This document shows positions 1-64,000 of a stretch of DNA of 64,000 nt, piece after piece; the stretch's first letter is position 1, and each line of letters begins with the position of its first letter. Both the position numbers and the translations under genes were made by a program. Below the pieces are notes generated by a model, which did not search any database, was not told the DNA's origin, and was given only the letters and a program-made list of their open reading frames with translations. Location of the stretch: the NCBI GenBank assembly GCA_913056365.1, contig CAJXLT010000009.1, forward strand, positions 1-64,000, written 5' to 3'. The DNA comes from an uncultured Paenibacillaceae bacterium (lineage in GTDB: Bacteria; Bacillota; Bacilli; Paenibacillales; K13).

Positions 1-192
1 AATTCCGAGAGTACCCTACCTTCTTCTATTTGTGAATACACTTTTTACCGAATTACACAAACTATTTTACGTCATCTCAATCGTGTTGAATAAGTCCAAA
101 TTTGTCCGTTGTATTCGTCCGTCATCGATGTGTGGTGCACCAGAAGGTGAGTTGTGCTCGTCATCAATGTGTGGCGCTCTAGCCCAACATCT

Positions 193-972
193 TCACGCCC
201 GATAGAAGCGCTCGCCGACCTTGACCGCTACCCATCTGCCGTTGGCCAAGCTTCGCAAATAGTCGAAATCCGGATAGATGACCTGATCCGTCAAGTAGGC
301 CGATACTTGACTGCCGGGCCTGCGCAGTGCATTGAGCGCGGCAATCATCTGCTCGGCTGTGCGAATACCGAAGCCGTGCCCATAGTACAGCTGGTCCGGC
401 ATCACGATGGCGTTTTCGCCTTGCCATTGCGGCTTGGCTGGGTCGTGGTCCGGATTTTTGAAATAAACAATGTCTCCGAGATAAGCTTCTTGCAAAGTTG
501 TGCGCAAAAACCGCAAGTCACGGTCATACTGCCATTGCCACAAGAACAGCCCTTGGAAGTACAGATTGAACACGCGCTCCCCCATCGTTTCCAAGATTGC
601 CTTGTACATCACAATGACCATCGCGGTGGCGCACTCGAAGCCGTACAGCCGTCCATTATAGAAGATGTCACGAATGGCTGCTGCTGGCGAAACGCCTGGT
701 CTCAGCAGAAATCCGCCGTTCGCCGTTCTTCTCCAATACCGTTCGTTGCAATAGGAGTCCGCGAACGTCTCGAAGGCGGCGCCGCTCTCATTCAATGCTA
801 CGGCGGCCGTCACAATCTGGCTTCGCATTGCCAGCTCGAACTGCAAGGCATCCCGCGATTCGTATCGGTACGTAACCGGACTGTTCTGCTTAGCGCGAAA
901 CACAGACCGTTCTAACTCCGACAGAGCCATGTACTGCAAGGCAGTCGGGTCCTCTCCCCTAATCACAATCAT
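193..972 (-). CDS. tgl: Spore coat protein-glutamine gamma-glutamyltransferase (transglutaminase) Tgl
   Basis: Cross-links spore coat proteins through epsilon-(gamma-glutamyl)lysine bonds. The protein has about 259 residues, close to the 245 of B. subtilis Tgl, and follows that family along its whole length. The catalytic cysteine lies in the segment YGFECATA (C114), and the FKNPDHDP and YYGHGFGI blocks are conserved. The start at 972 is chosen because AAGGAGG lies 7-8 bases upstream; an earlier in-frame ATG at 996 has no ribosome site. The gene is transcribed away from ymaF and lies beside the gerP operon, which fits late mother-cell coat assembly. I saw no clear sigma-K promoter for it. Identification is from family resemblance and the active-site block. 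Confidence 0.9.
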   Translation of the reverse strand: MIVIRGEDPTALQYMALSELERSVFRAKQNSPVTYRYESRDALQFELAMRSQIVTAAVALNESGAAFETFADSYCNERYWRRTANGGFLLRPGVSPAAAIRDIFYNGRLYGFECATAMVIVMYKAILETMGERVFNLYFQGLFLWQWQYDRDLRFLRTTLQEAYLGDIVYFKNPDHDPAKPQWQGENAIVMPDQLYYGHGFGIRTAEQMIAALNALRRPGSQVSAYLTDQVIYPDFDYLRSLANGRWVAVKVGERFYRA

Positions 973-1082
973 CGCTCTTCCTCCTTCACGCTGCATGCGC
1001 TTGGCTGCACAATTGTAACCGCACGTATCTTGCCTCGCCTATTACTTCCCGCATACGATCCAATGACCGGTCATACATAATA

Positions 1083-1091
1083 CATATGCTA
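1083..1091 (+). promoter_or_regulatory. Sigma-K-like -10 element for ymaF
   Basis: CATATGCTA matches the sigma-K -10 pattern CATA-NNN-TA. It lies 31 bases before the chosen ymaF start. The palindrome ATGACCGGTCAT lies just upstream at 1063-1074. Confidence 0.45.
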
Positions 1092-1121
1092 TAGCCTATG
1101 CGCAGGAAGGAGTCCATGTTC

Positions 1122-1499
1122 ATGAGCCGATATCCCGCTGCTCCGCCTCATGCTCATTATTTTTTCCCTGCTATCACTTCTGAAGCTCTTGGCCATATGC
1201 ACCGGTCGACATTCTTCGTGTATGCGGCGAACGGCAACGCCACAGATGGGCACGTCCATAGCTTCCAGGGCACCACAAATCTCGACGCTAATCACTTCCA
1301 CCGCTTTCTCGGTGACACAGGTCCAGCGATCCCGCTGGACAACGGTGCCCATTATCATTGGGTAAAGCTGGAGGTGGATGACGAACCGTTCCAATTTCAA
1401 GAAGGCTATTACGAAACGGTGCTCACAATCCCTCGCCACACACACCGCTTCTCTGGTGCAACTAGCACAGGGATCGGTTATTTCCCAGAAGATGGATAG
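1122..1499 (+). CDS. ymaF: YmaF-family protein
   Basis: A histidine-rich protein of about 125 residues that resembles B. subtilis YmaF (PF12788). Repeated His-containing pairs (HAHYF, GHMHR, GHVHSF, NHFHRF, AHYHW, RHTHRF) run along it. They suggest repeated beta hairpins with possible metal binding, but the function is unknown to me. GGAAGGAG at 1105-1112 sits 9 bases before the ATG at 1122 and only 3 before the ATG at 1116, so 1122 is preferred. The gene is convergent with the gerP operon and divergent from tgl. A sigma-K-like -10 upstream suggests expression in the mother cell late in sporulation. Confidence 0.75.
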   Translation: MSRYPAAPPHAHYFFPAITSEALGHMHRSTFFVYAANGNATDGHVHSFQGTTNLDANHFHRFLGDTGPAIPLDNGAHYHWVKLEVDDEPFQFQEGYYETVLTIPRHTHRFSGATSTGIGYFPEDG

Positions 1500-1534
1500 C
1501 TATTGTCACAGCGCAACTGGCGACTGCCATGCCC

Positions 1535-1936
1535 TTAACGCTCTTCCTCGTCTGGCTTCTCCTTGATCGAGAGCAGCTGCCGAACGTGCTTGATCCGCGT
1601 CTCTGCGTCAATACTGCCCGTACTGCCTACATGCAGAACAGCTGAGGCTGACATGCCGAGTATATGGATACTCCGCGCATCAATGTAGGGACTGTCATTT
1701 CGAATACGCACTGGAAAAGGCGGCGGTTGAACTGCTAGCTTGGGCAAGGATTGCTGGAAAATTTGGAACTGCTCCAGTTCCCCTTCATTGCCTAGGTAAC
1801 GGGACTGTTCGCGTTGTACGGCAAACACATCGGAACGCGGGTTGATCGCAGCGCTGTCTCCAAACAAGCAAACAGAAGAATTGGACTGCGAAACCACCTT
1901 CACACTGCCTACCCGAGATAAACGCACACTGCTCAT
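1535..1936 (-). CDS. gerPE: Spore germination protein GerPE
   Basis: Last gene of the gerP operon. In Bacillus, GerP proteins sit in the inner coat and are needed for germinants to pass through it. The 133-residue product has two family-type blocks: an N-terminal SRVGSVKVVSQSNSSVCLFGD, here split as SRVGSVKVVS then QSNSSVCLFGD, and a C-terminal SIHILGMSASAVLHVGSTG followed by AETRIKHVRQL. The middle FAVQREQ and YLGNEGELE segment is also typical. The start overlaps the gerPD stop as ATGA, which argues for translational coupling and against the longer upstream reading. Confidence 0.88.
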   Translation of the reverse strand: MSSVRLSRVGSVKVVSQSNSSVCLFGDSAAINPRSDVFAVQREQSRYLGNEGELEQFQIFQQSLPKLAVQPPPFPVRIRNDSPYIDARSIHILGMSASAVLHVGSTGSIDAETRIKHVRQLLSIKEKPDEEER

Positions 1937-2127
1937 CTTGATGTCTCGCCAGCGAACGGCACGAGCGGCCCAACAATTAATGATTCCGGCGGTGTATCGA
2001 ACATCGAAGCACATTGGATCGTACGTGTGTCGCCGATCAGCACGACTGATGAGCTCGATACACCAACGATGCGAATATTGCCTACTTGAAGACCCTTGTT
2101 GACGACATGCAATCCTTGATCAGCCAT
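1933..2127 (-). CDS. gerPD: Spore germination protein GerPD
   Basis: A 64-residue GerPD homologue. It has the short beta-rich core typical of small GerP proteins: VVNKGLQVGNIRIVGVSSSS followed by VVLIGD. The C-terminal DTPPESLIVGPLVPF stretch is characteristic of GerPD. It overlaps the gerPC stop by 8 bases and the gerPE start by 4. Expected to act with the other GerP proteins in coat permeability to nutrient germinants. Confidence 0.88.
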   Translation of the reverse strand: MADQGLHVVNKGLQVGNIRIVGVSSSSVVLIGDTRTIQCASMFDTPPESLIVGPLVPFAGETSR

Positions 2128-2758
2128 CTCGCCCTCGCTCCTCTCTGAAATGCTCTATATAGGTATGAATGGCCGCATGAATATCGTTCTGCAACGCTTG
2201 CACAAGTTCATCAGCGGTGGAATCCGCGGAGATTCCACCCTGGTTCCCTATATTTTGCATATAAAGCGCGATGCGACCGTCCATCTGACGCACCATATCC
2301 TCCACGACCGCCTGCTTGTCGTCCTCCGACAATGCGATGCCCGCTTGTTCACTCACTTGCGCTAGCATCTCCGGCACGCTGTCACGAATATATGCTTCCA
2401 TCCTGTCGTGAATGTTCGACTCCGTTCCCTCATCCTCCGAGGTCTGAGCAGAGGCTGTACCAATTACAGCATCCTCTCCACTCTGATGCTGGGCTGCCCA
2501 TTGGACAACATTGCCAGACTCGTTCGGACTAATCCCGATGACAAGCGTGCCATCCAATGTATCGACCTTCAACTGTTCGAAATTGTACTCTATCTTGTCT
2601 ACATGTGTGCTAGGAAGCGACTCTTGCTTGGCTACCTGCTCGCGGATCGCATGCAGCTCTGCTTCCATTCGCTGCAGCTGCTCATGCTGCAAGCACAGCG
2701 CGTGATACATCTGTTGCGTAAGCTGCAATAGCGTCTGCAGCATATTCGGGCCATACAT
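2120..2758 (-). CDS. gerPC: Spore germination protein GerPC
   Basis: A 212-residue GerPC-type protein. Residues roughly 5-50 form an N-terminal coiled coil rich in Q, E and L (LLQLTQQMYHALCLQHEQLQ and on). A conserved block follows, with the pattern KIEYNFEQLKVDTLDGTLVIG. The acidic C-terminal half (about 100-212) is predicted helical. The ribosome site GGAGGGGG lies 9 bases before the ATG. About 130 bases with no convincing gene separate it from gerPB, a wider gap than elsewhere in this operon. A shorter relative lies at 42435-42791. Confidence 0.88.
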   Translation of the reverse strand: MYGPNMLQTLLQLTQQMYHALCLQHEQLQRMEAELHAIREQVAKQESLPSTHVDKIEYNFEQLKVDTLDGTLVIGISPNESGNVVQWAAQHQSGEDAVIGTASAQTSEDEGTESNIHDRMEAYIRDSVPEMLAQVSEQAGIALSEDDKQAVVEDMVRQMDGRIALYMQNIGNQGGISADSTADELVQALQNDIHAAIHTYIEHFREERGRDG

Positions 2759-2887
2759 CCTGCATCGCCCCCTCCGGCATCTTACCTACATTGTATGGAG
2801 CGAGTTGCATATTCATGTCGGCAAAATGAGGGGGCGCGGCTGACCTCACTCAGACGTACTGTGGAAGCTTCTCCCTTCTCATGTCCT

Positions 2888-3088
2888 TCATGTTGGCGGG
2901 GCGAAAGGTACCCAAGGAGTTTCAGCAGCCTGCTCGGCTGGCAGCGGAGCAGGTTCTGTAAATCCTCCTGTATTGTAGAGATTAGCAAGTGCTCGCACCG
3001 AACCCGCTGTTCCGATCTGCAGCACTGAGGAATTGCTGACCCCGTCCACGCGCATATGATGAATGGTAATGTTCTGGTAAATATTCAT
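2888..3088 (-). CDS. gerPB: Spore germination protein GerPB
   Basis: A 66-residue GerPB homologue beginning MNIYQNITIHHMRVDGVSNS and continuing SVLQIGTAG. The segment ANLYNTGGFTEPAP is a GerPB hallmark. The start at 3088 lies one base after the gerPA stop, and GGGGCTGG upstream can serve as ribosome site. The longer in-frame reading to 3142 would run back into gerPA and is not favoured. Confidence 0.88.
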   Translation of the reverse strand: MNIYQNITIHHMRVDGVSNSSVLQIGTAGSVRALANLYNTGGFTEPAPLPAEQAAETPWVPFAPPT

Positions 3089-3089
3089 G

Positions 3090-3320
3090 TTATCCAATAC
3101 CAGCCCCTTTGGCCACAGAAGTATCGATAGCATCGGGATCATTCACGAGCGTATTGCTCAAGCCGTTATTCGTTACGGGAAGATCCCCTGTAATGAATGA
3201 ACCCGATCCTGCGAACGTCTTGGTCGCGCTTCTCGGTGCCAGAACCAGAGCGTCGCCAAACTGAACGATCGCGCTTGAACCGACGCTGACGATTTTGACA
3301 TTGCCCACGATGGACGGCAT
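3090..3320 (-). CDS. gerPA: Spore germination protein of the GerPA/GerPF type
   Basis: First gene of the operon, 76 residues, PF10676 family. It starts MPSIVGNVKIVSVGSSAIVQ and continues FGDALVLAPRS, the usual GerPA/GerPF N-terminus, then GSGSFITGDLPVTNNG and a DPDAID motif. GerPA and GerPF are paralogues. I call it gerPA from its position ahead of gerPB. No separate gerPF follows gerPE here. AAGGAAGGA precedes the start. Confidence 0.82.
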   Translation of the reverse strand: MPSIVGNVKIVSVGSSAIVQFGDALVLAPRSATKTFAGSGSFITGDLPVTNNGLSNTLVNDPDAIDTSVAKGAGIG

Positions 3321-3353
3321 GATCGATCCTTCCTTTCCGCTTGCCTCTTGCTT

Positions 3354-3382
3354 CAGTATATGAAGCGCCCAGCCACATGTTC
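3354..3382 (-). promoter_or_regulatory. Sigma-K-like promoter for the gerP operon
   Basis: On the minus strand, GAAC at 3382-3379, a 16-base spacer, and CATATACTG at 3362-3354 resemble the sigma-K pattern (AC, 16-17 bases, CATA-NNN-TA) with one mismatch in the last two bases. It lies about 35 bases before gerPA. Published gerP operons depend on sigma-K. Confidence 0.45.
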
Positions 3383-3435
3383 CGCGAATGTCTAGTCAGA
3401 GGCGGTGTTCTGGAGGAACCCTCTTCGCCTATGTA

Positions 3436-3444
3436 CATACACTA
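3436..3444 (+). promoter_or_regulatory. Sigma-K-like -10 element for the Hsp20-like gene
   Basis: CATACACTA is an exact match to CATA-NNN-TA, 32 bases before the ATG at 3476. With the element at 3354-3382 it makes a divergent sporulation promoter region. Confidence 0.45.
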
Positions 3445-3475
3445 TAATGAATAGTAAGGAAAGGAATGTGAACGG

Positions 3476-3961
3476 ATGCCGAACAAATCCGCAGAGCCCT
3501 TCGATTGGCAAGCATTCGAATCCGCGATGCTCCAGCAATTGCCGTCGTTGCCTAAGGACTTGCCTGCATGGAATCGGACGCAGAGCCCTTCCTGGGTAAG
3601 CGACTTCATGCACAAGCTGAACGCAGACAATCTGTCAGAAGCTCTGAACGCTGGCATATCCTCCGCTTGGATGCCCTTTGCCCGCGGGAGCAGTCATAAC
3701 TATCGTTCGTTCGAAACGCATCGAAGCCTTATCGTCCGCATCCCTGTTCCGGCAGATGTGACGCGCGATCAAATCGATACCGCTGTGAGTCCGCATCAAG
3801 TTCAAGTTCAATTCGCAGGTGATAAGCCACAGGTCATACCGCTGACGAAGCCTGTCGAGCCAGGCAAAGCTTCGGCTATCTTACGAGACGGAATCTTGGA
3901 GCTGCGCATGCCGAAATCAAGAGCGGCAGACCACTATATACCGGTACGTGTTCGCGAGTAA
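3476..3961 (+). CDS. Hsp20/alpha-crystallin-fold protein next to gerP
   Basis: A 161-residue protein with an N-terminal extension of about 80 residues (helical, Trp-containing) and a C-terminal all-beta domain. The domain includes FETHRSLIVRIPVP, VQVQFAGDKPQVIPL and a closing DGILELRMPK, a pattern like the alpha-crystallin domain of CotM/GerT-type spore proteins. The family placement is inference from the beta-strand pattern and the ILELRMPK ending. It is divergent from gerPA with its own sigma-K-like -10. A paralogous protein, with EVFETHRQVIIRISV at the matching place, lies in the second gerP-like cluster at 41629-42069. Confidence 0.65.
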   Translation: MPNKSAEPFDWQAFESAMLQQLPSLPKDLPAWNRTQSPSWVSDFMHKLNADNLSEALNAGISSAWMPFARGSSHNYRSFETHRSLIVRIPVPADVTRDQIDTAVSPHQVQVQFAGDKPQVIPLTKPVEPGKASAILRDGILELRMPKSRAADHYIPVRVRE

Positions 3962-3975
3962 AAGGGAATGAGCAC

Positions 3976-4701
3976 TTACCACCCGTTCCAATGCTGCATG
4001 ACCGAGACGATCACAACTGCGATCAGCAGAGAGGGCAGCAGATTGGCTACGTTGATTTTTTTGATCTCCAAAATATTCAAACCGATGCCAACAATGAGTA
4101 CCCCGCCGACCGCTGTCACCTCTGCAATGACCCAGAGCATCTGTGCCTCCGTCACGAACATGTAAATAAAGCTCGCTGCCAACGCAATGCTGCCTTGATA
4201 GAGAAAGACCGGAATCGATGAGAAAATAACGCCAATTCCCAAAGTAGATGCGAATATAACAGCAGACACACCATCGAGCATCGATTTCGTATACAGGATC
4301 GTATGGTCATCCCGCAGTCCGCCATCGAGCGCACCCAATATCGCCATCGCGCCGATGCAGTACACCAGTGTGGTCGTTACGAAGCCTTCGGCAATGCTGC
4401 CCTTCCCTTGTCCGGTCTTGGCATAACGTTGTACAGTACGTTCCAACCAAGCGCCAAGCCGAAGCAGCCGCTCCTCCAGCCGCATCCATTCGCCTAGCAA
4501 TCCGCCGATTACAAGACTAGTAATGACCGTCAATATGTTCGTCGTTTCCAGCGCCATCGTTATGCCCAAGACGAGAATAGCAAGTCCCAACCCTTGGATA
4601 ATCGTTCGCCGGACACCGTCAGGCACGTGCGGCAGCAAGCTCCCAAGCAGACCACCTACTAGTATTGCTACTGTATTCACAATCGTTCCCCATAATGCCA
4701 T
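3976..4701 (-). CDS. DUF554 family integral membrane protein (YdfK/YqgA type)
   Basis: A 241-residue membrane protein starting GTIVNTVAILVGGLLGSLLP, the typical DUF554 N-terminus. About six to seven hydrophobic helices follow. Conserved segments include GLGLAILVLGITMAL, GGLLGEWMRLEERL and GALDGGLRDDHTILYTKSML, which carries the family's DG-DH-L-KS motif. The function of the family is unknown; a transport role is often supposed. It is convergent with the Hsp20-like gene, 14 bases away. GGAG lies 12 bases before the ATG. Confidence 0.85.
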   Translation of the reverse strand: MALWGTIVNTVAILVGGLLGSLLPHVPDGVRRTIIQGLGLAILVLGITMALETTNILTVITSLVIGGLLGEWMRLEERLLRLGAWLERTVQRYAKTGQGKGSIAEGFVTTTLVYCIGAMAILGALDGGLRDDHTILYTKSMLDGVSAVIFASTLGIGVIFSSIPVFLYQGSIALAASFIYMFVTEAQMLWVIAEVTAVGGVLIVGIGLNILEIKKINVANLLPSLLIAVVIVSVMQHWNGW

Positions 4702-4765
4702 GTCGCTCTCTGACTCCTCGCAGCTCTATTTATGTATCTAATTCGCCTATGTGCCTAACATAGCA

Positions 4766-4788
4766 AAAAGCGCCGCAAAGGCGCTTTT
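4766..4788 (-). terminator. Rho-independent terminator of asnA
   Basis: Perfect 9-bp stem AAAAGCGCC / GGCGCTTTT with a 5-base loop. Read on the minus strand it ends in a T run (GCGCTTTTT), about 100 bases after the asnA stop. Confidence 0.7.
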
Positions 4789-4889
4789 CCAATACAGTAT
4801 ACTGGTTTCGTCGTCATTTGGGAATATCCCCGTCCCTGCACCGCAAGTAAGAGCTGACAAGCTGTTCTTCGCACTTGTCCGCCAAGCTT

Positions 4890-5912
4890 CTACAGCAAGT
4901 CTATATTCGCTTCCCGGCACGCCTCTACTACATCGTGCGGCCATACAGAAGCCTGGACTTCGCCAATATGCGCTTTCTCTAAGAAGAACATACACAGTCT
5001 GGACTGTCCTATTCCGCCGCCCAACGTATATGGCAGCTCACGGTTTAACAGCTTCTGGTGGAAGTCCAGCTTCATCCGCTCCAGACAGTCCGCTTCCTCC
5101 AACTGCTGCAGTAAGCTCTCTTCATCTACACGAATGCCCATGGATGACAGCTCGAATGCGTCCTGAAGCACCGGATTCCATACGATTATATCCCCATTCA
5201 AGCGCCAATCATCATAGTCCGGCGAACGACCGTCATGACGCATGCCAGATTTCAGCACGCCGCCGATCTGCTCGACGAATACCGCACCATGCTTCTCAGC
5301 AACGATTCGCTCCCGTTGCCCAGATGTCAGCTCTGGATAAGTGTCTTCCAGCTGCTGCGAGCTGATGAAGACAATGTCTTCGGGCAACTTTGACTGGAAA
5401 CAGCTGTACTTCTCATTTACGACACGTTCCGTTTCTTTTAATACCGCATAGATCTGTTGAACTGTGTCCCGTAAAGTGTCTTCATGACGCTCCTCCTTGC
5501 GGATGACCTTCTCCCAATCCCACTGATCCACGTAGATCGAATGCGTCGCATCCAAGGTCTCATCTCTGCGAATGGCATTCATGTCCGTATACAGCCCTTC
5601 CCCGGGTGCGAATCCGTAACGCTGCAACGCCTGCCGCTTCCACTTGGCAAGGGAATGAACTACCTCCAACGTACAGCTGTTCACATTCTGCGCATCGAAG
5701 GCGACAGGACGCTCCGTCCCATTCAAATTGTCATTCACCCCTGTATCCGCCTGTACGAATAAGGGCGAGGTGACACGCGTCAGATTCAATCTGCTGCCGA
5801 GCTCGCGCTCGAAGAAATCCTTCACATCCTTGATCGCGATTTCCGTCTCACGCACATCCAGAGCAGAGCTATATCGGTCCTCGCTTCCGTGCGGTCTAAC
5901 CAATGCTTTCAC
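4890..5912 (-). CDS. asnA: Aspartate--ammonia ligase AsnA
   Basis: Makes asparagine from aspartate and ammonia with ATP to AMP, as a class II aminoacyl-tRNA-synthetase-like enzyme. The 340-residue product compares with about 330 in E. coli. Typical blocks are [63 protein letters not shown] and, near the end, [14 protein letters not shown]. The start is taken as GTG at 5912 because AAAGGAGG lies 7 bases upstream and the family start aligns with VKALVRP. The ATG at 5960 would add 16 residues without support. It appears monocistronic, with its own terminator. I saw no T-box leader upstream. Confidence 0.93.
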
Positions 5913-6171
5913 TTTGCTTCCTCCTTTACTTACCATCCTAGATACAGAATCGTGCTTCATGAGTCCATTTCATCATTGCAGGTTCGCTTATCACTCTCCT
6001 CCTCTCAGCACGTTCCACTTCATTGTATCGCAGCAAGCGCAGATTAAACAGTCAGAAAATTCAAATCACATGGGGGTTGATGCTGAACATAATATCGCAT
6101 CCGTGTGAAAGATCGTTATACAGCATATAAAGTGCAGGCTCTGTTGTATGCAAGAAGTATCTGCATATATG

Positions 6172-6725
6172 CAGCCTTGGAGCACGTAGAATGGGCGATT
6201 TTCCGAAATGCCTGCGAATGTGCAGCTTTGGAGCATGCAGAAGAGCGATTTCCCGAAATGCCTGCGAATGTGCATTTTTGCATTCGGAAATTCGCCCGTT
6301 CAGGCGGTCTGTGCTTCATAAGGATGTATAGTCGCTGGCATTCGCTACTTCAGGAGCAACTTGGGTGGAAAAGCCTGCAGGATCGCAGGAATGTTCGAAT
6401 AGGATCGGCATGAACGCTACCTGACTCCAGTTCCCTTGCGCAACATTCTTTGTAAGCTCGAATACCTGCGAATGTGCAGCTTTGGAGCACGCAGAAGAGC
6501 GATTTCCCGAAATGCCTGCGTATGTGCAGCTTTGCATTCGGAAATTCGCTCGTTCAGGCGGTCTGTGCTTCAGAAGGATGTATAATCGCAGGCAATCGTC
6601 ACTACAAAGTCAGTTTGAGCGGAAAAGCCTGCACAATTGAGTCAATTTCATCTTGCTGTACAAGTTGTAATTATGAAATTGACTCGTATCGCAGGAATGT
6701 TCGAATAGGATCGGCATGAACGCTA
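6172..6725. repeat. Nested direct-repeat array between asnA and the metallophore island
   Basis: The stretch from 5913 to 6729 holds no convincing gene. From about 6172 it is repeats. A unit of about 50 bases (TGCAGCTTTGGAGCA, then GCGATTT-CCGAAATGCCTGCG) occurs at 6172 and 6221. A larger unit of 130 bases at 6211-6340 recurs at 6465-6594 with few changes, and an identical 37-base piece occurs at 6383-6419 and 6689-6725. The motifs GGATGTATA-TCGC and CCTGCGAATGTGCA recur in other intergenic regions of the window (13.4 and 22.3 kb). Several short ORFs across it merely translate the repeats. Confidence 0.8.
6639..6685. repeat. 47-base palindromic insertion inside the second repeat unit
   Basis: Perfect 13-base inverted repeat GAGTCAATTTCAT / ATGAAATTGACTC around a 21-base loop. 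The sister unit reads straight from AAAGCCTGCA to TCGCAGGAATG with three bases between. This copy carries about 54 extra bases, so it looks like a small mobile or expandable hairpin. Confidence 0.6.
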
Positions 6726-6741
6726 ACGTTCACGCCGATCC
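6708..6741. terminator. Strong hairpin at the 3' end of the MFS gene
   Basis: 15-bp stem GGATCGGCATGAACG / CGTTCACGCCGATCC with a CTAA loop and one G-T pair. It overlaps the MFS stop codon and has no clear T run. It is built from the repeat motif that also ends the neighbouring unit at 6419. Confidence 0.55.
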
Positions 6742-7956
6742 CCCCATGGTATGATCTGAACCTGGCTTAACTAGTCGCCTACGGTACAGGGCAGCCAGAC
6801 CGGCCATCGTAACGGCTAAGCCGGAGCATACCGCATACATCCCTGCATAGGACAGGCTGTCCGCAAGCGGACCCATCGCCACCCCGCCAAGCGAAATACC
6901 CAGATCGGCCGAGGCAATGAACAAGCCGATCAGGACATTGCGGGAAGACGATGGCAGCACGAACGTCAGGAAGGTCATGAGGGTCGGATACAGCAGCGCC
7001 TGCGCGATCCCCATGAGCACCGCAGACACATACAGGGCAGGCAGGCCGACCGAGGTGGATACAGAGAGCAGCAATGCTGCGGTTGCTGCCAGCAGCAGGA
7101 TACCTGCAACATAACGAGGCCGCCATAGGCCATCAGAAGGTACGCGCTTGCGCAGCAGGTATCGGGCTAGTACGATGACACCTGCCTGCATCATTAGGTA
7201 GACGCCTGCATTGCCGTGCAGCACTTGGCTGGCGTAAAGCGGGATGAACACGGTGACAGCGCCGAATACGACTGAGGCGGACAGCATCAGTGTGCTGCAC
7301 ACGACTAGCTCCGGCTGCGTTAGCATGCGCCCCCAGCCCCTCCAGCGATTTCCCTTCTCGCCTGAGTCCGACTGCTCTACTGGCTGCTCCTTCGACGGCT
7401 GCTGCATCGAGGTGCTCGCCCCGAACAAGCCTGTCATGACGGCAATCGCGATCATGGCAGCCGTGAAGGCGTTCATCTCGCCCCATTCCCAGATGCCGAA
7501 GGCGATGAGCGGTCCGGCTATCGACGGCATATAAGTGAAGAGGGAATACAAGGATACGCCCTGCGAGCGCTCTTCGTCGGACAATGCATCGATAATCCCG
7601 ATCTGCAGCGCCATGGAGAAGAAGGCAGTTGCCACGCCCTGCATCAAACGTGCTGCGAAGAAGCCCTCAAAACCGACAAACGGATAGAGCAATAATGCCG
7701 CTACATGGATGACCAGCAGCACGCGCAGCACCTTGTTAGGTCCATACTTGTGTACGAAATAGCCTGCCCAGGGTCGAAACAGCATGCAGGTCAGCATGTA
7801 AGTCCCCATAATCAAGCCGATCATCGTATTACTGGCTCCCATTCCTTCGCTTCGGATCGGGATGATGACAGTCAGGATAGAATTAGCGCTGAAGAATAGA
7901 AAAGCAAGTGCATATAGGCGCACCATAGGCCACGACGTGGCGCGATTAGTAGACAA
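6730..7956 (-). CDS. MFS transporter, CntE-like metallophore exporter
   Basis: Predicted 12-helix major facilitator protein of about 408 residues. The N-terminal segment LYALAFLFFSANSILTVIIP, then RSEGMGASNTMIGLIMGTYM and FRPWAGYFVHKYGP, closely resembles the staphylopine exporter CntE as I remember it. It is last in a minus-strand run after the nickel/peptide ABC genes, which is also where CntE genes sit. It should therefore export the metallophore, though the substrate is inferred. The start is uncertain. TTG at 7956 follows GGAGG by about 10 bases; ATG at 7980 lies upstream of that ribosome site and has none of its own. Hydrophobic helices begin near residue 10 of the shorter form. Confidence 0.8.
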   Translation of the reverse strand: MSTNRATSWPMVRLYALAFLFFSANSILTVIIPIRSEGMGASNTMIGLIMGTYMLTCMLFRPWAGYFVHKYGPNKVLRVLLVIHVAALLLYPFVGFEGFFAARLMQGVATAFFSMALQIGIIDALSDEERSQGVSLYSLFTYMPSIAGPLIAFGIWEWGEMNAFTAAMIAIAVMTGLFGASTSMQQPSKEQPVEQSDSGEKGNRWRGWGRMLTQPELVVCSTLMLSASVVFGAVTVFIPLYASQVLHGNAGVYLMMQAGVIVLARYLLRKRVPSDGLWRPRYVAGILLLAATAALLLSVSTSVGLPALYVSAVLMGIAQALLYPTLMTFLTFVLPSSSRNVLIGLFIASADLGISLGGVAMGPLADSLSYAGMYAVCSGLAVTMAGLAALYRRRLVKPGSDHTMGGSA

Positions 7957-8085
7957 CGGCGAACAACCTCCGGTATGCATTCACTTCATGGCGAAATGGG
8001 TCAATCAGTGAATCAGATTCTCATTTCAGTCGATATACAGAGACGAGGGGGGGATATGGATAGGAACCAGCATGCAGGTTAGCAT

Positions 8086-8229
8086 TCATCTGCAAGGTGC
8101 TTGCCGGCACCTCCAGACGATCGAACAAATCTCGTATTTGAACAACACCTGACCTTCATTCTTACGGTTGCTGTTCGGAATCGTGATGAGTGGCGTATTG
8201 ACGATCGTCTCCAAAATACTGACCGCCAT
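8086..8229 (-). CDS. Possible small ORF between the ABC ATPase and MFS genes
   Basis: A 47-codon ORF starting MAVSILETIVNTPLITIP. CTCCTCCTT on the plus strand gives AAGGAGGAG 9 bases before its ATG, directly after the ATPase stop, so it is placed to be the next gene of the operon. Its last 20 residues are Cys/Arg-rich and look less like protein. A neighbouring frame (LFDRLEVPASTLQMNANLHAG) looks more natural there, so a frameshifted small gene is possible. I recognise no family. Confidence 0.35.
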   Translation of the reverse strand: MAVSILETIVNTPLITIPNSNRKNEGQVLFKYEICSIVWRCRQAPCR

Positions 8230-8247
8230 CTTTAACCACTCCTCCTT

Positions 8248-9867
8248 TTATATGCGTACTTCCTCCAAATCACCTGCACATCGCAGCAGCAATTGGGTGT
8301 GTGGCTGGCTGCTCTCGTGCAGCCGAACACTAGCTTGCTTGCCTTCCTGAAAGCGTCCGTCGCTCATAACGGCTATATGGTGGCAAAAAGAACGGAGAAC
8401 ACTTACATCATGGGATATCATTAAGATGGAAAAGCGATACTGCTTGTGCAGACGCTTCAGCAGCTTAAGAATCTGAGCTTGTATGCGCACATCAAGGGCC
8501 GATACCGCCTCATCACAAATGAGTACCTCCGGCTTTAATACTAATGCTCTGGCTATGGCTATGCGCTGGCATTGACCTGTGCTTAATTGAGGCGGCTTGC
8601 GATACTGCGCTTCGCCCTCGATGCCTACTTCCTGCAAATAGTGGCTTGCGAGCGCTATCCGCTCCTGCTTGTTGCCAATACGCAAGTACTGAAGCGGCTC
8701 TTGCACAAGCTGTTGAGCGGTTCGACCGGGATGAAGACTGGCCCGCGCGTCCTGGAACACCATCTGGATACGCCTGCATATCTCACGTCTAGCCTTGCCC
8801 TGCAAGCCGCTAATATCTGTCCCGCGCAGCAGGATGCTACCTGCATTCGGCGTCTCCAGCCCGGCGATACAGCGGGCAAGTGTCGACTTGCCACAGCCGC
8901 TCTGACCGAGCACGCCGACAATTTCCTGCTCGTCAAGCGTTAAGCTGGCATCGCGCACAATCGGCTGATTCGCATCATACGACTTATGCAGGCGGCGCAC
9001 CTCCAGCAAGCACGCACTTGACTTCCTCGTGCTGCGCAGCTTGGCCGGGGCAGAAACTTGCGATCGGTAGGCGAGTAGCTGCCGGGTGAAGAGCGCCTTC
9101 GGCTGTGAGAAGACGCGTTGTACGCTGCCTTGTTCCACCAGCCTGCCTTGATCCAATACAATTACCCTGTCGCTGACGGCGCGTGCAACCGCCAGATCAT
9201 GTGTGATCAGCAGCACTGTCAGCCCAAGGTCTAGCTGCATCGCCCTAATCAGGCTCAGCACCTCCCGCTGGCTCACCGTATCGAGCGCAGAAGTCGGTTC
9301 ATCGGCGATCAGCACCTTCGGCTCCAGACAGAGCGCAATCGCCAGACATATTCGCTGACACATGCCGCCGCTTAGCTGGAACGGATAGCTAGACAACAGA
9401 ACGAGCGGATCAGTGAAGCCAAGCTTGCGCAGCAAGCGACAACTGATCGACTCCACCTCGTCCGGCTTGGCCTTGCGATGATCCAACAGCGTCTCCTTGA
9501 AGTGCTGACCGATTGTCATCACTGGATTCAACGCCTGGCGCGCATCCTGGAACAGCAGCGCAAGCTCTGTGCCGCGAATACGTTGCCAAGGGATGCTGCC
9601 ACTACCGTTGTCATCAGCCAGATCCACAGCGATCCCGCCAGCAAGCGCTAGTGAACCGCTGCCGACTTGTGCGGAAGGAGGCAGCAGCCCGGTAATCGCC
9701 TTCGCCAGTGTCGATTTGCCCGATCCGCTTTCCCCTAGCAAGCACACCGTCTCCCCTTGGTGCAGAGTCAGGTTCAAGCCGTGCAGAATGGGGCGGGCTT
9801 GCTCCTTGCTGCGATAGCTCACCTGCAATTGCTCCACGATGAGAATCGCTTCGCTAGCTGCATGCAT
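8248..9867 (-). CDS. Fused two-domain ATPase of a nickel/peptide (CntDF-like) ABC importer
   Basis: About 539 residues with two complete ABC domains. Domain 1 (about 8-250) has Walker A GESGSGKST, signature LSGGM and Walker B LIADEPTSALD. Domain 2 (about 285-525) has GQSGCGKST, an altered signature LSTGQ and LICDEAVSALD. Staphylococcal CntD and CntF are separate chains, so this is a fusion. It energises uptake through the two adjacent permeases. The start is ATG 9867, 8 bases after AAGGAGG; two upstream in-frame ATGs fit worse. The permease stop lies 13 bases upstream. Confidence 0.87.
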   Translation of the reverse strand: MHAASEAILIVEQLQVSYRSKEQARPILHGLNLTLHQGETVCLLGESGSGKSTLAKAITGLLPPSAQVGSGSLALAGGIAVDLADDNGSGSIPWQRIRGTELALLFQDARQALNPVMTIGQHFKETLLDHRKAKPDEVESISCRLLRKLGFTDPLVLLSSYPFQLSGGMCQRICLAIALCLEPKVLIADEPTSALDTVSQREVLSLIRAMQLDLGLTVLLITHDLAVARAVSDRVIVLDQGRLVEQGSVQRVFSQPKALFTRQLLAYRSQVSAPAKLRSTRKSSACLLEVRRLHKSYDANQPIVRDASLTLDEQEIVGVLGQSGCGKSTLARCIAGLETPNAGSILLRGTDISGLQGKARREICRRIQMVFQDARASLHPGRTAQQLVQEPLQYLRIGNKQERIALASHYLQEVGIEGEAQYRKPPQLSTGQCQRIAIARALVLKPEVLICDEAVSALDVRIQAQILKLLKRLHKQYRFSILMISHDVSVLRSFCHHIAVMSDGRFQEGKQASVRLHESSQPHTQLLLRCAGDLEEVRI

Positions 9868-9880
9868 AAGCATGGCCTCC

Positions 9881-10708
9881 TTATAATTGTGGTTTCTCAT
9901 ATGGATCGAGACGATCGCGCAAGCCTTCACCAATCAGATTGAAGGCCAGTACGCTCAACATTATAAACAGTGCTGGACCGAACATAATATGCGGCGACTG
10001 CAGCACGTACTCTCGCCCGTCGGCCAGCATACTGCCCCATTCCGGGGTCGGCGGCTGCGCACCCAAGCCGAGAAAGGATAAGGCGGCAATCGACAGGATC
10101 AGGCTCCCTAGCTCGAATGTGGCTAGAATTAACACCGGGCTTAAGGCTTTAGGCGCAAGCTCCCTTAATATAAGTGTTCTATTCGATGCTCCAAGCACTC
10201 GCGCTGCAGCGAACGATGTCTCGTTGCGGGCTTGCAACACGACACTGCGGGCTAGCCGTGCGAATGTTACCCAGCCGACGGCGATGACGGCAAGCAGCAG
10301 GTGGAACAAGCTTGTGCCGAACAAGGCGGCGACGACCATCGCCAACACCATGAAGGGGAAGGCAAGCAGCACATCGATCATCCGCATGAACAGGCGATCG
10401 AGCAGTGAGTTATGGAACATGCCAGCCGCCAAGCCGACCGCTAAACCGATCGCCAGCGCTCCGCTAAGCGCAGCCATAGCTGACAGCAAGGTTATCTGTC
10501 CGCCGTGCAAAGTACGGGCCAGCAAATCCCGACCGAAGCGATCGGTCCCGAACGGATGCTGGGCGCTCGGCTTCTCCAGCCGCTCAGCGGCATGCTGCTG
10601 TACCGGATCATAAGGGGAAATCCAATGAGCTCCCGCGATCAGGACAGCCAACAAGCCAAGCAGCACAGTGCCTGCGATCAGACTGACAGATCGACGGGTG
10701 CTATGCAT
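9881..10708 (-). CDS. Nickel/peptide-type ABC permease (CntC/NikC-like)
   Basis: Binding-protein-dependent permease of about 275 residues. The N-terminus has one helix, then PFGTDRFGRDLLARTLHGG, typical of DppC/NikC, and the EAA-loop region AARVLGASNRTLILREL followed by about five helices. The start is ATG 10708 rather than 10714, because AGGGGAG then stands 9 bases away. It overlaps the previous permease gene by 8 bases. It forms the membrane channel with the 10701-11684 product. Confidence 0.86.
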   Translation of the reverse strand: MHSTRRSVSLIAGTVLLGLLAVLIAGAHWISPYDPVQQHAAERLEKPSAQHPFGTDRFGRDLLARTLHGGQITLLSAMAALSGALAIGLAVGLAAGMFHNSLLDRLFMRMIDVLLAFPFMVLAMVVAALFGTSLFHLLLAVIAVGWVTFARLARSVVLQARNETSFAAARVLGASNRTLILRELAPKALSPVLILATFELGSLILSIAALSFLGLGAQPPTPEWGSMLADGREYVLQSPHIMFGPALFIMLSVLAFNLIGEGLRDRLDPYEKPQL

Positions 10709-11684
10709 GTTCATTCACTCCCCTAGTCACCTGTCTGCGCTTGCGTTGCAGACGCGGATCGATATACGCATAGAGCACATCCACACACAGATGGATCAAG
10801 ATGACGAGCGTCACCATGACGAACGCATAGCCTTGTATGACGGGATAATCCTTGCGCAAAATGCTGTCCAGCGCATACTTGCCAATACCCGGCCAAGCGA
10901 ATAGACTCTCGATGACTACCGCGCCGCTGGCGAAGGTGGCGGCCGACAAGGCCGTCACAGTAACGAGCGGCAACAGCGCATTGCGGCTTGCCTGCCCAAT
11001 GACCCTCCTGCGGGCCAGCCCTCTGGATAGCGCTGCAAGCACATACGTCTGACCCAATTCCGCGAGCATATTCGCCCTCACCATTCGCGCGAATTGCGGC
11101 ATGCTGGCAAGACCCATCGTCAAGGCTGGCAGCCATAGCCGGGACCAGCTCGCTTCGCTGCTAATCTCATAAGCACCGAGCGTGACAGCGAACAGCAGCA
11201 GCGCACAAAGCCCTGTTACAAAAGCAGGTGTGGAGGCAAGCGTCACACAAGCGAGGCGGATGAGCTGATCGCTGAATGTCCCCGCCTTCAGCGCGGAAAC
11301 AATGCCTAACCAAAAGCCAAGCAGCAGCTGGACAGCAAGTGCGGCTGCGGTAAGCTGCAGCGTCGCGGGTAGTCTCTCCGCCAATTCAGCGCTTACCGCA
11401 CGGCCGGTGTGCAAGGAGGTGCCCAAATCCAGCTGAACGAGCCGACCGAGCCAGCTGACATATTGGATAGCCATTGGCTGGTCGAGTCCCCACTGCTCAC
11501 GCAGCTCGGCTGCCTTCTGCTCATAGACTTCCGTATGCATCGCAGCCACTTCGGATGGCTGACCAAGCAGCAGCACAGCCGGATCACCAGGCGCAAGGCG
11601 AATGAGCATGAAGAGGATCACTGTCGCACATATAAGTGTCAGGAGAGCTTCCATTAGCTTTCGCAGCAATACAGCCACTATCAT
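10701..11684 (-). CDS. Nickel/peptide-type ABC permease (CntB/NikB-like)
   Basis: 327-residue permease with six predicted helices. The N-terminal RKLMEALLTLICATVILFML followed by IRLAPGDPA is the DppB/NikB family mark. Other family blocks are LDLGTSLHTGR and the EAA region AALSRGLARRRVIGQASRNA. It ends YIDPRLQRKRR. GAGGAAGC precedes the ATG; the binding-protein gene ends 7 bases upstream. It should form a heterodimeric channel with the following permease. Confidence 0.87.
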   Translation of the reverse strand: MIVAVLLRKLMEALLTLICATVILFMLIRLAPGDPAVLLLGQPSEVAAMHTEVYEQKAAELREQWGLDQPMAIQYVSWLGRLVQLDLGTSLHTGRAVSAELAERLPATLQLTAAALAVQLLLGFWLGIVSALKAGTFSDQLIRLACVTLASTPAFVTGLCALLLFAVTLGAYEISSEASWSRLWLPALTMGLASMPQFARMVRANMLAELGQTYVLAALSRGLARRRVIGQASRNALLPLVTVTALSAATFASGAVVIESLFAWPGIGKYALDSILRKDYPVIQGYAFVMVTLVILIHLCVDVLYAYIDPRLQRKRRQVTRGVNEHA

Positions 11685-11691
11685 GCTTCCT

Positions 11692-13248
11692 CTATTCAGC
11701 TTCCCATCGCATGTTAGCCTTCACGATGTTCTCGAACTGTCTGAAGTGCTGTTCGAATCCTTGAAGCTTCGTGCTAACTGCCGTCAGCTGCGGACGGGGG
11801 AACAAGCTAATGACCGGCGCCTGCTGTGCCACTCGCTCATTGATCTTCAGCGCCCATTCACGCTGTTCAGCCGGATCAGCGGATTCCGCCAGCTGTGCGA
11901 GCCACTCGTTCGTCTGGGCATCGTCGTAGCCTCCATAATTCGCGCTGCTCCCTGGCGCATATTGTCCGGACAGCAGCGTGTAAGGATCGCCGAACGTACT
12001 CCACGCCTCGATCGATGCGTCCCAGTCTCCGGTTTCCCGCGCTGTCTGGATCAGACTATAGTCGCCATGCCGCACTTCGGCGTTGATACCGACGCGGGAC
12101 CATTGGCTCTGCAGCGCTTCGCCAAGTGCCTTGTCGCCTCCCCATGTCATGAGACGCACGCTCAAGGGAAGACCGTCCTTGTAACGAATGCCGTCATCGG
12201 CCAGCTGCCAGCCTGCTTCATCCAACAATTGTTCAGCCGTCTCGTTGCTGAATGAAGGATAGACGCTATCGCTCGCTTCGGCATAAGCCGGATTCGAGCC
12301 GAGCCAAGTCGTGACCGGCACACTCTGCCCTTCTGCAGCCAGAATGATCAGCTCTTCGCGGTCGATTGCCCAGGACAGTGCCTGTCGCACGCGCTCATCG
12401 GCCAATTGCGGTCTTGCCAAGTTGAAGTAAATCGTCTGTGTATTCGCGGCTTGTGAAGCAACGACTTCCGCTGTATCGCTGTCTTGGAACTGGGCCAAGC
12501 TAGTGACAGGAACCTTCAGCGCAATATGACTCCGGCCGCTTAACACCGAAAGCATTCTCGTCTGCTCGTCGCTGATTTCTTCATGAAGAATCCGTTCAAT
12601 CGTCGGCTTCGTTCCCCAATAATCCTCATATGCGGCTAATACCATCTTTTGCTTAGGGACGAACTCGATCACTTGATACATGCCGGTTAAATCCATAGAT
12701 TCCACTGCATCATGCTCAGCTTCCGCATTGTGAATCGCTGTCTGGTAGTAGGACAGATTGAGCGGTACCGGTACATGGCTACGCTCGGTATGAACATGAA
12801 TCGTGTAGTCGTCCGACTTCTCTAATCGCAGCCCGTCTAAGAACGGCTGTGCTTGCAAATCCAGCTCCCTGGACCGTTCCAGTGAAGCAATAACCGCATC
12901 TGCGTCAATCGCCTTACCGCTCCAGAAGCGAGCCTCTTCCCGCAGCGTGATCTCCCATCGATTCGGATCGAGCTCCCGCGCACTGGCTGCGAGCGCAGCA
13001 TCCACTTCCCCATCTGCATTCACTTTGAACAGCGTTTCCGCTGCTCCGACACTGACCAGATAGCTCGTTGTCAGCGGCTCGACAGGATCGAGACTTGCGG
13101 CAATTTGCTGATCAGCAATGACTAGTTCCTCTGCTTGCTCTTGTGCTTGTGCATTGTCCGTATCGGCAGCAGGTGCGCCCGTATTGCTGCTGCACGCCGC
13201 CATGATTAACATTCCTGCTAGTATCACAATGAATCCACTTCTTCTCAT
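11692..13248 (-). CDS. Lipoprotein solute-binding protein of the nickel/peptide (CntA/NikA, SBP_bac_5) family
   Basis: 518 residues. A lipoprotein signal peptide (MRRSGFIVILAGMLIMAAC) has its lipobox cysteine at C19, so the protein should be anchored outside the membrane. The body has SBP family 5 blocks such as SLDPVEPLTTSYLVSVGAAE, VRQALSWAIDREELI and TWLGSNPAYAE. GGAGG lies 8 bases before the ATG. It heads the ABC import genes. Substrate choice between metal-chelator complex and peptide cannot be read from sequence. Next to a CntE-like exporter and NIS genes, a metallophore complex is the better guess. Confidence 0.85.
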   Translation of the reverse strand: MRRSGFIVILAGMLIMAACSSNTGAPAADTDNAQAQEQAEELVIADQQIAASLDPVEPLTTSYLVSVGAAETLFKVNADGEVDAALAASARELDPNRWEITLREEARFWSGKAIDADAVIASLERSRELDLQAQPFLDGLRLEKSDDYTIHVHTERSHVPVPLNLSYYQTAIHNAEAEHDAVESMDLTGMYQVIEFVPKQKMVLAAYEDYWGTKPTIERILHEEISDEQTRMLSVLSGRSHIALKVPVTSLAQFQDSDTAEVVASQAANTQTIYFNLARPQLADERVRQALSWAIDREELIILAAEGQSVPVTTWLGSNPAYAEASDSVYPSFSNETAEQLLDEAGWQLADDGIRYKDGLPLSVRLMTWGGDKALGEALQSQWSRVGINAEVRHGDYSLIQTARETGDWDASIEAWSTFGDPYTLLSGQYAPGSSANYGGYDDAQTNEWLAQLAESADPAEQREWALKINERVAQQAPVISLFPRPQLTAVSTKLQGFEQHFRQFENIVKANMRWEAE

Positions 13249-13408
13249 CTTGATGACCTCCGTCTATTTACATGGAACGATAGATTGAATAGTAGGGTAG
13301 CTCTGTGAACGGTTGAGTCGAATGATGAAGGAATACGCCTTCACCTGCTGCACGCTCCCGCCATTAAGCGCAGGAAGATTGCACTGTCTTGGCGGTCGTT
13401 AGACTGGC

Positions 13409-13545
13409 ATTCCTGCGATTGTGCAGGCTTTCATACTGTTGAAGTGATATCTTCTCGAAATTGCTGCTAATCTGCATCTCTTAAACTATGAAATGACTGT
13501 ATTTAGCCCTTTTCAGTATAAAAGGATGTATGATTGCAGTTTCTA
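13409..13545. repeat. Dispersed intergenic repeat, copy 2
   Basis: Begins ATTCCTGCGATTGTGCAGG and ends AAGGATGTATGATTGCAGTTT. The same beginning and a similar end occur at 22283-22421, and parts occur in the 6.2-6.7 kb array. It fills most of the space between the binding-protein gene and the DUF364 remnant. The stretch 13249-13408 shows nothing recognisable. Confidence 0.6.
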
Positions 13546-14156
13546 AGCTGATCTGGTGCGTGATCGGAGAAAATGCATGCACAATCGCATCCATGCTCTC
13601 GTCATGCTCACCGTTAAACGCCACATATAGGGAAGGATTCGTGTGTAGGAAGTTCTGAGTCCCACTTGATCTGCATGCTGGTCCTCCTTCCTGCTTGTGT
13701 ACCGATAGAGGAGAGAAGGGCCTGCGCTGAACTGCGTGAAGGGGAACGGCTGCCAGTATCGCATCGAACGTCCCATTGCTGAGTGTCATCCCTGTGCAGA
13801 TGACGCTATCCGCTTGTGCAAGTACTTTGTGCATATCCGGTTCGACCGGATCGCCCCATGCGATCTCCTTCATCTGCAAGTCGCAGGGCAGACAGACACC
13901 TCCGCGCTGGCGAATTGCCTCCACTAATGGATTGACAACTCCGATCAGCGCGACCTTCTGCGAGGGTCCGATCTGCGCCATGTCTGCAAGTTGTGATACT
14001 TCGTCTGTGAGGAAGGGAACTGGGTCGTCTGGTAGATGGAGGCCGCTCCAGTAGCTACAAGCGATGCCGTATCGGGACCAGCCGCCCCGCCATAATCGCA
14101 TCGCGCATTGCGGCAACGCTTGTAAGCGTCAGCCCCTGCACACGTGTCATAGTCAT
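13481..14156 (-). pseudogene. DUF364-type (putative heavy-metal chelation) gene, apparently frameshifted
   Basis: ATG 14156 overlaps the ATP-grasp stop as ATGA and opens 33 codons (MTMTRVQGLTLTSVAAM and on) before a stop. The adjacent frame then carries the recognisable part: YWSGLHLPDDPVPFLTDEVS, KVALIGVVNPLVEAIRQRG, and VICTGMTLSNGTFDAIL, which is the DUF364 core. After about 13745 the frame loses family character, while a neighbouring frame shows FSAGPSLLYRY, so a second shift is likely. The reading frame ends inside a dispersed repeat. It could be a decayed gene, two sequence errors, or a frameshift-expressed gene. Its place after the ATP-grasp ligase links it to chelator synthesis. Confidence 0.5.
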
Positions 14157-15412
14157 ACGACTTCCTCGCTTGACGCGAATACCAACTGCAAGCGCTGGAG
14201 CGCCGTTTCTGCATAGACTCTCGCTTCCAGCCCCTCTTCATCTTGGGTGACGATGTGCCCCAGATAGCAAGCGTTGTCGATCGGTCTGGCAATCGATCGG
14301 CCTTCGTAATGCTCAATCTTGTACCGCACAACATGCGGATCGGATTGCAGCGTATCTACACCTTCCAGCTTGGTGAGCGTACCGCTCTGTGGCGGAACGA
14401 GGAACATGACTGCCGCACTCGCGATTCCGGTGTCCTTGGCAGTGACCGCAGGCTTGCGTCCGAACGAAAGCTCGACGAATGCTTCGAGCAGATCAATGCC
14501 GCTTACTCGCTCGATCAGTTCCACGATGTAGTTGCCCGCCGTTCGTGGATTAATCTCGACAAGCCGCGGGCCTGCAGGAGTCAGCTTCACTTCCGTATGG
14601 GCAATGCCGTGATCGAAGCCTACAGCTTGCAGCGCGTCCTGCACATACGCCAGTACGGCGGCTTGTGTCTCATCGCTCAGCTTAGCCGGGAACATATGAC
14701 CATTTTCAATGAAAAAAGGGGTGCCGGTTACCGACTTGTCGGTCATGCCGAGAATCGTAGTCTCGCCTTGGAAGGAGACACTCTCGACACTGATCTCGCC
14801 CCCTTGCATGTACGCTTCTAGCAAGTAGGTGCAATCTCTCGCCTGATCGCGGAAGTTGCGTGGGAACGCCTCCAGCGCCTGATACGCTTCCTGCAATTCC
14901 TGGTCGTTCTGAATTAGACTGACATATGCGCTCGATGCCAGATCAACCGGCTTGAACACGAGCGGATAGCCGATCTCCGACGCAGCTTGCCGCACCTCCT
15001 CCCACTGGCGCGCCAGCCGATACTCGGGGTTCGCGAGCCCTGCGCGATCCAATGCCTGCCGCATGTGATGCTTGTGTCGAACCGTAGCGACTTCCGCCGG
15101 GAACGGGCAAGGAAGCGCGAATGCCTTCGCCACCGCACGGACGGTGTCTATGTAGTAATCGCAGACGGTAATGACGCCGTCGAAAGAATATTCACGCAAA
15201 TAGGTGATCAAACCGTCTGTATCGTTCGTTTCCGTAACTAACACCTGATCGGCATATCGCACGACCGGATGCTGCTCCGCGCTGTGTGCGCTCTGGTAAT
15301 GCTCCAGCTTACGCGTGACGAACGTATACGTATGTCCCAATGATTGTAATAGTGGCGGCAGCAGATTGCCGCTCGCACCAACCCAACTTTCGATCATAAG
15401 CAGATGTGCCAT
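14153..15412 (-). CDS. ATP-grasp carboxylate-amine ligase of the metallophore island
   Basis: 419 residues. An N-terminal Rossmann-like domain (MAHLLMIESWVGASGNLLPP) is followed by an ATP-grasp fold. This shows GYPLVFKPVDLASSAYVSLI (nucleotide-binding lysine), the glycine-rich part around LEAYMQGGEISVESV, and the metal-binding strand RLVEINPRTAGNYIVELIER. Such enzymes join a carboxylate to an amine through an acylphosphate, so it could build an amide in the metallophore. Substrates are unknown. GGGAGG lies 6 bases before the ATG. A Zur-like box lies about 125 bases upstream. The downstream DUF364 gene is coupled by ATGA. Confidence 0.85.
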   Translation of the reverse strand: MAHLLMIESWVGASGNLLPPLLQSLGHTYTFVTRKLEHYQSAHSAEQHPVVRYADQVLVTETNDTDGLITYLREYSFDGVITVCDYYIDTVRAVAKAFALPCPFPAEVATVRHKHHMRQALDRAGLANPEYRLARQWEEVRQAASEIGYPLVFKPVDLASSAYVSLIQNDQELQEAYQALEAFPRNFRDQARDCTYLLEAYMQGGEISVESVSFQGETTILGMTDKSVTGTPFFIENGHMFPAKLSDETQAAVLAYVQDALQAVGFDHGIAHTEVKLTPAGPRLVEINPRTAGNYIVELIERVSGIDLLEAFVELSFGRKPAVTAKDTGIASAAVMFLVPPQSGTLTKLEGVDTLQSDPHVVRYKIEHYEGRSIARPIDNACYLGHIVTQDEEGLEARVYAETALQRLQLVFASSEEVV

Positions 15413-15536
15413 GATAAACCTCCCGAATCATTTGTATGTTTAATGCTTCGTGTACGCTTTATCTATGTTGATTACTCTGCTAGGCTATACCTTGACAGCT
15501 TCCCGACCTAGCCTCACCTCTCCCTTTGTTGTTTAT

Positions 15537-15551
15537 TAGTAAAAATTACGA
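15537..15551 (-). promoter_or_regulatory. Zur-like box ahead of the ATP-grasp/ABC/MFS genes
   Basis: On the minus strand TCGTAATTTTTACTA matches the Bacillus Zur core TCGTAAT-N-ATTACGA at 12 of 14 fixed positions. It shares AGTATAAATCGTAA with the stronger box at 16945-16963, in the same orientation and context. Confidence 0.6.
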
Positions 15552-15563
15552 TTTATACTTGTT

Positions 15564-15593
15564 AAAAAAAAGATCAGCTGCCACGCTTGATCC
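15564..15593 (-). terminator. Probable terminator after the COG0523 GTPase gene
   Basis: On the minus strand GATCA and TGATC flank a short imperfect hairpin, followed by TTTTTTT. It separates the GTPase transcript from the next Zur-like promoter. Confidence 0.5.
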
Positions 15594-15674
15594 AATCATG
15601 ACCTTCTATCCTTATTGAATTGTGGTGCTCATCCCGTATTTCATACTTGATTCATCCGGCACTGTTCATCAGCT

Positions 15675-16898
15675 CTATGAAACTTCCGCCTCCTGTGCCT
15701 CAGCAGTCAGCCAATCCGGCAGCGGGTCAACGAATCGTGTCCAGTCCATCGCCATTTCCTCCTCGGTCAGCAAACATTCCTCCAGCGCCTGCTCTATCGT
15801 TGGCCGATTCATATCCACACCGATCATCACCAGCTCATTCAGACGATCTCCCCAGTTGGCATCCCAGGTTGCGAACCATTCCGGTTCTTCCTGACGCAGC
15901 TGCTCTTGTTCTTCCTCCGGCAAGCTGACCAGCCAGTAGCCTGATGCTCCGAGTTGGATCGACGGACCAGCCTGGCTCAGCATTCCGGCGAGCTCATTGC
16001 GCGTCGCGACCCAGAGCATGCCCTTGGCGCGCACAACTTCCTCTGGCCAATCCTCCAAGAATGCAAGCAATCGTGCCGGATGGAATGGTCTTCTCCTGCG
16101 AAAGACGAAGGAGCTGATGCCATATTCTTCGGTTTCTGGTTGATGCTCAGGCTGCTGCAGCTCCTGCATCCATCCCGGCGACTGGCTCGCCTGCTCGAAG
16201 TCGAACAGACCCGTGTGCATAATCGCATCCAACGGCACCTGACCGTTCACAGCACGGATGATGCTTGCTGTCGGCTGCAGCTTGCGCATGACTGCCTCCA
16301 GCTTGTCGAGCTCATCCTCGCCGACTAAGTCGCACTTGTTGAGGACAAGCACGTTGCAGAATTCAATCTGATCGATAAGCAAATCGACTACTTCTCGCGT
16401 ATCGTCCTCTCCTGCGGACTGCTGGCGGTCCAGCAAGCTCTCACCTGATGCGAAGTCGTGCCAAAACCGATAAGCATCAACGACCGTAACCATGCAATCC
16501 AGCTTCGCATACTTGGACAGATCAATACCCGTCTCCTCGTCAATATAGGAGAATGTCTGTGCCACCGGCACAGGCTCGCTGATGCCCGTCGACTCGATCA
16601 GAATGTAGTCAAATCGCCCTTCTTCGGCGAGATGCTCGATCTCCTTCAAGAGATCGTCCCGCAGTGTGCAGCAGATGCACCCGTTCGACAGCTCCACAAG
16701 CTGCTCCTCCGTACGGGACAGATGCGCTTCCTGCTTCACCAATGCGGCGTCAATATTCACCTCGCTCATGTCATTGACGATCACCGCCACCTTCAACCCT
16801 TGGCGATTATGCAAAATATGATTCAACAGCGTCGTCTTGCCTGAACCCAAATAACCGCTAAGCACAGTAACGGGAATGGTTCGAGTCTCTTCTGCCAT
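15675..16898 (-). CDS. COG0523 (CobW-type) zinc GTPase
   Basis: About 407 residues. The G3E GTPase domain has Walker A GYLGSGKT (15-22), the metal-binding CxCC motif at C74-C77 (SNGCICCTLRDD), the ESTGISEP switch and NKCDL for guanine specificity. A CobW C-terminal domain (about 270-365) follows. Zinc-regulated members such as ZagA/YciC deliver zinc to enzymes when it is scarce. A near-consensus Zur box overlaps the promoter, which places this protein in that group. ATG 16898 is preferred over 16922, with AGGCAGG upstream. It is probably a single-gene transcript ended at 15564. Confidence 0.9.
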   Translation of the reverse strand: MAEETRTIPVTVLSGYLGSGKTTLLNHILHNRQGLKVAVIVNDMSEVNIDAALVKQEAHLSRTEEQLVELSNGCICCTLRDDLLKEIEHLAEEGRFDYILIESTGISEPVPVAQTFSYIDEETGIDLSKYAKLDCMVTVVDAYRFWHDFASGESLLDRQQSAGEDDTREVVDLLIDQIEFCNVLVLNKCDLVGEDELDKLEAVMRKLQPTASIIRAVNGQVPLDAIMHTGLFDFEQASQSPGWMQELQQPEHQPETEEYGISSFVFRRRRPFHPARLLAFLEDWPEEVVRAKGMLWVATRNELAGMLSQAGPSIQLGASGYWLVSLPEEEQEQLRQEEPEWFATWDANWGDRLNELVMIGVDMNRPTIEQALEECLLTEEEMAMDWTRFVDPLPDWLTAEAQEAEVS

Positions 16899-16944
16899 AT
16901 ACGTACCTGCCTTTCTTAACAAATATTGCTGTCTGATTTTTATT

Positions 16945-16996
16945 AATCGTAATGTTTACGATTTATACTATAGCCCACTTTTTATGATCTTGTCAA
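16945..16996 (-). promoter_or_regulatory. Sigma-A promoter with Zur box for the COG0523 GTPase
   Basis: On the minus strand TTGACA (16996-16991), an 18-base spacer and TATAGT (16972-16967) are followed at 16963-16945 by the inverted repeat AATCGTAA-ACA-TTACGATT. The core differs from TCGTAAT-N-ATTACGA at one position. A repressor there would block transcription start. Confidence 0.82.
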
Positions 16997-17129
16997 GGGA
17001 ATTTATCAGACGATTGCCGGAATGGTACGCGACTAGTTCCTCCTTCCTACGCATCGCCGCTGATCCACATACCACGCTTGCAAGTCTATGGACAGCTTCG
17101 GCCCTGCATTCGCGCAATCGACAACAGGT

Positions 17130-17420
17130 ACTGCATCGCTCCAGCTCTTATGGAAATACGGAACCCTTACACGCTGATTTGGTGAACATTTGCACGCTTA
17201 CGGAAATGACAGACCTTTATAGCAGGAATCGGGGCAAAAAATGCTTGTTTTCGCTCAATAAGCACCTTGGATTTCCGTTACAATCGCAAATGAGCGCATT
17301 GGGGCAGTTAAGCGCTTCTCACTTCCGTTAGAGCAACTTAGTGCAGCTTAGCGCAACTAGAGCAACTTAGAGCAACTTAGAGCAACTTAGAGCAACTTCG
17401 TGCAGCTTAGCGCAACTTAC
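17130..17420. repeat. TTCCGTTAG repeat family and 10-bp tandem array
   Basis: The gene-free stretch 16997-17579 contains scattered TTACGGAA / TTCCGTTA motifs (for example 17322-17330). They lead into a tandem block at 17331-17420 with four adjacent copies of AGCAACTTAG (17361-17400). The block is bracketed by two copies of TGCAGCTTAGCGCAACT. The same TTCCGTTAG motif, repeated, fills 57771-58075. Confidence 0.7.
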
Positions 17421-17441
17421 GTGCCATGCGAGGCGCACACC

Positions 17442-17484
17442 AAAAACCCTTGACCGCATCAGCACAGCTGACGGATCAAGGGTA
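17442..17484 (-). terminator. Terminator of the sbnA-sbnB-NIS operon
   Basis: On the minus strand ACCCTTGATCCG pairs with CGGTCAAGGGT, followed by TTTTTGG. It lies about 100 bases after the NIS synthetase stop. Confidence 0.75.
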
Positions 17485-17579
17485 GCGCATGCCACACTCA
17501 TTGCGGGCATTGTAGATGCAGACGCATCCACCTAACGCCACTTCGCTTCGCCCCGCTATAAGTCCTTCCATGCACGCGC

Positions 17580-19328
17580 TCAGACATGCTCCCTTTCACA
17601 GAGCAAATTAGGCACAGCTATATAAACGGGCGTCTCCCCCCGCTCCAGCAACTGACTCGTCAAGTTAGCTTTGGCGGGCAGCGCTTCCCGCTCCAGCAAT
17701 GCACTCACCACAGCGTGGAACGGTGCATGCTGAGCCGCTTCCGCAGCAAGCACATGCCGCACCTGTTGCCACAACGTTCGTTCCGCTACGTGCGACTGGC
17801 GGGCAACGGTCGCGATGACGTGTCCCATATGATTCGTTACGCCATAGTACAGCAAGCGCTCGAATGCAGCCTCCCGCCCATACAGCACCGGACTGTCTGC
17901 GGAGAGCAGGTTACCGATCCATCCTTGTTCGGCTGCAAGTCGGCGATCGATGCTGATCCCTTCGAGATCGCGGATCAGGCAACGAACCGGCAGTCCTTCC
18001 TCATCAAGTCTGATCAAGCTGTTCTGGACATGCGCCTCTAGGCTGATCCCTAGCCTTGCGAATACGTCCAGAACCGGGATCAAGAACACCTGTGCATATC
18101 GGGTTATCCAATCCAGCGGCCTGTTGCGTACGGAGGAGGACATACAGCGGCTTAACAGCGGTTCACGGCTGCATGGATCGAACTCCAGCAGGCTCGCTAC
18201 GGGAAACCAGCTATCGCCCTGCTCTATGAGCGCAGACGGGCTCTCCCGGTACACAACCGCCAGTTCCGCGAACAAGCTATCCCGGTTCACGCTGCGGTAT
18301 CCAACCTCCATAAGCAGCCGCAATGGTCCTGTCTCCAGCTCATCCCGATATGCCGCGCATATGCGAGCAGCGTCCATCGTTCGCGCCATCTGTTCCCGTG
18401 TGTTCACACGAATGTAATTCGTGATTCGCACATGCAGCGGCAGCTTCACGAAGCAGCCTTGCTCCGGCGACCATACTGTACGCACAGAAGATGTCGGGTA
18501 TACAAGCGGCCCGGTCTCACCGAGCGGAATGAACCGTTGCTCGCCGATCATACGCCGTACTTCGGTATTCTCCCTCTGCAAATACTGTGACTGCCACGGA
18601 TGAACAGGAAGCAGCGCATAATCGTCCGCCGCATCACCCAATAGCAGGCTTGCCGTCACCCTAGCCTCGTCAGGCAACAACTGCGCGTCTTGCTCCCCGA
18701 GCATTAGCCATTCCTCGGCTAATTCATCCCTGTGCACAGCCCAGTAATGAAGCCGGAAGGAAGCGCCAAGCTCCGGTGCATATGTGTGCAATGCCTGATC
18801 GTCAAACCCTTGCGCGCTCTTGGGCGTCGGATGCAGCGGATGCCCGCATCGCAATGACTGCTCCGCCACAACTAGCGCTAAGTCATGCTGGCGCGGAGGC
18901 TGCGCAGCATGCGCCAAATAAGCTGCTATATGCGCAGTGCTGTTGTCCACTTGCTCGCGCAAGCGTGCGCAGCGTACAGCCACATCGGCAGCCGGGTGCA
19001 TAGCGCACAGCTCTTGCAGAATCAGCGTCACAACCTCCTTGCAGGAGAGCGGACGAAGCGAGTCACTGCCTGAATGTTCCTCGTACAACGGGAAGCGATA
19101 GGCATGATGCCCCATCTCTGACACATGCTCCAGTTCCCCGGACAAACAGACCCCGCTATTAGCCAGCACCAGTCGCAACTGTCTCGCTCGTCTGTCGATG
19201 GTAGCCTTCGCGCTGCCCGTCTCGAGCAAATAACAATTGAATATACGCGTTGCCGCTTCTTGTTCCGCCCGTTCCATCCAGCTCGTATTCGGCCGCTCCG
19301 AGACATGAGCGCGATCCAATCGATTCAT
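17580..19328 (-). CDS. IucA/IucC-family NIS siderophore synthetase
   Basis: About 582 residues, normal for NRPS-independent siderophore synthetases, which adenylate a carboxylic acid and condense it with an amine or alcohol. Family blocks seen in order are GHPLHPTPKSAQGF (nucleotide loop), LLPVHPWQ, YPTSSVRTV, KLPLHVRITNYIR, LEAHVQNSLI and CLIRDLEGI. The A/B/C subtype cannot be assigned by eye. The start is ATG 19328, with AAAAGGAGGAGAGGAG upstream; readings from 19382 overlap sbnB and lack a ribosome site. It follows sbnB by 46 bases and likely uses the diaminopropionate made by SbnA/SbnB. It is the only NIS synthetase here, whereas staphyloferrin B needs three. Confidence 0.9.
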   Translation of the reverse strand: MNRLDRAHVSERPNTSWMERAEQEAATRIFNCYLLETGSAKATIDRRARQLRLVLANSGVCLSGELEHVSEMGHHAYRFPLYEEHSGSDSLRPLSCKEVVTLILQELCAMHPAADVAVRCARLREQVDNSTAHIAAYLAHAAQPPRQHDLALVVAEQSLRCGHPLHPTPKSAQGFDDQALHTYAPELGASFRLHYWAVHRDELAEEWLMLGEQDAQLLPDEARVTASLLLGDAADDYALLPVHPWQSQYLQRENTEVRRMIGEQRFIPLGETGPLVYPTSSVRTVWSPEQGCFVKLPLHVRITNYIRVNTREQMARTMDAARICAAYRDELETGPLRLLMEVGYRSVNRDSLFAELAVVYRESPSALIEQGDSWFPVASLLEFDPCSREPLLSRCMSSSVRNRPLDWITRYAQVFLIPVLDVFARLGISLEAHVQNSLIRLDEEGLPVRCLIRDLEGISIDRRLAAEQGWIGNLLSADSPVLYGREAAFERLLYYGVTNHMGHVIATVARQSHVAERTLWQQVRHVLAAEAAQHAPFHAVVSALLEREALPAKANLTSQLLERGETPVYIAVPNLLCEREHV

Positions 19329-19374
19329 GCTGCTCCTCTCCTCCTTTTCACCGTACACGCTCTCCATTGATCGT

Positions 19375-20439
19375 TCATCCATATAGCGGGAGCCGTGTAC
19401 CTACGCCTTGCTCCAGCGCTTGCTGAAACAATTCGCGCGCGCATGCGATATCCTCGATTGCCATGCCCATCGGATTCAGTACAATGATTTCGTCCTCGCT
19501 GGTTCGCCCCTCCTTCTGTCCGGCAATGATTGCCCCCAGCTCTGCATGCAGTTGTTCCTTGGAGAATCTTCCTTCCTGCACAAGCTGGTGCAGCACCTTC
19601 TTCTCCCTATTCGCCTGATCCCAATCGTCAACAACAACCTTGTCAGCTAGCAAGAACACATCCTTCTCCAAGTCCATGATCGAGATGTTGCTGACGAAGG
19701 CTCCCTTGGACAGCCATGCATAAGGAATGTACGGCTTGTCTGCCACCGTGCAAGTGATCACGACCTCCCCGCGACGCACCGCTTCTTCAACATCGCGAAC
19801 GATCGAGACTTGAACATGTGAGAAATTCGAGTGCAGCCATTCCTGCAAGCGCTCAGCCGCCTCTTGCCGAACATCGTACAGCACGATCTCCTCCATGCAT
19901 GGAAAATGTTCAAGCATCGCCTGCAGCTGACGCTCCGCTATCAGGCCGCAGCCAATGCTGGTCACGCGCGCAAAGCCCGGCTTCGCCAATACTTTAGCCG
20001 CCGCTACCGTCACTGCCGCAGTGCGCATACTGCTGATGAGTCCTGCTTCTATTACAGCAACCGGATAATGGCTGTCCGGATCGTTCAACACAATTACCCC
20101 GCTCGCCCGTTCCTTGCCCCGCCGCGATGGATTGTCATGCTTGCTGCCAATCCACTTGATGCCCGCGATCGGCGAATCACCGCCAACATAAGCAGGCATA
20201 GCAATAATCCTGTCGGCAATATGGCCGCCCTCTTCTTGCATGCGCAAATAAGGTTTCAACGGCTGCACGAATTGCTGCCGGGCATGCAGGACAAGCACCT
20301 CCTCCAACGCCTTCACATACATGGCGGAATGACCGCCGCCCAGCTCCTCAAGATGAGTGCGGCTCAGATAGAGCAGCGTGTCCGCTTGAGAGGACTCCTC
20401 TGCTGACTGCGACTGTACACTTAATATTGAATTGTTCAT
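19375..20439 (-). CDS. sbnB: SbnB-like N-(1-amino-1-carboxyl-2-ethyl)glutamate dehydrogenase (2,3-diaminopropionate synthesis)
   Basis: Ornithine-cyclodeaminase/mu-crystallin fold, about 354 residues. In Staphylococcus aureus SbnB oxidatively splits ACEGA to L-2,3-diaminopropionate and 2-oxoglutarate with NAD. The Rossmann motif SIGCGLIAERQLQAM is clear, and GGDSPIAGIKWIGSKHDNP and the RGKERASGVIVLND segment agree with the SbnB group. ATG 20439 overlaps the sbnA stop as ATGA, so the two are translationally coupled. The longer reading to 20478 is an artefact of the overlap. Confidence 0.9.
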   Translation of the reverse strand: MNNSILSVQSQSAEESSQADTLLYLSRTHLEELGGGHSAMYVKALEEVLVLHARQQFVQPLKPYLRMQEEGGHIADRIIAMPAYVGGDSPIAGIKWIGSKHDNPSRRGKERASGVIVLNDPDSHYPVAVIEAGLISSMRTAAVTVAAAKVLAKPGFARVTSIGCGLIAERQLQAMLEHFPCMEEIVLYDVRQEAAERLQEWLHSNFSHVQVSIVRDVEEAVRRGEVVITCTVADKPYIPYAWLSKGAFVSNISIMDLEKDVFLLADKVVVDDWDQANREKKVLHQLVQEGRFSKEQLHAELGAIIAGQKEGRTSEDEIIVLNPMGMAIEDIACARELFQQALEQGVGTRLPLYG

Positions 20440-21440
20440 ACGTTTACCGCTCCTTTCTCCTCCAACGCCTCTACCCAATCGTCATCATACACCATGTCCA
20501 AATAACGCTCCCCGCGGTCCGGCAGCAGGGTCACAATCGAGCTGTTCTGATCCAGTGCCGGTACTAGCTTTTGAATCGCCGCTATGACAGAGCCGGACGA
20601 CCCGCCGGCGAAGATCCCTTCATGATGCAGCAACGCTCTGCACCCCATCGCAGACTCCCAATCATTCACATAGATCACTTGGTCGATCTCTTCGCGCCGC
20701 AACAGCTCCGGCACACGGCTAGCGCCGATCCCTGGAAGCTTGCGCGTTCCCTTCGTAGCGCCGAACAAGCTGGATCCGACTGCATCGACCGCTACTACCT
20801 TCAAGTGCGGAAACTTCTCTTTTAGCCTGCGGCTCGTTCCCATAATGCTCCCAGAAGTACTAACACCGGCTACCAGCAAATCGAGCCGGTCCAGTGTATT
20901 CACTAATTCCCCTCCTGTCCCTTCATAATAAGCTCGCCAATTGTACATATTGGCATATTGGTTGATCCAATAGCTATCAGGAATACGTTCTAGCAACTGA
21001 CGCACCTTCGCAACCCGGGTGAGCAAATAACCGCCATTCTCATCCTTCTCTTGCACCATCTCAATATTCGCGCCCATCTGCTGCATCATGCGCAAATTCG
21101 TAGGCGCAACGTTCGGATCGACAACGCAAGTTACCGTTAGCCCATACAGCTTGGCCATCGTGGCTAATGCTATGCCCAAATTTCCCGACGTGCTTTCGAT
21201 GATGTGCGTACCTGACCGAATATCCCCTTCCTTCCAACCTTGCTCGATCATGTGCCGCGCCGGGCGGTCCTTCATGCTGCCCCCCGGATTCATATATTCC
21301 AGCTTGGCATACACCTCCAGCCCAACCTGCGGAAACAATCGGCTTAACTGGACGAGCGGTGTGTTCCCCACACAGCTTCGCACAGATTCATGTACCTGCT
21401 GACAAGTTATAGGCGACGCTGTCCCTCTGATCGTCTGCAT
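20436..21440 (-). CDS. sbnA: SbnA-like N-(1-amino-1-carboxyl-2-ethyl)glutamate synthase (2,3-diaminopropionate synthesis)
   Basis: PLP enzyme of the cysteine synthase fold, about 334 residues. In S. aureus, SbnA joins O-phosphoserine and glutamate to ACEGA. The PLP lysine is K57 in NPGGSMKDRPA. STSGNLGIAL is the substrate-binding loop, GVSTSGSIMGTSRRLKE binds the phosphate, and FAGGSSGSV lies near the end. ATG 21440 is chosen because AAGGAGG lies 7 bases upstream; the ORF extends to 21467 but that part lies inside the Fur box. It leads the sbnA-sbnB-NIS operon. Confidence 0.9.
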   Translation of the reverse strand: MQTIRGTASPITCQQVHESVRSCVGNTPLVQLSRLFPQVGLEVYAKLEYMNPGGSMKDRPARHMIEQGWKEGDIRSGTHIIESTSGNLGIALATMAKLYGLTVTCVVDPNVAPTNLRMMQQMGANIEMVQEKDENGGYLLTRVAKVRQLLERIPDSYWINQYANMYNWRAYYEGTGGELVNTLDRLDLLVAGVSTSGSIMGTSRRLKEKFPHLKVVAVDAVGSSLFGATKGTRKLPGIGASRVPELLRREEIDQVIYVNDWESAMGCRALLHHEGIFAGGSSGSVIAAIQKLVPALDQNSSIVTLLPDRGERYLDMVYDDDWVEALEEKGAVNV

Positions 21441-21462
21441 GTTTCTCCTCCTTCCGGGTGTA

Positions 21463-21493
21463 GACAATAATGAGAATGATTATCATTGTTGTC
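21463..21493 (-). promoter_or_regulatory. Fur box ahead of sbnA
   Basis: GAGAATGATTATCATTGTT (21472-21490) matches the 19-base Fur box at 16 positions and sits inside a longer palindrome GACAATAATG...TTGTTGTC. It lies about 30 bases before the sbnA start, so iron should repress the operon. Confidence 0.8.
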
Positions 21494-21549
21494 TATCCAA
21501 ATCGTACACCCGTCCACACGCAGGCGTAAATGCTCGGAAGAGATAATTT

Positions 21550-21942
21550 TCATACTTCTTCTGAAGCAGAGCTCATCCTTTCGTATAGCTGGTAGAGAAA
21601 ATCTGCACCGCTAGCGTCGATCTCCAGCGTTTTTTTGATATTCTGTATATGCTTCTTCACCGTATTCTCCGAAATGTAGAGACTGTCCGCGATGCGTTTC
21701 ACCGAATAGTGCTTACAGAGCAACACAGCGATTTCCCACTGTCTCTTGCTGAGCGGCAGCTCACTTGCCTGTGCTGCTGCCCGACTATCCACCTCAGCCT
21801 CACTCACCCAATACATCTTGATCGGCTCGCTCAACTGCACTTGAGAGAGTACCGTTAGCACCTGATGGTTGAACTCGGAGATCACCGCTTGATCCTTATC
21901 GTTGCGGACTGCGTATTCAATAATTAATTTTTTCTTAGACAT
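21550..21942 (-). CDS. Small LuxR/GerE-type HTH regulator
   Basis: 130 residues. The C-terminal LuxR-type helix-turn-helix (about 62-115) shows LSKRQWEIAVLLCKHYSVKR, then IADSLYISENTVKKHIQNIK. The N-terminal 60 residues match no receiver or ligand domain I recognise. It lies 110 bases upstream of sbnA, in the same direction, and downstream of a Fur-controlled promoter, with a terminator between. It may be a local activator of the metallophore genes, made by readthrough. GGAGAGGAG stands about 14 bases before the ATG. Confidence 0.78.
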   Translation of the reverse strand: MSKKKLIIEYAVRNDKDQAVISEFNHQVLTVLSQVQLSEPIKMYWVSEAEVDSRAAAQASELPLSKRQWEIAVLLCKHYSVKRIADSLYISENTVKKHIQNIKKTLEIDASGADFLYQLYERMSSASEEV

Positions 21943-22005
21943 CTTTGTACTATGTCTCCTCTCCTATAATCTCAGTGCATCCTACAATCACTTTCTCCTC
22001 TCTTC

Positions 22006-22038
22006 AAAAAAGACCGGCACTCCTCTTGCGTGCCGGCC
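22006..22038 (-). terminator. Terminator between the Fur promoter and the LuxR gene
   Basis: On the minus strand GGCCGGCAC and GTGCCGGTC form a 9-bp stem with a 9-base loop, followed by TTTTTT. It stands about 100 bases after the Fur-controlled start and 63 bases before the regulator gene. Confidence 0.75.
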
Positions 22039-22137
22039 TCTTGCAAATGCTGTCTATTCTTCTCGGTTGACTCTCCACCCCCTAGTTGATAGGATAAGTA
22101 ACATAGCGATGTTGATAATGATTATCATTATCTACAC
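22006..22137 (-). ncRNA. Candidate Fur-regulated small RNA or attenuated leader
   Basis: A strong promoter with a perfect Fur box is followed after about 130 bases by a Rho-independent terminator, with no convincing protein gene between. This is the layout of iron-sparing sRNAs such as FsrA. It could instead be the 5' leader of the LuxR gene with a regulated terminator. A 16-codon ORF (22054-22104) lies inside but lacks a good ribosome site. GCAAGAGG occurs twice around the stem. Confidence 0.4.
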
Positions 22138-22172
22138 CACTGAGTATAATCTTATCCTGATTTTTCTGTCAA
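22114..22172 (-). promoter_or_regulatory. Sigma-A promoter with perfect Fur box
   Basis: On the minus strand TTGACA (22172-22167), an 18-base spacer and TATACT (22148-22143) are followed by GATAATGATAATCATTATC at 22132-22114, identical to the 19-base Fur consensus and placed at the expected start of transcription. Confidence 0.88.
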
Positions 22173-22282
22173 CCGTTGTTTTTCTTCTAAACTTGTGCTG
22201 GATCTCATTGTAGCTTGACATGCTGGTATAGCTACCTGCTAGCGTCTTCATTCTACCCTGCTATCCGGCTTCTCTGTTTTTA

Positions 22283-22421
22283 TTCCTGCGATCGTGCAGG
22301 CTTTGATTATGCTGCAGAGTCAATTATTCGATATTCCTGCGAATGTGCATCTTTTATTTCTGAAATAACCTTATTTAAGCCAATTTTAGATAGAAACATG
22401 TATTTTTGCAGTTTTCGAACT
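22283..22421. repeat. Dispersed intergenic repeat, copy 3
   Basis: Begins ATTCCTGCGATCGTGCAGG like the element at 13409 and ends near ACATGTATTTTTGCAGTTTTC. CCTGCGAATGTGCA inside it is shared with the 6.2-6.7 kb array. Confidence 0.6.
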
Positions 22422-22470
22422 CATACCGTATAGATTTGTTTGAAAGGCTGTACTTTTGCATTTTTCCTAG

Positions 22471-22521
22471 CATGACCGTTATAAGATCGGTACTTCGCAT
22501 GACCGTTATAGGATCGGTACT
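22471..22521. repeat. Two direct copies of a 24-base sequence
   Basis: CATGACCGTTATAAGATCGG (plus TACT) at 22471-22494 recurs with one change at 22498-22521, a 27-base period. Each copy holds GACCGTTATA; role unknown. Confidence 0.65.
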
Positions 22522-22540
22522 CTCAGAAACGTTACAACGA

Positions 22541-22576
22541 AAAAACCACCTCCCAACATTACCTAGGAGGCGGTTT
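22541..22576 (-). terminator. Terminator of tag
   Basis: On the minus strand AAACCGCCTCC pairs with GGAGGTGGTTT, followed by TTTCG, 16 bases after the tag stop. Confidence 0.7.
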
Positions 22577-22591
22577 CTGCTCACAGCTATG

Positions 22592-23203
22592 TCATTCGAC
22601 AGGTCGCTGGAAACTCTCGCGCGCCTGCTCTACTTGGTTGCGTGTCACACAATCACTCACGTGGTCATTGATAAGTCCCATCGCTTGCATGAACGAATAT
22701 ACCGTTGTCGGTCCGACGAACTTCCAACCTTGCTTCTTCAGGTCCTTGGATAGCTTCTCTGACTCTGCCGATACCGATACCGTCTGCGGCTCCGCAAGCA
22801 GTGACTCATTAGGCTCGTAGCGCCAGAAGTATGCAGCAAGCGAGCCTTCCCGCTTCACTAGCTCTTGCGCCCGCTGCGCATTGTTGATGACTGCTTCGAT
22901 CTTGCCGCGATGGCGGACAATCCCTTCATCCTGCAGCAGTCTCGCCACATCTTGCTCGGTGTAGCTCGCAATCCGGTCGATATCAAATTGATCGAACGCA
23001 GCGCGGAAGTTCTCGCGCTTGGTGAGTATCGTTCGCCAGCTCAGTCCAGATTGGAAGCTCTCTAAGCACAGCTTCTCGAATAATCTGCGATCATCGACTA
23101 CGGGAAAGCCCCACTCGACATCGTGATAGGCGATCATCTCCGGCATGTCGCCGCACCAGCGGCAGCGCAAGCGCCCATCTGGTCCTGCAATGGTCTGACT
23201 CAT
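22592..23203 (-). CDS. tag: DNA-3-methyladenine glycosylase I
   Basis: 203 residues, HhH-superfamily base-excision enzyme that removes 3-methyladenine from DNA. The family start CRWCGDMPEMIAYHDVEWG carries zinc-ligand cysteine, and the pair NDHVSDC near the end provides the other zinc ligands. LESFQSGLSWRTILTKRENF is the central helix and GWKFVGPTTVYSFMQAMG the C-terminal block. GAGGAG precedes the ATG. It is monocistronic with a terminator. No link to the metallophore island is evident. Confidence 0.94.
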   Translation of the reverse strand: MSQTIAGPDGRLRCRWCGDMPEMIAYHDVEWGFPVVDDRRLFEKLCLESFQSGLSWRTILTKRENFRAAFDQFDIDRIASYTEQDVARLLQDEGIVRHRGKIEAVINNAQRAQELVKREGSLAAYFWRYEPNESLLAEPQTVSVSAESEKLSKDLKKQGWKFVGPTTVYSFMQAMGLINDHVSDCVTRNQVEQARESFQRPVE

Positions 23204-23242
23204 CTACTTGTCTCCTCTCCCATCATACATAACCCGAGTCAC

Positions 23243-24538
23243 TTAAATCTTATAAGCCCGCATCGCACGGCGCAGCTCCTTCAACGATGGACGCTTGCCG
23301 TACATCAACACGCCCGTGCGGTATATCTTCGCAGCAAGCCATCCCATCACGAAGATCGTAGCCGCAAGCAGTCCAATCGACAGCCACACTTCCCACACAG
23401 CAGGATCGGTCAATCCTACGCGCAGGAACATAATGAATGGGGAGAAGAACGGGATGAACGAAGTGACAGTAATTAAGCTTGAATCCGGAGCGGATATCCC
23501 GAAGATCGCAATGAAGTAGCCAATCATCGACAGAAACGTCACGGGCATAACCGCTTGTCCTAAGTCCTCTGTGCGGCTCACAATCGATCCAACCGCTGCG
23601 AACATTGCCGCATATAGAAAGAACCCCATCAAGTAAAATAACAGCGCATAGAAGATAAGCAAGAATCCTACACTGCCCAGATCAAGGTTCATATCCGTGA
23701 GCATCGACTGATTGTGGGGAAGCATCAGATTCACGAGCACAACAGCGCCTAGAAGCAATAGCTGAGAAATACCGACGATGAACATGCCGAAGATCTTCCC
23801 GAACATCTGCTTCAACGGCGATACGCTCGTAACGAGAATTTCCATGACGCGCGAGCTCTTCTCCGCGGTGATCTCGGATGCGATCAATTGCCCGGACACC
23901 ATGATGCCAATAAACAGGACAATAACTAGCACATACACCATACCGGTCGCAACAGCAATCTCTCCTTCTGTCTTGCCGGCATCGCCAACGTTGCCTGCTC
24001 CTTCTCCGGATGAAATTTGCACTTTATTCACGACCACTGGCGCATTAATCTGACTTACCTGCTCTGTAGTTAACCCGAGTGTAGGGGCCACTACTTGTAC
24101 CTTGATCACTTGCAGCGCTTGCTGAAGCTGGCTCACTGTTCCGAAATCCATCGTCTTCTCTGACTTGTAAGTCATCGTAGGGAACGCAAGCTCCTCCGTC
24201 TCGTCGAACAACAAGTAGCCTGTCATCTCTCCAGACGCAATACGCTCCTTCAATACACGTTCATTCTCCTCCAAGGAACCTTGGTCTTCAACCTTCACTA
24301 GCACAAGTTCCGTTTGTTCCTGATCGTTCACATGCTGTTCCAGCAGAGGCACCAGCTCAGAGGAACCTTCAATGACGCCTACGCTCGCAGCTTCGTCTGT
24401 TTGGAACTTGCCGATGAAGTACGGCGCATTCAAGCCTATCGTCAGCACGACCGCAATAATCAGTGAAGTAACGATGAACGATTTCGTTCTGAATTTATTC
24501 ACAACGGTAAATGCAAGAACAGTCCAAAATTTATTCAC
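23243..24538 (-). CDS. ABC-2 type permease (NatB/YhaP-like)
   Basis: 431-residue membrane subunit. A first helix near residues 20-40 is followed by a large extracytoplasmic domain (about 45-175) and then six helices, the NatB/YhaP layout. The conserved VATGMVYVLVIVLFIGIMVS and ITAEKSSRVMEILVTSVSP segments mark the ABC-2 family. The start overlaps the ATPase stop by 8 bases. YhaQP and NatAB are linked to sodium or antibiotic efflux, but the substrate here is unknown. Confidence 0.86.
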   Translation of the reverse strand: MNKFWTVLAFTVVNKFRTKSFIVTSLIIAVVLTIGLNAPYFIGKFQTDEAASVGVIEGSSELVPLLEQHVNDQEQTELVLVKVEDQGSLEENERVLKERIASGEMTGYLLFDETEELAFPTMTYKSEKTMDFGTVSQLQQALQVIKVQVVAPTLGLTTEQVSQINAPVVVNKVQISSGEGAGNVGDAGKTEGEIAVATGMVYVLVIVLFIGIMVSGQLIASEITAEKSSRVMEILVTSVSPLKQMFGKIFGMFIVGISQLLLLGAVVLVNLMLPHNQSMLTDMNLDLGSVGFLLIFYALLFYLMGFFLYAAMFAAVGSIVSRTEDLGQAVMPVTFLSMIGYFIAIFGISAPDSSLITVTSFIPFFSPFIMFLRVGLTDPAVWEVWLSIGLLAATIFVMGWLAAKIYRTGVLMYGKRPSLKELRRAMRAYKI

Positions 24539-25439
24539 GGGCTTCTCCCCCTACTGCTTTGATAAAGATTTCATTCAAGGTCGGCTCCATAATTTCGAAC
24601 CGATGAACGGCGCTTTGGCTAAGTGCCTGCTGCAGCACCTCTTGTGCGGCATCGATAGGATCCATATGAACGGTCAGTCCGTGTTCGCCGCTGTCCACCT
24701 GACGAACGCCTGCGATCTGCTCCAAGCCCTGGATCGGCTGCTCTGTACGCAGCACTATTTTTTCCTTCGGAAACGATTGCTTGATTTCCTTGATCGATCC
24801 GGCAAGAACTGTCTTCGAGCGATGCAGAATCGTAATGCGCTGACACAGCTCTTCTACATGCTCCATCCGATGCGTCGAGAAGACGATACTCGTTCCGTTA
24901 TCCCGCAACTCCTTCACCGTTGCCTTCAACAGTTCAACATTGACCGGATCGAGGCCGCTGAACGCCTCATCTAATACAAGAATTTTCGGCTGATGGAGGA
25001 CGGCTGCAATGAATTGAATTTTTTGCTGATTGCCCTTGGACAGCTCTTCGACCTTCTTGCCGTAGTATTCCATAACATTAAACTTCTCCAACCATTTCTT
25101 CAACTCGCGATCCGCATCCTTACGCTTCATTCCCTTCAGCTGTGCCAAATACGTGAGCTGATCGCATACTTTCACTTTCGGATAGAGACCCCGCTCCTCG
25201 GGCAAGTACCCCATCTGACTAATAACCTCTTCACTATAATCCTTACCACTGTAAGAAATTCGACCCTCATCCGGATAAATTAAGCCGAGCACCATACGCA
25301 TCGTTGTCGTTTTCCCTGCGCCGTTCGCCCCCAACAATCCGTATATCTCTCCTTCTCGCACGTCAAAGGCAATTTGATCAACAGCTGTCTTGTCCCCATA
25401 CTGCTTGGAGACCTCTTCCAATCGCAATGGTATCATCAT
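24531..25439 (-). CDS. ABC transporter ATPase (NatA/YhaQ-like)
   Basis: About 302 residues. Walker A GANGAGKTT, Q-loop GYLPEERGLYPK, signature ELSKGNQQK (degenerate, as in NatA-type proteins), Walker B ILVLDEAFSGLDP and the switch histidine in STHRMEH are all present. A C-terminal DUF4162-like part follows. The start is ATG 25439, 7 bases after GGAAGGGAG; the ORF continues upstream without support. It pairs with the overlapping permease gene. Confidence 0.88.
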   Translation of the reverse strand: MMIPLRLEEVSKQYGDKTAVDQIAFDVREGEIYGLLGANGAGKTTTMRMVLGLIYPDEGRISYSGKDYSEEVISQMGYLPEERGLYPKVKVCDQLTYLAQLKGMKRKDADRELKKWLEKFNVMEYYGKKVEELSKGNQQKIQFIAAVLHQPKILVLDEAFSGLDPVNVELLKATVKELRDNGTSIVFSTHRMEHVEELCQRITILHRSKTVLAGSIKEIKQSFPKEKIVLRTEQPIQGLEQIAGVRQVDSGEHGLTVHMDPIDAAQEVLQQALSQSAVHRFEIMEPTLNEIFIKAVGGEARE

Positions 25440-25654
25440 CTCTCTGCTCCCTTCCGTCATTTCCTTAGCTTCTATCTTTCTTACGTAACATATAGGAGAA
25501 AATTTCATCCAATTCCAACAAAGGTGTGCTAATCACTATACTAAGGTTGAGGTGGTGTACATGGCAAGTAAGTGAGTCTCATATAGATGTGCACACTATA
25601 TCAATGTGTCTTCCCCTAGTCAATTCCCAGTACATGCAAGAAGCGAGCCACACA

Positions 25655-25726
25655 ATAAAAAGCACCTCCTCGAAGACCAACACCATTAAGCTCTTACCCT
25701 AATGACATTGTCTCGAAGAGATGCTT
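25655..25726 (-). terminator. Terminator of ctaG in the 25.4-25.8 kb gap
   Basis: A long imperfect inverted repeat (AAGCATCTCTTCGAGAC / GTCTTCGAGGAGGTGCTT on the minus strand) with a 30-35 base loop ends in TTTTTATT. The remaining 25440-25654 shows no other feature. Confidence 0.6.
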
Positions 25727-25761
25727 CATACAACCATGAATTATACATCCATACTCGCCTG

Positions 25762-26670
25762 TTACGCCCGGTTCAAATTCCCGTCCTGCCATGATTCCTC
25801 GATCTCATCCTCTTGGTTCTCCTTGCGGTACCAGTTCGTAAAGATATAGATCAGGATAAAACCGTAGATGAACTCCTGCATGAGCTTCATAATAACGCCC
25901 CCGAGCTGCTGATCGGCACGCGGATCATAAGACATGAAGAACTCAGGACCGCCGAAATTGGTCAGAATCGCCTCCGAACCTGCCGGTACACAGTATCCCA
26001 TCGCAGTCGCCCATACTTGCGGGTCTGTATACGTCGCATACATCGCTTGATCGGCGAAGATAATCATAGCGCAAGCAGGTGTCAACAGAACACCGTTAAT
26101 GAACACATAGGCGAGCTTCTTCAAGTCACTTAAGCTGTTCGTATCAGGCAATGGGTTCACAATCGGCCACCACATCATAAGCGCTGTTATGAGCAATACG
26201 AAGTAGTAGACAGTATGGATGAAGTAATGAGTCATTACATAATCATGGACGACCGGCAGATGATACAGGGAGAACAATCCGTTGAAGAGTATCGTGGCGA
26301 AGATCGGCCGCAGCAAAAATCGCAAGCTCTTCATACCGGGAATATTCGCTATTCGCAAATATAACCAATTGGGCACACCAAGCAGGAGAAGAGGTGGTGC
26401 CGCTATATAAGCAATCGCCATCGTAAACATGTGAGCACTGAACGACAGATGTGCCATCAGATCGAGCGGGCTGCCTAGCGCAGTATACAACAGAGCGATT
26501 CCAAGTCCGAATAGCATCTTCTTGCCCCAATCCGTATGCTCTGTGCTGCCTAACTTAGGCTTCAAGGGACCTGTGATCAGCAAATAAGCTGCATACACCC
26601 CGAGCAGCAGCAACAGCAAGAATGGACTCCACATCGCACGAAAATCAAAGTAATCCCAAAAACTGATCAC
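25762..26670 (-). CDS. ctaG: Cytochrome c oxidase assembly factor CtaG
   Basis: 302-residue protein with about seven membrane helices, of the caa3_CtaG family. In Bacillus CtaG is needed for CuB assembly in caa3 oxidase. LGIALLYTALGSPLDLMAHL followed by SFSAHMFTMAIAYIAAPPLL is the family core with conserved His residues, and FSLYHLPVVHD and HTVYYFVLL follow. The start is GTG 26670, with AAAGGAG about 10 bases upstream. It lies after ctaF, but a terminator hairpin stands between, so its expression may be partly separate. Confidence 0.92.
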   Translation of the reverse strand: MISFWDYFDFRAMWSPFLLLLLLGVYAAYLLITGPLKPKLGSTEHTDWGKKMLFGLGIALLYTALGSPLDLMAHLSFSAHMFTMAIAYIAAPPLLLLGVPNWLYLRIANIPGMKSLRFLLRPIFATILFNGLFSLYHLPVVHDYVMTHYFIHTVYYFVLLITALMMWWPIVNPLPDTNSLSDLKKLAYVFINGVLLTPACAMIIFADQAMYATYTDPQVWATAMGYCVPAGSEAILTNFGGPEFFMSYDPRADQQLGGVIMKLMQEFIYGFILIYIFTNWYRKENQEDEIEESWQDGNLNRA

Positions 26671-26720
26671 AGCGAGACTCTCCTTTCCGCTTCTAGCTCG
26701 TACACAGTATTGCTAATAAA

Positions 26721-26762
26721 AAAGCCGAGAGCAAACAACTACTAGTTCGCCCCCGACTTTGC
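26721..26762 (-). terminator. Hairpin between ctaF and ctaG
   Basis: On the minus strand AAAGTCGGGGGCGAAC pairs, with G-T pairs, to GTTTGCTCTCGGCTTT and is followed by TTTATT. It would lower or separate ctaG expression. Confidence 0.65.
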
Positions 26763-26780
26763 AACCATTATGCTAACCGA

Positions 26781-27092
26781 TTACCACCATGTCCAATAAG
26801 TCACTGTCACTAACGCTGTAAGAAATACAACAAATCCAAATGCCAAGCCGACTCGCGCATATCCGTGTCCTCTGTCCTTCATATGCATCCAATACGCCAG
26901 CTGTACAATGACTTGAACGAACGCCAGAATGACGATAAACCAAATCTTGAACATTGCGCTGAGATTCGGATTCGCAACAGCGACGAATGCCAGCAAAGTC
27001 AGCGCCATCGAAATGGCAAAGGCAATAAAGTGATTCTTAGGCCCTTCATGTGCCGGGCCGCGCTTAATCTTACCCGTGTTCGATTGTTCCAT
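26781..27092 (-). CDS. ctaF: Cytochrome c oxidase subunit IV (CtaF)
   Basis: 103 residues with three helices, typical of bacterial subunit IV (COX4_pro). The segments NHFIAFAISMALTLLAFVAV and VQLAYWMHMKDRGHG are family marks. The start is ATG 27092, 8 bases after AAAGGTGGG; the reading to 27125 would overlap ctaE. Likely stabilises the oxidase complex. Confidence 0.9.
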   Translation of the reverse strand: MEQSNTGKIKRGPAHEGPKNHFIAFAISMALTLLAFVAVANPNLSAMFKIWFIVILAFVQVIVQLAYWMHMKDRGHGYARVGLAFGFVVFLTALVTVTYWTWW

Positions 27093-27096
27093 CGTA

Positions 27097-27726
27097 TTAG
27101 CCCACCTTTCCCATGAGGTATACAACAGTGAAGATGAATACCCATACGACGTCGATAAAGTGCCAATACAGAGCAGCTACATAAACCTTCGGCGCAGTTA
27201 CGACAGTCAGCTTCTTCTTCTGAAGCTGTACAATCAGCAACGCAATCCATAGCACACCTAGCAAAACGTGCGCACCATGAAAGCCGACCAATGAGTAGAA
27301 GGATGTACTAAATGCGCTTGTGCTAAACGCATGACCTTCATGTACATAATGGAAGAACTCGTAAATTTCCAAGCCTAGGAATATGACGCCGAACAATACA
27401 GTAGCCCCAAGCCAGAATTGAATGCCCTTCAGATCATGGCGATGCAGTGCCTGAATCGCCATAACACTGAACAAACTGCTCGTCAGTAGAATGAAGGTAG
27501 CAATCGCTACAAGCGGCAGCGAGAACAAATGATCTGGTGAAGGTCCATCGTTAAGCTGGTTACGCAACGCCAAGTATGAAGCGAACAGTGTGCCGAAGAG
27601 CACAGTCTCTCCGCCGAGAAATAGCCAAAATCCCAAAATCTTATTGCGTCCCTCAAGGGTCGCTTTCTCCGGTTCCGGAGGGAGTGTGTCCGGTTCATGA
27701 TGACCGTGAGCGTGTGTCTGGCTCAT
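27097..27726 (-). CDS. ctaE: Cytochrome c oxidase subunit III (CtaE)
   Basis: 209 residues, heme-copper oxidase subunit III type with five helices, lacking the first two of the mitochondrial form, as in Bacillus CtaE. GFWLFLGGETVLFGTLFASY, HDLKGIQFWLGATVLFG and VGFHGAHVLLG are typical. Its start overlaps the ctaD stop as ATGA. Confidence 0.93.
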   Translation of the reverse strand: MSQTHAHGHHEPDTLPPEPEKATLEGRNKILGFWLFLGGETVLFGTLFASYLALRNQLNDGPSPDHLFSLPLVAIATFILLTSSLFSVMAIQALHRHDLKGIQFWLGATVLFGVIFLGLEIYEFFHYVHEGHAFSTSAFSTSFYSLVGFHGAHVLLGVLWIALLIVQLQKKKLTVVTAPKVYVAALYWHFIDVVWVFIFTVVYLMGKVG

Positions 27727-29606
27727 GCTTTTACCCCCTTATCTTGCAGTTCTTCCGGCTCAATATGCCAGCCGTGATCGTCATAGACGGAACGCAAGAA
27801 CATACATGAAAGTGTAATGACCAGTCCGCCGATGGACACGATATTGTTGCCGAACAGCGTACTCAGGAAGCCGTTCGAGAAATCATAATTCGCATACATG
27901 AAGCCGAGACCGGCAATGAACAAGCCAGCAGACATCACGAATGGCAGGATGGAAGGCGAAGGCATATGAATCGACCCGACTGGTTCTGCCGGTGTCATTT
28001 CCTTATTCCCGGCAGACTTTTCCTTCCACAATGCATCCAAACCGCGAACGAGCGGCAGTTGCTTAAAGTTGTATTCTGGCGGCGGCGATGAAATCGTCCA
28101 CTCCAGTGTGCGAGCATCCCATGGATCACTGCTTGCATCGCGCGGCTTCATAGCTGTGATCAGGATGTTAATCAAGACGAGAATCGTACCTACACCCATC
28201 GAGAACGCGCCAATCGTACTAATCCAGTTCAGATCATCCCATCCTTGACCCTCTAGGTACGTGTACACACGACGAGGCATACCCCACAAGCCGAGAAGAT
28301 GCTGTACCAAGAAAGTTAGATGGAAACCGATGACGAAAAACCAGAAGCTTGCTTTGCCCAGAGTCTCGTTCAACATGCGTCCGAACATCTTCGGCCACCA
28401 ATAGAAGAGACCGCCGAATATACCGAGTATCAAACCACCTACGATAACGTAATGGAAATGTGCTACGACGAAGTAAGTATCGTGATACTGATAATCAGCC
28501 CCTGGCACAGCGAGCATGACACCTGTCACACCGCCCATGACGAAGGTAGGGATAAAAGCCATGCCGTACAAACTAGCTGTATTGAACGTAATACGTCCGC
28601 CCCACATCGTGAATATCCAGTTGAAGATCTTAATCCCTGTAGGAACAGCGATCAGCATGGTTGCAATCGAGAACAACGCATTCCCTACTGGACCTAAGCC
28701 TACTGTGAACATATGGTGTACCCATACCATGAAGCCGAGAAAGCCAATGAGTACAGTTGCGAACACCATCGAGCTATATCCGAACAAACGCTTCTTAGAG
28801 AATGTACTGACAATCTCAGAAATAATACCGAAAGCTGGCAAAATTAGAATGTACACCTCAGGATGCCCGAATATCCAAAATATATGCTGCCACAATACGA
28901 CGTTGCCGCCTGCGCTGACATCGAAGAAATTACCGCCGAACAAACGGTCGAATGTCAAGGCGATCAATCCGACAGCAAGTGCTGGGAACGCAAACAAAAT
29001 AATCATAGATGTAACGAACGAAGTCCATGTGAACAGCGGCATGCGCATGAATGTCATGCCGGGAGCACGCATGTTAATAATCGTAACCAGGAAGTTAATC
29101 CCCCCGATTAGCGTACCTATACCTGCAATTTGCAAGCCGACCGCATAGAAGTCCACACCCATTCCGCTGAACTGCTCACTTGACAACGGCGGATAGGCCG
29201 TCCATCCGGCATCAGGCGCCCCGCCAAGGAACCAGCTGAGGTTAACGAGCAGTCCCCCGAAGAAGAACGTCCAGAAGCCTAGCGCGTTGACGAATGGGAA
29301 TGCAACGTCCCGCGCGCCAATCTGCAGCGGAACGACTGCATTCATCAACCCGAATATCAAGGGCATGGCTGCCAAGAAAATCATGGTCGTTCCATGCATC
29401 GTAATTAATTCATTAAACACTTGTGCGCTGACAAAATCATTCATTGGCTTCATCAGCTGGATTCGAATCAATAGTGCTTCCAATCCGCCTATCAGGAAGA
29501 AAAATCCGCCTGCAGCCAAGTATAATATGCCGATTTTCTTATGATCGACGGTTGTCAACCAATCCATTAAGCCTGAGTATCGTTTCACCGTGTGCGCGTG
29601 CGCCAA
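27723..29606 (-). CDS. ctaD: Cytochrome c oxidase subunit I (CtaD)
   Basis: 627 residues, catalytic heme-copper subunit. It carries the low-spin heme and CuB/heme a3 histidines in ELITMHGTTMIF, WQHIFWIFGHPEVYILILPA, VWVHHMFTVG and DTYFVVAHFHYV. The start is TTG 29606, about 8 bases after AGGAGGG, and the product begins MAHAHTVKRY. It reduces oxygen to water and pumps protons with electrons from the CtaC cytochrome c domain. The ctaC gene ends 34 bases upstream. Confidence 0.95.
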   Translation of the reverse strand: MAHAHTVKRYSGLMDWLTTVDHKKIGILYLAAGGFFFLIGGLEALLIRIQLMKPMNDFVSAQVFNELITMHGTTMIFLAAMPLIFGLMNAVVPLQIGARDVAFPFVNALGFWTFFFGGLLVNLSWFLGGAPDAGWTAYPPLSSEQFSGMGVDFYAVGLQIAGIGTLIGGINFLVTIINMRAPGMTFMRMPLFTWTSFVTSMIILFAFPALAVGLIALTFDRLFGGNFFDVSAGGNVVLWQHIFWIFGHPEVYILILPAFGIISEIVSTFSKKRLFGYSSMVFATVLIGFLGFMVWVHHMFTVGLGPVGNALFSIATMLIAVPTGIKIFNWIFTMWGGRITFNTASLYGMAFIPTFVMGGVTGVMLAVPGADYQYHDTYFVVAHFHYVIVGGLILGIFGGLFYWWPKMFGRMLNETLGKASFWFFVIGFHLTFLVQHLLGLWGMPRRVYTYLEGQGWDDLNWISTIGAFSMGVGTILVLINILITAMKPRDASSDPWDARTLEWTISSPPPEYNFKQLPLVRGLDALWKEKSAGNKEMTPAEPVGSIHMPSPSILPFVMSAGLFIAGLGFMYANYDFSNGFLSTLFGNNIVSIGGLVITLSCMFLRSVYDDHGWHIEPEELQDKGVKA

Positions 29607-29640
29607 GGCTGTACCCTCCTTCTTTCATACCCGCGAAATA

Positions 29641-30648
29641 TTATTTTAAGGTTTGCAGATATTTGACGATTTCCGTAATTTCTTCATCCGATAACGGTAC
29701 CGCTGGCATTGTCGTGCCCGGCTTTACTTCTGTCGGTGCAGCGATCCACTTGTGCAGCCATTCCGAATCATTCGGACGGAAGCCTGCAACTAAAGCGCGG
29801 TCTGCGAAATTCGTCAAGTTAGGACCGAGGCCTGGCGTCTCAACATCAATCGCATGACATGCCATACACTTGCTCTTGAACAGCTCTTGTCCTTGTGCTG
29901 TATCTTCAGCAATGGCATATCCAGGATTCTTCATCTTGTCCACCCAAGCATCGAATTCCTCCTGTGAAACAGCAACAACCTTAAAGTCCATCAATGCATG
30001 AGAGGCACCGCAAAGCTCTGCGCACTTGCCTCTGTACACGCCTTCTTCCTTCGCGTCGAAATACATATGGTTGTTCTGTCCAACCAACGTATCTGTCTTA
30101 CCGGCAAGTCCCGGAACCCAGAACGAGTGAATGACGTCCGCTGATATCAAGTCAACAGAGACAGTCTTGTCCACCGGTATATACAGCTCCTGTGCGGTAA
30201 TGATGCCATGCTCAGGGTATTCGAACTCCCACCAATACTGATGCGCAGTCACATTGACTTGAACCGCATCCTGATGCTCCCTGTAGTCCTCCGCAAACTT
30301 AAACGTGTAATAAACGGTCGGAACGGCCAACACGAGCAGTAATAGAAGCGGAACTACCGTCCATACAATCTCCAGAACATGATTGCCTTCTACCTGCTTC
30401 GGAATGTCGTCTTGTCCGCGGCGCTTTCTGTAACGGATGAGGACGTAGAAAAATAAAGCAAACACGATGACTAGTACGCCGATCATAATGCCCAAAGACA
30501 ACTTAATCAGGAACAACTGCTCCTCGCCGACTGAACCTTTCGGATTCAGTGGATTCGGCTCACTCCCCGTAATGCCACAGCCTGACAGCAACAGCATAAA
30601 GGCTGCAAGCAATGGGATGATTCGTCTTGTTCCCTTCCACCGACTCAC
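29641..30648 (-). CDS. ctaC: Cytochrome c oxidase subunit II with fused cytochrome c domain (CtaC)
   Basis: About 335 residues. A lipoprotein signal peptide (AAFMLLLSGC, lipobox cysteine near 24) and two helices are followed by the CuA cupredoxin domain with VIHSFWVPGL and CAELCGASHALM. A C-terminal cytochrome c domain has the heme site CMACHA and ligand methionine in TMPAVP. This makes the enzyme caa3-type. The start is uncertain. GTG 30648 has AGCGGGG upstream; the TTG at 30657 directly abuts that GGGG. A sigma-A promoter lies about 130 bases upstream. Confidence 0.93.
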   Translation of the reverse strand: MSRWKGTRRIIPLLAAFMLLLSGCGITGSEPNPLNPKGSVGEEQLFLIKLSLGIMIGVLVIVFALFFYVLIRYRKRRGQDDIPKQVEGNHVLEIVWTVVPLLLLLVLAVPTVYYTFKFAEDYREHQDAVQVNVTAHQYWWEFEYPEHGIITAQELYIPVDKTVSVDLISADVIHSFWVPGLAGKTDTLVGQNNHMYFDAKEEGVYRGKCAELCGASHALMDFKVVAVSQEEFDAWVDKMKNPGYAIAEDTAQGQELFKSKCMACHAIDVETPGLGPNLTNFADRALVAGFRPNDSEWLHKWIAAPTEVKPGTTMPAVPLSDEEITEIVKYLQTLK

Positions 30649-30780
30649 ATTTATCAACCCCGCTTTAGTGAAATAAAATATTGAAGGAGATTCGCTAGCG
30701 AATCCCCGCCATTATCTATTCATATTGTTCGTAAAAAAGCGCTCTCCCGCCCCATGACAGAGAGGAAAGTCACTTCATTA

Positions 30781-30809
30781 ACTATAAATACGTTAAAGTT
30801 TTTTGTCAA
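30781..30809 (-). promoter_or_regulatory. Sigma-A promoter of the ctaCDEF operon
   Basis: On the minus strand TTGACA (30809-30804), a 17-base spacer and TATAGT (30786-30781). A weak hairpin (CTCTC / GAGAG, then TTTTTT) follows in the leader near 30735-30770 and could attenuate. The rest of 30649-30992 shows no gene. Confidence 0.75.
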
Positions 30810-30992
30810 TCTTCCTAGGCAAGTTCACAAATTGTTCTCAAATCCGCCCTAACTGTTATTTCCAGATTGCCAATGGATTATTCATCCACGTATAAAATCA
30901 GTCTGCAAATCACCATTCTACTTCTATAGAGGAAACATGCACTTCGAGTTAATGCTAATGCGCTTATCACTACGTCGAATGGAGGATACACG

Positions 30993-31709
30993 ATGCCGAA
31001 CAAACTTACCATCAACATGCTGACAGGCATAGGATGTGCAGCAATTGTGTGTACCGTCATGGTGCTCACATCCGGCTGCGGTCACTACGAGCAGCAATTT
31101 CGCAAGAGCGATCATGACTTGAGCAGCCGTAATCAGAACGACCCTTATACCCGCGGTGATCGTATGTACGGCTACCAGATGAAAGGTGTAGCGCATCATG
31201 ACAACAAGCGAATGATGCTAAGTCTGGATACGGGAGACGAAATCGGACGCATCAACGGCATTACGCTCGCTTATGTCATGCTGACAGATCGCAATGCTTA
31301 CGTCGGTATTGTCACGGATGGTACCGCAACCGGCACAACGGGCAAGCGCGATGCGATCGATGTGAACAACGCGGGTGAATCAGAGGGCGTCTATGATATT
31401 AAGGATGGCAGTTCAACGATAGATCCGCGCAAGGTTGTCACCGATACGAACTCCTACTATACACAGCCGCTGCCATCCGACTTGTCCAGCGAGCTTAAGC
31501 AGCGAGTTGCGATGAAAGTGCGTGAGCTGAACCCGCAAGTACTCGAAGTATTCATTAGCTCCAATCGCGATTTCGTCAATCAATTGAACGTATACGCACA
31601 GATGAAATGGACAGGCAAGTCCACCAAGGGACACCTATCAGACTTCAATCGTATGGTGAAACGGTACTTCCCGGAGAACGATGATCAGCCCGAACCGCCA
31701 GCTGAATAA
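30993..31709 (+). CDS. YhcN/YlaJ-family sporulation lipoprotein
   Basis: 238 residues. A lipoprotein signal peptide has its lipobox at VLTSGC, followed by a polar linker and a YhcN/YlaJ domain (PF09580). Its core is ITLAYVMLTDRNAYVGIVTD and, later, LKQRVAMKVRELNPQVLEVF with ISSNRDFV. Such proteins sit on forespore membranes and affect germination or outgrowth in some species. GGAGG lies 7 bases before the ATG. It is divergent from ctaC and convergent with the DUF4097 gene. Confidence 0.87.
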   Translation: MPNKLTINMLTGIGCAAIVCTVMVLTSGCGHYEQQFRKSDHDLSSRNQNDPYTRGDRMYGYQMKGVAHHDNKRMMLSLDTGDEIGRINGITLAYVMLTDRNAYVGIVTDGTATGTTGKRDAIDVNNAGESEGVYDIKDGSSTIDPRKVVTDTNSYYTQPLPSDLSSELKQRVAMKVRELNPQVLEVFISSNRDFVNQLNVYAQMKWTGKSTKGHLSDFNRMVKRYFPENDDQPEPPAE

Positions 31710-31715
31710 GACGAA

Positions 31716-31750
31716 ACGCAGTCTCTATTCACTCGGACAGAGGCTGCGAT
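31716..31750. terminator. Bidirectional hairpin between convergent genes
   Basis: CGCAGTCTCT pairs with AGAGGCTGCG around a 12-base loop, just after the YhcN-type stop and before the DUF4097 stop. Confidence 0.5.
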
Positions 31751-31770
31751 TCCATTCGACCATTGATCGC

Positions 31771-32835
31771 TTACTTCACGTCGATGTCGCCGGAGCTAGT
31801 CTGCACGACCAGCTTCGGTCCGCCACTGCCTATCTGCCCTGTAAGACGTTGCTTGTCGCTGCTCATCATAGTGAAGTCTGGCAATACGACTTGCTTATCA
31901 CCAGAGCTAGCGCGCAGATCCAACTCCAACGCCTGGTGTTGATCACGCAGCCTAATCTGCACATCGCCGCTGCTCGCCTTGATCGACGAATCACTACTAA
32001 CATCCCAATTCCGAAGCTCTACTTCACCTGATTGCACATCAATGTCTACTGTGCCCGTTAAAGCATCAATCTCGACATCGCCAGAACTTAGATCAACTTT
32101 CAATTGACTGCACGCACATTCCGCCACATCCATATCGCCGCTGGAACCGTCCACGGTGAGTAAATCCGCCGTAATAAACTCAGCATCCGCATCTCCGGAA
32201 TTCGTCTCTAATGCGAGCGTTCCTGTCCGAACTGTACGCATAGCCATATCGCCGCTGGACGATTTCCATACGATCTCGCCTGCTTCTAAATCCGCATCGG
32301 CCAATACGTCTCCAGAGCTTGTCGTTACTTCCAGCAGGGTGGCATGGATTGTACCGAGAATCACATCCCCGCTTGATGCTTTCATTCTCACTTGATCGGC
32401 TTCTATATGTGTCTCTGATCGGATATGACCAGACGAGCTATGCACATCTAAGGAGCGAATCGCTCTGTCAGGCAGTGAAATTTCGAGACGGTGACCACGA
32501 TTGAAGGCAAACAAGCTGAACGTGCTGTTCTTCTCATAGACGACACGCAATGTGTCACCCTGTTCATCTACCTCAAGCCGATAATCATCCTGCTGACTTG
32601 CATAGCCGTACACATTCACGTGGAGCGCATTATCATCGCTTCGCTTGAATGTGACATCCGTACTAGACGCCTCTATGTCCAATTGTTCGAATGATTGGCC
32701 GAATTGTCTATTCTCCAACAGCTCACGCTCACCAGTCGACCACTGGAAGAACGAAACCTTCCCATCTATGGACCATACGAGCAGCAGCACACCTGCCAAC
32801 ACGAACAGAAATCCAGCCAAATAATTATTCTTCAT
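31771..32835 (-). CDS. DUF4097-family beta-helix protein (LiaG-like)
   Basis: 354 residues. One N-terminal helix (about 5-25) anchors or exports the protein, and the rest is outside the membrane. The body has at least nine repeats of about 20 residues, each with SSGD or a close variant (SSGDVILGT, SSGDVLADA, SSGDMAMRT and so on), the right-handed beta-helix pattern of DUF4097. The B. subtilis relative LiaG belongs to a cell-envelope stress operon, but no lia-type genes lie next to this one. GAGGG precedes the ATG. Confidence 0.85.
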   Translation of the reverse strand: MKNNYLAGFLFVLAGVLLLVWSIDGKVSFFQWSTGERELLENRQFGQSFEQLDIEASSTDVTFKRSDDNALHVNVYGYASQQDDYRLEVDEQGDTLRVVYEKNSTFSLFAFNRGHRLEISLPDRAIRSLDVHSSSGHIRSETHIEADQVRMKASSGDVILGTIHATLLEVTTSSGDVLADADLEAGEIVWKSSSGDMAMRTVRTGTLALETNSGDADAEFITADLLTVDGSSGDMDVAECACSQLKVDLSSGDVEIDALTGTVDIDVQSGEVELRNWDVSSDSSIKASSGDVQIRLRDQHQALELDLRASSGDKQVVLPDFTMMSSDKQRLTGQIGSGGPKLVVQTSSGDIDVK

Positions 32836-33024
32836 CCAACGTGCCCTCCTCTATCTCACACCGTTCATACTAATGACCGCCATACGCTTATGCGCATACA
32901 CAGAATATGTTATTCTTATCATAATACATAACAGTCATGTGACAGAAGTGAACTTCGTCATATTCCGTGCAATTGACTGTCATGTTATGATACTGGTATC
33001 TGAATATAGAGGAGGAATGTGACT

Positions 33025-33237
33025 ATGAATGCAGCAGCGGGCATGGCTTCGATCGTTGCCGTCTTTTTGCTCTTCGGCCTCGCTCTACTTGTACTCAACA
33101 TTGTGACCAGTATATGGGCTTATCGAGACGCACTGCGCAAAGGCAAAAGCAGAGAGTACGCGATTATCGTTCTGATCGCTACATTGGTCTTCCCCATCGT
33201 CGGTCTTATCGTATACTTGATAATCCGGAACGATTAA
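33025..33237 (+). CDS. Small two-helix membrane protein
   Basis: 70 residues. Two hydrophobic helices (about 8-30 and 46-66) flank a short basic loop WAYRDALRKGKSREYA, and the protein ends VYLIIRND. This resembles the PLDc_N-like or DUF-type small membrane proteins of Firmicutes; the function is unknown. GGAGG at 33011-33015 stands 9 bases before ATG 33025, so the GTG at 33019 is not preferred. Confidence 0.75.
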   Translation: MNAAAGMASIVAVFLLFGLALLVLNIVTSIWAYRDALRKGKSREYAIIVLIATLVFPIVGLIVYLIIRND

Positions 33238-33271
33238 GCTATCTGATTATTCAATCCAGCAACACAGTAAA

Positions 33272-33311
33272 GAGCCGCAGCTTGAACAGTTATCTGTTCA
33301 AGCTGCGGCTC
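33272..33311. terminator. Strong bidirectional hairpin
   Basis: Perfect 18-bp stem from GAGCCGCAGCTTGAACAG with a TTAT loop, between the small membrane protein gene and the AhpD-like gene. Confidence 0.7.
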
Positions 33312-33407
33312 CTTCGCCATACAGTTATACTGACCATGTTGCATAAGATCGTCCTCCGAACAGCACCCGTTAGCTGGTAGAAGCAACGACGCTTGCTTGC
33401 GCACGAA

Positions 33408-33758
33408 TTAATGCAGCTTGCGACGATCCAGCGCCTCTTGCACCCGCGTCACACCTTGCGACATCGCATGTCCGCCACCCACTGCAGCCGCGACAGCGAC
33501 GGTATCCATAATTTCTGCAGCATCAGCCCCATGCTCGATCGCTTCATTCACATGATACAGCGTGCATACCTCGTTATTCGCGAACAGACTAATGCCAAGC
33601 GCAATTAGCTGCTTCTGCTTCGCATCAAGCTTTCCTTCCTTAAAGCATTCACCCGTAAAAGCATGATAGGCATGTACGACACCGGTCTGGTGTTCGTTCA
33701 TATGCTCCAGTCCTATTTTATACGCGCCAATCTTCATCTCTGTTGCTTGATGCATCAT
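33408..33758 (-). CDS. Carboxymuconolactone decarboxylase/AhpD-like protein
   Basis: About 116 residues, all-helical CMD fold. The signature region reads LFANNEVCTLYHVNEAIEHG. The usual CxxC of AhpD is replaced by C-TLY-H, so a thiol-disulfide role is uncertain. KQKQLIALGISL and AVGGGHAMSQG are family segments. ATG 33758 is preferred to GTG 33767 from its spacing to AAAGGA. Function unknown. Confidence 0.8.
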   Translation of the reverse strand: MMHQATEMKIGAYKIGLEHMNEHQTGVVHAYHAFTGECFKEGKLDAKQKQLIALGISLFANNEVCTLYHVNEAIEHGADAAEIMDTVAVAAAVGGGHAMSQGVTRVQEALDRRKLH

Positions 33759-33891
33759 CCCGAGCACATTCCTTTCCGCTTATTATGGAACATTGCTCTT
33801 CAGCCAATGTGCTGACGACACGTTCCGCCATGCTGGTAACATACCCGGGAGCTTCATCAATTATTCTGTAATTGGCTCCGGCTGCTCGGAT

Positions 33892-34431
33892 TTACTTACC
33901 AACCACACGTAATGCAAGCTGCTCGTAGTAGTCCAGTGCTCGTTCCACGCGCTCTCTTACTCCGGCATGAGCAGGAACACCGTTGTGATCAAATTGCTGT
34001 GCGTCACCGCCAAGCGACACCCATTCCGGCGATACGATTCCATGCAAATTGCGCATAATCGTCTGCATCTGCGTAAGCGACGACACGCCAACTGCACCGC
34101 CCGCCGTACTTGCCAGCAGTATAGGCTTGCCTCCGAAGTGTGATTTGGATAAGAAGTCTAGCGCATTCTTCAGCACACCCGACATACCGGCATGATATTC
34201 CGGTGTTGCCAACACAATCGCCTCCGCATCTGATACAGCCTTATGTAATGCCGCAACTTCAGGATGTGACCCGTAATCCTCATCCGGACTATATAGAGGA
34301 AGCTTCAGCTGATACAGATCGACAACCTCCGCTTCATGTCCCCTTGTCCGCAGCCGCTCGGCCATATAGCGCAGCAATTGTGCGCTGGCTGCCTGCTTGC
34401 GGTTGGAGCCAGCAATCAATGCAATATTCAT
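33892..34431 (-). CDS. NADPH-dependent FMN reductase family protein
   Basis: 179 residues, flavodoxin-like fold. The FMN phosphate loop is IAGSNRKQAASAQLL, and ATPEYHAGMSGVLKNALDFL is the conserved family block. TAGGAVGVSSLTQMQ contacts the flavin. Such enzymes reduce azo dyes, quinones or chromate in vitro; the natural substrate is unknown. GGAGAG precedes the ATG. Confidence 0.88.
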   Translation of the reverse strand: MNIALIAGSNRKQAASAQLLRYMAERLRTRGHEAEVVDLYQLKLPLYSPDEDYGSHPEVAALHKAVSDAEAIVLATPEYHAGMSGVLKNALDFLSKSHFGGKPILLASTAGGAVGVSSLTQMQTIMRNLHGIVSPEWVSLGGDAQQFDHNGVPAHAGVRERVERALDYYEQLALRVVGK

Positions 34432-34625
34432 TGTTCCACTCTCCTCTCCAGCCTACATTGTACCATCGTTGTACGGTGAATCGCCAGACACAGGGAAATC
34501 ATGTACAATAAGATCGGAACCTGTGCTGCTTGTCTGCCGCCGCATGTCAAGCGGACCGACTGGATGCTGACAGCAGAACTAGATATTGCGATAGAGATAC
34601 GAGACGAACAAAGGAGAGAACGAAA

Positions 34626-35432
34626 ATGAAGTACAAGATGCTTGCTATCGATGTGGACGATACGTTAATTGACGATCAGAAGCGCATCTCAGACGATACA
34701 CGTCAAGCTTTGGCGAGAGCCTTAGCAATCGGTGTCCGCGTCACCTTGGCAACTGGTCGCATGCATGCGTCAGCGAAGCAAATCGCCGCACAATTGAAGC
34801 TGAACGTCCCCTTGATATCCTACCAAGGCGCACTTATCAAAAATCTCGAGGACGGCGCCGTTCTCTATGAACGCCACGTTCCTATAGATGCTGTACAGTT
34901 TCTATTCGATTACGCAGAACGCCGTCACTTGCATATTCAGGCATATGTAGATGATGAATTGTATGTGAAGGAAGATAACGAGAAGATTCAGGCGTATTCC
35001 CGCCTATCCGACGTGCCTTATCGAATCGAGCCGGACATCGAGAAATTAAGCCGGCTTCCGATGCCGAAGGTCATCATCATTGATGAGCCGGACAAGCTGG
35101 ACAGCTTGATGCCGGAGCTGATAGAGCAGCTTGGAGAGCAAGTCCACATCACGAAGTCCAAGCCTAACTTCCTCGAATTCATGCACAAGGAAGGGACGAA
35201 GGGACATGCCGTAGCCTATTTGGCTAAACATTTCAACTGCTCCTTGGACGAAGTGATTGGCATTGGCGACAGCTGGAATGACAAGGAGATGCTTGAAGTC
35301 GCCGGACTCGGTGTAGCGATGGGCAACGCCGTTCAGCCATTGAAGGAAATTGCAGACTACATCACACATACGAACAATGAAGACGGTGTCTGTCATGTAG
35401 TCGAGAAGTTTATTCTGTCGGACAATGACTGA
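34626..35432 (+). CDS. Cof-type HAD hydrolase
   Basis: 268 residues, HAD superfamily IIB phosphatase. The nucleophile motif is IDVDDTLID at the N-terminus, LATGR is motif 2, and GIGDSWNDKEMLEVAGLGVA followed by MGNA gives motifs 3 and 4. A C2B cap lies between about 85 and 190. Likely dephosphorylates sugar phosphates, FMN or PLP. ATG 34626 has AAGGAGAG 8 bases upstream; the longer ORF from 34530 is unsupported. Confidence 0.9.
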   Translation: MKYKMLAIDVDDTLIDDQKRISDDTRQALARALAIGVRVTLATGRMHASAKQIAAQLKLNVPLISYQGALIKNLEDGAVLYERHVPIDAVQFLFDYAERRHLHIQAYVDDELYVKEDNEKIQAYSRLSDVPYRIEPDIEKLSRLPMPKVIIIDEPDKLDSLMPELIEQLGEQVHITKSKPNFLEFMHKEGTKGHAVAYLAKHFNCSLDEVIGIGDSWNDKEMLEVAGLGVAMGNAVQPLKEIADYITHTNNEDGVCHVVEKFILSDND

Positions 35433-35485
35433 ACGTTCCATCTCCATCACACCGACTGGTTGCCTATACGTCCGCTAGAAGTACG

Positions 35486-35533
35486 ACAAGCTGCTCAACA
35501 TCCCGAACGCAAGGGGAAAGGTGAGCAGCTTGT
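35486..35533. terminator. Hairpin between the HAD gene and the sensor-domain gene
   Basis: 12-bp stem ACAAGCTGCTCA / TGAGCAGCTTGT around a 24-base loop, between convergent genes. Confidence 0.5.
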
Positions 35534-35555
35534 ATGTTATGCAAGTGTTATAGCG

Positions 35556-36248
35556 TTACACGCGATCCGAGCTTGCGGCCCACATCGCCAACCGGCCTTG
35601 AATGCCGGTAATCAAGTTCACCATATGCATGCTGATCGTGCTCAGCAACACGCCCGTCACGATACCTAGCAGACCTTGTTCCAACGGACCGTCTCGCATA
35701 CCCAGCATGCTGAGGATCTGTTCGTTGCCCGCGAATAGATTCACTTGCATCGTCTGACTAAGTACAATACCCGCAAGCGCGACACCTATAGTAAGTATCC
35801 CTCCTGCTGCCAGCGTTGCCAGCACTAGACTGAATAGCCCTAACGGAAATCTGAGCAACAGGAACAAGAAGCTCTTATACGTGGACGTATCAGTCAACAC
35901 CTCTTGCAGTCGGGCCCACCATCCTCTGCCTGCCAACGACTCTATCTGCGGCAAGTGGATTGGCTCGCGCAGCAGGCGGCCGGCATAATTCGCTTCGAAA
36001 GCAGCCATCCCTCTCGCACCTGCCGCCACAGCTACGAACAATGGAACACCAAGCAATAGCGGCACGAGACTAATAGACAACGAAACTCCGACAGTTAGGT
36101 ATATAAAGTACAATACTCCTGAGGCGAACGACATGAATGCATAGAGCAAATTATGATAGGACCCCCGGTGTAACAAGATGCCCAAAAAACCAGGTGATTT
36201 GTCAGACAAGGACTTATTCTCAGCAATATTCATATCGGCGGCACGCAT
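35556..36248 (-). CDS. Stand-alone putative sensor-domain membrane protein (PF13796 type)
   Basis: About 230 residues with four hydrophobic helices in two pairs. LLYAFMSFASGVLYFIYLTV, then LGVPLFVAVAAGARGMAAFE and RFPLGLFSLVLATLAAGGIL, match the sensor domain usually found fused to histidine kinases. No kinase domain follows and no partner kinase lies beside it. ATG 36248 is preferred; AAAGGAG lies about 11 bases upstream. The 12-base palindrome at 36368 may be an operator. Confidence 0.7.
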   Translation of the reverse strand: MRAADMNIAENKSLSDKSPGFLGILLHRGSYHNLLYAFMSFASGVLYFIYLTVGVSLSISLVPLLLGVPLFVAVAAGARGMAAFEANYAGRLLREPIHLPQIESLAGRGWWARLQEVLTDTSTYKSFLFLLLRFPLGLFSLVLATLAAGGILTIGVALAGIVLSQTMQVNLFAGNEQILSMLGMRDGPLEQGLLGIVTGVLLSTISMHMVNLITGIQGRLAMWAASSDRV

Positions 36249-36367
36249 TTTCGTTACAACTCCTTTCCCTGTTCCCAACCCACAATCGGATCACGCCAGC
36301 TCGGCTGCCGATTCATTGGTTCAAGCATAACAGGAAACATCATCCGTCAACCAGTTACCGGCGTCAT

Positions 36368-36379
36368 ATGACCGGTCAT
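36368..36379. promoter_or_regulatory. 12-base palindrome ATGACCGGTCAT
   Basis: Perfect palindrome about 120 bases upstream of the sensor-domain gene. The identical sequence occurs at 1063-1074 between tgl and ymaF. It has the form of a small dimeric regulator site; the regulator is unknown. Confidence 0.35.
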
Positions 36380-36444
36380 GGTTTCTTATCACTGGTGTGT
36401 CAGTTGTATACCGAATAGCTTAATTATAACGAGCCGCTGTTCCG

Positions 36445-38496
36445 TCACATATCTGTGACCGCTAACGTGGACTTAACCTGATCTGTTGCGGCCGTCTCCC
36501 CGCCTTGCTGCAGCTGATACATCTGATAATACTTGCCGCGCTTGAGCATCAGTGTGTCATGCGAGCCGCGCTCTGTGATTTGCCCGCGATCCAGCACTAG
36601 AATCTGATCCGCGCTGCGGATTGTGGACAGCCGATGGGCAATGACGAATGTAGTGCGCCCGCGCTTCAGCACTTCCATCGCTTGCTGAATCACAGCCTCT
36701 GTCTCCGTATCGATGCTGGCGGTTGCTTCATCGAGTATGAGGATCGCTGGATTGAAGGCAAGCGCGCGAGCGAAGGAGATGAGCTGGCGCTCGCCTGCAG
36801 ACAACGTGCTCCCCTTCTCGATAACCGGCTCATCGAGGCCATTCGGAAGTCTGCTCAACAAGCCGTCTGCTCCCACATCCTTCAACGCCTGTTCCACCGC
36901 TTGCCTGCTTATCGCCGGATCGTCTAGGCTTACGTTCGATGCGATCGTACCAGAGAACAAGAACGGGTCCTGCAGCACAATGCCCATATGCGAGCGAAGC
37001 TGCTGCTTCGGCACTGACTGAATGTCTGTACCGTCGATGTATATATGGCCCCGCTGACTATCATAGAAGCGGAACAACACATTCATGATCGAGCTCTTGC
37101 CAGACCCGGTATGGCCAACCAAGGCTACTGTTTCGCCCGGACGCGCCTCGAAGCTAATATCCTTCAGCACATACTCTTGTTCCTTATAGGCGAACGACAC
37201 TTGGTCGAAAACTACATGACCCTTATAACGAGCAAGCTTGCCCTGATCTACGTCCACTCCCGGCTCATCCATCAGCTCGAACACCCGCTCCGCTGATACG
37301 AGTGCCGTCTCCATATTCGCAAGCTGGTTCACAATATTCATGACCGGCTGGAAGAGCCGGTTCAAGTAGTCTACGAAAGCATACAGCACACCGATTTCAA
37401 TGACCGTGCCGATCCCGAGCGATTGCCCGCCGAAATACCAGAGCAGTACGACGAATGCTACATTCCGCAGCACATTGACCAGATTATGGCCAGTAATGGC
37501 ATTCAAGTTGAGCATCTTGTTCTGGTAGCGGAAGTGATCCTCGTTCATCTCCTCGAATTCTGCGTTCATCTCCTTCTCTCTGCGGAACGCTTGAATTACC
37601 GGCATGCCTTGTATCGATTCGTTAATCATGCCGTTGATATCGCTAAGCCGCGCGCGAATGACACGATTGTAATGGGTGGCATAGCGTCGATACAGCACAA
37701 CCCACACAACCATGATCGGAATGAGCAACAGACAGATCGCTGCCAGCTGCGCATCTAGCAAGAACAAGGCAATGAAGATGCCTGTCAAATAAATACCGCT
37801 GGTGAAGAATGTCGCAAGCACGGTTACGTACAGTTCGCGAATCGTCTCAGTGTCATTCGTTATGCGCGACACGACCTTGCCTGCCGGCAAATTGTCAAAG
37901 TACTCAATCGGCAGTCGCTGCACTTGCGCATAGACATCCTCACGAAGCTTCTGCACGATCCGGTTCGCTGCCCCTTGCAGCATATAACGTTGCCCATAGT
38001 GGAATAGGGCCGCTACGACGGTAATGGCGAAGAAGAGCAGCAGCAGCTGTATGACCGGCTTAATCTGCGGCGCGAAGAACGCGTACAGCTCCGTACGGCT
38101 CAACTGCGTAGCTGCATAGTGGCTCTCCTCCTCCCTGTTGTTGATGACGAGCTGTCCGTCCACCCAGCTCCGCTTGCCTTCCAGATGGACCGGACCATCT
38201 ACGAAGGCAAAGCTTCGCCCAACCTGCACGATGCGCACTTCACGTCCATGCGACTCCCCATCCTGCAGATGATCGATCCGCTTGAAGCGCTCGCCTTGAT
38301 AGCTTACACCGCCCTGTGCTTCCTCTACTTGATACCAGGGCTTCTCGATGCCTAGAATATGTGTATCGATAATATGCTTGGCGATAAACGGTCCGACCAG
38401 CTCTGCGAAGACAGATACCGTCAGCAGCGTTAGCGCCAGCCATATAGTTCGCTGATACAACTTCGCGTACTGCACTAATCTCGATGCCGTACTCAT
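36445..38496 (-). CDS. bmrD: Heterodimeric multidrug ABC transporter subunit, BmrD (YheH) type
   Basis: 683 residues, against 673 for B. subtilis BmrD. Fused membrane and ATPase domains. An extracellular insertion of about 90 residues (roughly 55-145) between helices 1 and 2 is typical of this subunit. The ATPase has GHTGSGKSS, LSAGERQL and LILDEATASID with the catalytic glutamate, so this chain carries the active site. It starts 4 bases after bmrC ends. The pair should export drugs from the cell. Confidence 0.9.
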   Translation of the reverse strand: MSTASRLVQYAKLYQRTIWLALTLLTVSVFAELVGPFIAKHIIDTHILGIEKPWYQVEEAQGGVSYQGERFKRIDHLQDGESHGREVRIVQVGRSFAFVDGPVHLEGKRSWVDGQLVINNREEESHYAATQLSRTELYAFFAPQIKPVIQLLLLFFAITVVAALFHYGQRYMLQGAANRIVQKLREDVYAQVQRLPIEYFDNLPAGKVVSRITNDTETIRELYVTVLATFFTSGIYLTGIFIALFLLDAQLAAICLLLIPIMVVWVVLYRRYATHYNRVIRARLSDINGMINESIQGMPVIQAFRREKEMNAEFEEMNEDHFRYQNKMLNLNAITGHNLVNVLRNVAFVVLLWYFGGQSLGIGTVIEIGVLYAFVDYLNRLFQPVMNIVNQLANMETALVSAERVFELMDEPGVDVDQGKLARYKGHVVFDQVSFAYKEQEYVLKDISFEARPGETVALVGHTGSGKSSIMNVLFRFYDSQRGHIYIDGTDIQSVPKQQLRSHMGIVLQDPFLFSGTIASNVSLDDPAISRQAVEQALKDVGADGLLSRLPNGLDEPVIEKGSTLSAGERQLISFARALAFNPAILILDEATASIDTETEAVIQQAMEVLKRGRTTFVIAHRLSTIRSADQILVLDRGQITERGSHDTLMLKRGKYYQMYQLQQGGETAATDQVKSTLAVTDM

Positions 38497-38500
38497 AGCA

Positions 38501-40276
38501 TCACCGCCCTTCTCTCTTCAGATCTGCCTCAGCTTGCTGGCGCTCATATTGCTCCTTATACCAGCCGCCAAGAGCCAATAGCTTCTCATGTGTTCCCTGC
38601 TCGGCGATACGCCCGTCATCCAGCACGACAATCCACTCTGCATGACGCACTGCTGTCAACCGATGCGTCGTAATAAAGGTCGTCTTGCCCGCGCGTTCCT
38701 CACGAATATGGCGAATAATCTCCGCTTCGGTTCGGCCGTCCACAGCAGACATCGCATCGTCCAGAATCAAGATCTCCGGATCTGCAATGAGTGCGCGAGC
38801 GATGCTGACCCGCTGCTTCTGACCGCCGGACAAGGCGACCCCCTTCTCACCGACAAGCGTCTCCAGCCCATCTGGCAGGAACGGCAAATCCTTGGCGAAG
38901 CAAGAAGCATCAAGCGCTCTCTGCAGACGGTCGTCATCGTTGGTGTTCTCATCTGTACGAGCACCCGTCCCGAACAGGATGTTCTCCCTTACCGTCTTAG
39001 AGAACAGAATTTGTTCCTGCGGCACATAACCGATCCAGCCCTTCCATTGCTCGAGCGGGATACGCTCTAGCGGCACGCCGTTCACGTCAACGCCGCCGTT
39101 CGGGATCGGATATTCGCGTAGCAGCTGGCGCAAGAACGTCGTCTTGCCGCTACCGGTCCGTCCGACGATACCGAGCGTCGTACCGCGCTTCACCTTGACT
39201 GTCACCTCTGTCAAGTTATCCGCAGTAGCTGTCGGGTAGCGGAACGAATATTGGCGGAACACGATCTCCGTCGGCGGCTCCTTCAGCTCAACCTGGTGCT
39301 CTGCGTTCGCCACATCCGGGCGGTGGGACAATGTCTCATTCACACGATCCAGCGATGCATTGCCCCGCTGCATAATATTAATGAGCTCGCCTATAGCGAA
39401 CATCGGCCAAATCAACATACCTAAGTACACATTGAAGGAGACTAGCTCACCTAATGTAATCTCGTTATGAAAAACAAGATAAGCGCCATAGCCAATTCCG
39501 ATTAAATAAGCGAGTCCAACGAGAATTTTCACCGTCGGCTCGAACAGGGAATCAATGCGCGCGACTTGCATGTTTTTGCCATATACATCTTCAGTAAGTC
39601 GGTGAAACTTGCCTTGATCGGCTGTCTCCTGCACATAAGCACGGATTACGCGCACGCCGGACACCGATTCCAGCACTTGATCGTTCAGCTCCCCGAACGA
39701 GCCTTGCGCAGCCATAAATCTCTTATGAATGACTTTGCCGTACATCTGAATAAGCAGCGCCATGATCGGCATCGGCAGCATCGCAGCCAGCGTAAGCTTC
39801 CAACTAATTAAGAAGCCCATCGTCAGAATGATCGTCGCCAGAAAAACAGTAGAGTCGATCAACGTCAGCACGCCGAAGCCTGCCGTGTTGGAAACAGCTC
39901 GCAAATCGTTCGTAGCACGCGCCATTAGATCCCCGGTTCGATTGCGCTGGAAGAATGTCGGTGTCATAAGCAGCAGATGATTCATCAGCTTCGAGCGATA
40001 GAGCCGTTCAACGACGAACGATCCGCCGAACAGCTGATACACCCATATATACGTGATGCCGTATATAGCCGCTAGCAGCACGAGATACACTACGATGATC
40101 TGCATCAACGCGCCAGAGGTCAATTCGTTCACATTCATAAGATCGATGGTATGTCCTATCAGCTTGGGTGGTATAATCTCCATCACCCCTACGATCGTGA
40201 GCAGCACAATCGCCGTCGTATATCGCTTCCATTCTTGCTTGAAAAACCAGCCAAGCTTTTGCATGACAGCTAGCAT
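38501..40276 (-). CDS. bmrC: Heterodimeric multidrug ABC transporter subunit, BmrC (YheI) type
   Basis: 591 residues, against 585 for B. subtilis BmrC. Six helices and an ATPase domain with GRTGSGKTT, LSGGQKQR and LILDDAMSAVD. The second Asp of LILDD replaces the catalytic Glu, the known degenerate feature of BmrC, so it pairs with the BmrD-type chain that has the Glu. AAGGAGGGG precedes the ATG. Expression appears to be gated by a leader ORF and two terminators at 40317-40529, as for bmrBCD. Confidence 0.9.
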   Translation of the reverse strand: MLAVMQKLGWFFKQEWKRYTTAIVLLTIVGVMEIIPPKLIGHTIDLMNVNELTSGALMQIIVVYLVLLAAIYGITYIWVYQLFGGSFVVERLYRSKLMNHLLLMTPTFFQRNRTGDLMARATNDLRAVSNTAGFGVLTLIDSTVFLATIILTMGFLISWKLTLAAMLPMPIMALLIQMYGKVIHKRFMAAQGSFGELNDQVLESVSGVRVIRAYVQETADQGKFHRLTEDVYGKNMQVARIDSLFEPTVKILVGLAYLIGIGYGAYLVFHNEITLGELVSFNVYLGMLIWPMFAIGELINIMQRGNASLDRVNETLSHRPDVANAEHQVELKEPPTEIVFRQYSFRYPTATADNLTEVTVKVKRGTTLGIVGRTGSGKTTFLRQLLREYPIPNGGVDVNGVPLERIPLEQWKGWIGYVPQEQILFSKTVRENILFGTGARTDENTNDDDRLQRALDASCFAKDLPFLPDGLETLVGEKGVALSGGQKQRVSIARALIADPEILILDDAMSAVDGRTEAEIIRHIREERAGKTTFITTHRLTAVRHAEWIVVLDDGRIAEQGTHEKLLALGGWYKEQYERQQAEADLKREGR

Positions 40277-40316
40277 AGTCGGTTCCCCTCCTTATTCTCT
40301 CTCTGTTTGTATGTAG

Positions 40317-40352
40317 AAAAAAGACCCTGCACAAACATCCAATGCGCAGAGC
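40317..40352 (-). terminator. Second attenuator hairpin before bmrC
   Basis: On the minus strand CTCTGCGCA and TGTGCAGGG form a stem with a 9-base loop, followed by TTTTTT, about 40 bases before bmrC. Confidence 0.65.
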
Positions 40353-40367
40353 CTGATTCATAGAATC

Positions 40368-40411
40368 AAAAAAAGCGCGAGGCTGCATCAACGGGCAACC
40401 ATGCGCTTCGC
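40368..40411 (-). terminator. First attenuator hairpin before bmrC
   Basis: On the minus strand GCGAAGCGCAT and ATGCAGCCTCGCGC form a GC-rich imperfect stem, followed by TTTTTTT. It begins 22 bases after the leader ORF stop. Confidence 0.65.
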
Positions 40412-40433
40412 TATTTCCGTAATGTCTATATGA

Positions 40434-40529
40434 TCAGATGATCAGACAGCGGTCCTGAACGACTGCGAGTGTTCCCCTAGCATTAACTTGTGTGTGGCGT
40501 ACGTGACGCTTGTCAATTCGATTATACAT
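40434..40529 (-). CDS. Leader peptide ORF (BmrB-like, 31 codons)
   Basis: ATG 40529 follows AGAGGAGG by 10 bases and opens 31 codons (MYNRIDKRHVRHTQVNARGT and on) ending at TGA 40434. It lies between a sigma-A promoter and two terminator hairpins, all ahead of the BmrC-type gene. In B. subtilis, BmrB is a leader peptide whose translation controls terminator formation when ribosomes are slowed by antibiotics. The peptide sequence here is not recognisably BmrB, and the mechanism is inferred from layout. GATCATCTGATC at its end could take part in alternative pairing. Confidence 0.65.
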   Translation of the reverse strand: MYNRIDKRHVRHTQVNARGTLAVVQDRCLII

Positions 40530-40633
40530 GTTCGGGAAACCTCCTCTCGTCATTATAAGATTACGCTGAATCATCCGTATGCACCGCCATCAAGAACGGG
40601 CAACAAAGTTATTTTCCAAAGTTTACATGCTGT

Positions 40634-40663
40634 ACTGTACCACGGATTGTAAAGGAATGTCAA
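40634..40663 (-). promoter_or_regulatory. Sigma-A promoter of the bmr leader and operon
   Basis: On the minus strand TTGACA (40663-40658), an 18-base spacer and TACAGT (40639-40634), about 105 bases before the leader ORF. Confidence 0.65.
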
Positions 40664-40751
40664 TCAAAATTTGTTATACTTGTTCTTAAAGATATTTGCA
40701 CACCGTTCCAGTGATGCATCATTCTGCAAGAAGTGAGGAGGAACGTTCATC

Positions 40752-41591
40752 ATGCACGCATCGAACAATCATGCCGCCGTTGTCCGGCACAAGCCGGTCC
40801 GGCAATGGCTGACCCCGACCAGCGGATACTTGACCGGTTATACCCATACCTTGAATCCATACATAGGCTGTGATTTCGCATGCTCGTATTGCTATGTAAG
40901 GCGCATGCCTCCCGCCCTATTCCGGGGAATACCTTGGGGAGAATGGGTCGATGTGAAGGAGGTTGCCCCTCATCGGTTCGCTGCTGAGCTCGCCCGCAAG
41001 AAGAGCAAGGGCCCAGTTCGCATCTTCATGTCCTCGGCGACCGATCCTTATCAGCGACTGGAGGCGAAGGAGCACGTAACCCGTTCGCTCCTAGAAGTGA
41101 TGGCTGCCGATCCGCCGGAATTCCTGCTGATCCAGACGCGCAGCCCGCTTGTTACCCGTGATCTGGAGCTGATTCGCCAGCTCCTGCCGCATGTGCGGGT
41201 AAGCATGACGATCGAGACGGATCGCGAGGACGTACGCCGAGCTTTCACGCCGGGCACTCCGCCGCTTGCAGCGCGAATCGAAGCCTGCAGAGCCGTGCGC
41301 AAGGCAGACGTTCCTCTGCAAGTTGCCGTCTCGCCGCTGCTCCCGTGTACGGACCGCTTCGCGGAGCAACTCGCCGGGCTAGATGCAGATCGCATCGTGC
41401 TAGATGACTTCTTCATGGGTGACGGCAGCGGCGGGAAGCGTACCCGACAGCTCGGTCTGCAACCAATCTTCGCGGAGCTGGGGGCTGAACAATGGTTCGA
41501 TCCTACTGCTTACCTCCACGTGCATGCCCAACTGAAGGATGTACTGCCAGAAGACAAGCTGTATGTCAGCCAGCCGGGCTTCCTGCCGTAG
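40752..41591 (+). CDS. SPL-family radical SAM protein
   Basis: 279 residues. The Fe-S cluster motif is CDFACSYCY (CxxxCxxC) near residue 45, preceded by YTHTLNPYIG, typical of SplB-related and Rv2578c-like proteins. MSSATDPYQRLEAKE and TRSPLVTRDLELI are further family blocks. It lacks the C-terminal part and length of true SplB (about 340 residues), so spore photoproduct repair cannot be assumed. GAGGAGG lies about 11 bases before the ATG. It is convergent with the second gerP-like cluster. Confidence 0.87.
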   Translation: MHASNNHAAVVRHKPVRQWLTPTSGYLTGYTHTLNPYIGCDFACSYCYVRRMPPALFRGIPWGEWVDVKEVAPHRFAAELARKKSKGPVRIFMSSATDPYQRLEAKEHVTRSLLEVMAADPPEFLLIQTRSPLVTRDLELIRQLLPHVRVSMTIETDREDVRRAFTPGTPPLAARIEACRAVRKADVPLQVAVSPLLPCTDRFAEQLAGLDADRIVLDDFFMGDGSGGKRTRQLGLQPIFAELGAEQWFDPTAYLHVHAQLKDVLPEDKLYVSQPGFLP

Positions 41592-41628
41592 CCCCAGCCG
41601 GATTCATTCTGGCACCAGTATCTGTATT

Positions 41629-42069
41629 CTAGTAAGTAATCGGCACCTCATAATAATAGGTATCCTTACTTCGCTTGTGCACGGTCAGCTGTAAGACCTT
41701 CTCTCGAAATACCGCTTTGGCTGTTCGCGGTTTCACCGCGGCTGGCAATGGAACATGTATTTGCTCCTTCCCCAGTCCGTCCAACAGGATGCTGTGCTCT
41801 CCCATTCGGATACGCATGCGGTCGAGCTGCGCCAAATCCCGAACGCTAATTCTGATAATCACTTGCCGATGTGTCTCGAACACTTCCGGCTGCTGGGTCA
41901 AGTATGCGGATGCAGCATGACTGTCGCTTCGGCTTATGGAGGTGTCGAACAACTCCTTCATCCAAGCTTGATCCTTCTGTTCCGGTATGCCAGTCGGAAA
42001 TAGATGCTGAAAGTATCGCTCGAACTTCTCCCAATTTATGCTTCCGCTATCCTGTTCTTTGCTATGCAC
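41629..42069 (-). CDS. Hsp20/alpha-crystallin-fold protein of the second gerP-like cluster
   Basis: 146 residues. N-terminal part WEKFERYFQHLFPTGIPEQK, then an all-beta domain with EVFETHRQVIIRISVRDL, RMRIRMGEHSILLDGL and KVLQLTVHKR. Shares with the 3476-3961 protein the WxxFE N-terminus and the FETHR strand. Probable spore coat component; the function is not known. Start GTG 42069, with GGGGG about 10 bases upstream. Confidence 0.6.
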   Translation of the reverse strand: MHSKEQDSGSINWEKFERYFQHLFPTGIPEQKDQAWMKELFDTSISRSDSHAASAYLTQQPEVFETHRQVIIRISVRDLAQLDRMRIRMGEHSILLDGLGKEQIHVPLPAAVKPRTAKAVFREKVLQLTVHKRSKDTYYYEVPITY

Positions 42070-42125
42070 AATCTGCCGAACCCCCTTTCATTCTGGTAGC
42101 TTACTGCTGTTGAGCAATGAATAAA

Positions 42126-42410
42126 TCACGGCTCAAAGAAGCGATGTGTGAAGTGATGATACTCCTCTAGCTCATCTCCAGTTGAAACAGGCGCATATAC
42201 TGTCTGCAGCAGCCCTGTCTGATTGAAGGTTGTAGGAGCGCCGCATGCGACACAGAACGCCGCGTCTTCCGTATTTTCCTTCGTGCAGGGTTCTCCGGTT
42301 AACCCTCCGTCATACGTACAGCGATTTACAATCGGCGCGCTGCATTGCTTGCAATATTGGTCATTCTTGCCCGGCTTCGATCTGCACCGAACACAACGGT
42401 CAACTGGCAT
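42126..42410 (-). CDS. Double zinc-ribbon protein
   Basis: 94 residues. Two cysteine-rich knuckles, CVRCRSKPGKNDQYCKQC and a second around CTYDGGLTGEPCT and AFCVACGAP, suggest two treble-clef or zinc-ribbon folds. The C-terminal 25 residues are acidic and aromatic (EEYHHFTHRFFEP). I recognise no named family. GGGGATGAGCAT precedes the ATG. Lying 24 bases after the GerPC-like gene, it probably belongs to the same spore transcript. Confidence 0.65.
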   Translation of the reverse strand: MPVDRCVRCRSKPGKNDQYCKQCSAPIVNRCTYDGGLTGEPCTKENTEDAAFCVACGAPTTFNQTGLLQTVYAPVSTGDELEEYHHFTHRFFEP

Positions 42411-42434
42411 ATGCTCATCCCCTTCCTTCAGAAT

Positions 42435-42791
42435 TCATACACGATCAGCCTGTTCTGTCATCGTCGCTGTGTGCGTGTTATCGCTATCCAAATCTGTCAG
42501 CTGCACTTCGCCGCTCCCCTCCTCGCTGAGCCACTTCTGCACAGCTTCTCCTTCAGCTAATGCAGACAAACCCGCTACCAATGTGCCGCTAAGCTCTTGT
42601 ACATGCAGCTCCTGCACCTTGTAATTAATCGTCTCGATGTGAACAGGCTTGTATTGATCCAGCTTGCCCTCCAAGCTCTTGATACGGGCTTCCAGCGCCT
42701 CCACCTGCTTCAACAGCTGCTCATTCCGCTCATAGGCTTGCTGCATATACCAATGCCATTGCTGCATCCAATCATAAGTGCCTGCGCTCAT
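42435..42791 (-). CDS. Short GerPC-like protein
   Basis: 118 residues. An N-terminal coiled coil (YDWMQQWHWYMQQAYERNEQ, then LLKQVEALEARIKSLEGKL) is followed by ETINYKVQELHVQELSGTLV and AGLSA. This parallels the GerPC block NFEQLKVDTLDGTLVIGIS. It lacks most of the C-terminal half of GerPC (212 residues at 2120-2758). ATGA overlap with the previous gene. Confidence 0.7.
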   Translation of the reverse strand: MSAGTYDWMQQWHWYMQQAYERNEQLLKQVEALEARIKSLEGKLDQYKPVHIETINYKVQELHVQELSGTLVAGLSALAEGEAVQKWLSEEGSGEVQLTDLDSDNTHTATMTEQADRV

Positions 42792-43012
42792 GCCTCCTCC
42801 TCCTTATTCGCATTCGTGAATTCGAATCCCTCTTGCCCCTCCTCGTTCGTAACTTGTTCTGCCTTATGCTCAACTGTAGGGACCGCAGAACCTCGCTTCG
42901 GCATCGCCGTGAACGAAGAACGGTTATGACACAGGACGGCTTTGCCAATATTCAACGAACCGATCGTACTGATCGAATTGATCTTTATATTGTGAATGTG
43001 AATGTGTATCAT
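42788..43012 (-). CDS. Small GerP-like protein (GerPB/GerPD type)
   Basis: 74 residues beginning MIHIHIHNIKINSISTIGSL followed by NIGKAV, the beta-rich start shared by GerPB and GerPD. The C-terminal half is charged and shows no match. GTAAGGAG precedes the ATG. It lies between a GerP-like gene and a GerPC-like gene, the order seen in gerP operons. Confidence 0.65.
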   Translation of the reverse strand: MIHIHIHNIKINSISTIGSLNIGKAVLCHNRSSFTAMPKRGSAVPTVEHKAEQVTNEEGQEGFEFTNANKEEEA

Positions 43013-43033
43013 CTCGACCGCTCCTTACACCGA

Positions 43034-43255
43034 TTAAACTTGCGCCTGATTCTGATCCTGTACATCAGGATCGTTGGACACGTTCAGATTATTGGATTGC
43101 GACGGACTGCTCACATCATCACCGATTTCAAAATCATTGATATTCGCCTTCACATTCGCTTGGTGCCCCTTATTAATGACATTCCCGAAGTTGATCGAGC
43201 CGGCTGTCGAAACACCATTTACTTTCAAATTATAAATGTTGTTAATGTGCGCCAT
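43034..43255 (-). CDS. Small GerP-like protein, first gene of the second cluster
   Basis: 73 residues beginning MAHINNIYNLKVNGVSTAGS followed by INFGNVIN. It resembles GerPA/PF and GerPB starts (NIYQNITIHHMRVDGVSNSS). The tail is rich in Asn, Asp and Gln. ATG 43255 fits the family start; an ATG at 43267 is also in frame, directly after AAAAGGA. A sigma-K-like -10 lies 34 bases upstream. Confidence 0.65.
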   Translation of the reverse strand: MAHINNIYNLKVNGVSTAGSINFGNVINKGHQANVKANINDFEIGDDVSSPSQSNNLNVSNDPDVQDQNQAQV

Positions 43256-43288
43256 ACAGGCCGTCATTCCTTTTGTCGCGTTTAGTGC

Positions 43289-43297
43289 TAGTTTATG
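43289..43297 (-). promoter_or_regulatory. Sigma-K-like -10 element of the second gerP-like cluster
   Basis: On the minus strand CATAAACTA matches CATA-NNN-TA exactly, with AC about 17 bases upstream. Confidence 0.45.
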
Positions 43298-43370
43298 GTC
43301 ACGGGGCTTGTTGGGTGAATGTCTATTTCGCCGCCGTCCTGCTCGCTAGTGATCTCTGACCGTTCATATA

Positions 43371-43432
43371 AAAAAAAGCCCTGGAAGCAAACACCGCTGC
43401 GCCAGCAGCAAGCGTTCCTCCAGAGCTATGGC
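43371..43432 (-). terminator. Terminator of the ycnJ-ycnI operon
   Basis: On the minus strand AGCTCTGGAG pairs with CTTCCAGGGCT across a loop that holds a smaller hairpin, followed by TTTTTTT. Confidence 0.65.
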
Positions 43433-43497
43433 TATTGTTGGTTCAAGATGTGCGCTAAGTTCTATAACCGCCAGTATAGATTTGCAAGCTGTTAGGA

Positions 43498-44130
43498 TTA
43501 TGCTCGCTTCTGCGCGCGCTGAACGGCAATGAGCGAGAGCACGAGCGCAGCTATCGCAACGAATAACGTTACCCATTGCAGCCAGCTTGCGTCCGAATTA
43601 GACGATGCTTCAAGCTCCTCCCCATCCGCTTCACTTGCAGCCGCATGAACCGCTGTCACAGAAGCGGGACGATCTGCGTCCTCTGACCCCGTCCATTCTA
43701 CGACCGTCCCGTCCGCATAAGTTTGGATTGCGTTCCAGACGAGTTCACTGGCTTCATTGCCTACCTTGCCCTGCATGTGGAATTCGCCAAATTCCGTTGC
43801 CGACAAGCCTTCTCCTTCTGCTTGCCATGTCACAGCTGTAATCTTCTCGTTCTCATCCCGCTCCAACTCGTAGGTCCAGCCGTACTTCGGCTCGAAGCGA
43901 GAGATATCTACATCTGCCGGAATTTCAACACGCACTTGCACCGTCGCCGCATCGGTCTCTGTCGGAACACGTACGGTAAATTTCTCATAAGCCCCTTGTT
44001 GCGCTTCCTTCGGATAAACAACAACGTGCGCATGTGCCAACCCAGCCGTCAAGCTGAATAACAGCACAGCTATGAGCAATGTTCGTCCCCAACCTGCTTC
44101 CCACATCGTCTTCTTCCCCCATATATTCAT
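43498..44130 (-). CDS. ycnI: YcnI-like copper-binding protein (DUF1775)
   Basis: About 210 residues. The signal peptide ends LAHA, leaving mature HVVVYPKEAQQGAYEKFTVR. The N-terminal histidine and a conserved Trp (near FEPKYGWTYEL) bind copper in YcnI. The DUF1775 beta domain runs to about 150, then a polar linker and a C-terminal helix (WVTLFVAIAALVLSLIAV) anchor it outside the membrane. ATG 44130 has GGAAGGGAG 8 bases upstream; the ORF continues to 44235 without support. It follows the CopCD gene, as in B. subtilis ycnJ-ycnI. Confidence 0.88.
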   Translation of the reverse strand: MNIWGKKTMWEAGWGRTLLIAVLLFSLTAGLAHAHVVVYPKEAQQGAYEKFTVRVPTETDAATVQVRVEIPADVDISRFEPKYGWTYELERDENEKITAVTWQAEGEGLSATEFGEFHMQGKVGNEASELVWNAIQTYADGTVVEWTGSEDADRPASVTAVHAAASEADGEELEASSNSDASWLQWVTLFVAIAALVLSLIAVQRAQKRA

Positions 44131-44176
44131 AGTATTGACTCCCTTCCATAATTCGTATCTGACAGTTAAACCATCG

Positions 44177-45868
44177 TTAAGGATTGGCAAATATGCGGAA
44201 CGTCCTGTGATACGCACTGCTATCCCGGTCTTCATACATAAGCAGCAAGACAGCCTCCCAGCGACCGCTCATCGGAATAAGCGCGCGTTCAGCTGTATAC
44301 GTAACCGTAGGCACGGAGCCTTCCGTCACTGCCCCTTCCTCCGTGTCGGTTGTCTGCTCGACGAGCTGAATGTCCAGCGGTTCCAGCTCCTCCTGATCCA
44401 GATACACAAGCTGCAGCTGAACGTGTTCAGGCAACAGCGCGTCATCATTCGCCCATACGGTGACGACAGCGTCATTCTCGCCAAGCTTCAGCGGTTCCAT
44501 CTTCAGCTGCATATGCACGCCGTCATCCATCACGTGCCAATGCATCGCTTCACTAACAGGCGCTGGTGTGTGATAGCTCATAGCTGCAGCTGTGCCAACG
44601 AGTACACACATGAGCAGCACATCAACCGCGAAAGCAGCCACAGCCGTTCGCCGCATGCGCTTTCGCATCAGCAGCCACAGTATCGATGCAGTTGCAATCA
44701 CCGCAGCAGTCAGCAAGCCTTTGGCCAGCGCCATTCTTCCCCATGGTGTATAAGGAAGCTCCTCCCATCGACCGCCCCAGATGAGCGCACTCTGCACAAG
44801 ACCGCTTATGGAGAGCAGGACGATGCTCCAAAATGCTGTACGGGTGAATTGCACGGCACGCTCCTGCCACAACGACCGCTCCCGCAGCCAGCTCCAGATC
44901 AGTCCGGCTATGCCAGCGGTCCATAATGCAGCTGCTCCTAGATGGACGAAGTCAGCAATCACGCCTAAGCCAGCCGCACCTCGAACAGCATGACCTTGCA
45001 GGCTCTCAACAGCAAGCAGAACACATGCCCACAACAGGGAGACTGTGCCGCTGCCGGCAGACAGCCATATTCCCGCCAGCAGCAAGAGCATCTGCAATGT
45101 CCATAACCAGCCTGCTGCGGAGAAGGCGAAGCTTGCTATGCCTCCAGCTCCTTGGGATACGAGCCAGCTGCCGTACTGCATGCCGAACATAATGACGGTC
45201 AATAGAAGCACTGCTGCGCTGAGATAGCCTGCTCGGATTGGAGATGCTACGCCGCGGCTCCTCCACCACACACTGCCGGTCAACAGCAGCAAGCCGCCCA
45301 AATACGCACCGCGCACAACGTCCTCAACTAACGATGCATTGCTGTCATGCATATGTGCTGCATGCCCGCCTGCTGCTTCTTCCATATTTGTGCTGCCATC
45401 GGACACTACAGACGTACCAACCGCGAACACATAAGTGCCGCCGATCGGATGACCGTCTAGAGAAATGACTCGGTAATGAACGGTGTATAGACCGTCTCCC
45501 TCTGTGGTCAATGCGGCGCTGAGTTGAACCCGCTTGCCGTCCAGCTCCGCATCCATCGCTACATTCCTGCCTTGCTCATCCAATACGGCAAGCTCGAACA
45601 AGCTGTTGTCTACCCGCTCATTGAAGGTTAACGATACTTGCTCCGGCATGTGCGACAGACGCTCGCCTTGCTCCGGATTGGAGGCTGTCACATATGCGTG
45701 ACCGTTCACGGACACGGCTGCCGTTCCATATAGGAAGCAGAGCAGCCAGCCAAGCAGGAACAAGCTCATAACGACTGGCTTCCGCATTCGTCTCGGCTCG
45801 CTTCTGGCTCTTGCTTCTGTCAAGTCATGGTAGCGAATACGTTGCATACGCATGACTGGCTCGATCAC
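44177..45868 (-). CDS. ycnJ: YcnJ-like CopC-CopD copper transport protein
   Basis: About 563 residues. A signal or anchor helix is followed by a CopC domain starting VNGHAYVTASNPEQGERLSH, with NGHA giving the N-terminal copper histidine and LDGHPIGGTYVFAVG further on. A CopD membrane domain of about eight helices follows, then a YtkA-like beta domain at the C-terminus. Implicated in copper uptake in Bacillus. The start is uncertain. GTG 45868 stands 9 bases after GGGGAG. The reading to 45988 begins with TTG and lacks a ribosome site. YcnI follows 46 bases later. No YcnK or CsoR gene is nearby. Confidence 0.85.
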   Translation of the reverse strand: MIEPVMRMQRIRYHDLTEARARSEPRRMRKPVVMSLFLLGWLLCFLYGTAAVSVNGHAYVTASNPEQGERLSHMPEQVSLTFNERVDNSLFELAVLDEQGRNVAMDAELDGKRVQLSAALTTEGDGLYTVHYRVISLDGHPIGGTYVFAVGTSVVSDGSTNMEEAAGGHAAHMHDSNASLVEDVVRGAYLGGLLLLTGSVWWRSRGVASPIRAGYLSAAVLLLTVIMFGMQYGSWLVSQGAGGIASFAFSAAGWLWTLQMLLLLAGIWLSAGSGTVSLLWACVLLAVESLQGHAVRGAAGLGVIADFVHLGAAALWTAGIAGLIWSWLRERSLWQERAVQFTRTAFWSIVLLSISGLVQSALIWGGRWEELPYTPWGRMALAKGLLTAAVIATASILWLLMRKRMRRTAVAAFAVDVLLMCVLVGTAAAMSYHTPAPVSEAMHWHVMDDGVHMQLKMEPLKLGENDAVVTVWANDDALLPEHVQLQLVYLDQEELEPLDIQLVEQTTDTEEGAVTEGSVPTVTYTAERALIPMSGRWEAVLLLMYEDRDSSAYHRTFRIFANP

Positions 45869-46140
45869 TCGATCCTTCTCCCCTCCTGTCAGTGCGCTCC
45901 TACCGGCTCCGTTCACCGTTCCACCCCCTTCCGCTTCCGAAGAAATACGCACATCGACGCTTTCTTCTTCACTATACATACGCTGCAAATGGCTGATAAT
46001 AGCTCGAACGAGTCATTTTCCACTTACCGAGTGAATAATTTGTGACCAACTACGACATCCCGACGCGAACGCAAGTATAATGCGCTTGTCACCGGGATGC
46101 TTGTGATGCTTACTATGATGTTGTGCAGTGAGTACTTCGC

Positions 46141-47115
46141 CTAACCTTGCATAGCCTTCTTAATAAAAGCCACATCTTCCGCTATCAGCGTCGTCTCAGA
46201 AGCCTTCGCATTCGACTCCACTTGGCGCTCGTTCTTGAAGCCTGGGATGACGCATGCATGCTTGGATTGCGCCAGCGCATATTGTGATGCGACGCCGACA
46301 AGCGACTGGGTGTCATGACCGAAGCGGTCCTTAACCGGTTTCAGCTTCTCGCGAATGTCCAGTAAATTCTCACGCGTGAAGCGGCCGTTCGTCGCGCGAA
46401 TGTCGCCATCGCCGAATTGCGGCGGATTGTCCGGATCGAATTTATCCAGCATCAAGCCTTGCTGATACGGCTGGAACAGCACCATCCCTACCTTGCGCTC
46501 ATCCGCCCAGCGGAACAGGTTCGTATCCGCTTGATCGTATTCACTGCCTAATGCGCTGTAGCTAAACTGTAACACTTCAGGCTGTGTCACCGGTACGACC
46601 CGCATGAAATCAGCATAGTTGTATGCAGATTGGCCGATATGTAGAATCTTCCCCTCTCGTTTGAATTGACGCAGCAGTTCAGCGGCTTCCTCCAAGTAAC
46701 AATCATTCGGTCCGAAGTCCGCATTATGGAAATAGTACAGATCAACATAATCCGTACCTAAGTTGGAAAGAGTTTGTTCCAATTGATGGCGGATTTGCAG
46801 CGGATGCATCGCATGTGGAGCCGTTCCTTTGAACCAGCCGACCTTGGAAGCGACAATCAACCGATCGCGCGGCACTTCCTGCAGCAACTTACCGATCAGC
46901 CTTTCCGAATGGCCGTCCCCATACACATCTGCCGTATCCAAGTGATTAATGCCCAATTCAATCGCTTTGCGCAGTCCAGTCATTGATTCGTCGTCATTGT
47001 TCCCAGACCAGCCGACCGGTTCACCATCCCGCCAAGAAGGACCTCCGATCGCCCAGCATCCCAAACTGATCTCACTCACCTTGAGCCCGGTTTTCCCCAA
47101 TTCACGATAACGCAT
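46141..47115 (-). CDS. Aldo/keto reductase
   Basis: 324 residues, TIM-barrel AKR. MRYRELGKTGLKVSEISLG is the family start, and NHLDTADVYGDGHSERLIGK contains the catalytic Asp and Tyr. VASKVGW gives the Lys and DLYYFHNAD the His-containing strand. The C-terminal IPGFKNERQVESN binds NADPH. ATG 47115 has GAGGGAG 7 bases upstream. Substrate unknown. Confidence 0.9.
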   Translation of the reverse strand: MRYRELGKTGLKVSEISLGCWAIGGPSWRDGEPVGWSGNNDDESMTGLRKAIELGINHLDTADVYGDGHSERLIGKLLQEVPRDRLIVASKVGWFKGTAPHAMHPLQIRHQLEQTLSNLGTDYVDLYYFHNADFGPNDCYLEEAAELLRQFKREGKILHIGQSAYNYADFMRVVPVTQPEVLQFSYSALGSEYDQADTNLFRWADERKVGMVLFQPYQQGLMLDKFDPDNPPQFGDGDIRATNGRFTRENLLDIREKLKPVKDRFGHDTQSLVGVASQYALAQSKHACVIPGFKNERQVESNAKASETTLIAEDVAFIKKAMQG

Positions 47116-47261
47116 GCTGCCACTCCCTCTCTTTGTCATCCGCTCCACATTATATCACATGCGATGGAATCACCGCGAGATGGGAAGTGTACGCAGAGTG
47201 GTTACTATTGACCGAACATCGAAATTGTCGCAGGTTTGCCCACACATGTGATACTCCTTCC

Positions 47262-47462
47262 ACTCATTAAGGGTAGCAACTACAATAATTTCGAGTAAAA
47301 TGACGCCGAAATCGTATATTAGTTACCCAACTACCATTAATCGGAACGCTGACTTCCACTATTATAGGTAGTTGGGTAATAAATCAGCCTTTTTGCGCTG
47401 ATTGTCGTAAAATTTATTACTTTCCTTCCCTTAATGAAAGAAAGTGGGTAATAAAGTTACCT
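47262..47462. repeat. Inverted-repeat element in the gap before thiC
   Basis: TTACCCAACTACC (47323-47335) is perfectly repeated inverted at 47367-47379 around 31 bases. GGGTAATAAA occurs twice (near 47376 and 47448), and GGGTAG and TTACC bracket the block. No gene is seen from 47116 to the riboswitch. Imperfect copies of TCGGGTATGC-CAA-TGTTC lie near 47505-47550. Confidence 0.55.
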
Positions 47463-47610
47463 TGACACATCCTTCGTACCACTAATACGGCGATCGAGGT
47501 TCGTACCCGGGTATACCCAAGTGTTCGTGCTCGGGTATGCGCAAATGTTCCCAACGAGCTTCCCACATCGAACGTGCGCGATCGTACGCAGGTGAAATAT
47601 TCCGAGGTTC

Positions 47611-47639
47611 TTGCATTCTGCCGCTATGTATATTATGGT
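47611..47639 (+). promoter_or_regulatory. Likely sigma-A promoter for thiC
   Basis: TTGCAT (47611-47616), a 17-base spacer and TATGGT (47634-47639), about 45 bases before the TPP riboswitch. Confidence 0.5.
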
Positions 47640-47684
47640 AATAGAGTAACTTGAACATTGAACTTCATACTTCGCATTGGTCGC

Positions 47685-47778
47685 TAGGGGTGCCCATAGA
47701 TACTTGGGCTGAGAGAAAGCTGTGAAAGCTTTTAACCCTTGAACCTGATCTGGATCATACCAGCGTAGGAAAGTAACC
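47685..47778 (+). promoter_or_regulatory. TPP riboswitch (THI element)
   Basis: Shows the conserved parts in order: GGGGTGCCC, GGCTGAGA, CCCTTGAACCTGATCTGGAT and CATACCAGCGTAGGAAAGT. It should bind thiamine pyrophosphate and turn off thiC through the terminator downstream. Confidence 0.95.
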
Positions 47779-47858
47779 GGACCGTACAGCATTCGATGCC
47801 GCATGCAGCATGCGCCTTGGCACGACCATGGCGCAACGCAATCTGCCAAGCGGCTTCC

Positions 47859-47889
47859 AGCCGGTTTCCTTCATGGGAACCGGCTTTTT
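47859..47889 (+). terminator. Terminator controlled by the TPP riboswitch
   Basis: AGCCGGTTTCC pairs with GGGAACCGGCT (one G-T pair) around TTCAT, followed by TTTTT, 115 bases before thiC. Confidence 0.85.
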
Positions 47890-48004
47890 GTCATACACAA
47901 CCGAGTCATCCCATTCTCGGACCGGGTACGTTCGCCACGGTAAGCGGAAGATCAGATTCAGCATGCGAGTCGATGCACCATTCCAAGAGGAGGACTGATT
48001 CTAG

Positions 48005-49810
<1,806 letters not shown>

Positions 49811-49854
49811 ACGACTATAGCGAGAACGGACGCTGAAGTTTACATGCAAGAGCA

Positions 49855-49882
49855 GAAGGGGCTGGATTGAACCAGCCCCTTC
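49855..49882. terminator. Hairpin between convergent thiC and the MFS nitrate transporter gene
   Basis: 11-bp stem GAAGGGGCTGG / CCAGCCCCTTC with a six-base loop; no T run. Confidence 0.6.
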
Positions 49883-49897
49883 CTGCATTGCGATATA

Positions 49898-51418
49898 TTA
49901 CGACTTCACTGTCGTCATTTGCGGCTTCAGCTCCTGTCCGGAGCCTTGCGATCCGATCATCTCCTGATCTACAGAGGAAAGCTCATATTCATCGGCGAAC
50001 GCATTGTTCGGCTCCTCTAGCATCGTCCAACAACAGATCAAGCTGATGAGAGCGCCACCTGCGAGAATGAAGAAGAACAATTGAGGACTGACGAATGTCA
50101 ATACGGTCAAATAGGTGACGGAGCCGACATTCCCATAAGCACCCGCCATGCCCGCTACTTGGCCCGTAATCCGCTTCTTGACCATCGGAATAATCGCGAA
50201 GGTCGATCCTTCCGCTCCTTGCACGAAAACCGAAGTCAGAATCGTAATTGCAACTGCAAGAATGAGCGGCCATCCGCTCTGAATGAGCCCCATGCAGAGA
50301 AAGCCTATCGTAATGCCAGCCATATAGAACAGCATGACCCGCTTTCGATTGTTCAGCTTATCGGACAAATACCCGCCGAGCGGACGTGCGAACAGATTCA
50401 CGAAGGCGAAGGAGGAGGCAATCAAGCCCGCAGCAGTCGGACTCAAGGCGAATGTCGTCTGGAAGAACATCGGGAGCATGGACACAACAGCCAGCTCAGC
50501 ACCGAAATTGGCAAAGTACGTCGTGTTGAGCGCGGCCACATTTTTGAAATTGTAACGATCGTCCTTCGGTACACCTTTTCTCAATATAGGAACATTCACC
50601 TGCACAATCTTCACTACTTGATAGACGAAGACGAGCGCGAGCACGACAAAGATGACGTTCACGAACGAGCCGGAAACCATCTGCGTATTCCCGAGCTTCC
50701 AGGCTAGCAAGCCAAGCACACCGACTAGCGGGAAGGTCCACAATATAAGCTGCACCAGATCGCCCCAGCTGCTCACTTCCATCGCCGATGACCGTTTCGG
50801 ACGAATATACGTCTTGCCTTCCGGTGTATCCTTGACCAGCATGAAGTACAGAAGCCCATACAAGAGACAGATCACACCAGTAAGTGCAATCGCGTACCGC
50901 CAGCCATTCTCCCCGCCAATGAGTGACAAGGCAATCCAAGGCAATGTCATCGCAGCAAAAGCAGAACCGAAATTCCCCCATCCCGCATAGAAACCTTCTG
51001 CAAATCCGATCGACTTCGGCGGGAACCACTCCGACACCATCCGAATACCGATGACGAATCCAGCGCCAATACAACTCAACAGCAGCCGAGATACAGCAAG
51101 CTGTGCCCAACTCGTACCGAAGGCAAAAATAAACGTCGGTATCGACATGACAACGAGCAAAATACTAAAGACGATTCTCGGTCCGAATCGATCCAGCAAA
51201 CTGCCGATAATAACCCGCGCAGGAACCGTGAGCGCAACGTTCATAATGGCGAATACTGCCAGATGCTCTTGGGTCAGAAACCCCGTCTCACTTATCATCG
51301 TCGTAGCAAGTGGTGCCATATTAAACCATGTAACGAACGTAATGAAAAAAGCAATCATCGTCAAATGCAGCATCTTCATTTCCTCATTGCGAAAGCGGAA
51401 CAAATCAGCGACCTTCAT
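49898..51418 (-). CDS. narK: NarK/NasA-type MFS nitrate/nitrite transporter
   Basis: 506 residues with about 12 helices. TMIAFFITFVTWFNMAPLAT is the usual NarK/NasA start. FYAGWGNFGSAFAAMTLP and AGMAGAYGNVGSVTYLTVLT are the two nitrate signature motifs (rich in G, A and N). GGAGGGG precedes the ATG. A hydrophilic tail follows the last helix. No nitrate or nitrite reductase gene lies in the window, so uptake or export cannot be decided. Confidence 0.88.
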   Translation of the reverse strand: MKVADLFRFRNEEMKMLHLTMIAFFITFVTWFNMAPLATTMISETGFLTQEHLAVFAIMNVALTVPARVIIGSLLDRFGPRIVFSILLVVMSIPTFIFAFGTSWAQLAVSRLLLSCIGAGFVIGIRMVSEWFPPKSIGFAEGFYAGWGNFGSAFAAMTLPWIALSLIGGENGWRYAIALTGVICLLYGLLYFMLVKDTPEGKTYIRPKRSSAMEVSSWGDLVQLILWTFPLVGVLGLLAWKLGNTQMVSGSFVNVIFVVLALVFVYQVVKIVQVNVPILRKGVPKDDRYNFKNVAALNTTYFANFGAELAVVSMLPMFFQTTFALSPTAAGLIASSFAFVNLFARPLGGYLSDKLNNRKRVMLFYMAGITIGFLCMGLIQSGWPLILAVAITILTSVFVQGAEGSTFAIIPMVKKRITGQVAGMAGAYGNVGSVTYLTVLTFVSPQLFFFILAGGALISLICCWTMLEEPNNAFADEYELSSVDQEMIGSQGSGQELKPQMTTVKS

Positions 51419-51634
51419 GGTAACCCCTCCATTATACCTGTTGTAATGTAATATTTTCTAACACTTACCTTGCAAACTCACTGAACTCTTTACTCTTATC
51501 CTATCAATATATAAGCATACGCCCTTTCTCCTGTTTGGTTTGTGTAAGATTAAATATCATTACCTGTTCTTTTATATTACTCAAGATACAACTTTCTATC
51601 GACAATGACAACCAAAAAAGTTCGTATTAAAACA

Positions 51635-51681
51635 AAAAAATATAGTGATTGTTCATGTTTACACATGATTCAATCACTATA
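51635..51681 (-). terminator. Terminator of the WrbA-type gene
   Basis: On the minus strand TATAGTGATTG pairs with CAATCACTATA, followed by TTTTTTTG. The surrounding gap 51419-51742 is AT-rich and shows no gene. Confidence 0.75.
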
Positions 51682-51742
51682 TCCGAACGTTTTAATGTTT
51701 ATTTGATTTTAATATACGTTTTATAAGCGCTTACTTGGTTTT

Positions 51743-52360
51743 TTACCCCTCTGCCGAGCCTGCCGACACCCAACCAGCTACTTGTACAGTCCGCTTCGCT
51801 TGATGCTCGACAGCTGCCTGCACATCCTCTACCATCTTGCCATCTTGTCCAACCGTTACACTTGTGCCGTATGGATTGCCGCCTGCACCGAAGATGACCG
51901 GATCTGTGTAGCCCGGCGCTGCGATAATCATGCCATGGTGATACAGTGTCGTATACAGCGACAAAATCGTTTGCTCTTGACCGCCGTTCGAATTCGCCGC
52001 GGATGACATCGCACTCGCAACCTTGTTCGCCAGCTTGCCTTGCGCCCACAAGCCGCCGGTTGTATCCAAGAACTGCTTCAGTTGCGCAGCCATTATACCG
52101 AAGCGTGTCGGTACACTGAAGATGAATGCATCCGCCCATTCCAGATCCGCATGTGTTACTTCAGGCACATCTTGAACGGCTTCAATGTGTGCTTTCCAAG
52201 CTGGATTACTATTCGTCGCTTCCGCCGGCGCTGTCTCTGGCACCTTCAGCAGCTTCACCTCTGCACCAGCTGCCTTGCCTGCTTCTGCTGCCCACTGTGC
52301 CATCTGATAGTTCGTTCCAGTCGCGCTGTAATAAATCACTGCTAATTTAACATTTGTCAT
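51743..52360 (-). CDS. wrbA: WrbA-type NAD(P)H:quinone oxidoreductase
   Basis: 205 residues, flavodoxin-like. The FMN loop is VIYYSATGTNYQMAQWAAEA, and WADAFIFSVPTRFGIMAAQL followed by KQFLDTTGGLW is the WrbA hallmark. TTLYHHGMIIAAPGY binds the flavin ring. Two-electron quinone reduction protects against redox cycling. GGAGGG precedes the ATG. The next gene upstream is a ring-opening dioxygenase, so the two may detoxify quinones or catechols together. Confidence 0.92.
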   Translation of the reverse strand: MTNVKLAVIYYSATGTNYQMAQWAAEAGKAAGAEVKLLKVPETAPAEATNSNPAWKAHIEAVQDVPEVTHADLEWADAFIFSVPTRFGIMAAQLKQFLDTTGGLWAQGKLANKVASAMSSAANSNGGQEQTILSLYTTLYHHGMIIAAPGYTDPVIFGAGGNPYGTSVTVGQDGKMVEDVQAAVEHQAKRTVQVAGWVSAGSAEG

Positions 52361-52426
52361 TTGTTAACCCTCCTAGTTATGGTGACCTTCTAGTTTTCTT
52401 CCAAACCTACGCCAAATATGCAATTC

Positions 52427-53194
52427 TCAAAACTGTACAACCATATGACTCAACGTTCCATAGCCATAGCTTCTGTGCAGGACCTGTGGCTTACGCTCCT
52501 GATCACCGCTGCCCATTGCGATGAAATACGGCACGAAATGCTCGGCAGTCGGAACAGCTTGCTGCGCATGCGGGGCTTGTGACCGATAATCGAACAATGC
52601 ATCCACATCCCAGCTCTTCGTTCGTTCCAGCAGCCATTCATCGAAGGCTGCCGCCCAAGATTCGGGTTGCTCCGCATCCCAGTTAATCATGCGCAGATTA
52701 TGAACAGTTCCGCCACTGCCGACAATCCACACACCCTTTTCCTTCAATGGTGCAAGCGCTCGACCGATCACGTAATGTTCCTCTGGCTGAAGGTGTGGGT
52801 TGACTGACAGCTGAACGACGGGCACATCCGCATCAGGCAACACATGATGAAGCACAACCCATGCACCGTGATCCAGCCCTCGTTCCTCATCACGCCGACA
52901 ATCTATATCGCTCTGCTGTAGCAAGCGCTCGACTTCCGCAGCTACCGCCGTAGATCCCTGCGCCGGATATTTCATCGCGTATAGCTCAGGCTGAAATCCG
53001 CCGAAGTCATAAATCGTGTCATACGTACTGTCGCGCGATGAAATTGTCGTAACCGAGCTTTCCCAATGAGCGGTGAACAGCACGACCGCAGTTGGCTTAC
53101 CGTAACGCTCTGCCAATGTATGCAAATCGTTCGTATACGCGTTGTCCTCCAACGCCAATGACGGCGCACCATGCGCGATAAAAAAAGACGGCAT
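52427..53194 (-). CDS. DODA-type extradiol dioxygenase (YgiD-like, LigB superfamily)
   Basis: 255 residues. Metal-ligand histidines are visible in FFIAHGAPSLALE, FTAHWES and, near the end, PTAEHFVPYF; GLDHGAWVVLHHVLPDADVP is a conserved block. Family members open aromatic diol rings, with zinc or iron. ATG 53194 has AAGGAGG 9 bases upstream; the GTG at 53200 is less well placed. It lies 66 bases upstream of wrbA, in the same direction. Confidence 0.88.
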   Translation of the reverse strand: MPSFFIAHGAPSLALEDNAYTNDLHTLAERYGKPTAVVLFTAHWESSVTTISSRDSTYDTIYDFGGFQPELYAMKYPAQGSTAVAAEVERLLQQSDIDCRRDEERGLDHGAWVVLHHVLPDADVPVVQLSVNPHLQPEEHYVIGRALAPLKEKGVWIVGSGGTVHNLRMINWDAEQPESWAAAFDEWLLERTKSWDVDALFDYRSQAPHAQQAVPTAEHFVPYFIAMGSGDQERKPQVLHRSYGYGTLSHMVVQF

Positions 53195-53244
53195 CGTCAC
53201 TCACCTCCTTCATTTGGCCTCGTCCTGCAACGTTTTCAAATACA

Positions 53245-53285
53245 ATTACTTAACTTTTTATATTTAATTAACTTTCGTAAGTAAT
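53245..53285. promoter_or_regulatory. Inverted repeat upstream of the dioxygenase gene
   Basis: ATTACTTA and TAAGTAAT, 25 bases apart, within an AT-rich promoter region. Possible operator of a quinone-sensing repressor (MarR/DUF24 type); this is only suggestive. Confidence 0.25.
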
Positions 53286-53380
53286 TTTATCAAACATTCG
53301 CCCGCATGTAAAGTCTTAATATTGAACCATCTATAATAAACATGTCCGAAGTTCGTCCGCCGTATGCATACCACACCAAA

Positions 53381-53417
53381 CAAGGTCATCCCTGCACATC
53401 GCGCGGAATGACCTTGC
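53381..53417 (-). terminator. Terminator of the fructokinase gene
   Basis: CAAGGTCAT pairs with ATGACCTTG, with further GC pairs inside, 36 bases after the kinase stop. Confidence 0.5.
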
Positions 53418-53452
53418 TCATAGCACAATATCTTCGGTTACTTGCTCAGCGC

Positions 53453-54424
53453 TTAAGAGCTACACGAAGCAGCCAGCTTCTGAATTTCCACCCATGATGG
53501 GATAGCCGGAATCGCTCCTTTCTTCTGTGTCGCAAGCGCTCCCGCAGCATTCGCATGGATGACCATACTAGGTAGCGTCGCAAGCTCGCCGCCAGACATC
53601 CATCCAACTTCAATCAGCTGATGAAGCATCGCCGCAACGAACGCATCCCCCGCCCCCGTCGTATCGATTGTCTGGACTGCGAAGCCTGCAACTTGCCCCG
53701 ACTGCACGCCCATCCTGTAGTAGCAGCCCTGTTCTGCCAAAGTTACGAAAATAAGCGGTGTGCGGTATTGGTCAACAAGTTGCCTCACACCTGCCTCAGG
53801 ATCAGCGATGCCGGTCAGAAAGTGCAATTCTTCCTCTGAGAGCTTCACGATATCTGCGTACTCCATGCCTTGTTCTATCTTGCGCTTCGCATCCTTCAGA
53901 TCAGACCAAAGCGGAGCACGGAGATTCGGATCGAACGATATAATCGCTCCCCCGATCTTCGCCCGTTGAGCTGCCTGCAGCGTAGCTGTCGCCGCTGGTT
54001 CTGCTGACATCGAGACCGAACCAAAGTGGAATAACCGCGATCTCGTAAGCTGCTCCGCGGATATATCGCTAATATCCAACAGCATGTCCGCGCCCGGATT
54101 ACGATAAAAGTGAAAGCTCCGTTCACCGCTAGCGTCCAAATGGACGAATGCCAGCGTCGTGTTCGCCTGCTTCGTTCGAATCACACCTCTGCAGTCAATC
54201 CCATTGCCTGCAAGCACGCTGATCAGATACTCTCCGAACGCATCCTCACCCACTTTGCCGATGAAGGCTGTCTTCCTTCCCCATAGCGCCATCGCTGCCA
54301 GCACATTCGCAGGAGCACCGCCCGGATTACGCTCGAACAATGGCTGTCCCTGCTGAGATACACCGCCCGGTGTGAAATCAATGAGAACCTCGCCTATTGC
54401 CGTTACATCAAGGTCATGTGCCAT
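53453..54424 (-). CDS. PfkB-family carbohydrate kinase, probable fructokinase
   Basis: 323 residues, ribokinase fold. IGEVLIDFTPGG and NPGGAPANVLAAMALWGRK form the first PfkB signature region, and DTTGAGDAFVAAML is the second signature with the catalytic Asp and anion hole. The FERNPGGAPAN form is common in bacterial fructokinases. ATG 54424 has AAGGGGG about 8 bases upstream; the reading to 54445 is less likely. The ArsR gene stops just upstream, in the same direction. Confidence 0.88.
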   Translation of the reverse strand: MAHDLDVTAIGEVLIDFTPGGVSQQGQPLFERNPGGAPANVLAAMALWGRKTAFIGKVGEDAFGEYLISVLAGNGIDCRGVIRTKQANTTLAFVHLDASGERSFHFYRNPGADMLLDISDISAEQLTRSRLFHFGSVSMSAEPAATATLQAAQRAKIGGAIISFDPNLRAPLWSDLKDAKRKIEQGMEYADIVKLSEEELHFLTGIADPEAGVRQLVDQYRTPLIFVTLAEQGCYYRMGVQSGQVAGFAVQTIDTTGAGDAFVAAMLHQLIEVGWMSGGELATLPSMVIHANAAGALATQKKGAIPAIPSWVEIQKLAASCSS

Positions 54425-54451
54425 CTCACGTTCCCCCTTGTTCATTGCGAA

Positions 54452-54829
54452 TCAATCATGCGTCATATGCGCCAAGGTCTGTTCAAAAAGCTGCTCCACA
54501 TGATGATCATCAATCGAATAATAGACCGTCTTCCCAACCTTCCTCCGTTTCACGATCCGCACATTGCGCAAATATCTTAGCTGATGCGAGACAGCAGATT
54601 GTGTCATATCAAGCACGGAACAGAGATCGTGCACACACAGTTCCTTCCCTTGAATCAAGGCATACAGCAGTCGAATTCGCGTCGGATCACCCATAGCCTT
54701 GTACACTTCCGCCATCGCAGCAACCTTATGCTCGCCAAGCATCTGCGCTTTCACCGCCTGCACTTGCACACCGCTTCCTCCTTCGCAGGTCGCTTCGCAT
54801 GCTGCATCTTCGATTTTCGCCAATTTCAC
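54452..54829 (-). CDS. ArsR/SmtB-family metal-responsive repressor, zinc type
   Basis: 125 residues, winged helix. The alpha-3 region reads KELCVHDLCSVLDMTQSAVS. The C-terminal alpha-5 helix DDHHVEQLFEQTLAHMTHD carries the D/H..H..H pattern of zinc sensors SmtB and CzrA. An N-terminal CEATCEGG adds cysteines, as in CadC. Zinc or cadmium sensing is therefore likely. Start GTG 54829 after GGTGGTGA. No efflux gene is adjacent, so its target is unknown. It may be co-transcribed with the kinase gene by position only. Confidence 0.85.
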   Translation of the reverse strand: MKLAKIEDAACEATCEGGSGVQVQAVKAQMLGEHKVAAMAEVYKAMGDPTRIRLLYALIQGKELCVHDLCSVLDMTQSAVSHQLRYLRNVRIVKRRKVGKTVYYSIDDHHVEQLFEQTLAHMTHD

Positions 54830-55012
54830 TCACCACCGCGCTATTAATGTGATCATTATAGCATAGCTGCTCTACTCGCGGAGAAAGCTGCAATCCTCTG
54901 ATTGATGCGACTCATCGTCCGACTGCTGGATAAATACGGTTGTATCGGCAAGCATGCTCGCTGCTGTAGGAGAAAATACTATTGAATAGCAACTGCCGGG
55001 AGGTGAGACACA

Positions 55013-55474
55013 ATGAATCAAGCGCTGATTACAGCGTTGACCGCAGTAGGGACAGCACAGCTGCTCAAGCGCCCGATTCGAATATGGCGGAATCAAGATA
55101 CTGGTCCCCAGGATCTGCTCGGATCAGGGGGAATGCCCAGTGCCCATTCTAGCGGTGCTGCGGCGCTCGCTTCTTTCACTGCATTGCGCTACGGAATTCG
55201 TACGCCGGAATTCGCCATAGCTGCTATGCTCGGCATTATTGTCATGTATGATGCAATGAATCTACGTCGACATACCGGTGAGATTGCAATTCAAGTCAAC
55301 GACCTTGACAGCCACGTAGAAGCGCTCGCCGGTCACCATCCAGACATTCATCATAAGCGGAGGAAGCAGGAGCTGGAGGAGCGTATCGGACATCAGCCCG
55401 AGGAAGTGCTGGGAGGGGCCCTACTCGGCACCGCGATCGGTGCAGCTAGCGCATTGTTCATTAGACATACTTGA
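55013..55474 (+). CDS. DUF212 (divergent PAP2, YuiD-like) membrane protein
   Basis: 153 residues. LGSGGMPSAHSSGAAALAS is the DUF212 core, resembling the PAP2 SGH motif. MYDAMNLRRHTGEIAIQVN and EVLGGALLGTAIGAA are the other family blocks. About four helices. A phosphatase role is not proven. GGGAGG lies 8 bases before the ATG. Confidence 0.9.
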   Translation: MNQALITALTAVGTAQLLKRPIRIWRNQDTGPQDLLGSGGMPSAHSSGAAALASFTALRYGIRTPEFAIAAMLGIIVMYDAMNLRRHTGEIAIQVNDLDSHVEALAGHHPDIHHKRRKQELEERIGHQPEEVLGGALLGTAIGAASALFIRHT

Positions 55475-55524
55475 CATTATTTCGATATCGTAATATCATA
55501 CGAATAAGAAGGTACGATATCGTA
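55471..55524 (+). promoter_or_regulatory. marR promoter with two palindromic operators
   Basis: TTGACA (55471-55476), a 17-base spacer and TATCAT (55494-55499). TTTCGATATCGTAAT lies in the spacer, and the perfect palindrome TACGATATCGTA lies at 55513-55524 after the -10. This is the layout for autorepression by the MarR protein encoded 17 bases downstream. Confidence 0.75.
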
Positions 55525-55540
55525 TTAATGGAGGATATGG

Positions 55541-56020
55541 ATGCAGCAGCTATTGGAGCTATTCCTGCAGAACGGCCTGCGCCCCTTCCAATTGGATGCA
55601 GAACTTGCAGCCTATGAGAAGATCGTCACGCATTCCGAGCTGATTACCTTACTCATTCTAGAGCTTAAGGGGCCGCGTACGATGTCTGATCTGGCCCACG
55701 ATCTGGGCTCGCCGCACAGCACATTGACCAGCATTACGAATCGCTTGACACGAAGAGGATTCGTTCAGCGCGAACGGCTCGCCAAGGATCGCAGAGTGAT
55801 CGAAGTACAGCTGACAGACGCAGGTGGTGCGCTGGCGCGTGATATCCGCCAACGCATCGAGTTGATGCTGCTGAAGGTGGAGAATGCGCTAACACCGCAG
55901 GAGCTTCAGCAATTTATCACGCTGGCAATCAAGGTAGCACAGGCTGTACAGCAGCCCGACGTCAAGAAGGGGCAGCAGGATCAACCAACCCAACTACGTT
56001 CTATCCCTATTGAGGAGTAA
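55541..56020 (+). CDS. MarR-family transcriptional regulator
   Basis: 159 residues. The winged helix (about 28-105) shows TMSDLAHDLGSPHSTLTSIT, then NRLTRRGFVQRERLAKDRRV and IEVQLTDAG, the MarR recognition helix and wing. GGAGG lies 6 bases before the ATG. Palindromes of the TACGATATCGTA kind lie in its own promoter, and a related one lies before the following arsA-like gene, which it probably also controls. Ligand unknown. Confidence 0.87.
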   Translation: MQQLLELFLQNGLRPFQLDAELAAYEKIVTHSELITLLILELKGPRTMSDLAHDLGSPHSTLTSITNRLTRRGFVQRERLAKDRRVIEVQLTDAGGALARDIRQRIELMLLKVENALTPQELQQFITLAIKVAQAVQQPDVKKGQQDQPTQLRSIPIEE

Positions 56021-56047
56021 CCATATCCTCATTTTTTCTTCCTTATT

Positions 56048-56065
56048 TATTACGATTTCGTAATA
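56048..56065 (+). promoter_or_regulatory. Palindromic operator before the ArsA-like gene
   Basis: TATTACGA-TT-TCGTAATA is a perfect 8-bp inverted repeat, related to the two operators before marR, 60 bases before the ATPase start. Confidence 0.6.
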
Positions 56066-56124
56066 ATAGCTCAACGAGTAAGCAATGGACGCTAACGATT
56101 CGATTTAGACAGGAGGCATATTCG

Positions 56125-57351
56125 ATGCGCATTATTTTCTACACAGGCAAGGGCGGTGTCGGCAAGACGAGTATAGCAGCAGCAACTGCGTTGCATATGG
56201 CTGATTCCGGCTTGCGAACGCTGGTGCTCAGCACCGATGCCGCACACAGCTTATCCGATTCATTCGGCATTCCGTTAGGAGCGGAACCGACTCCTATCGC
56301 CGAACGCCTAGACGGTCTGGAGATCGACTCACTGCGGGAAACAGAGCGCAACTGGTCCTCGGTACAGCATTGGCTGTCCGGTGTTATGTCATGGGCGAAG
56401 CTGGACGATATCCAGCATGAAGAAATGATCGTCTTCCCCGGTATGGAAGAACTGTTCAGCTTGCTGAAGATCAAGGACTATGCCCAGAGCGACCACTACG
56501 ACGCCCTCGTCGTCGATTGTGCGCCGACCGGCGAAACATTGCGCCTACTCAGTTACCCGAACGTGATTCGCTGGTGGCTGGAGAAGATCTTCCCGTTCGA
56601 GCGAATGCTCATTAAGACCGTTCGACCTGTCGCCAAGCTCGTCACAGGCGGATTGGAGCTTCCTGACAACCGCACACTGAACGCGATCGAAGCATTCGTC
56701 CGCCAGGTCGAGGATATGAATGAGTGGGTGTTTCAGCGCAACGAAGCATCTGTACGTCTAGTCATGAACCCCGAGAAGATGGTCGTTGCCGAAGCGCGAC
56801 GTTCGTTCACCTATTTGAATTTATACGGCTTCCAGACAGATGCCGTCCTAGTCAACAAAGTACTTCCCAAGGAAGCTGCGCAAGGGTATTTCAACGGCTG
56901 GCAACAAATTCAACAACGGCATATGGCTGAGATTGAAGATTCGTTCTCACCGCTTCCGATCATCCAAGTCCCACTGCTGGCTGAGGAAGTAACCGGATTT
57001 GCCATGCTGCGCAAAGTCGCCACGATTGCCTTCACAGATCTCGAACCAGCAAGCTTGCTCTATGAGGGCCGCGTAGAGGAAATGGTGAAGCAGGATGGCG
57101 TCTATCGCTATTCGATCAGACTTCCTTTCGTCGCCAAGGATGAGCTGGACCTTCGCCAGAAAGCAGATGAACTGACGATTCAAGTTGGTCCTTACCGCCG
57201 CAAGACGACACTGCCTCGCACGCTGACCGGTCGGCCTATTACGAGCGCCCGCTTCGCGGATCAGAAGCTGATTCTAAGCTTCGGGGAACGATCGGCCGGT
57301 GAAGCGGAAGACGACACGAAAGCGGAAACCGAGACGAAGGGAGGTGGCTGA
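56125..57351 (+). CDS. ArsA/GET3-family ATPase
   Basis: 408 residues. Deviant Walker A GKGGVGKTS near the N-terminus, LSTDAAHSLSDSFG, and DCAPTGETLRLLSYP (switch II) are ArsA/Get3 marks. The C-terminal part (about 315-390) is an ArsA_HSP20-type beta domain, and the tail is charged. Arsenite-specific cysteines of true ArsA are not evident and no arsB is nearby, so arsenic transport is unlikely. AGGAGG lies 8 bases before the ATG. It is probably controlled by the upstream MarR protein and is coupled to the next small gene. Confidence 0.87.
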   Translation: MRIIFYTGKGGVGKTSIAAATALHMADSGLRTLVLSTDAAHSLSDSFGIPLGAEPTPIAERLDGLEIDSLRETERNWSSVQHWLSGVMSWAKLDDIQHEEMIVFPGMEELFSLLKIKDYAQSDHYDALVVDCAPTGETLRLLSYPNVIRWWLEKIFPFERMLIKTVRPVAKLVTGGLELPDNRTLNAIEAFVRQVEDMNEWVFQRNEASVRLVMNPEKMVVAEARRSFTYLNLYGFQTDAVLVNKVLPKEAAQGYFNGWQQIQQRHMAEIEDSFSPLPIIQVPLLAEEVTGFAMLRKVATIAFTDLEPASLLYEGRVEEMVKQDGVYRYSIRLPFVAKDELDLRQKADELTIQVGPYRRKTTLPRTLTGRPITSARFADQKLILSFGERSAGEAEDDTKAETETKGGG

Positions 57352-57352
57352 C

Positions 57353-57724
57353 TTGAGTCGAGGCGCACTCCATCTGTGGATAGACTTGCTCGCAGATGCA
57401 AGCGAAAGATTGAAACCGACCTTACCAGAAGAAGCCGAACGACACTTCTGCACTGCGTATGCAGCGAGCCTCAAGGGCTTTCGAACCTTGCTGGACGCAG
57501 AGATCAGCAGAGCCGAAGAACGTGCAGCGATGACTGACGCTGCTGAATCTACCGCGGGGCGCACAGCTTCGTCCGCAGCAGCCAAGCGGCAGCGCAATGA
57601 TGCTGATCTAGGTACAGGACGAGGGACCGACCGGGGTGCTGGCCGAGGTGCAGACCGAGGTTCCGATCGAAGTGCTAGCCGACACATCCCGATAGAGGAC
57701 ACTAATGAACATAGCGAGTATTAG
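57353..57724 (+). CDS. Hypothetical protein coupled to the ArsA-like ATPase
   Basis: 123 residues. The N-terminal half (about 1-60) is helical and ordered, with LHLWIDLLADASERLKPTLP. The C-terminal half is low-complexity, rich in Gly, Arg and Asp, with RGTDRGAGRGADRGSDRS-type repeats. TTG 57353 starts one base after the ATPase stop, with GGAGG 8 bases upstream. The in-frame ORF from 57299 would overlap the ATPase gene. I recognise no family. Adjacency suggests it works with the ATPase. Confidence 0.6.
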   Translation: MSRGALHLWIDLLADASERLKPTLPEEAERHFCTAYAASLKGFRTLLDAEISRAEERAAMTDAAESTAGRTASSAAAKRQRNDADLGTGRGTDRGAGRGADRGSDRSASRHIPIEDTNEHSEY

Positions 57725-57770
57725 CTGTGATCCCGGCATTGTGCAGCTACACATGTCCCATCGTCCACCT

Positions 57771-58075
57771 CTAACGGAAATGAGACACCACTAATCGCCT
57801 TTTTTTTGAACTTTTCCATTCTAACGGAACTCCAGAGCACTTATACGGCAAAACCAGGGGCGATAAACGTATTTGTCACACAATAAGGCACTCTCACTTC
57901 CGTTAGCGATCCAACCATGCCACAAACAACCGTTTAAGCGTCTCTGGCTTCCGTTAGCGTCATTACGATGGTCTCCGCTGGAATCCGTTAGAGTAATTTC
58001 GAAGCCATTCTCTGGCTTTCGCTAGCACGATTCCGAAGCCAATCTCTGCTGGTTTCCGTTAGCACAATTCTGTAC
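57771..58075. repeat. TTCCGTTAG intergenic repeat array
   Basis: The gap 57725-58155 has no gene. CTAACGGAA occurs twice at its left (57771 and about 57832), and CTTCCGTTAG or variants recur about every 35-65 bases to 58060, often after TCTCTGGCT or CTCTGCTGG. The same motif family occurs at 17130-17330. Confidence 0.7.
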
Positions 58076-58155
58076 GCAGTCTCCAGCTTCTAATTGTCGG
58101 CAAAGCCCATGCGGAAGCGACTCTAACATTCTACTATAAAATTGAGGTGATCCCT

Positions 58156-58521
58156 ATGTATAAAACAAGCGGCTATTTGTTAATCGGAACCGGTATGATC
58201 CATAATGTACTGGGCGTTCTATTATTCTGGGAGCCACTACTGGATATGATCCAGAGCGGTCTATTCAACGCCATTGCCGAGCAATATGACCGGGGGTTGG
58301 TATTCTGGTTCCTGTTCTTCGGCTTCCTGCTCATGGTGCTTGGTCGCGTGCTGAGCCGTATGACTGCTGATGACAGCGCAAGCGCCCGACTCATCGGCTG
58401 GTCCTTGCTCGCCCTCGCATTAGCAGGTATCGTCATTATGCCAGTGTCCGGATTTTGGCTCATTCTGCCGCAAGCATGGCTGCTGCTACGTCGTACAAAT
58501 ATAACAAGCGGCGTCCACTAA
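58156..58521 (+). CDS. Small four-helix membrane protein (DUF6463 type)
   Basis: 121 residues with four hydrophobic helices. SGYLLIGTGMIHNVLGVLLF, then DRGLVFWFLFFGFLLMVLG and VSGFWLILPQAWLLL, resemble the DUF6463 family. Function unknown. ATG 58156 has GAGGTGA 5-6 bases upstream; GTG 58147 lies within that site. Confidence 0.75.
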   Translation: MYKTSGYLLIGTGMIHNVLGVLLFWEPLLDMIQSGLFNAIAEQYDRGLVFWFLFFGFLLMVLGRVLSRMTADDSASARLIGWSLLALALAGIVIMPVSGFWLILPQAWLLLRRTNITSGVH

Positions 58522-58534
58522 CTTGGACGCCGCT
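58507..58534. terminator. Hairpin at the end of the small membrane protein gene
   Basis: 11-bp stem AGCGGCGTCCA / TGGACGCCGCT. The loop includes the stop codon region. It stands between convergent genes. Confidence 0.6.
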
Positions 58535-58560
58535 ATGTTCAAACAATGACTGGATAAATA

Positions 58561-59610
58561 TTAGGAAGCTACTTGAAGTAGCACGTACTCGTCCAATTCA
58601 AACATAAGAATCTTATCAAAGACAATATAATCCGTTCTATTAGTAAACGGTCCATCACTTGAATTATCCGAGAACGAATAATATCCTAAGCCATTACCTT
58701 GGGCAGTCGTATTGTACCATGCAAGAAATGAATCCACTTCCTCTGACGACAAATCATATTCCAATTGCTTACCGTTCAACATCGTAATCGTTAAGATTGC
58801 ACGACCATTACTAGGATCGATAGGGTCAACGGGTTCACCTGTACCTTGAGGCGTTGCAGATACTTCCACAGAATATGGACTTTCACCCTCATCATAGCTT
58901 GCGGAAACGACATAATAATAGGTCGTATCATTGACAACCGAAGCATCCGAATAATACGTTACATCAGTTACGCTTGGTGCAAGTAATGAATATGGTCCCC
59001 CTTGGGTCGTGGAGCGATAAACATTGTAGCTATTCGCCTCTGTTACACTATCCCAAATCAAGTCAACTCTTGAATCACTTGCTGTCGCAGATAAATTCGC
59101 AGGTGGCTCCAAAGTATTATCGATCATTGTACCATTCTCATCAATGTCGATTGCGTCTAATGAGAAGTAACTTTTTCCTGATAATCGTTTGATTTCAACA
59201 GTATGAACGTTATCAGAGAGGTCTTGTTTTTCAAAAAGTATTGTTTGATATTGATTCGAACCATATTGTGAGTAGGAATAATTTTCTCCATCAATGCTAA
59301 TTTGAATATTATCTGAATACGTACTCCATCTTTCAGAAATAATTCTTAAGCTTGTACCATTGAATTGAAATTTTATATAATCAGTATTATTGCTTGAATT
59401 ACTATACATTTTACTTCGATTATAATTACCTGAATGGTTGAACTCACGCCAGGAACCTACATAATCCAAAGACTCATGGTTTGAATCAATTCTCTTCCAA
59501 CCTTCTTCAGGTTGAAGAAGCTGCTCTCCAACAGAAGCCGCACTAGCAGTAAAAACCCAAGCTACACTTGCAATTAATACCATTAGCATTGTCACTGTTA
59601 ATTTTCTCAT
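58561..59610 (-). CDS. Secreted protein with a fibronectin type III domain
   Basis: 349 residues. The signal peptide is MRKLTVTMLMVLIASVAWVF with a cut near ASA-AS. Residues about 35-165 form a beta domain with Trp and Asn-rich strands (YSNSSNNTDYIKFQFNGTSL), like carbohydrate-binding modules. An FN3 domain lies at about 168-258 (PPANLSATASDSRVDLIWDS). A C-terminal domain holds ILTITMLNGKQLEYDLSSEE. The gene is visibly richer in A and T than its neighbours, which suggests recent acquisition. Likely acts outside the cell; the function is not known. Confidence 0.75.
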   Translation of the reverse strand: MRKLTVTMLMVLIASVAWVFTASAASVGEQLLQPEEGWKRIDSNHESLDYVGSWREFNHSGNYNRSKMYSNSSNNTDYIKFQFNGTSLRIISERWSTYSDNIQISIDGENYSYSQYGSNQYQTILFEKQDLSDNVHTVEIKRLSGKSYFSLDAIDIDENGTMIDNTLEPPANLSATASDSRVDLIWDSVTEANSYNVYRSTTQGGPYSLLAPSVTDVTYYSDASVVNDTTYYYVVSASYDEGESPYSVEVSATPQGTGEPVDPIDPSNGRAILTITMLNGKQLEYDLSSEEVDSFLAWYNTTAQGNGLGYYSFSDNSSDGPFTNRTDYIVFDKILMFELDEYVLLQVAS

Positions 59611-59729
59611 TAACTAATTCCTCCTTTTTTTAATAACGTTTTATATTGTATCAGTTAATAATATATCTGACAATATAGAATTTTCTTATTAATGAAGTGA
59701 TTTACTTGAGACTCTCTAACTTTTTAGCC

Positions 59730-59769
59730 AAAAAAAGTGACGACCCCGCATATCGCAGGAATCGTCACT
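59730..59769 (-). terminator. Terminator of the small flavoprotein gene
   Basis: On the minus strand AGTGACGA pairs with TCGTCACT, with inner GC pairs, followed by TTTTTTT. Confidence 0.75.
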
Positions 59770-59803
59770 CTTCTCACATTCGGTATTCTGTGTGCCAAAT
59801 TGC

Positions 59804-60364
59804 TTACTTCATCACGTCGTGGTCTACGTAGCGGTCGCCGTTCATCTCACTAATGACATTAATGGCTACCTTCGCGCCGTCGCCAGCGGTAATAATGGTG
59901 TGTACGCTCACGCCAGCTACTGTACCAGCGGCCCATACGCCTTCTATGTTCGTCTTGCCGTCTGCATCCACATCCAGCACTGTCTTAATACGCGGCTCCG
60001 AACCATCCTTCGTCTTGAGTCCGGCTTTCTCCGCGATATCTACACTAAGGCCCGTCGCTACGATCACATGTCGTGCTTCGTACTGGCCATTCTCACCTTC
60101 AACCTTCAAGCCGTCGCCGCTCTTCGAAATCGTGACAACCGTATCGTCTACTAGCTCAGCGCCGAACTTGACCGCCTGCTTCTTGCCTGTCTCTACTAAG
60201 TCAGGTCCTGTCGTTTCCATCACGCCGTAGTGGTTCTCCACCCAAGCTCGTTTCGTAATACTCTTGTCATTATCCAACACAATCGTCTTCTTCCCTGCCT
60301 TCGCTGCGAACAACGCTGCGCTGGCACCTGCTGGTCCAGCTCCAATAATGGCGATATCATACAT
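59804..60364 (-). CDS. Small FAD-dependent oxidoreductase (thioredoxin reductase-like)
   Basis: 186 residues. MYDIAIIGAGPAGASAALFA is the FAD dinucleotide fold, VIVATG precedes the second FAD contact, and IEGVWAAGTVAGVSVHTIIT is the C-terminal FAD motif. The NADPH domain and CxxC pair of thioredoxin reductase are absent, so it is a single-domain form of about half the usual length. ATG 60364 fits the family start, with AAGGAG upstream. Partner and substrate unknown. Confidence 0.82.
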   Translation of the reverse strand: MYDIAIIGAGPAGASAALFAAKAGKKTIVLDNDKSITKRAWVENHYGVMETTGPDLVETGKKQAVKFGAELVDDTVVTISKSGDGLKVEGENGQYEARHVIVATGLSVDIAEKAGLKTKDGSEPRIKTVLDVDADGKTNIEGVWAAGTVAGVSVHTIITAGDGAKVAINVISEMNGDRYVDHDVMK

Positions 60365-60526
60365 GTTCCATTCAGCTCCTTCCATGGCTCGTTCTTCATT
60401 TTGCCCGTACTATATTGTACCCGATTATGCGACAAGCAAAACAAGTACAACAGAACAAGGCAAACTGTAACATTAACAATTACAGTATAGCAATTTCCAC
60501 TAAGCAATGTAAAGCGCTACATAAGC

Positions 60527-61972
60527 TTATAGGATCGGTGACAACAGTCGAGCGCACGATTCCATGAACCGTTGAGAAAGCGGCCTCTCCTTGTATACTG
60601 CGAGAGTTAACCGTCTGCAATGCTGCAGATCAGCCGTAAATATCCGCTCAAGCTCCATCGCTGTCTGCTTGTCGAACAGAAAGGCATTCACTTCAAAATT
60701 CAATTTGAAGCTGCGAATATCTACATTGGCTGTACCGACTGAAGCCGCCTGACCATCTACGACGATTGTCTTCGCATGTAGGAAGCCTTTTTCATACAAA
60801 TGGCACGTCACGCCCGCTTCCAGCAATTCGTCCAAGTACGAGATGGATGCCCAATATACGAGCTTCCGGTCCGGCTTGCTCGGGAGCATGATCTGCACAT
60901 CGACACCAGACAAGGCTGCCATCTTCAATGCGGTGAACATGCTCTCATCTGGAATGAAATACGGAGTTTGAATAAGCACGTTGCGCTTGGCGCTATTGAT
61001 GAGCTTAATGTATGCATTGCGTATCTGCTCCTCGGCGTCGTTCGGTCCGCTTGCGAGCACCTGCATGCCGATTGTACCCTCATGCGCGGCCTCGGGAAAA
61101 TAAGCTTCATCCCGCAACAGCTGCTTATCGGAGGTCAATGTCCAATCGAGCATGAACCTGGCTTGCATCTGGAGTACCGCACTGCCCTCTACCTGCAAAT
61201 GTGTATCCCGCCAAAAGCCAAATCGCTTGTTCAATCCCAAATATTCATCCCCGACATTAAACCCGCCGATAAATCCAGTCTTGCCGTCTATAATAGCCAG
61301 CTTGCGATGATTGCGGTAATTAACGCGCATGTTCAAATAAGGAACCCGCGACGGGAAGAAGGCCGCTACCATCCCGCCGGCGTCACGCAGCTCCCGCCAA
61401 TATTCACGCGGCAGCGCGGAGCTGCCTACATCATCAACCAGCACCCGCACATACACCCCTGCGCGCGCTTTCGCAGATAGCAGATGCACGAGCTTCCTTC
61501 CCAGCTGATCGTTGCGCCATATGTAGTACAGCAAGTGAATATGATGCACTGCCGCTTCGATCGCCGCTTCCAGCGCTGCGAATTTGGCCGAGCCTTCCGT
61601 ATAGATCTGAACAGTATTATCCTGCGTGTATAAGGACTTCCCGCTCATCAAGTTCATATGAACCAAATCCCGATATACAGACGACTCCGCATCTGTGAAG
61701 AGAAGCAAGGGCAGCTCCTCCCGTTGCTTGGCAAGCGCCGCTTGGAACACCTTCACATGCTCGACTGTCAGCTTATATATCTTGCGCTGACTCAAATTTT
61801 GACCGAGCAGCATGTAGACGACGAAACCGACACCCGGCAGTAGGAAGAGCACCATGACCCATGCCCAAGTAGCGCCCACATTGCGTCGTTCCAAGAAAAT
61901 AACCGCAACAGCAAGCAGCATATTGACTGCGAAGATTAGTGACGAAAGTGTTGTCAGTACATTGAACTGCAT
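60527..61972 (-). CDS. cls: Cardiolipin synthase
   Basis: 481 residues, phospholipase D superfamily. Two N-terminal helices are followed by two HKD motifs: NYRNHRKLAIIDGKTGFIGG and FLHAKTIVVDGQAASVGTAN. NPVxxLxP-like spacing and the PYFIPDE segment agree with bacterial Cls. It joins two phosphatidylglycerols to cardiolipin at the membrane. AAAGGCAGGG precedes the ATG. Confidence 0.93.
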   Translation of the reverse strand: MQFNVLTTLSSLIFAVNMLLAVAVIFLERRNVGATWAWVMVLFLLPGVGFVVYMLLGQNLSQRKIYKLTVEHVKVFQAALAKQREELPLLLFTDAESSVYRDLVHMNLMSGKSLYTQDNTVQIYTEGSAKFAALEAAIEAAVHHIHLLYYIWRNDQLGRKLVHLLSAKARAGVYVRVLVDDVGSSALPREYWRELRDAGGMVAAFFPSRVPYLNMRVNYRNHRKLAIIDGKTGFIGGFNVGDEYLGLNKRFGFWRDTHLQVEGSAVLQMQARFMLDWTLTSDKQLLRDEAYFPEAAHEGTIGMQVLASGPNDAEEQIRNAYIKLINSAKRNVLIQTPYFIPDESMFTALKMAALSGVDVQIMLPSKPDRKLVYWASISYLDELLEAGVTCHLYEKGFLHAKTIVVDGQAASVGTANVDIRSFKLNFEVNAFLFDKQTAMELERIFTADLQHCRRLTLAVYKERPLSQRFMESCARLLSPIL

Positions 61973-62058
61973 GCCGATCGATCCCTGCCTTTCTTGATGT
62001 GACGCATCTCTATGAGCTTCTTACCCGGTTAGCCAGCCTCAGCCGAGCCGCAGTTCAG

Positions 62059-63858
62059 TCATACCTGCTTGCTAGCTTGCCCCGCATATTCTGCAATCAC
62101 TTGGAGGAACGCCTGTCCATATCTCTCAAGCTTGCGATCCCCTACACCCTTCACCGTACTGAGCTCTGCTTCGCTTGCAGGCAGACGAACCGTCATCTCG
62201 CGCAATGTCGCATCATGAAATATCGTAAATGGCGGCACCTTCGCCTTCTCTGCGAACGACTTGCGAAGCTGACGCAGACGGTCGAACAGCTCTTCATCTC
62301 CTGCGAGCTGCGTATGCTCCGCCGCCTGTTGCACGATCGTGACGCGTTGCCACACCTTCTCCGTCCCTTCCAGCACCGCTAATGCTTGCTTAGTCAAGGA
62401 CAGCACGGGGTATTGACTATCCGAAAGCCGCAAGTAGCCGTCTGCCGCGAGCACGTTAATCAATTGAACAATTTCCTTCTCCTTATTGTTGCCCATGACA
62501 CCATAAGTGGGCAGGCGATTGAACCCGAACTGCCGCACCTTCGCATCATTCGATCCCCGCAACACCTTCGCTGTCATCGTAATGCCAAATCGCTGCTTCA
62601 TCCGAACGATACAGGAGAAGATCTTCTGCGCATGCTCGGTAATATCGACTACTTCCCGCTCGTCTGTACAACTGCTGCAGCGTCCACAATCTACCGCATT
62701 CCGCTCTCCGAAATATGTCACAACATGCTTCTGCAAGCATCCCGTCGTATGGCAATAATCAATCATATCGCGCAGGTTGGCATAATCGATCTGCTTGCGC
62801 TGCTCATCGGATTCGCTCTGTTCGATCAGGAACTTCTGGGTCATCGTATCCTGCGGCGCATAGAGCAACACGCATTCTCCCGGTTCGCCGTCTCGACCCG
62901 CTCTACCCGCCTCCTGATAATAGGACTCCACATTCTTCGGAACGTTGTAATGGAGGACGAAGCGTACATTCGACTTGTCGATGCCCATACCGAAGGCATT
63001 CGTAGCGACCATGACCTTCAGCTCATCATAGAGGAACTTCTCTTGACTGTCCGCCCGCTCCTGCTCACTCAATCCAGCATGATAGCGACCTGCCTCAATG
63101 CCGAGCCGGAGCAAATAATCTCGACAGCTCTCTACCTCCTTGCGCGTAGAGGCATAGATAATGCCGGATTGACCGGTCCGCTGCTGCAAGTATGCTGCCA
63201 AAAATTTGCGCTTGTCCACACCTTTCACTACCGAGAAGGTCAGATTGTCACGCGCATAGCCGGTCGTCACGCGTACTGGTCGGCTCAGCTTCAAGTGATG
63301 GACAATATCGTCCTTTACCTTATCAGTAGCGGTCGCGGTAAAAGCTGATACAACCGGTCTCGGGTCAATCTGACGCAAAAGCTTCGTTATGTGCATATAG
63401 CTCGGCCGGAAGTCGTGCCCCCATTGGGAGACACAGTGCGCTTCATCTACGGCAACAAGCGGGATTGGCAAAGTCGAGACGAGCCGCATGAATCGCTCCG
63501 AATCTAGTCGCTCCGGTGCTATATATACCATCTTATACTTGCCCGCTTCGATTTCGCGCATCGTGCGGTTCAACTCATCCGCTCGCAATGTGCTGTTAAT
63601 AAAGGCAGTCGGAATCCCCATCTCATTGAGCGCATCCACTTGATCCTTCATCAGAGAGATAAGCGGCGACACGACTAGCGTCGTACCCGGCAGCATGAGT
63701 GCCGGCAGCTGATAACAGATCGACTTGCCCGCGCCTGTCGGCATGACGGCAAGCGCATCTTTGCCATCGAGCAAGGCTTCGACCAATTGTTCTTGTCCTT
63801 TGCGAAATGTATCGTAACCAAACCATTGCTTGAGCGCCTGTCTGGCTTGTTCGATCAT
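62059..63858 (-). CDS. recQ: ATP-dependent DNA helicase RecQ
   Basis: 599 residues. Helicase motifs run from FRKGQEQLVEALLDGKDALA and MPTGAGKSICYQLPA (I) through VDEAHCVSQWGHDFRP (II), SAFTATA (III) and QEAGRAGRDGEPGECVLLY (VI). A zinc-binding RecQ-C region (CHTTGCLQKHV...CGRCSSC), a winged helix and an HRDC domain (about 515-599, ending AGQASKQV) follow. ATG 63858 has AAAGGAG 9 bases upstream; the ORF reads back into the repeats to 63990 without support. It unwinds DNA in recombination and fork repair. Confidence 0.95.
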   Translation of the reverse strand: MIEQARQALKQWFGYDTFRKGQEQLVEALLDGKDALAVMPTGAGKSICYQLPALMLPGTTLVVSPLISLMKDQVDALNEMGIPTAFINSTLRADELNRTMREIEAGKYKMVYIAPERLDSERFMRLVSTLPIPLVAVDEAHCVSQWGHDFRPSYMHITKLLRQIDPRPVVSAFTATATDKVKDDIVHHLKLSRPVRVTTGYARDNLTFSVVKGVDKRKFLAAYLQQRTGQSGIIYASTRKEVESCRDYLLRLGIEAGRYHAGLSEQERADSQEKFLYDELKVMVATNAFGMGIDKSNVRFVLHYNVPKNVESYYQEAGRAGRDGEPGECVLLYAPQDTMTQKFLIEQSESDEQRKQIDYANLRDMIDYCHTTGCLQKHVVTYFGERNAVDCGRCSSCTDEREVVDITEHAQKIFSCIVRMKQRFGITMTAKVLRGSNDAKVRQFGFNRLPTYGVMGNNKEKEIVQLINVLAADGYLRLSDSQYPVLSLTKQALAVLEGTEKVWQRVTIVQQAAEHTQLAGDEELFDRLRQLRKSFAEKAKVPPFTIFHDATLREMTVRLPASEAELSTVKGVGDRKLERYGQAFLQVIAEYAGQASKQV

Positions 63859-63870
63859 ACCTAACACTCC

Positions 63871-64000
63871 TTTAAACCCACAAAAGTGAAGGGATGCTTC
63901 GATGCTTATTTCTATTACTTTTGCGGGGCCCGATATTTTAAACCCACGAAAGTGAAGGAATGCTTCGATGCTTATTCCTATTCCTTTCACGGGGTCCGAT
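63871..64000. repeat. Tandem 66-base repeat at the right edge
   Basis: TTTAAACCCACAAAAGTGAA at 63871 recurs with few changes at 63937. Each unit includes GGATGCTTCGATGCTTATT or a variant and ends CGGGG-CCGAT. Each can fold through GTGAAGGAAT / ATTCCTTTCAC. The second copy may run past the window edge. Confidence 0.75.

Follow-up and report, generated by a model that had tools for sequence, protein, structure and literature searches.

On the minus strand of the window, by which we mean the whole 64,000-nucleotide stretch of DNA analysed here, a promoter is followed by an SD-led leader ORF of 31 codons, two terminators and a bmrC homologue (Table 1). This confirmed, at 40663-40317 on the minus strand, the layout that a preliminary description had proposed: a promoter, a 31-codon ORF with a ribosome site and two terminators ahead of a BmrC-type gene. 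By sequence comparison, the two pump genes encode homologues of B. subtilis BmrC and BmrD, of the heterodimeric-exporter type, with their proteins matching the YheI and YheH chains of PDB 8t1p at phmmer E-values of 1.2e-249 and 2.5e-267 respectively, which bears out the BmrCD-type exporter expected downstream. Terminator 2 (T2) is separated from bmrC by 40 nt. A divergent radical SAM gene lies at 40752-41591 on the plus strand, matching the PA0069, Rv2578c and spore photoproduct lyase models, all below cut-off.

Table 1. Coordinates of the leader elements and pump genes in the window
Feature	Position	Strand	Basis or remark
Promoter: -35 TTGACA (40663-40658), 18 nt, extended -10 TACAGT (40639-40634)	40634-40663	-	Scan; conservation in leader L003
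Leader ORF, 31 codons and stop, MYNRIDKRHVRHTQVNARGTLAVVQDRCLII	40434-40529	-	ATG at 40529, stop at 40436-40434
Segment 1: leader SD region, AGGAGG (40545-40540) then GUUUCCCG	40530-40551	-	Predicted pairing 1:2, p 0.016
Segment 2: ORF nucleotides 53-74, beginning GGGGAACACUCGCAG	40456-40477	-	Predicted partner of segment 1 or 3
Segment 3: 5' arm and foot of terminator 1; predicted antiterminator partner of segment 2	40393-40413	-	Folds, pairing tests
Terminator 1 (segments 3:4), U-tract 40374-40368	40368-40409	-	-19.4 kcal/mol, 7 T
Terminator 2, U-tract 40322-40317	40317-40354	-	-17.7 kcal/mol, 6 T
bmrC homologue, ABC half-exporter	38501-40276	-	phmmer
bmrD homologue, ABC half-exporter	36445-38496	-	phmmer

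By scan alone, the promoter is at chance level (2 sites found against 1.9 expected), with TG preceding its -10 element. The promoter stretch is near-identical in L003, a leader from the same genus, the remaining 5' UTR aligning at 45% identity, and this conservation offers a better argument for the putative promoter than the scan. Also in the 5' UTR, positions 40604-40588 repeat the GUUGCCCGUU..UGAUG of the terminator 1 (T1) arm and loop (40399-40386) almost letter for letter, a repeat that is missing from the aligned L003 5' UTR. A mechanical ORF list gives the leader frame from an earlier in-frame ATG at 40574 (46 codons); this start has no SD match of at least 4 under the SD rule, and the ATG at 40529, with AGGAGG ten bases 5' of it, was kept. 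The ORF stops 24 nt 5' of T1. Neither T1 nor T2 was listed by a generic terminator scan of the window, probably because T1 folds with an internal loop and T2 with a 9-nt loop. An Rfam search of the window returned no leader RNA above the gathering score, its sole match being a TPP riboswitch elsewhere (47676-47788, plus strand, RF00059, 71.7 bits), and an NCBIfam search with the leader peptide found no match.

With the leader DNA as query, 4 of 149 genomes matched, including the window's own and that of L003 (71%); the other two matches spanned about 30 nt each (E 0.005-0.006). Because so few genomes matched, leaders were gathered through the pump gene, giving 163 bmrC leaders with the window included. 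Set 1 holds 81 leaders (80 bmrC loci, less L069 with only about 150 bases 5' of its match, plus the window and L003). Set 2 consists of the 53 left from 68 further loci of the same order after removal of 15 near copies, and set 3, mostly from the Bacillus side, of the 29 left from 56 loci of class-wide and Bacillus-genus searches (27 near copies removed). Our rule asked for an ATG ORF of 17-43 codons, an SD match of at least 5 and a first terminator 10-100 nt past the stop; 54 of 81, 35 of 53 and 25 of 29 leaders of sets 1, 2 and 3 satisfied it, with median ORF lengths of 28.5, 31 and 26 codons, and 27, 18 and 4 failed it. A leader ORF with terminators is thus found 5' of many bmrC homologues across Bacilli. 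In some genera, leaders L132, L133, L136-L138, L142 and L143 carry another type of leader ORF (..QPNTEA.., ..QPNT.. or ..RNPAA); some of these ORFs have GTG starts, and the first terminator lies 83-132 nt past the stop. In several Bacillaceae loci, an additional small ORF sits immediately 5' of bmrC, its end conserved as ..GDP[DE]SG or ..EGG (for example L014 at -98..-35, L159 at -107..-44 and L186 at 396-477); the window is without one.

Terminators lie 5' of most bmrC genes examined, as they would if the tandem terminators were a constitutive insulator only and the small ORF a chance or unrelated one. We regard this as very unlikely: the ORF-terminator arrangement occurs in 89 of 134 real bmrC upstream regions of sets 1 and 2 (45 lying outside the rule) against 1 of 134 dinucleotide shuffles, the ORF tail and the T1 arm co-vary as set out below, and the B. 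subtilis homologue is inducible.

Fourteen leaders were folded up to the T1 3' arm; in many of them the ORF end pairs with the T1 5' arm, and the leader SD region is able to pair with the same ORF segment. We denote the leader SD region as segment 1, the 3' end of the leader ORF as segment 2, and the T1 arms as segments 3 and 4. The family-level tests below support the prediction that leaders with this layout share these four RNA segments, with 1 pairing with 2 and 2 with 3. In a joint test, one 22-nt ORF stretch was paired with both the 22 nt before the ATG and the T1 5' arm, and compared against ORF shuffles. Joint pairing reached p <= 0.05 in 37 of 54 leaders of set 1 (mean z -3.3), in 26 of 35 of the deduplicated set 2 (mean z -3.2) and in 12 of 25 of set 3 (mean z -2.3).

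In a swap test, the whole ORF tail was used, segment 2 not being chosen, and partners were exchanged among species in 5000 permutations that ignored the family tree. Own 1:2 and 2:3 scores in set 1 were -1.51 and -1.35, the lowest of the 5000 permutations being -0.49 and -0.54. No permutation reached the own score for either pairing in set 2; in set 3, 0 of 5000 did so for 1:2 and 1 of 5000 for 2:3. Pooled over 112 leaders (2 of the 114 left out), 1:2 scored -1.50 and 2:3 -1.28 at a permutation standard deviation of 0.095. The own partner ranked first in 7 (1:2) and 5 (2:3) of the 54 leaders of set 1, and came within the top five in 30 and 20. Perfect Watson-Crick 1:2 helices of at least 6 bp occur in 73 of 114 leaders with 49 different sequences, and perfect 2:3 helices of at least 5 bp in 67 of 114 with 48 sequences, so that base pairing persists through changes of sequence. 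The best 1:2 helix and the best 2:3 helix, both perfect, have at least 4 ORF nt in common in only 22 of the 114. In single-pairing shuffle tests with looser boundaries, 17 of 59 leaders (2:3) and 27 of 59 (1:2) beat their shuffles, a weak result that we tentatively attribute to long spurious duplexes masking the signal in GC-rich leaders.

The controls on which we rely are the swaps in set 2, with T2 and with the bmrC ribosome site. In set 2, swaps of the 5' UTR with T1 and of the SD region with the spacer gave no signal. Most controls were negative. Four pairings were weak exceptions, each reaching roughly a third to a half of the main signal it is compared with: in set 2, the ORF head with T1 (-0.46, 20 of 5000); in set 1, the SD region with the spacer (-0.30 at a standard deviation of 0.136); and the two pairings with the T2 5' arm given below. 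Similarity between segments 1 and 3 was considered and set aside, being weaker than both pairings (own score -0.47, standard deviation 0.138, level with the lowest of 5000), and the own partner ranked first in none of set 1. A family-wide pairing between leader and bmrC ribosome site was rejected: between the bmrC ribosome-site region and the four leader segments of the same genomes, pooled scores lay between -0.05 and 0.09, and 1412 to 4076 of 5000 permutations reached the own score for the four pairs. GGGGAAC recurs 5' of bmrC in both the window and L003.

Two terminators in a row, which the preliminary description had called unusual, turned out to be the norm in the bmrC leader family: two or more are present in 42 of 54, 32 of 35 and 15 of 25 leaders of the three sets, and a second terminator within 140 nt of T1 follows in 85 of 112 leaders compared to 13 of 112 shuffles. 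Control of T2 by the ORF tail was ruled out, since 4423 of 5000 permutations reached the own score. Pairing of the T1 3' arm with the T2 5' arm scored -0.46, with none of 5000 permutations as good (79 leaders), and may form a possible relay that spares T2 when the antiterminator forms; because the SD region with the T2 5' arm likewise beat the permuted pairs (own score -0.37, 3 of 5000), we treat it as a lead only.

In the window itself, joint pairing amounts to -37.1 kcal/mol against a shuffle mean of -26.1 (p 0.012), and 1:2 on its own stands out from shuffles as listed in Table 1. The antiterminator pairing with the ORF region, for which the preliminary description had looked to folding of the leader, is supported at family level by the swap tests and not in the window alone, where 2:3 is no better than shuffles (p 0.36). 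Leader L003 taken alone gave no significant value (joint p 0.068, 1:2 p 0.13, 2:3 p 0.14). Between the two leaders, segments 1, 2, 3 and 4 are 89, 100, 93 and 89% identical (17 of 19 aligned positions in segment 1), compared to 52% for the ORF 5' of segment 2 and 45% for the 5' UTR.

Ribosome-free folds of the window and L003 leaders both contain 1:2 together with T1. When the start site was masked in L003, segment 2 switched to segment 3 before the 3' arm was made. Masking in the window also freed segment 2; the whole-leader fold, 5' UTR included, prefers other partners over 2:3, and 2:3 appears in the fold when the 5' UTR is left out. A ribosome modelled at codon 20 hides segment 2 under its footprint, and with one at codon 5 or 10 the fold reverts to 1:2 in both leaders, so that a model of this kind needs the SD or start site to be occupied and not merely an early ribosome. 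Complete T1 is a more stable fold than the antiterminator, and the antiterminator must therefore win kinetically.

The leader peptide is not conserved, and the same segment 2 letters are read in different frames. The leader ORFs of the window and L003, of 31 codons each, share the first 15 nt of segment 2, read in frames 1 and 0, and encode peptides without real similarity (local score 15). The motif CGTAATCCATCCG is translated as RNPS in L012, L021 and L045, and as VIHP in L020, L023, L024, L042, L070 and L072. In L146 and L147, both from one genus, GACGTAACCCTCGCGC is read as GRNPRA or DVTLA, and 22 identical letters as GRNPRAN or DVTLAQ; the N-terminal parts of these two peptides are still alike (local score 51). 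Such frame changes over conserved RNA bear out the earlier suggestion that the mechanism may be conserved and the peptide not, and point to the RNA pairing network, the leader's own SD region included, as the thing that is conserved.

Leaders of the ermC type work by peptide-specific, drug-dependent stalling. A similar drug-dependent arrest at specific leader-peptide residues, selecting the antiterminator, would suit the SD-led, similarly long ORFs that pass our rule and the C-termini conserved inside some clades (VIHPRV, RNPS, GRNP). The conserved C-terminal words are, however, one RNA motif in different frames (CGTAATCCATCCG, GACGTAACCCTCGCGC), and the window and L003 peptides are without real similarity in the above comparison; we judge peptide stalling to be quite unlikely.

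We consider it likely that the window leader belongs with the bmrBCD-type, ribosome-mediated transcription attenuators, and that its four RNA segments are gated by the position of the ribosome, not by the peptide. Its ORF, terminators and pump genes can be read directly from the sequence, and the predicted pairings 1:2 and 2:3 are supported by co-variation in the family. The homologous pump and the recurrence of a leader ORF with terminators across Bacilli also support the earlier reading of a BmrB-like leader attenuator before a BmrCD-type exporter. Without a ribosome, segment 1 would pair with segment 2 as an anti-antiterminator that partly covers the leader SD, 3:4 would form T1 and the pump would be off. 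A ribosome binding the SD would break 1:2; running freely, it would pass over segment 2, T1 would form and the pump would again be off. A translation inhibitor holding the ribosome at the start codon, or a queue keeping the SD occupied, would leave segment 1 covered, and the free segment 2 could then pair with segment 3 as the antiterminator, allowing readthrough of T1 into bmrCD. The sequence of the peptide would be irrelevant in this scheme, with the position of the ribosome alone mattering. In trp-type attenuators, alternating RNA segments are read by the leader ribosome; the window leader differs in that segment 1 contains the leader SD and in lacking repeated regulatory codons, no run of codons for one amino acid being found in its peptide. 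We infer drugs as the signal, the order of events and passage of T2, with drug induction taken by analogy from B. subtilis (PMC4191407).

According to the accessible parts of that study of the B. subtilis bmrBCD attenuator (Reilman et al. 2014, PMC4191407), an untranslated leader gives low expression that is not inducible, a codon-optimised bmrB leader stays inducible, and bmrCD is induced by lincomycin, erythromycin and chloramphenicol and not by kanamycin or gentamicin. These data fit the four-segment model in all three respects: an untranslated leader is off, codon optimisation is tolerated and drugs differ. In the two-state antitermination drawn for B. subtilis in the same source, slow translation leads to the antiterminator and the leader SD has no role. 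This published model shares the 2:3 pairing supported here at family level, but it has difficulty accounting for the off state of an untranslated leader; moreover, co-variation for 1:2 equals or exceeds that for 2:3, and 1:2 is the ribosome-free fold of the window and L003. We therefore hold the two-state scheme to be unlikely and prefer ribosome gating through four segments.

One genome (G695) was taken as that of B. subtilis, with leader L186, because a stretch of 306 BmrC residues matches the PDB YheI chain at 100% identity and an upstream ORF, ending 119 bp before bmrC, fits the published bmrB (GTG start, 162 bp, 53 residues, terminator inside). L186, a near copy within set 3, was tested separately. 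Starting 16 nt 5' of the annotated GTG in a different frame is a 23-codon ATG ORF with AAGGAGG, which ends 58 nt before the terminator and carries segment 2 (1:2 p 0.001, joint p 0.006, 2:3 alone p 0.21). Among the 17 of 26 Bacillus leaders nearest B. subtilis, the ATG of this ORF is kept in 17 of 17 genomes, which are related and not independent, and a start at the annotated position with a frame open through the terminator in 8 of 17. From this comparison, the leader ORF that has been conserved is probably not the annotated BmrB, even in B. subtilis itself. The available text of PMC4191407 reports that annotated bmrB, fused in frame, gave no detectable fluorescence from the chromosome and was fluorescent from a plasmid, and that the bmrB start mutant also bore four upstream changes by which other possible starts or ribosome sites were lost. 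Fluorescence from the plasmid fusion indicates that ribosomes can translate the annotated frame; given the fusion results and the additional changes in the mutant, the published data cannot separate the two B. subtilis ORFs. Our assessment leans, if modestly, towards a sequence-blind sensor across Bacilli, in which the ORF would only place the ribosome, its own SD would be the first of four segments and the frame would be free, and in which the true B. subtilis leader would be the 23-codon ATG ORF (MPRNLRVYQTVSYWRGKPFVLFS), with the 53-residue BmrB mis-annotated at least as the sensing ORF.

The window shares with the published B. subtilis attenuator a homologous pump, a translated leader and an intrinsic terminator before bmrC. 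It differs from it in having 31 codons with the stop 24 nt before T1 and a second terminator, whereas in published BmrB, which starts at GTG and has 53 residues, the terminator falls within the ORF. As far as the text of PMC4191407 is accessible, the predicted bmrB structures lie in nucleotides 60-162, and the role of the anti-antiterminator 'remains unclear'; here, we assign it to the leader SD region. The B. subtilis vmlR leader (PMC9226507, in the part available) resembles the window in having a uORF with an anti-antiterminator, antiterminator and terminator, and uORF variants from other species work in it; unlike the window, it has a three-codon uORF, one described terminator and an ABCF protein as its product, and it also has a hairpin sequestering the vmlR SD, of which bmrC leaders gave no family-wide sign. 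The S. pneumoniae patA leader likewise places an ABC exporter under a predicted terminator, antiterminator and anti-antiterminator, but no leader ORF is named in the accessible portion of PMC4319486, and induction is reported for fluoroquinolones and DNA damage. The short B. subtilis ORF, the SD-region pairing and the conservation of the leader are undescribed in the partial texts of the literature searched, outside which lie many subscription papers; the available parts of PMC2965389, PMC8670375, PMC5821984, PMC10100781 and PMC10983992 are likewise without such a description.

For the bmrCD attenuator, earlier dissected in B. subtilis in the portions of the literature available, the four-segment model would provide an explicit switch logic backed by many Bacilli. 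It offers a possible explanation for three B. subtilis results, namely that an untranslated leader is off, that codon changes are tolerated and that drugs differ in inducing power, and under it the annotated B. subtilis leader peptide is predicted to lie in the wrong frame. A B. cereus pump inducible by ribosome-targeting drugs has, in the accessible text of PMC5417439, no clear BmrB homologue upstream, which may be explained if the peptide is not the conserved part.
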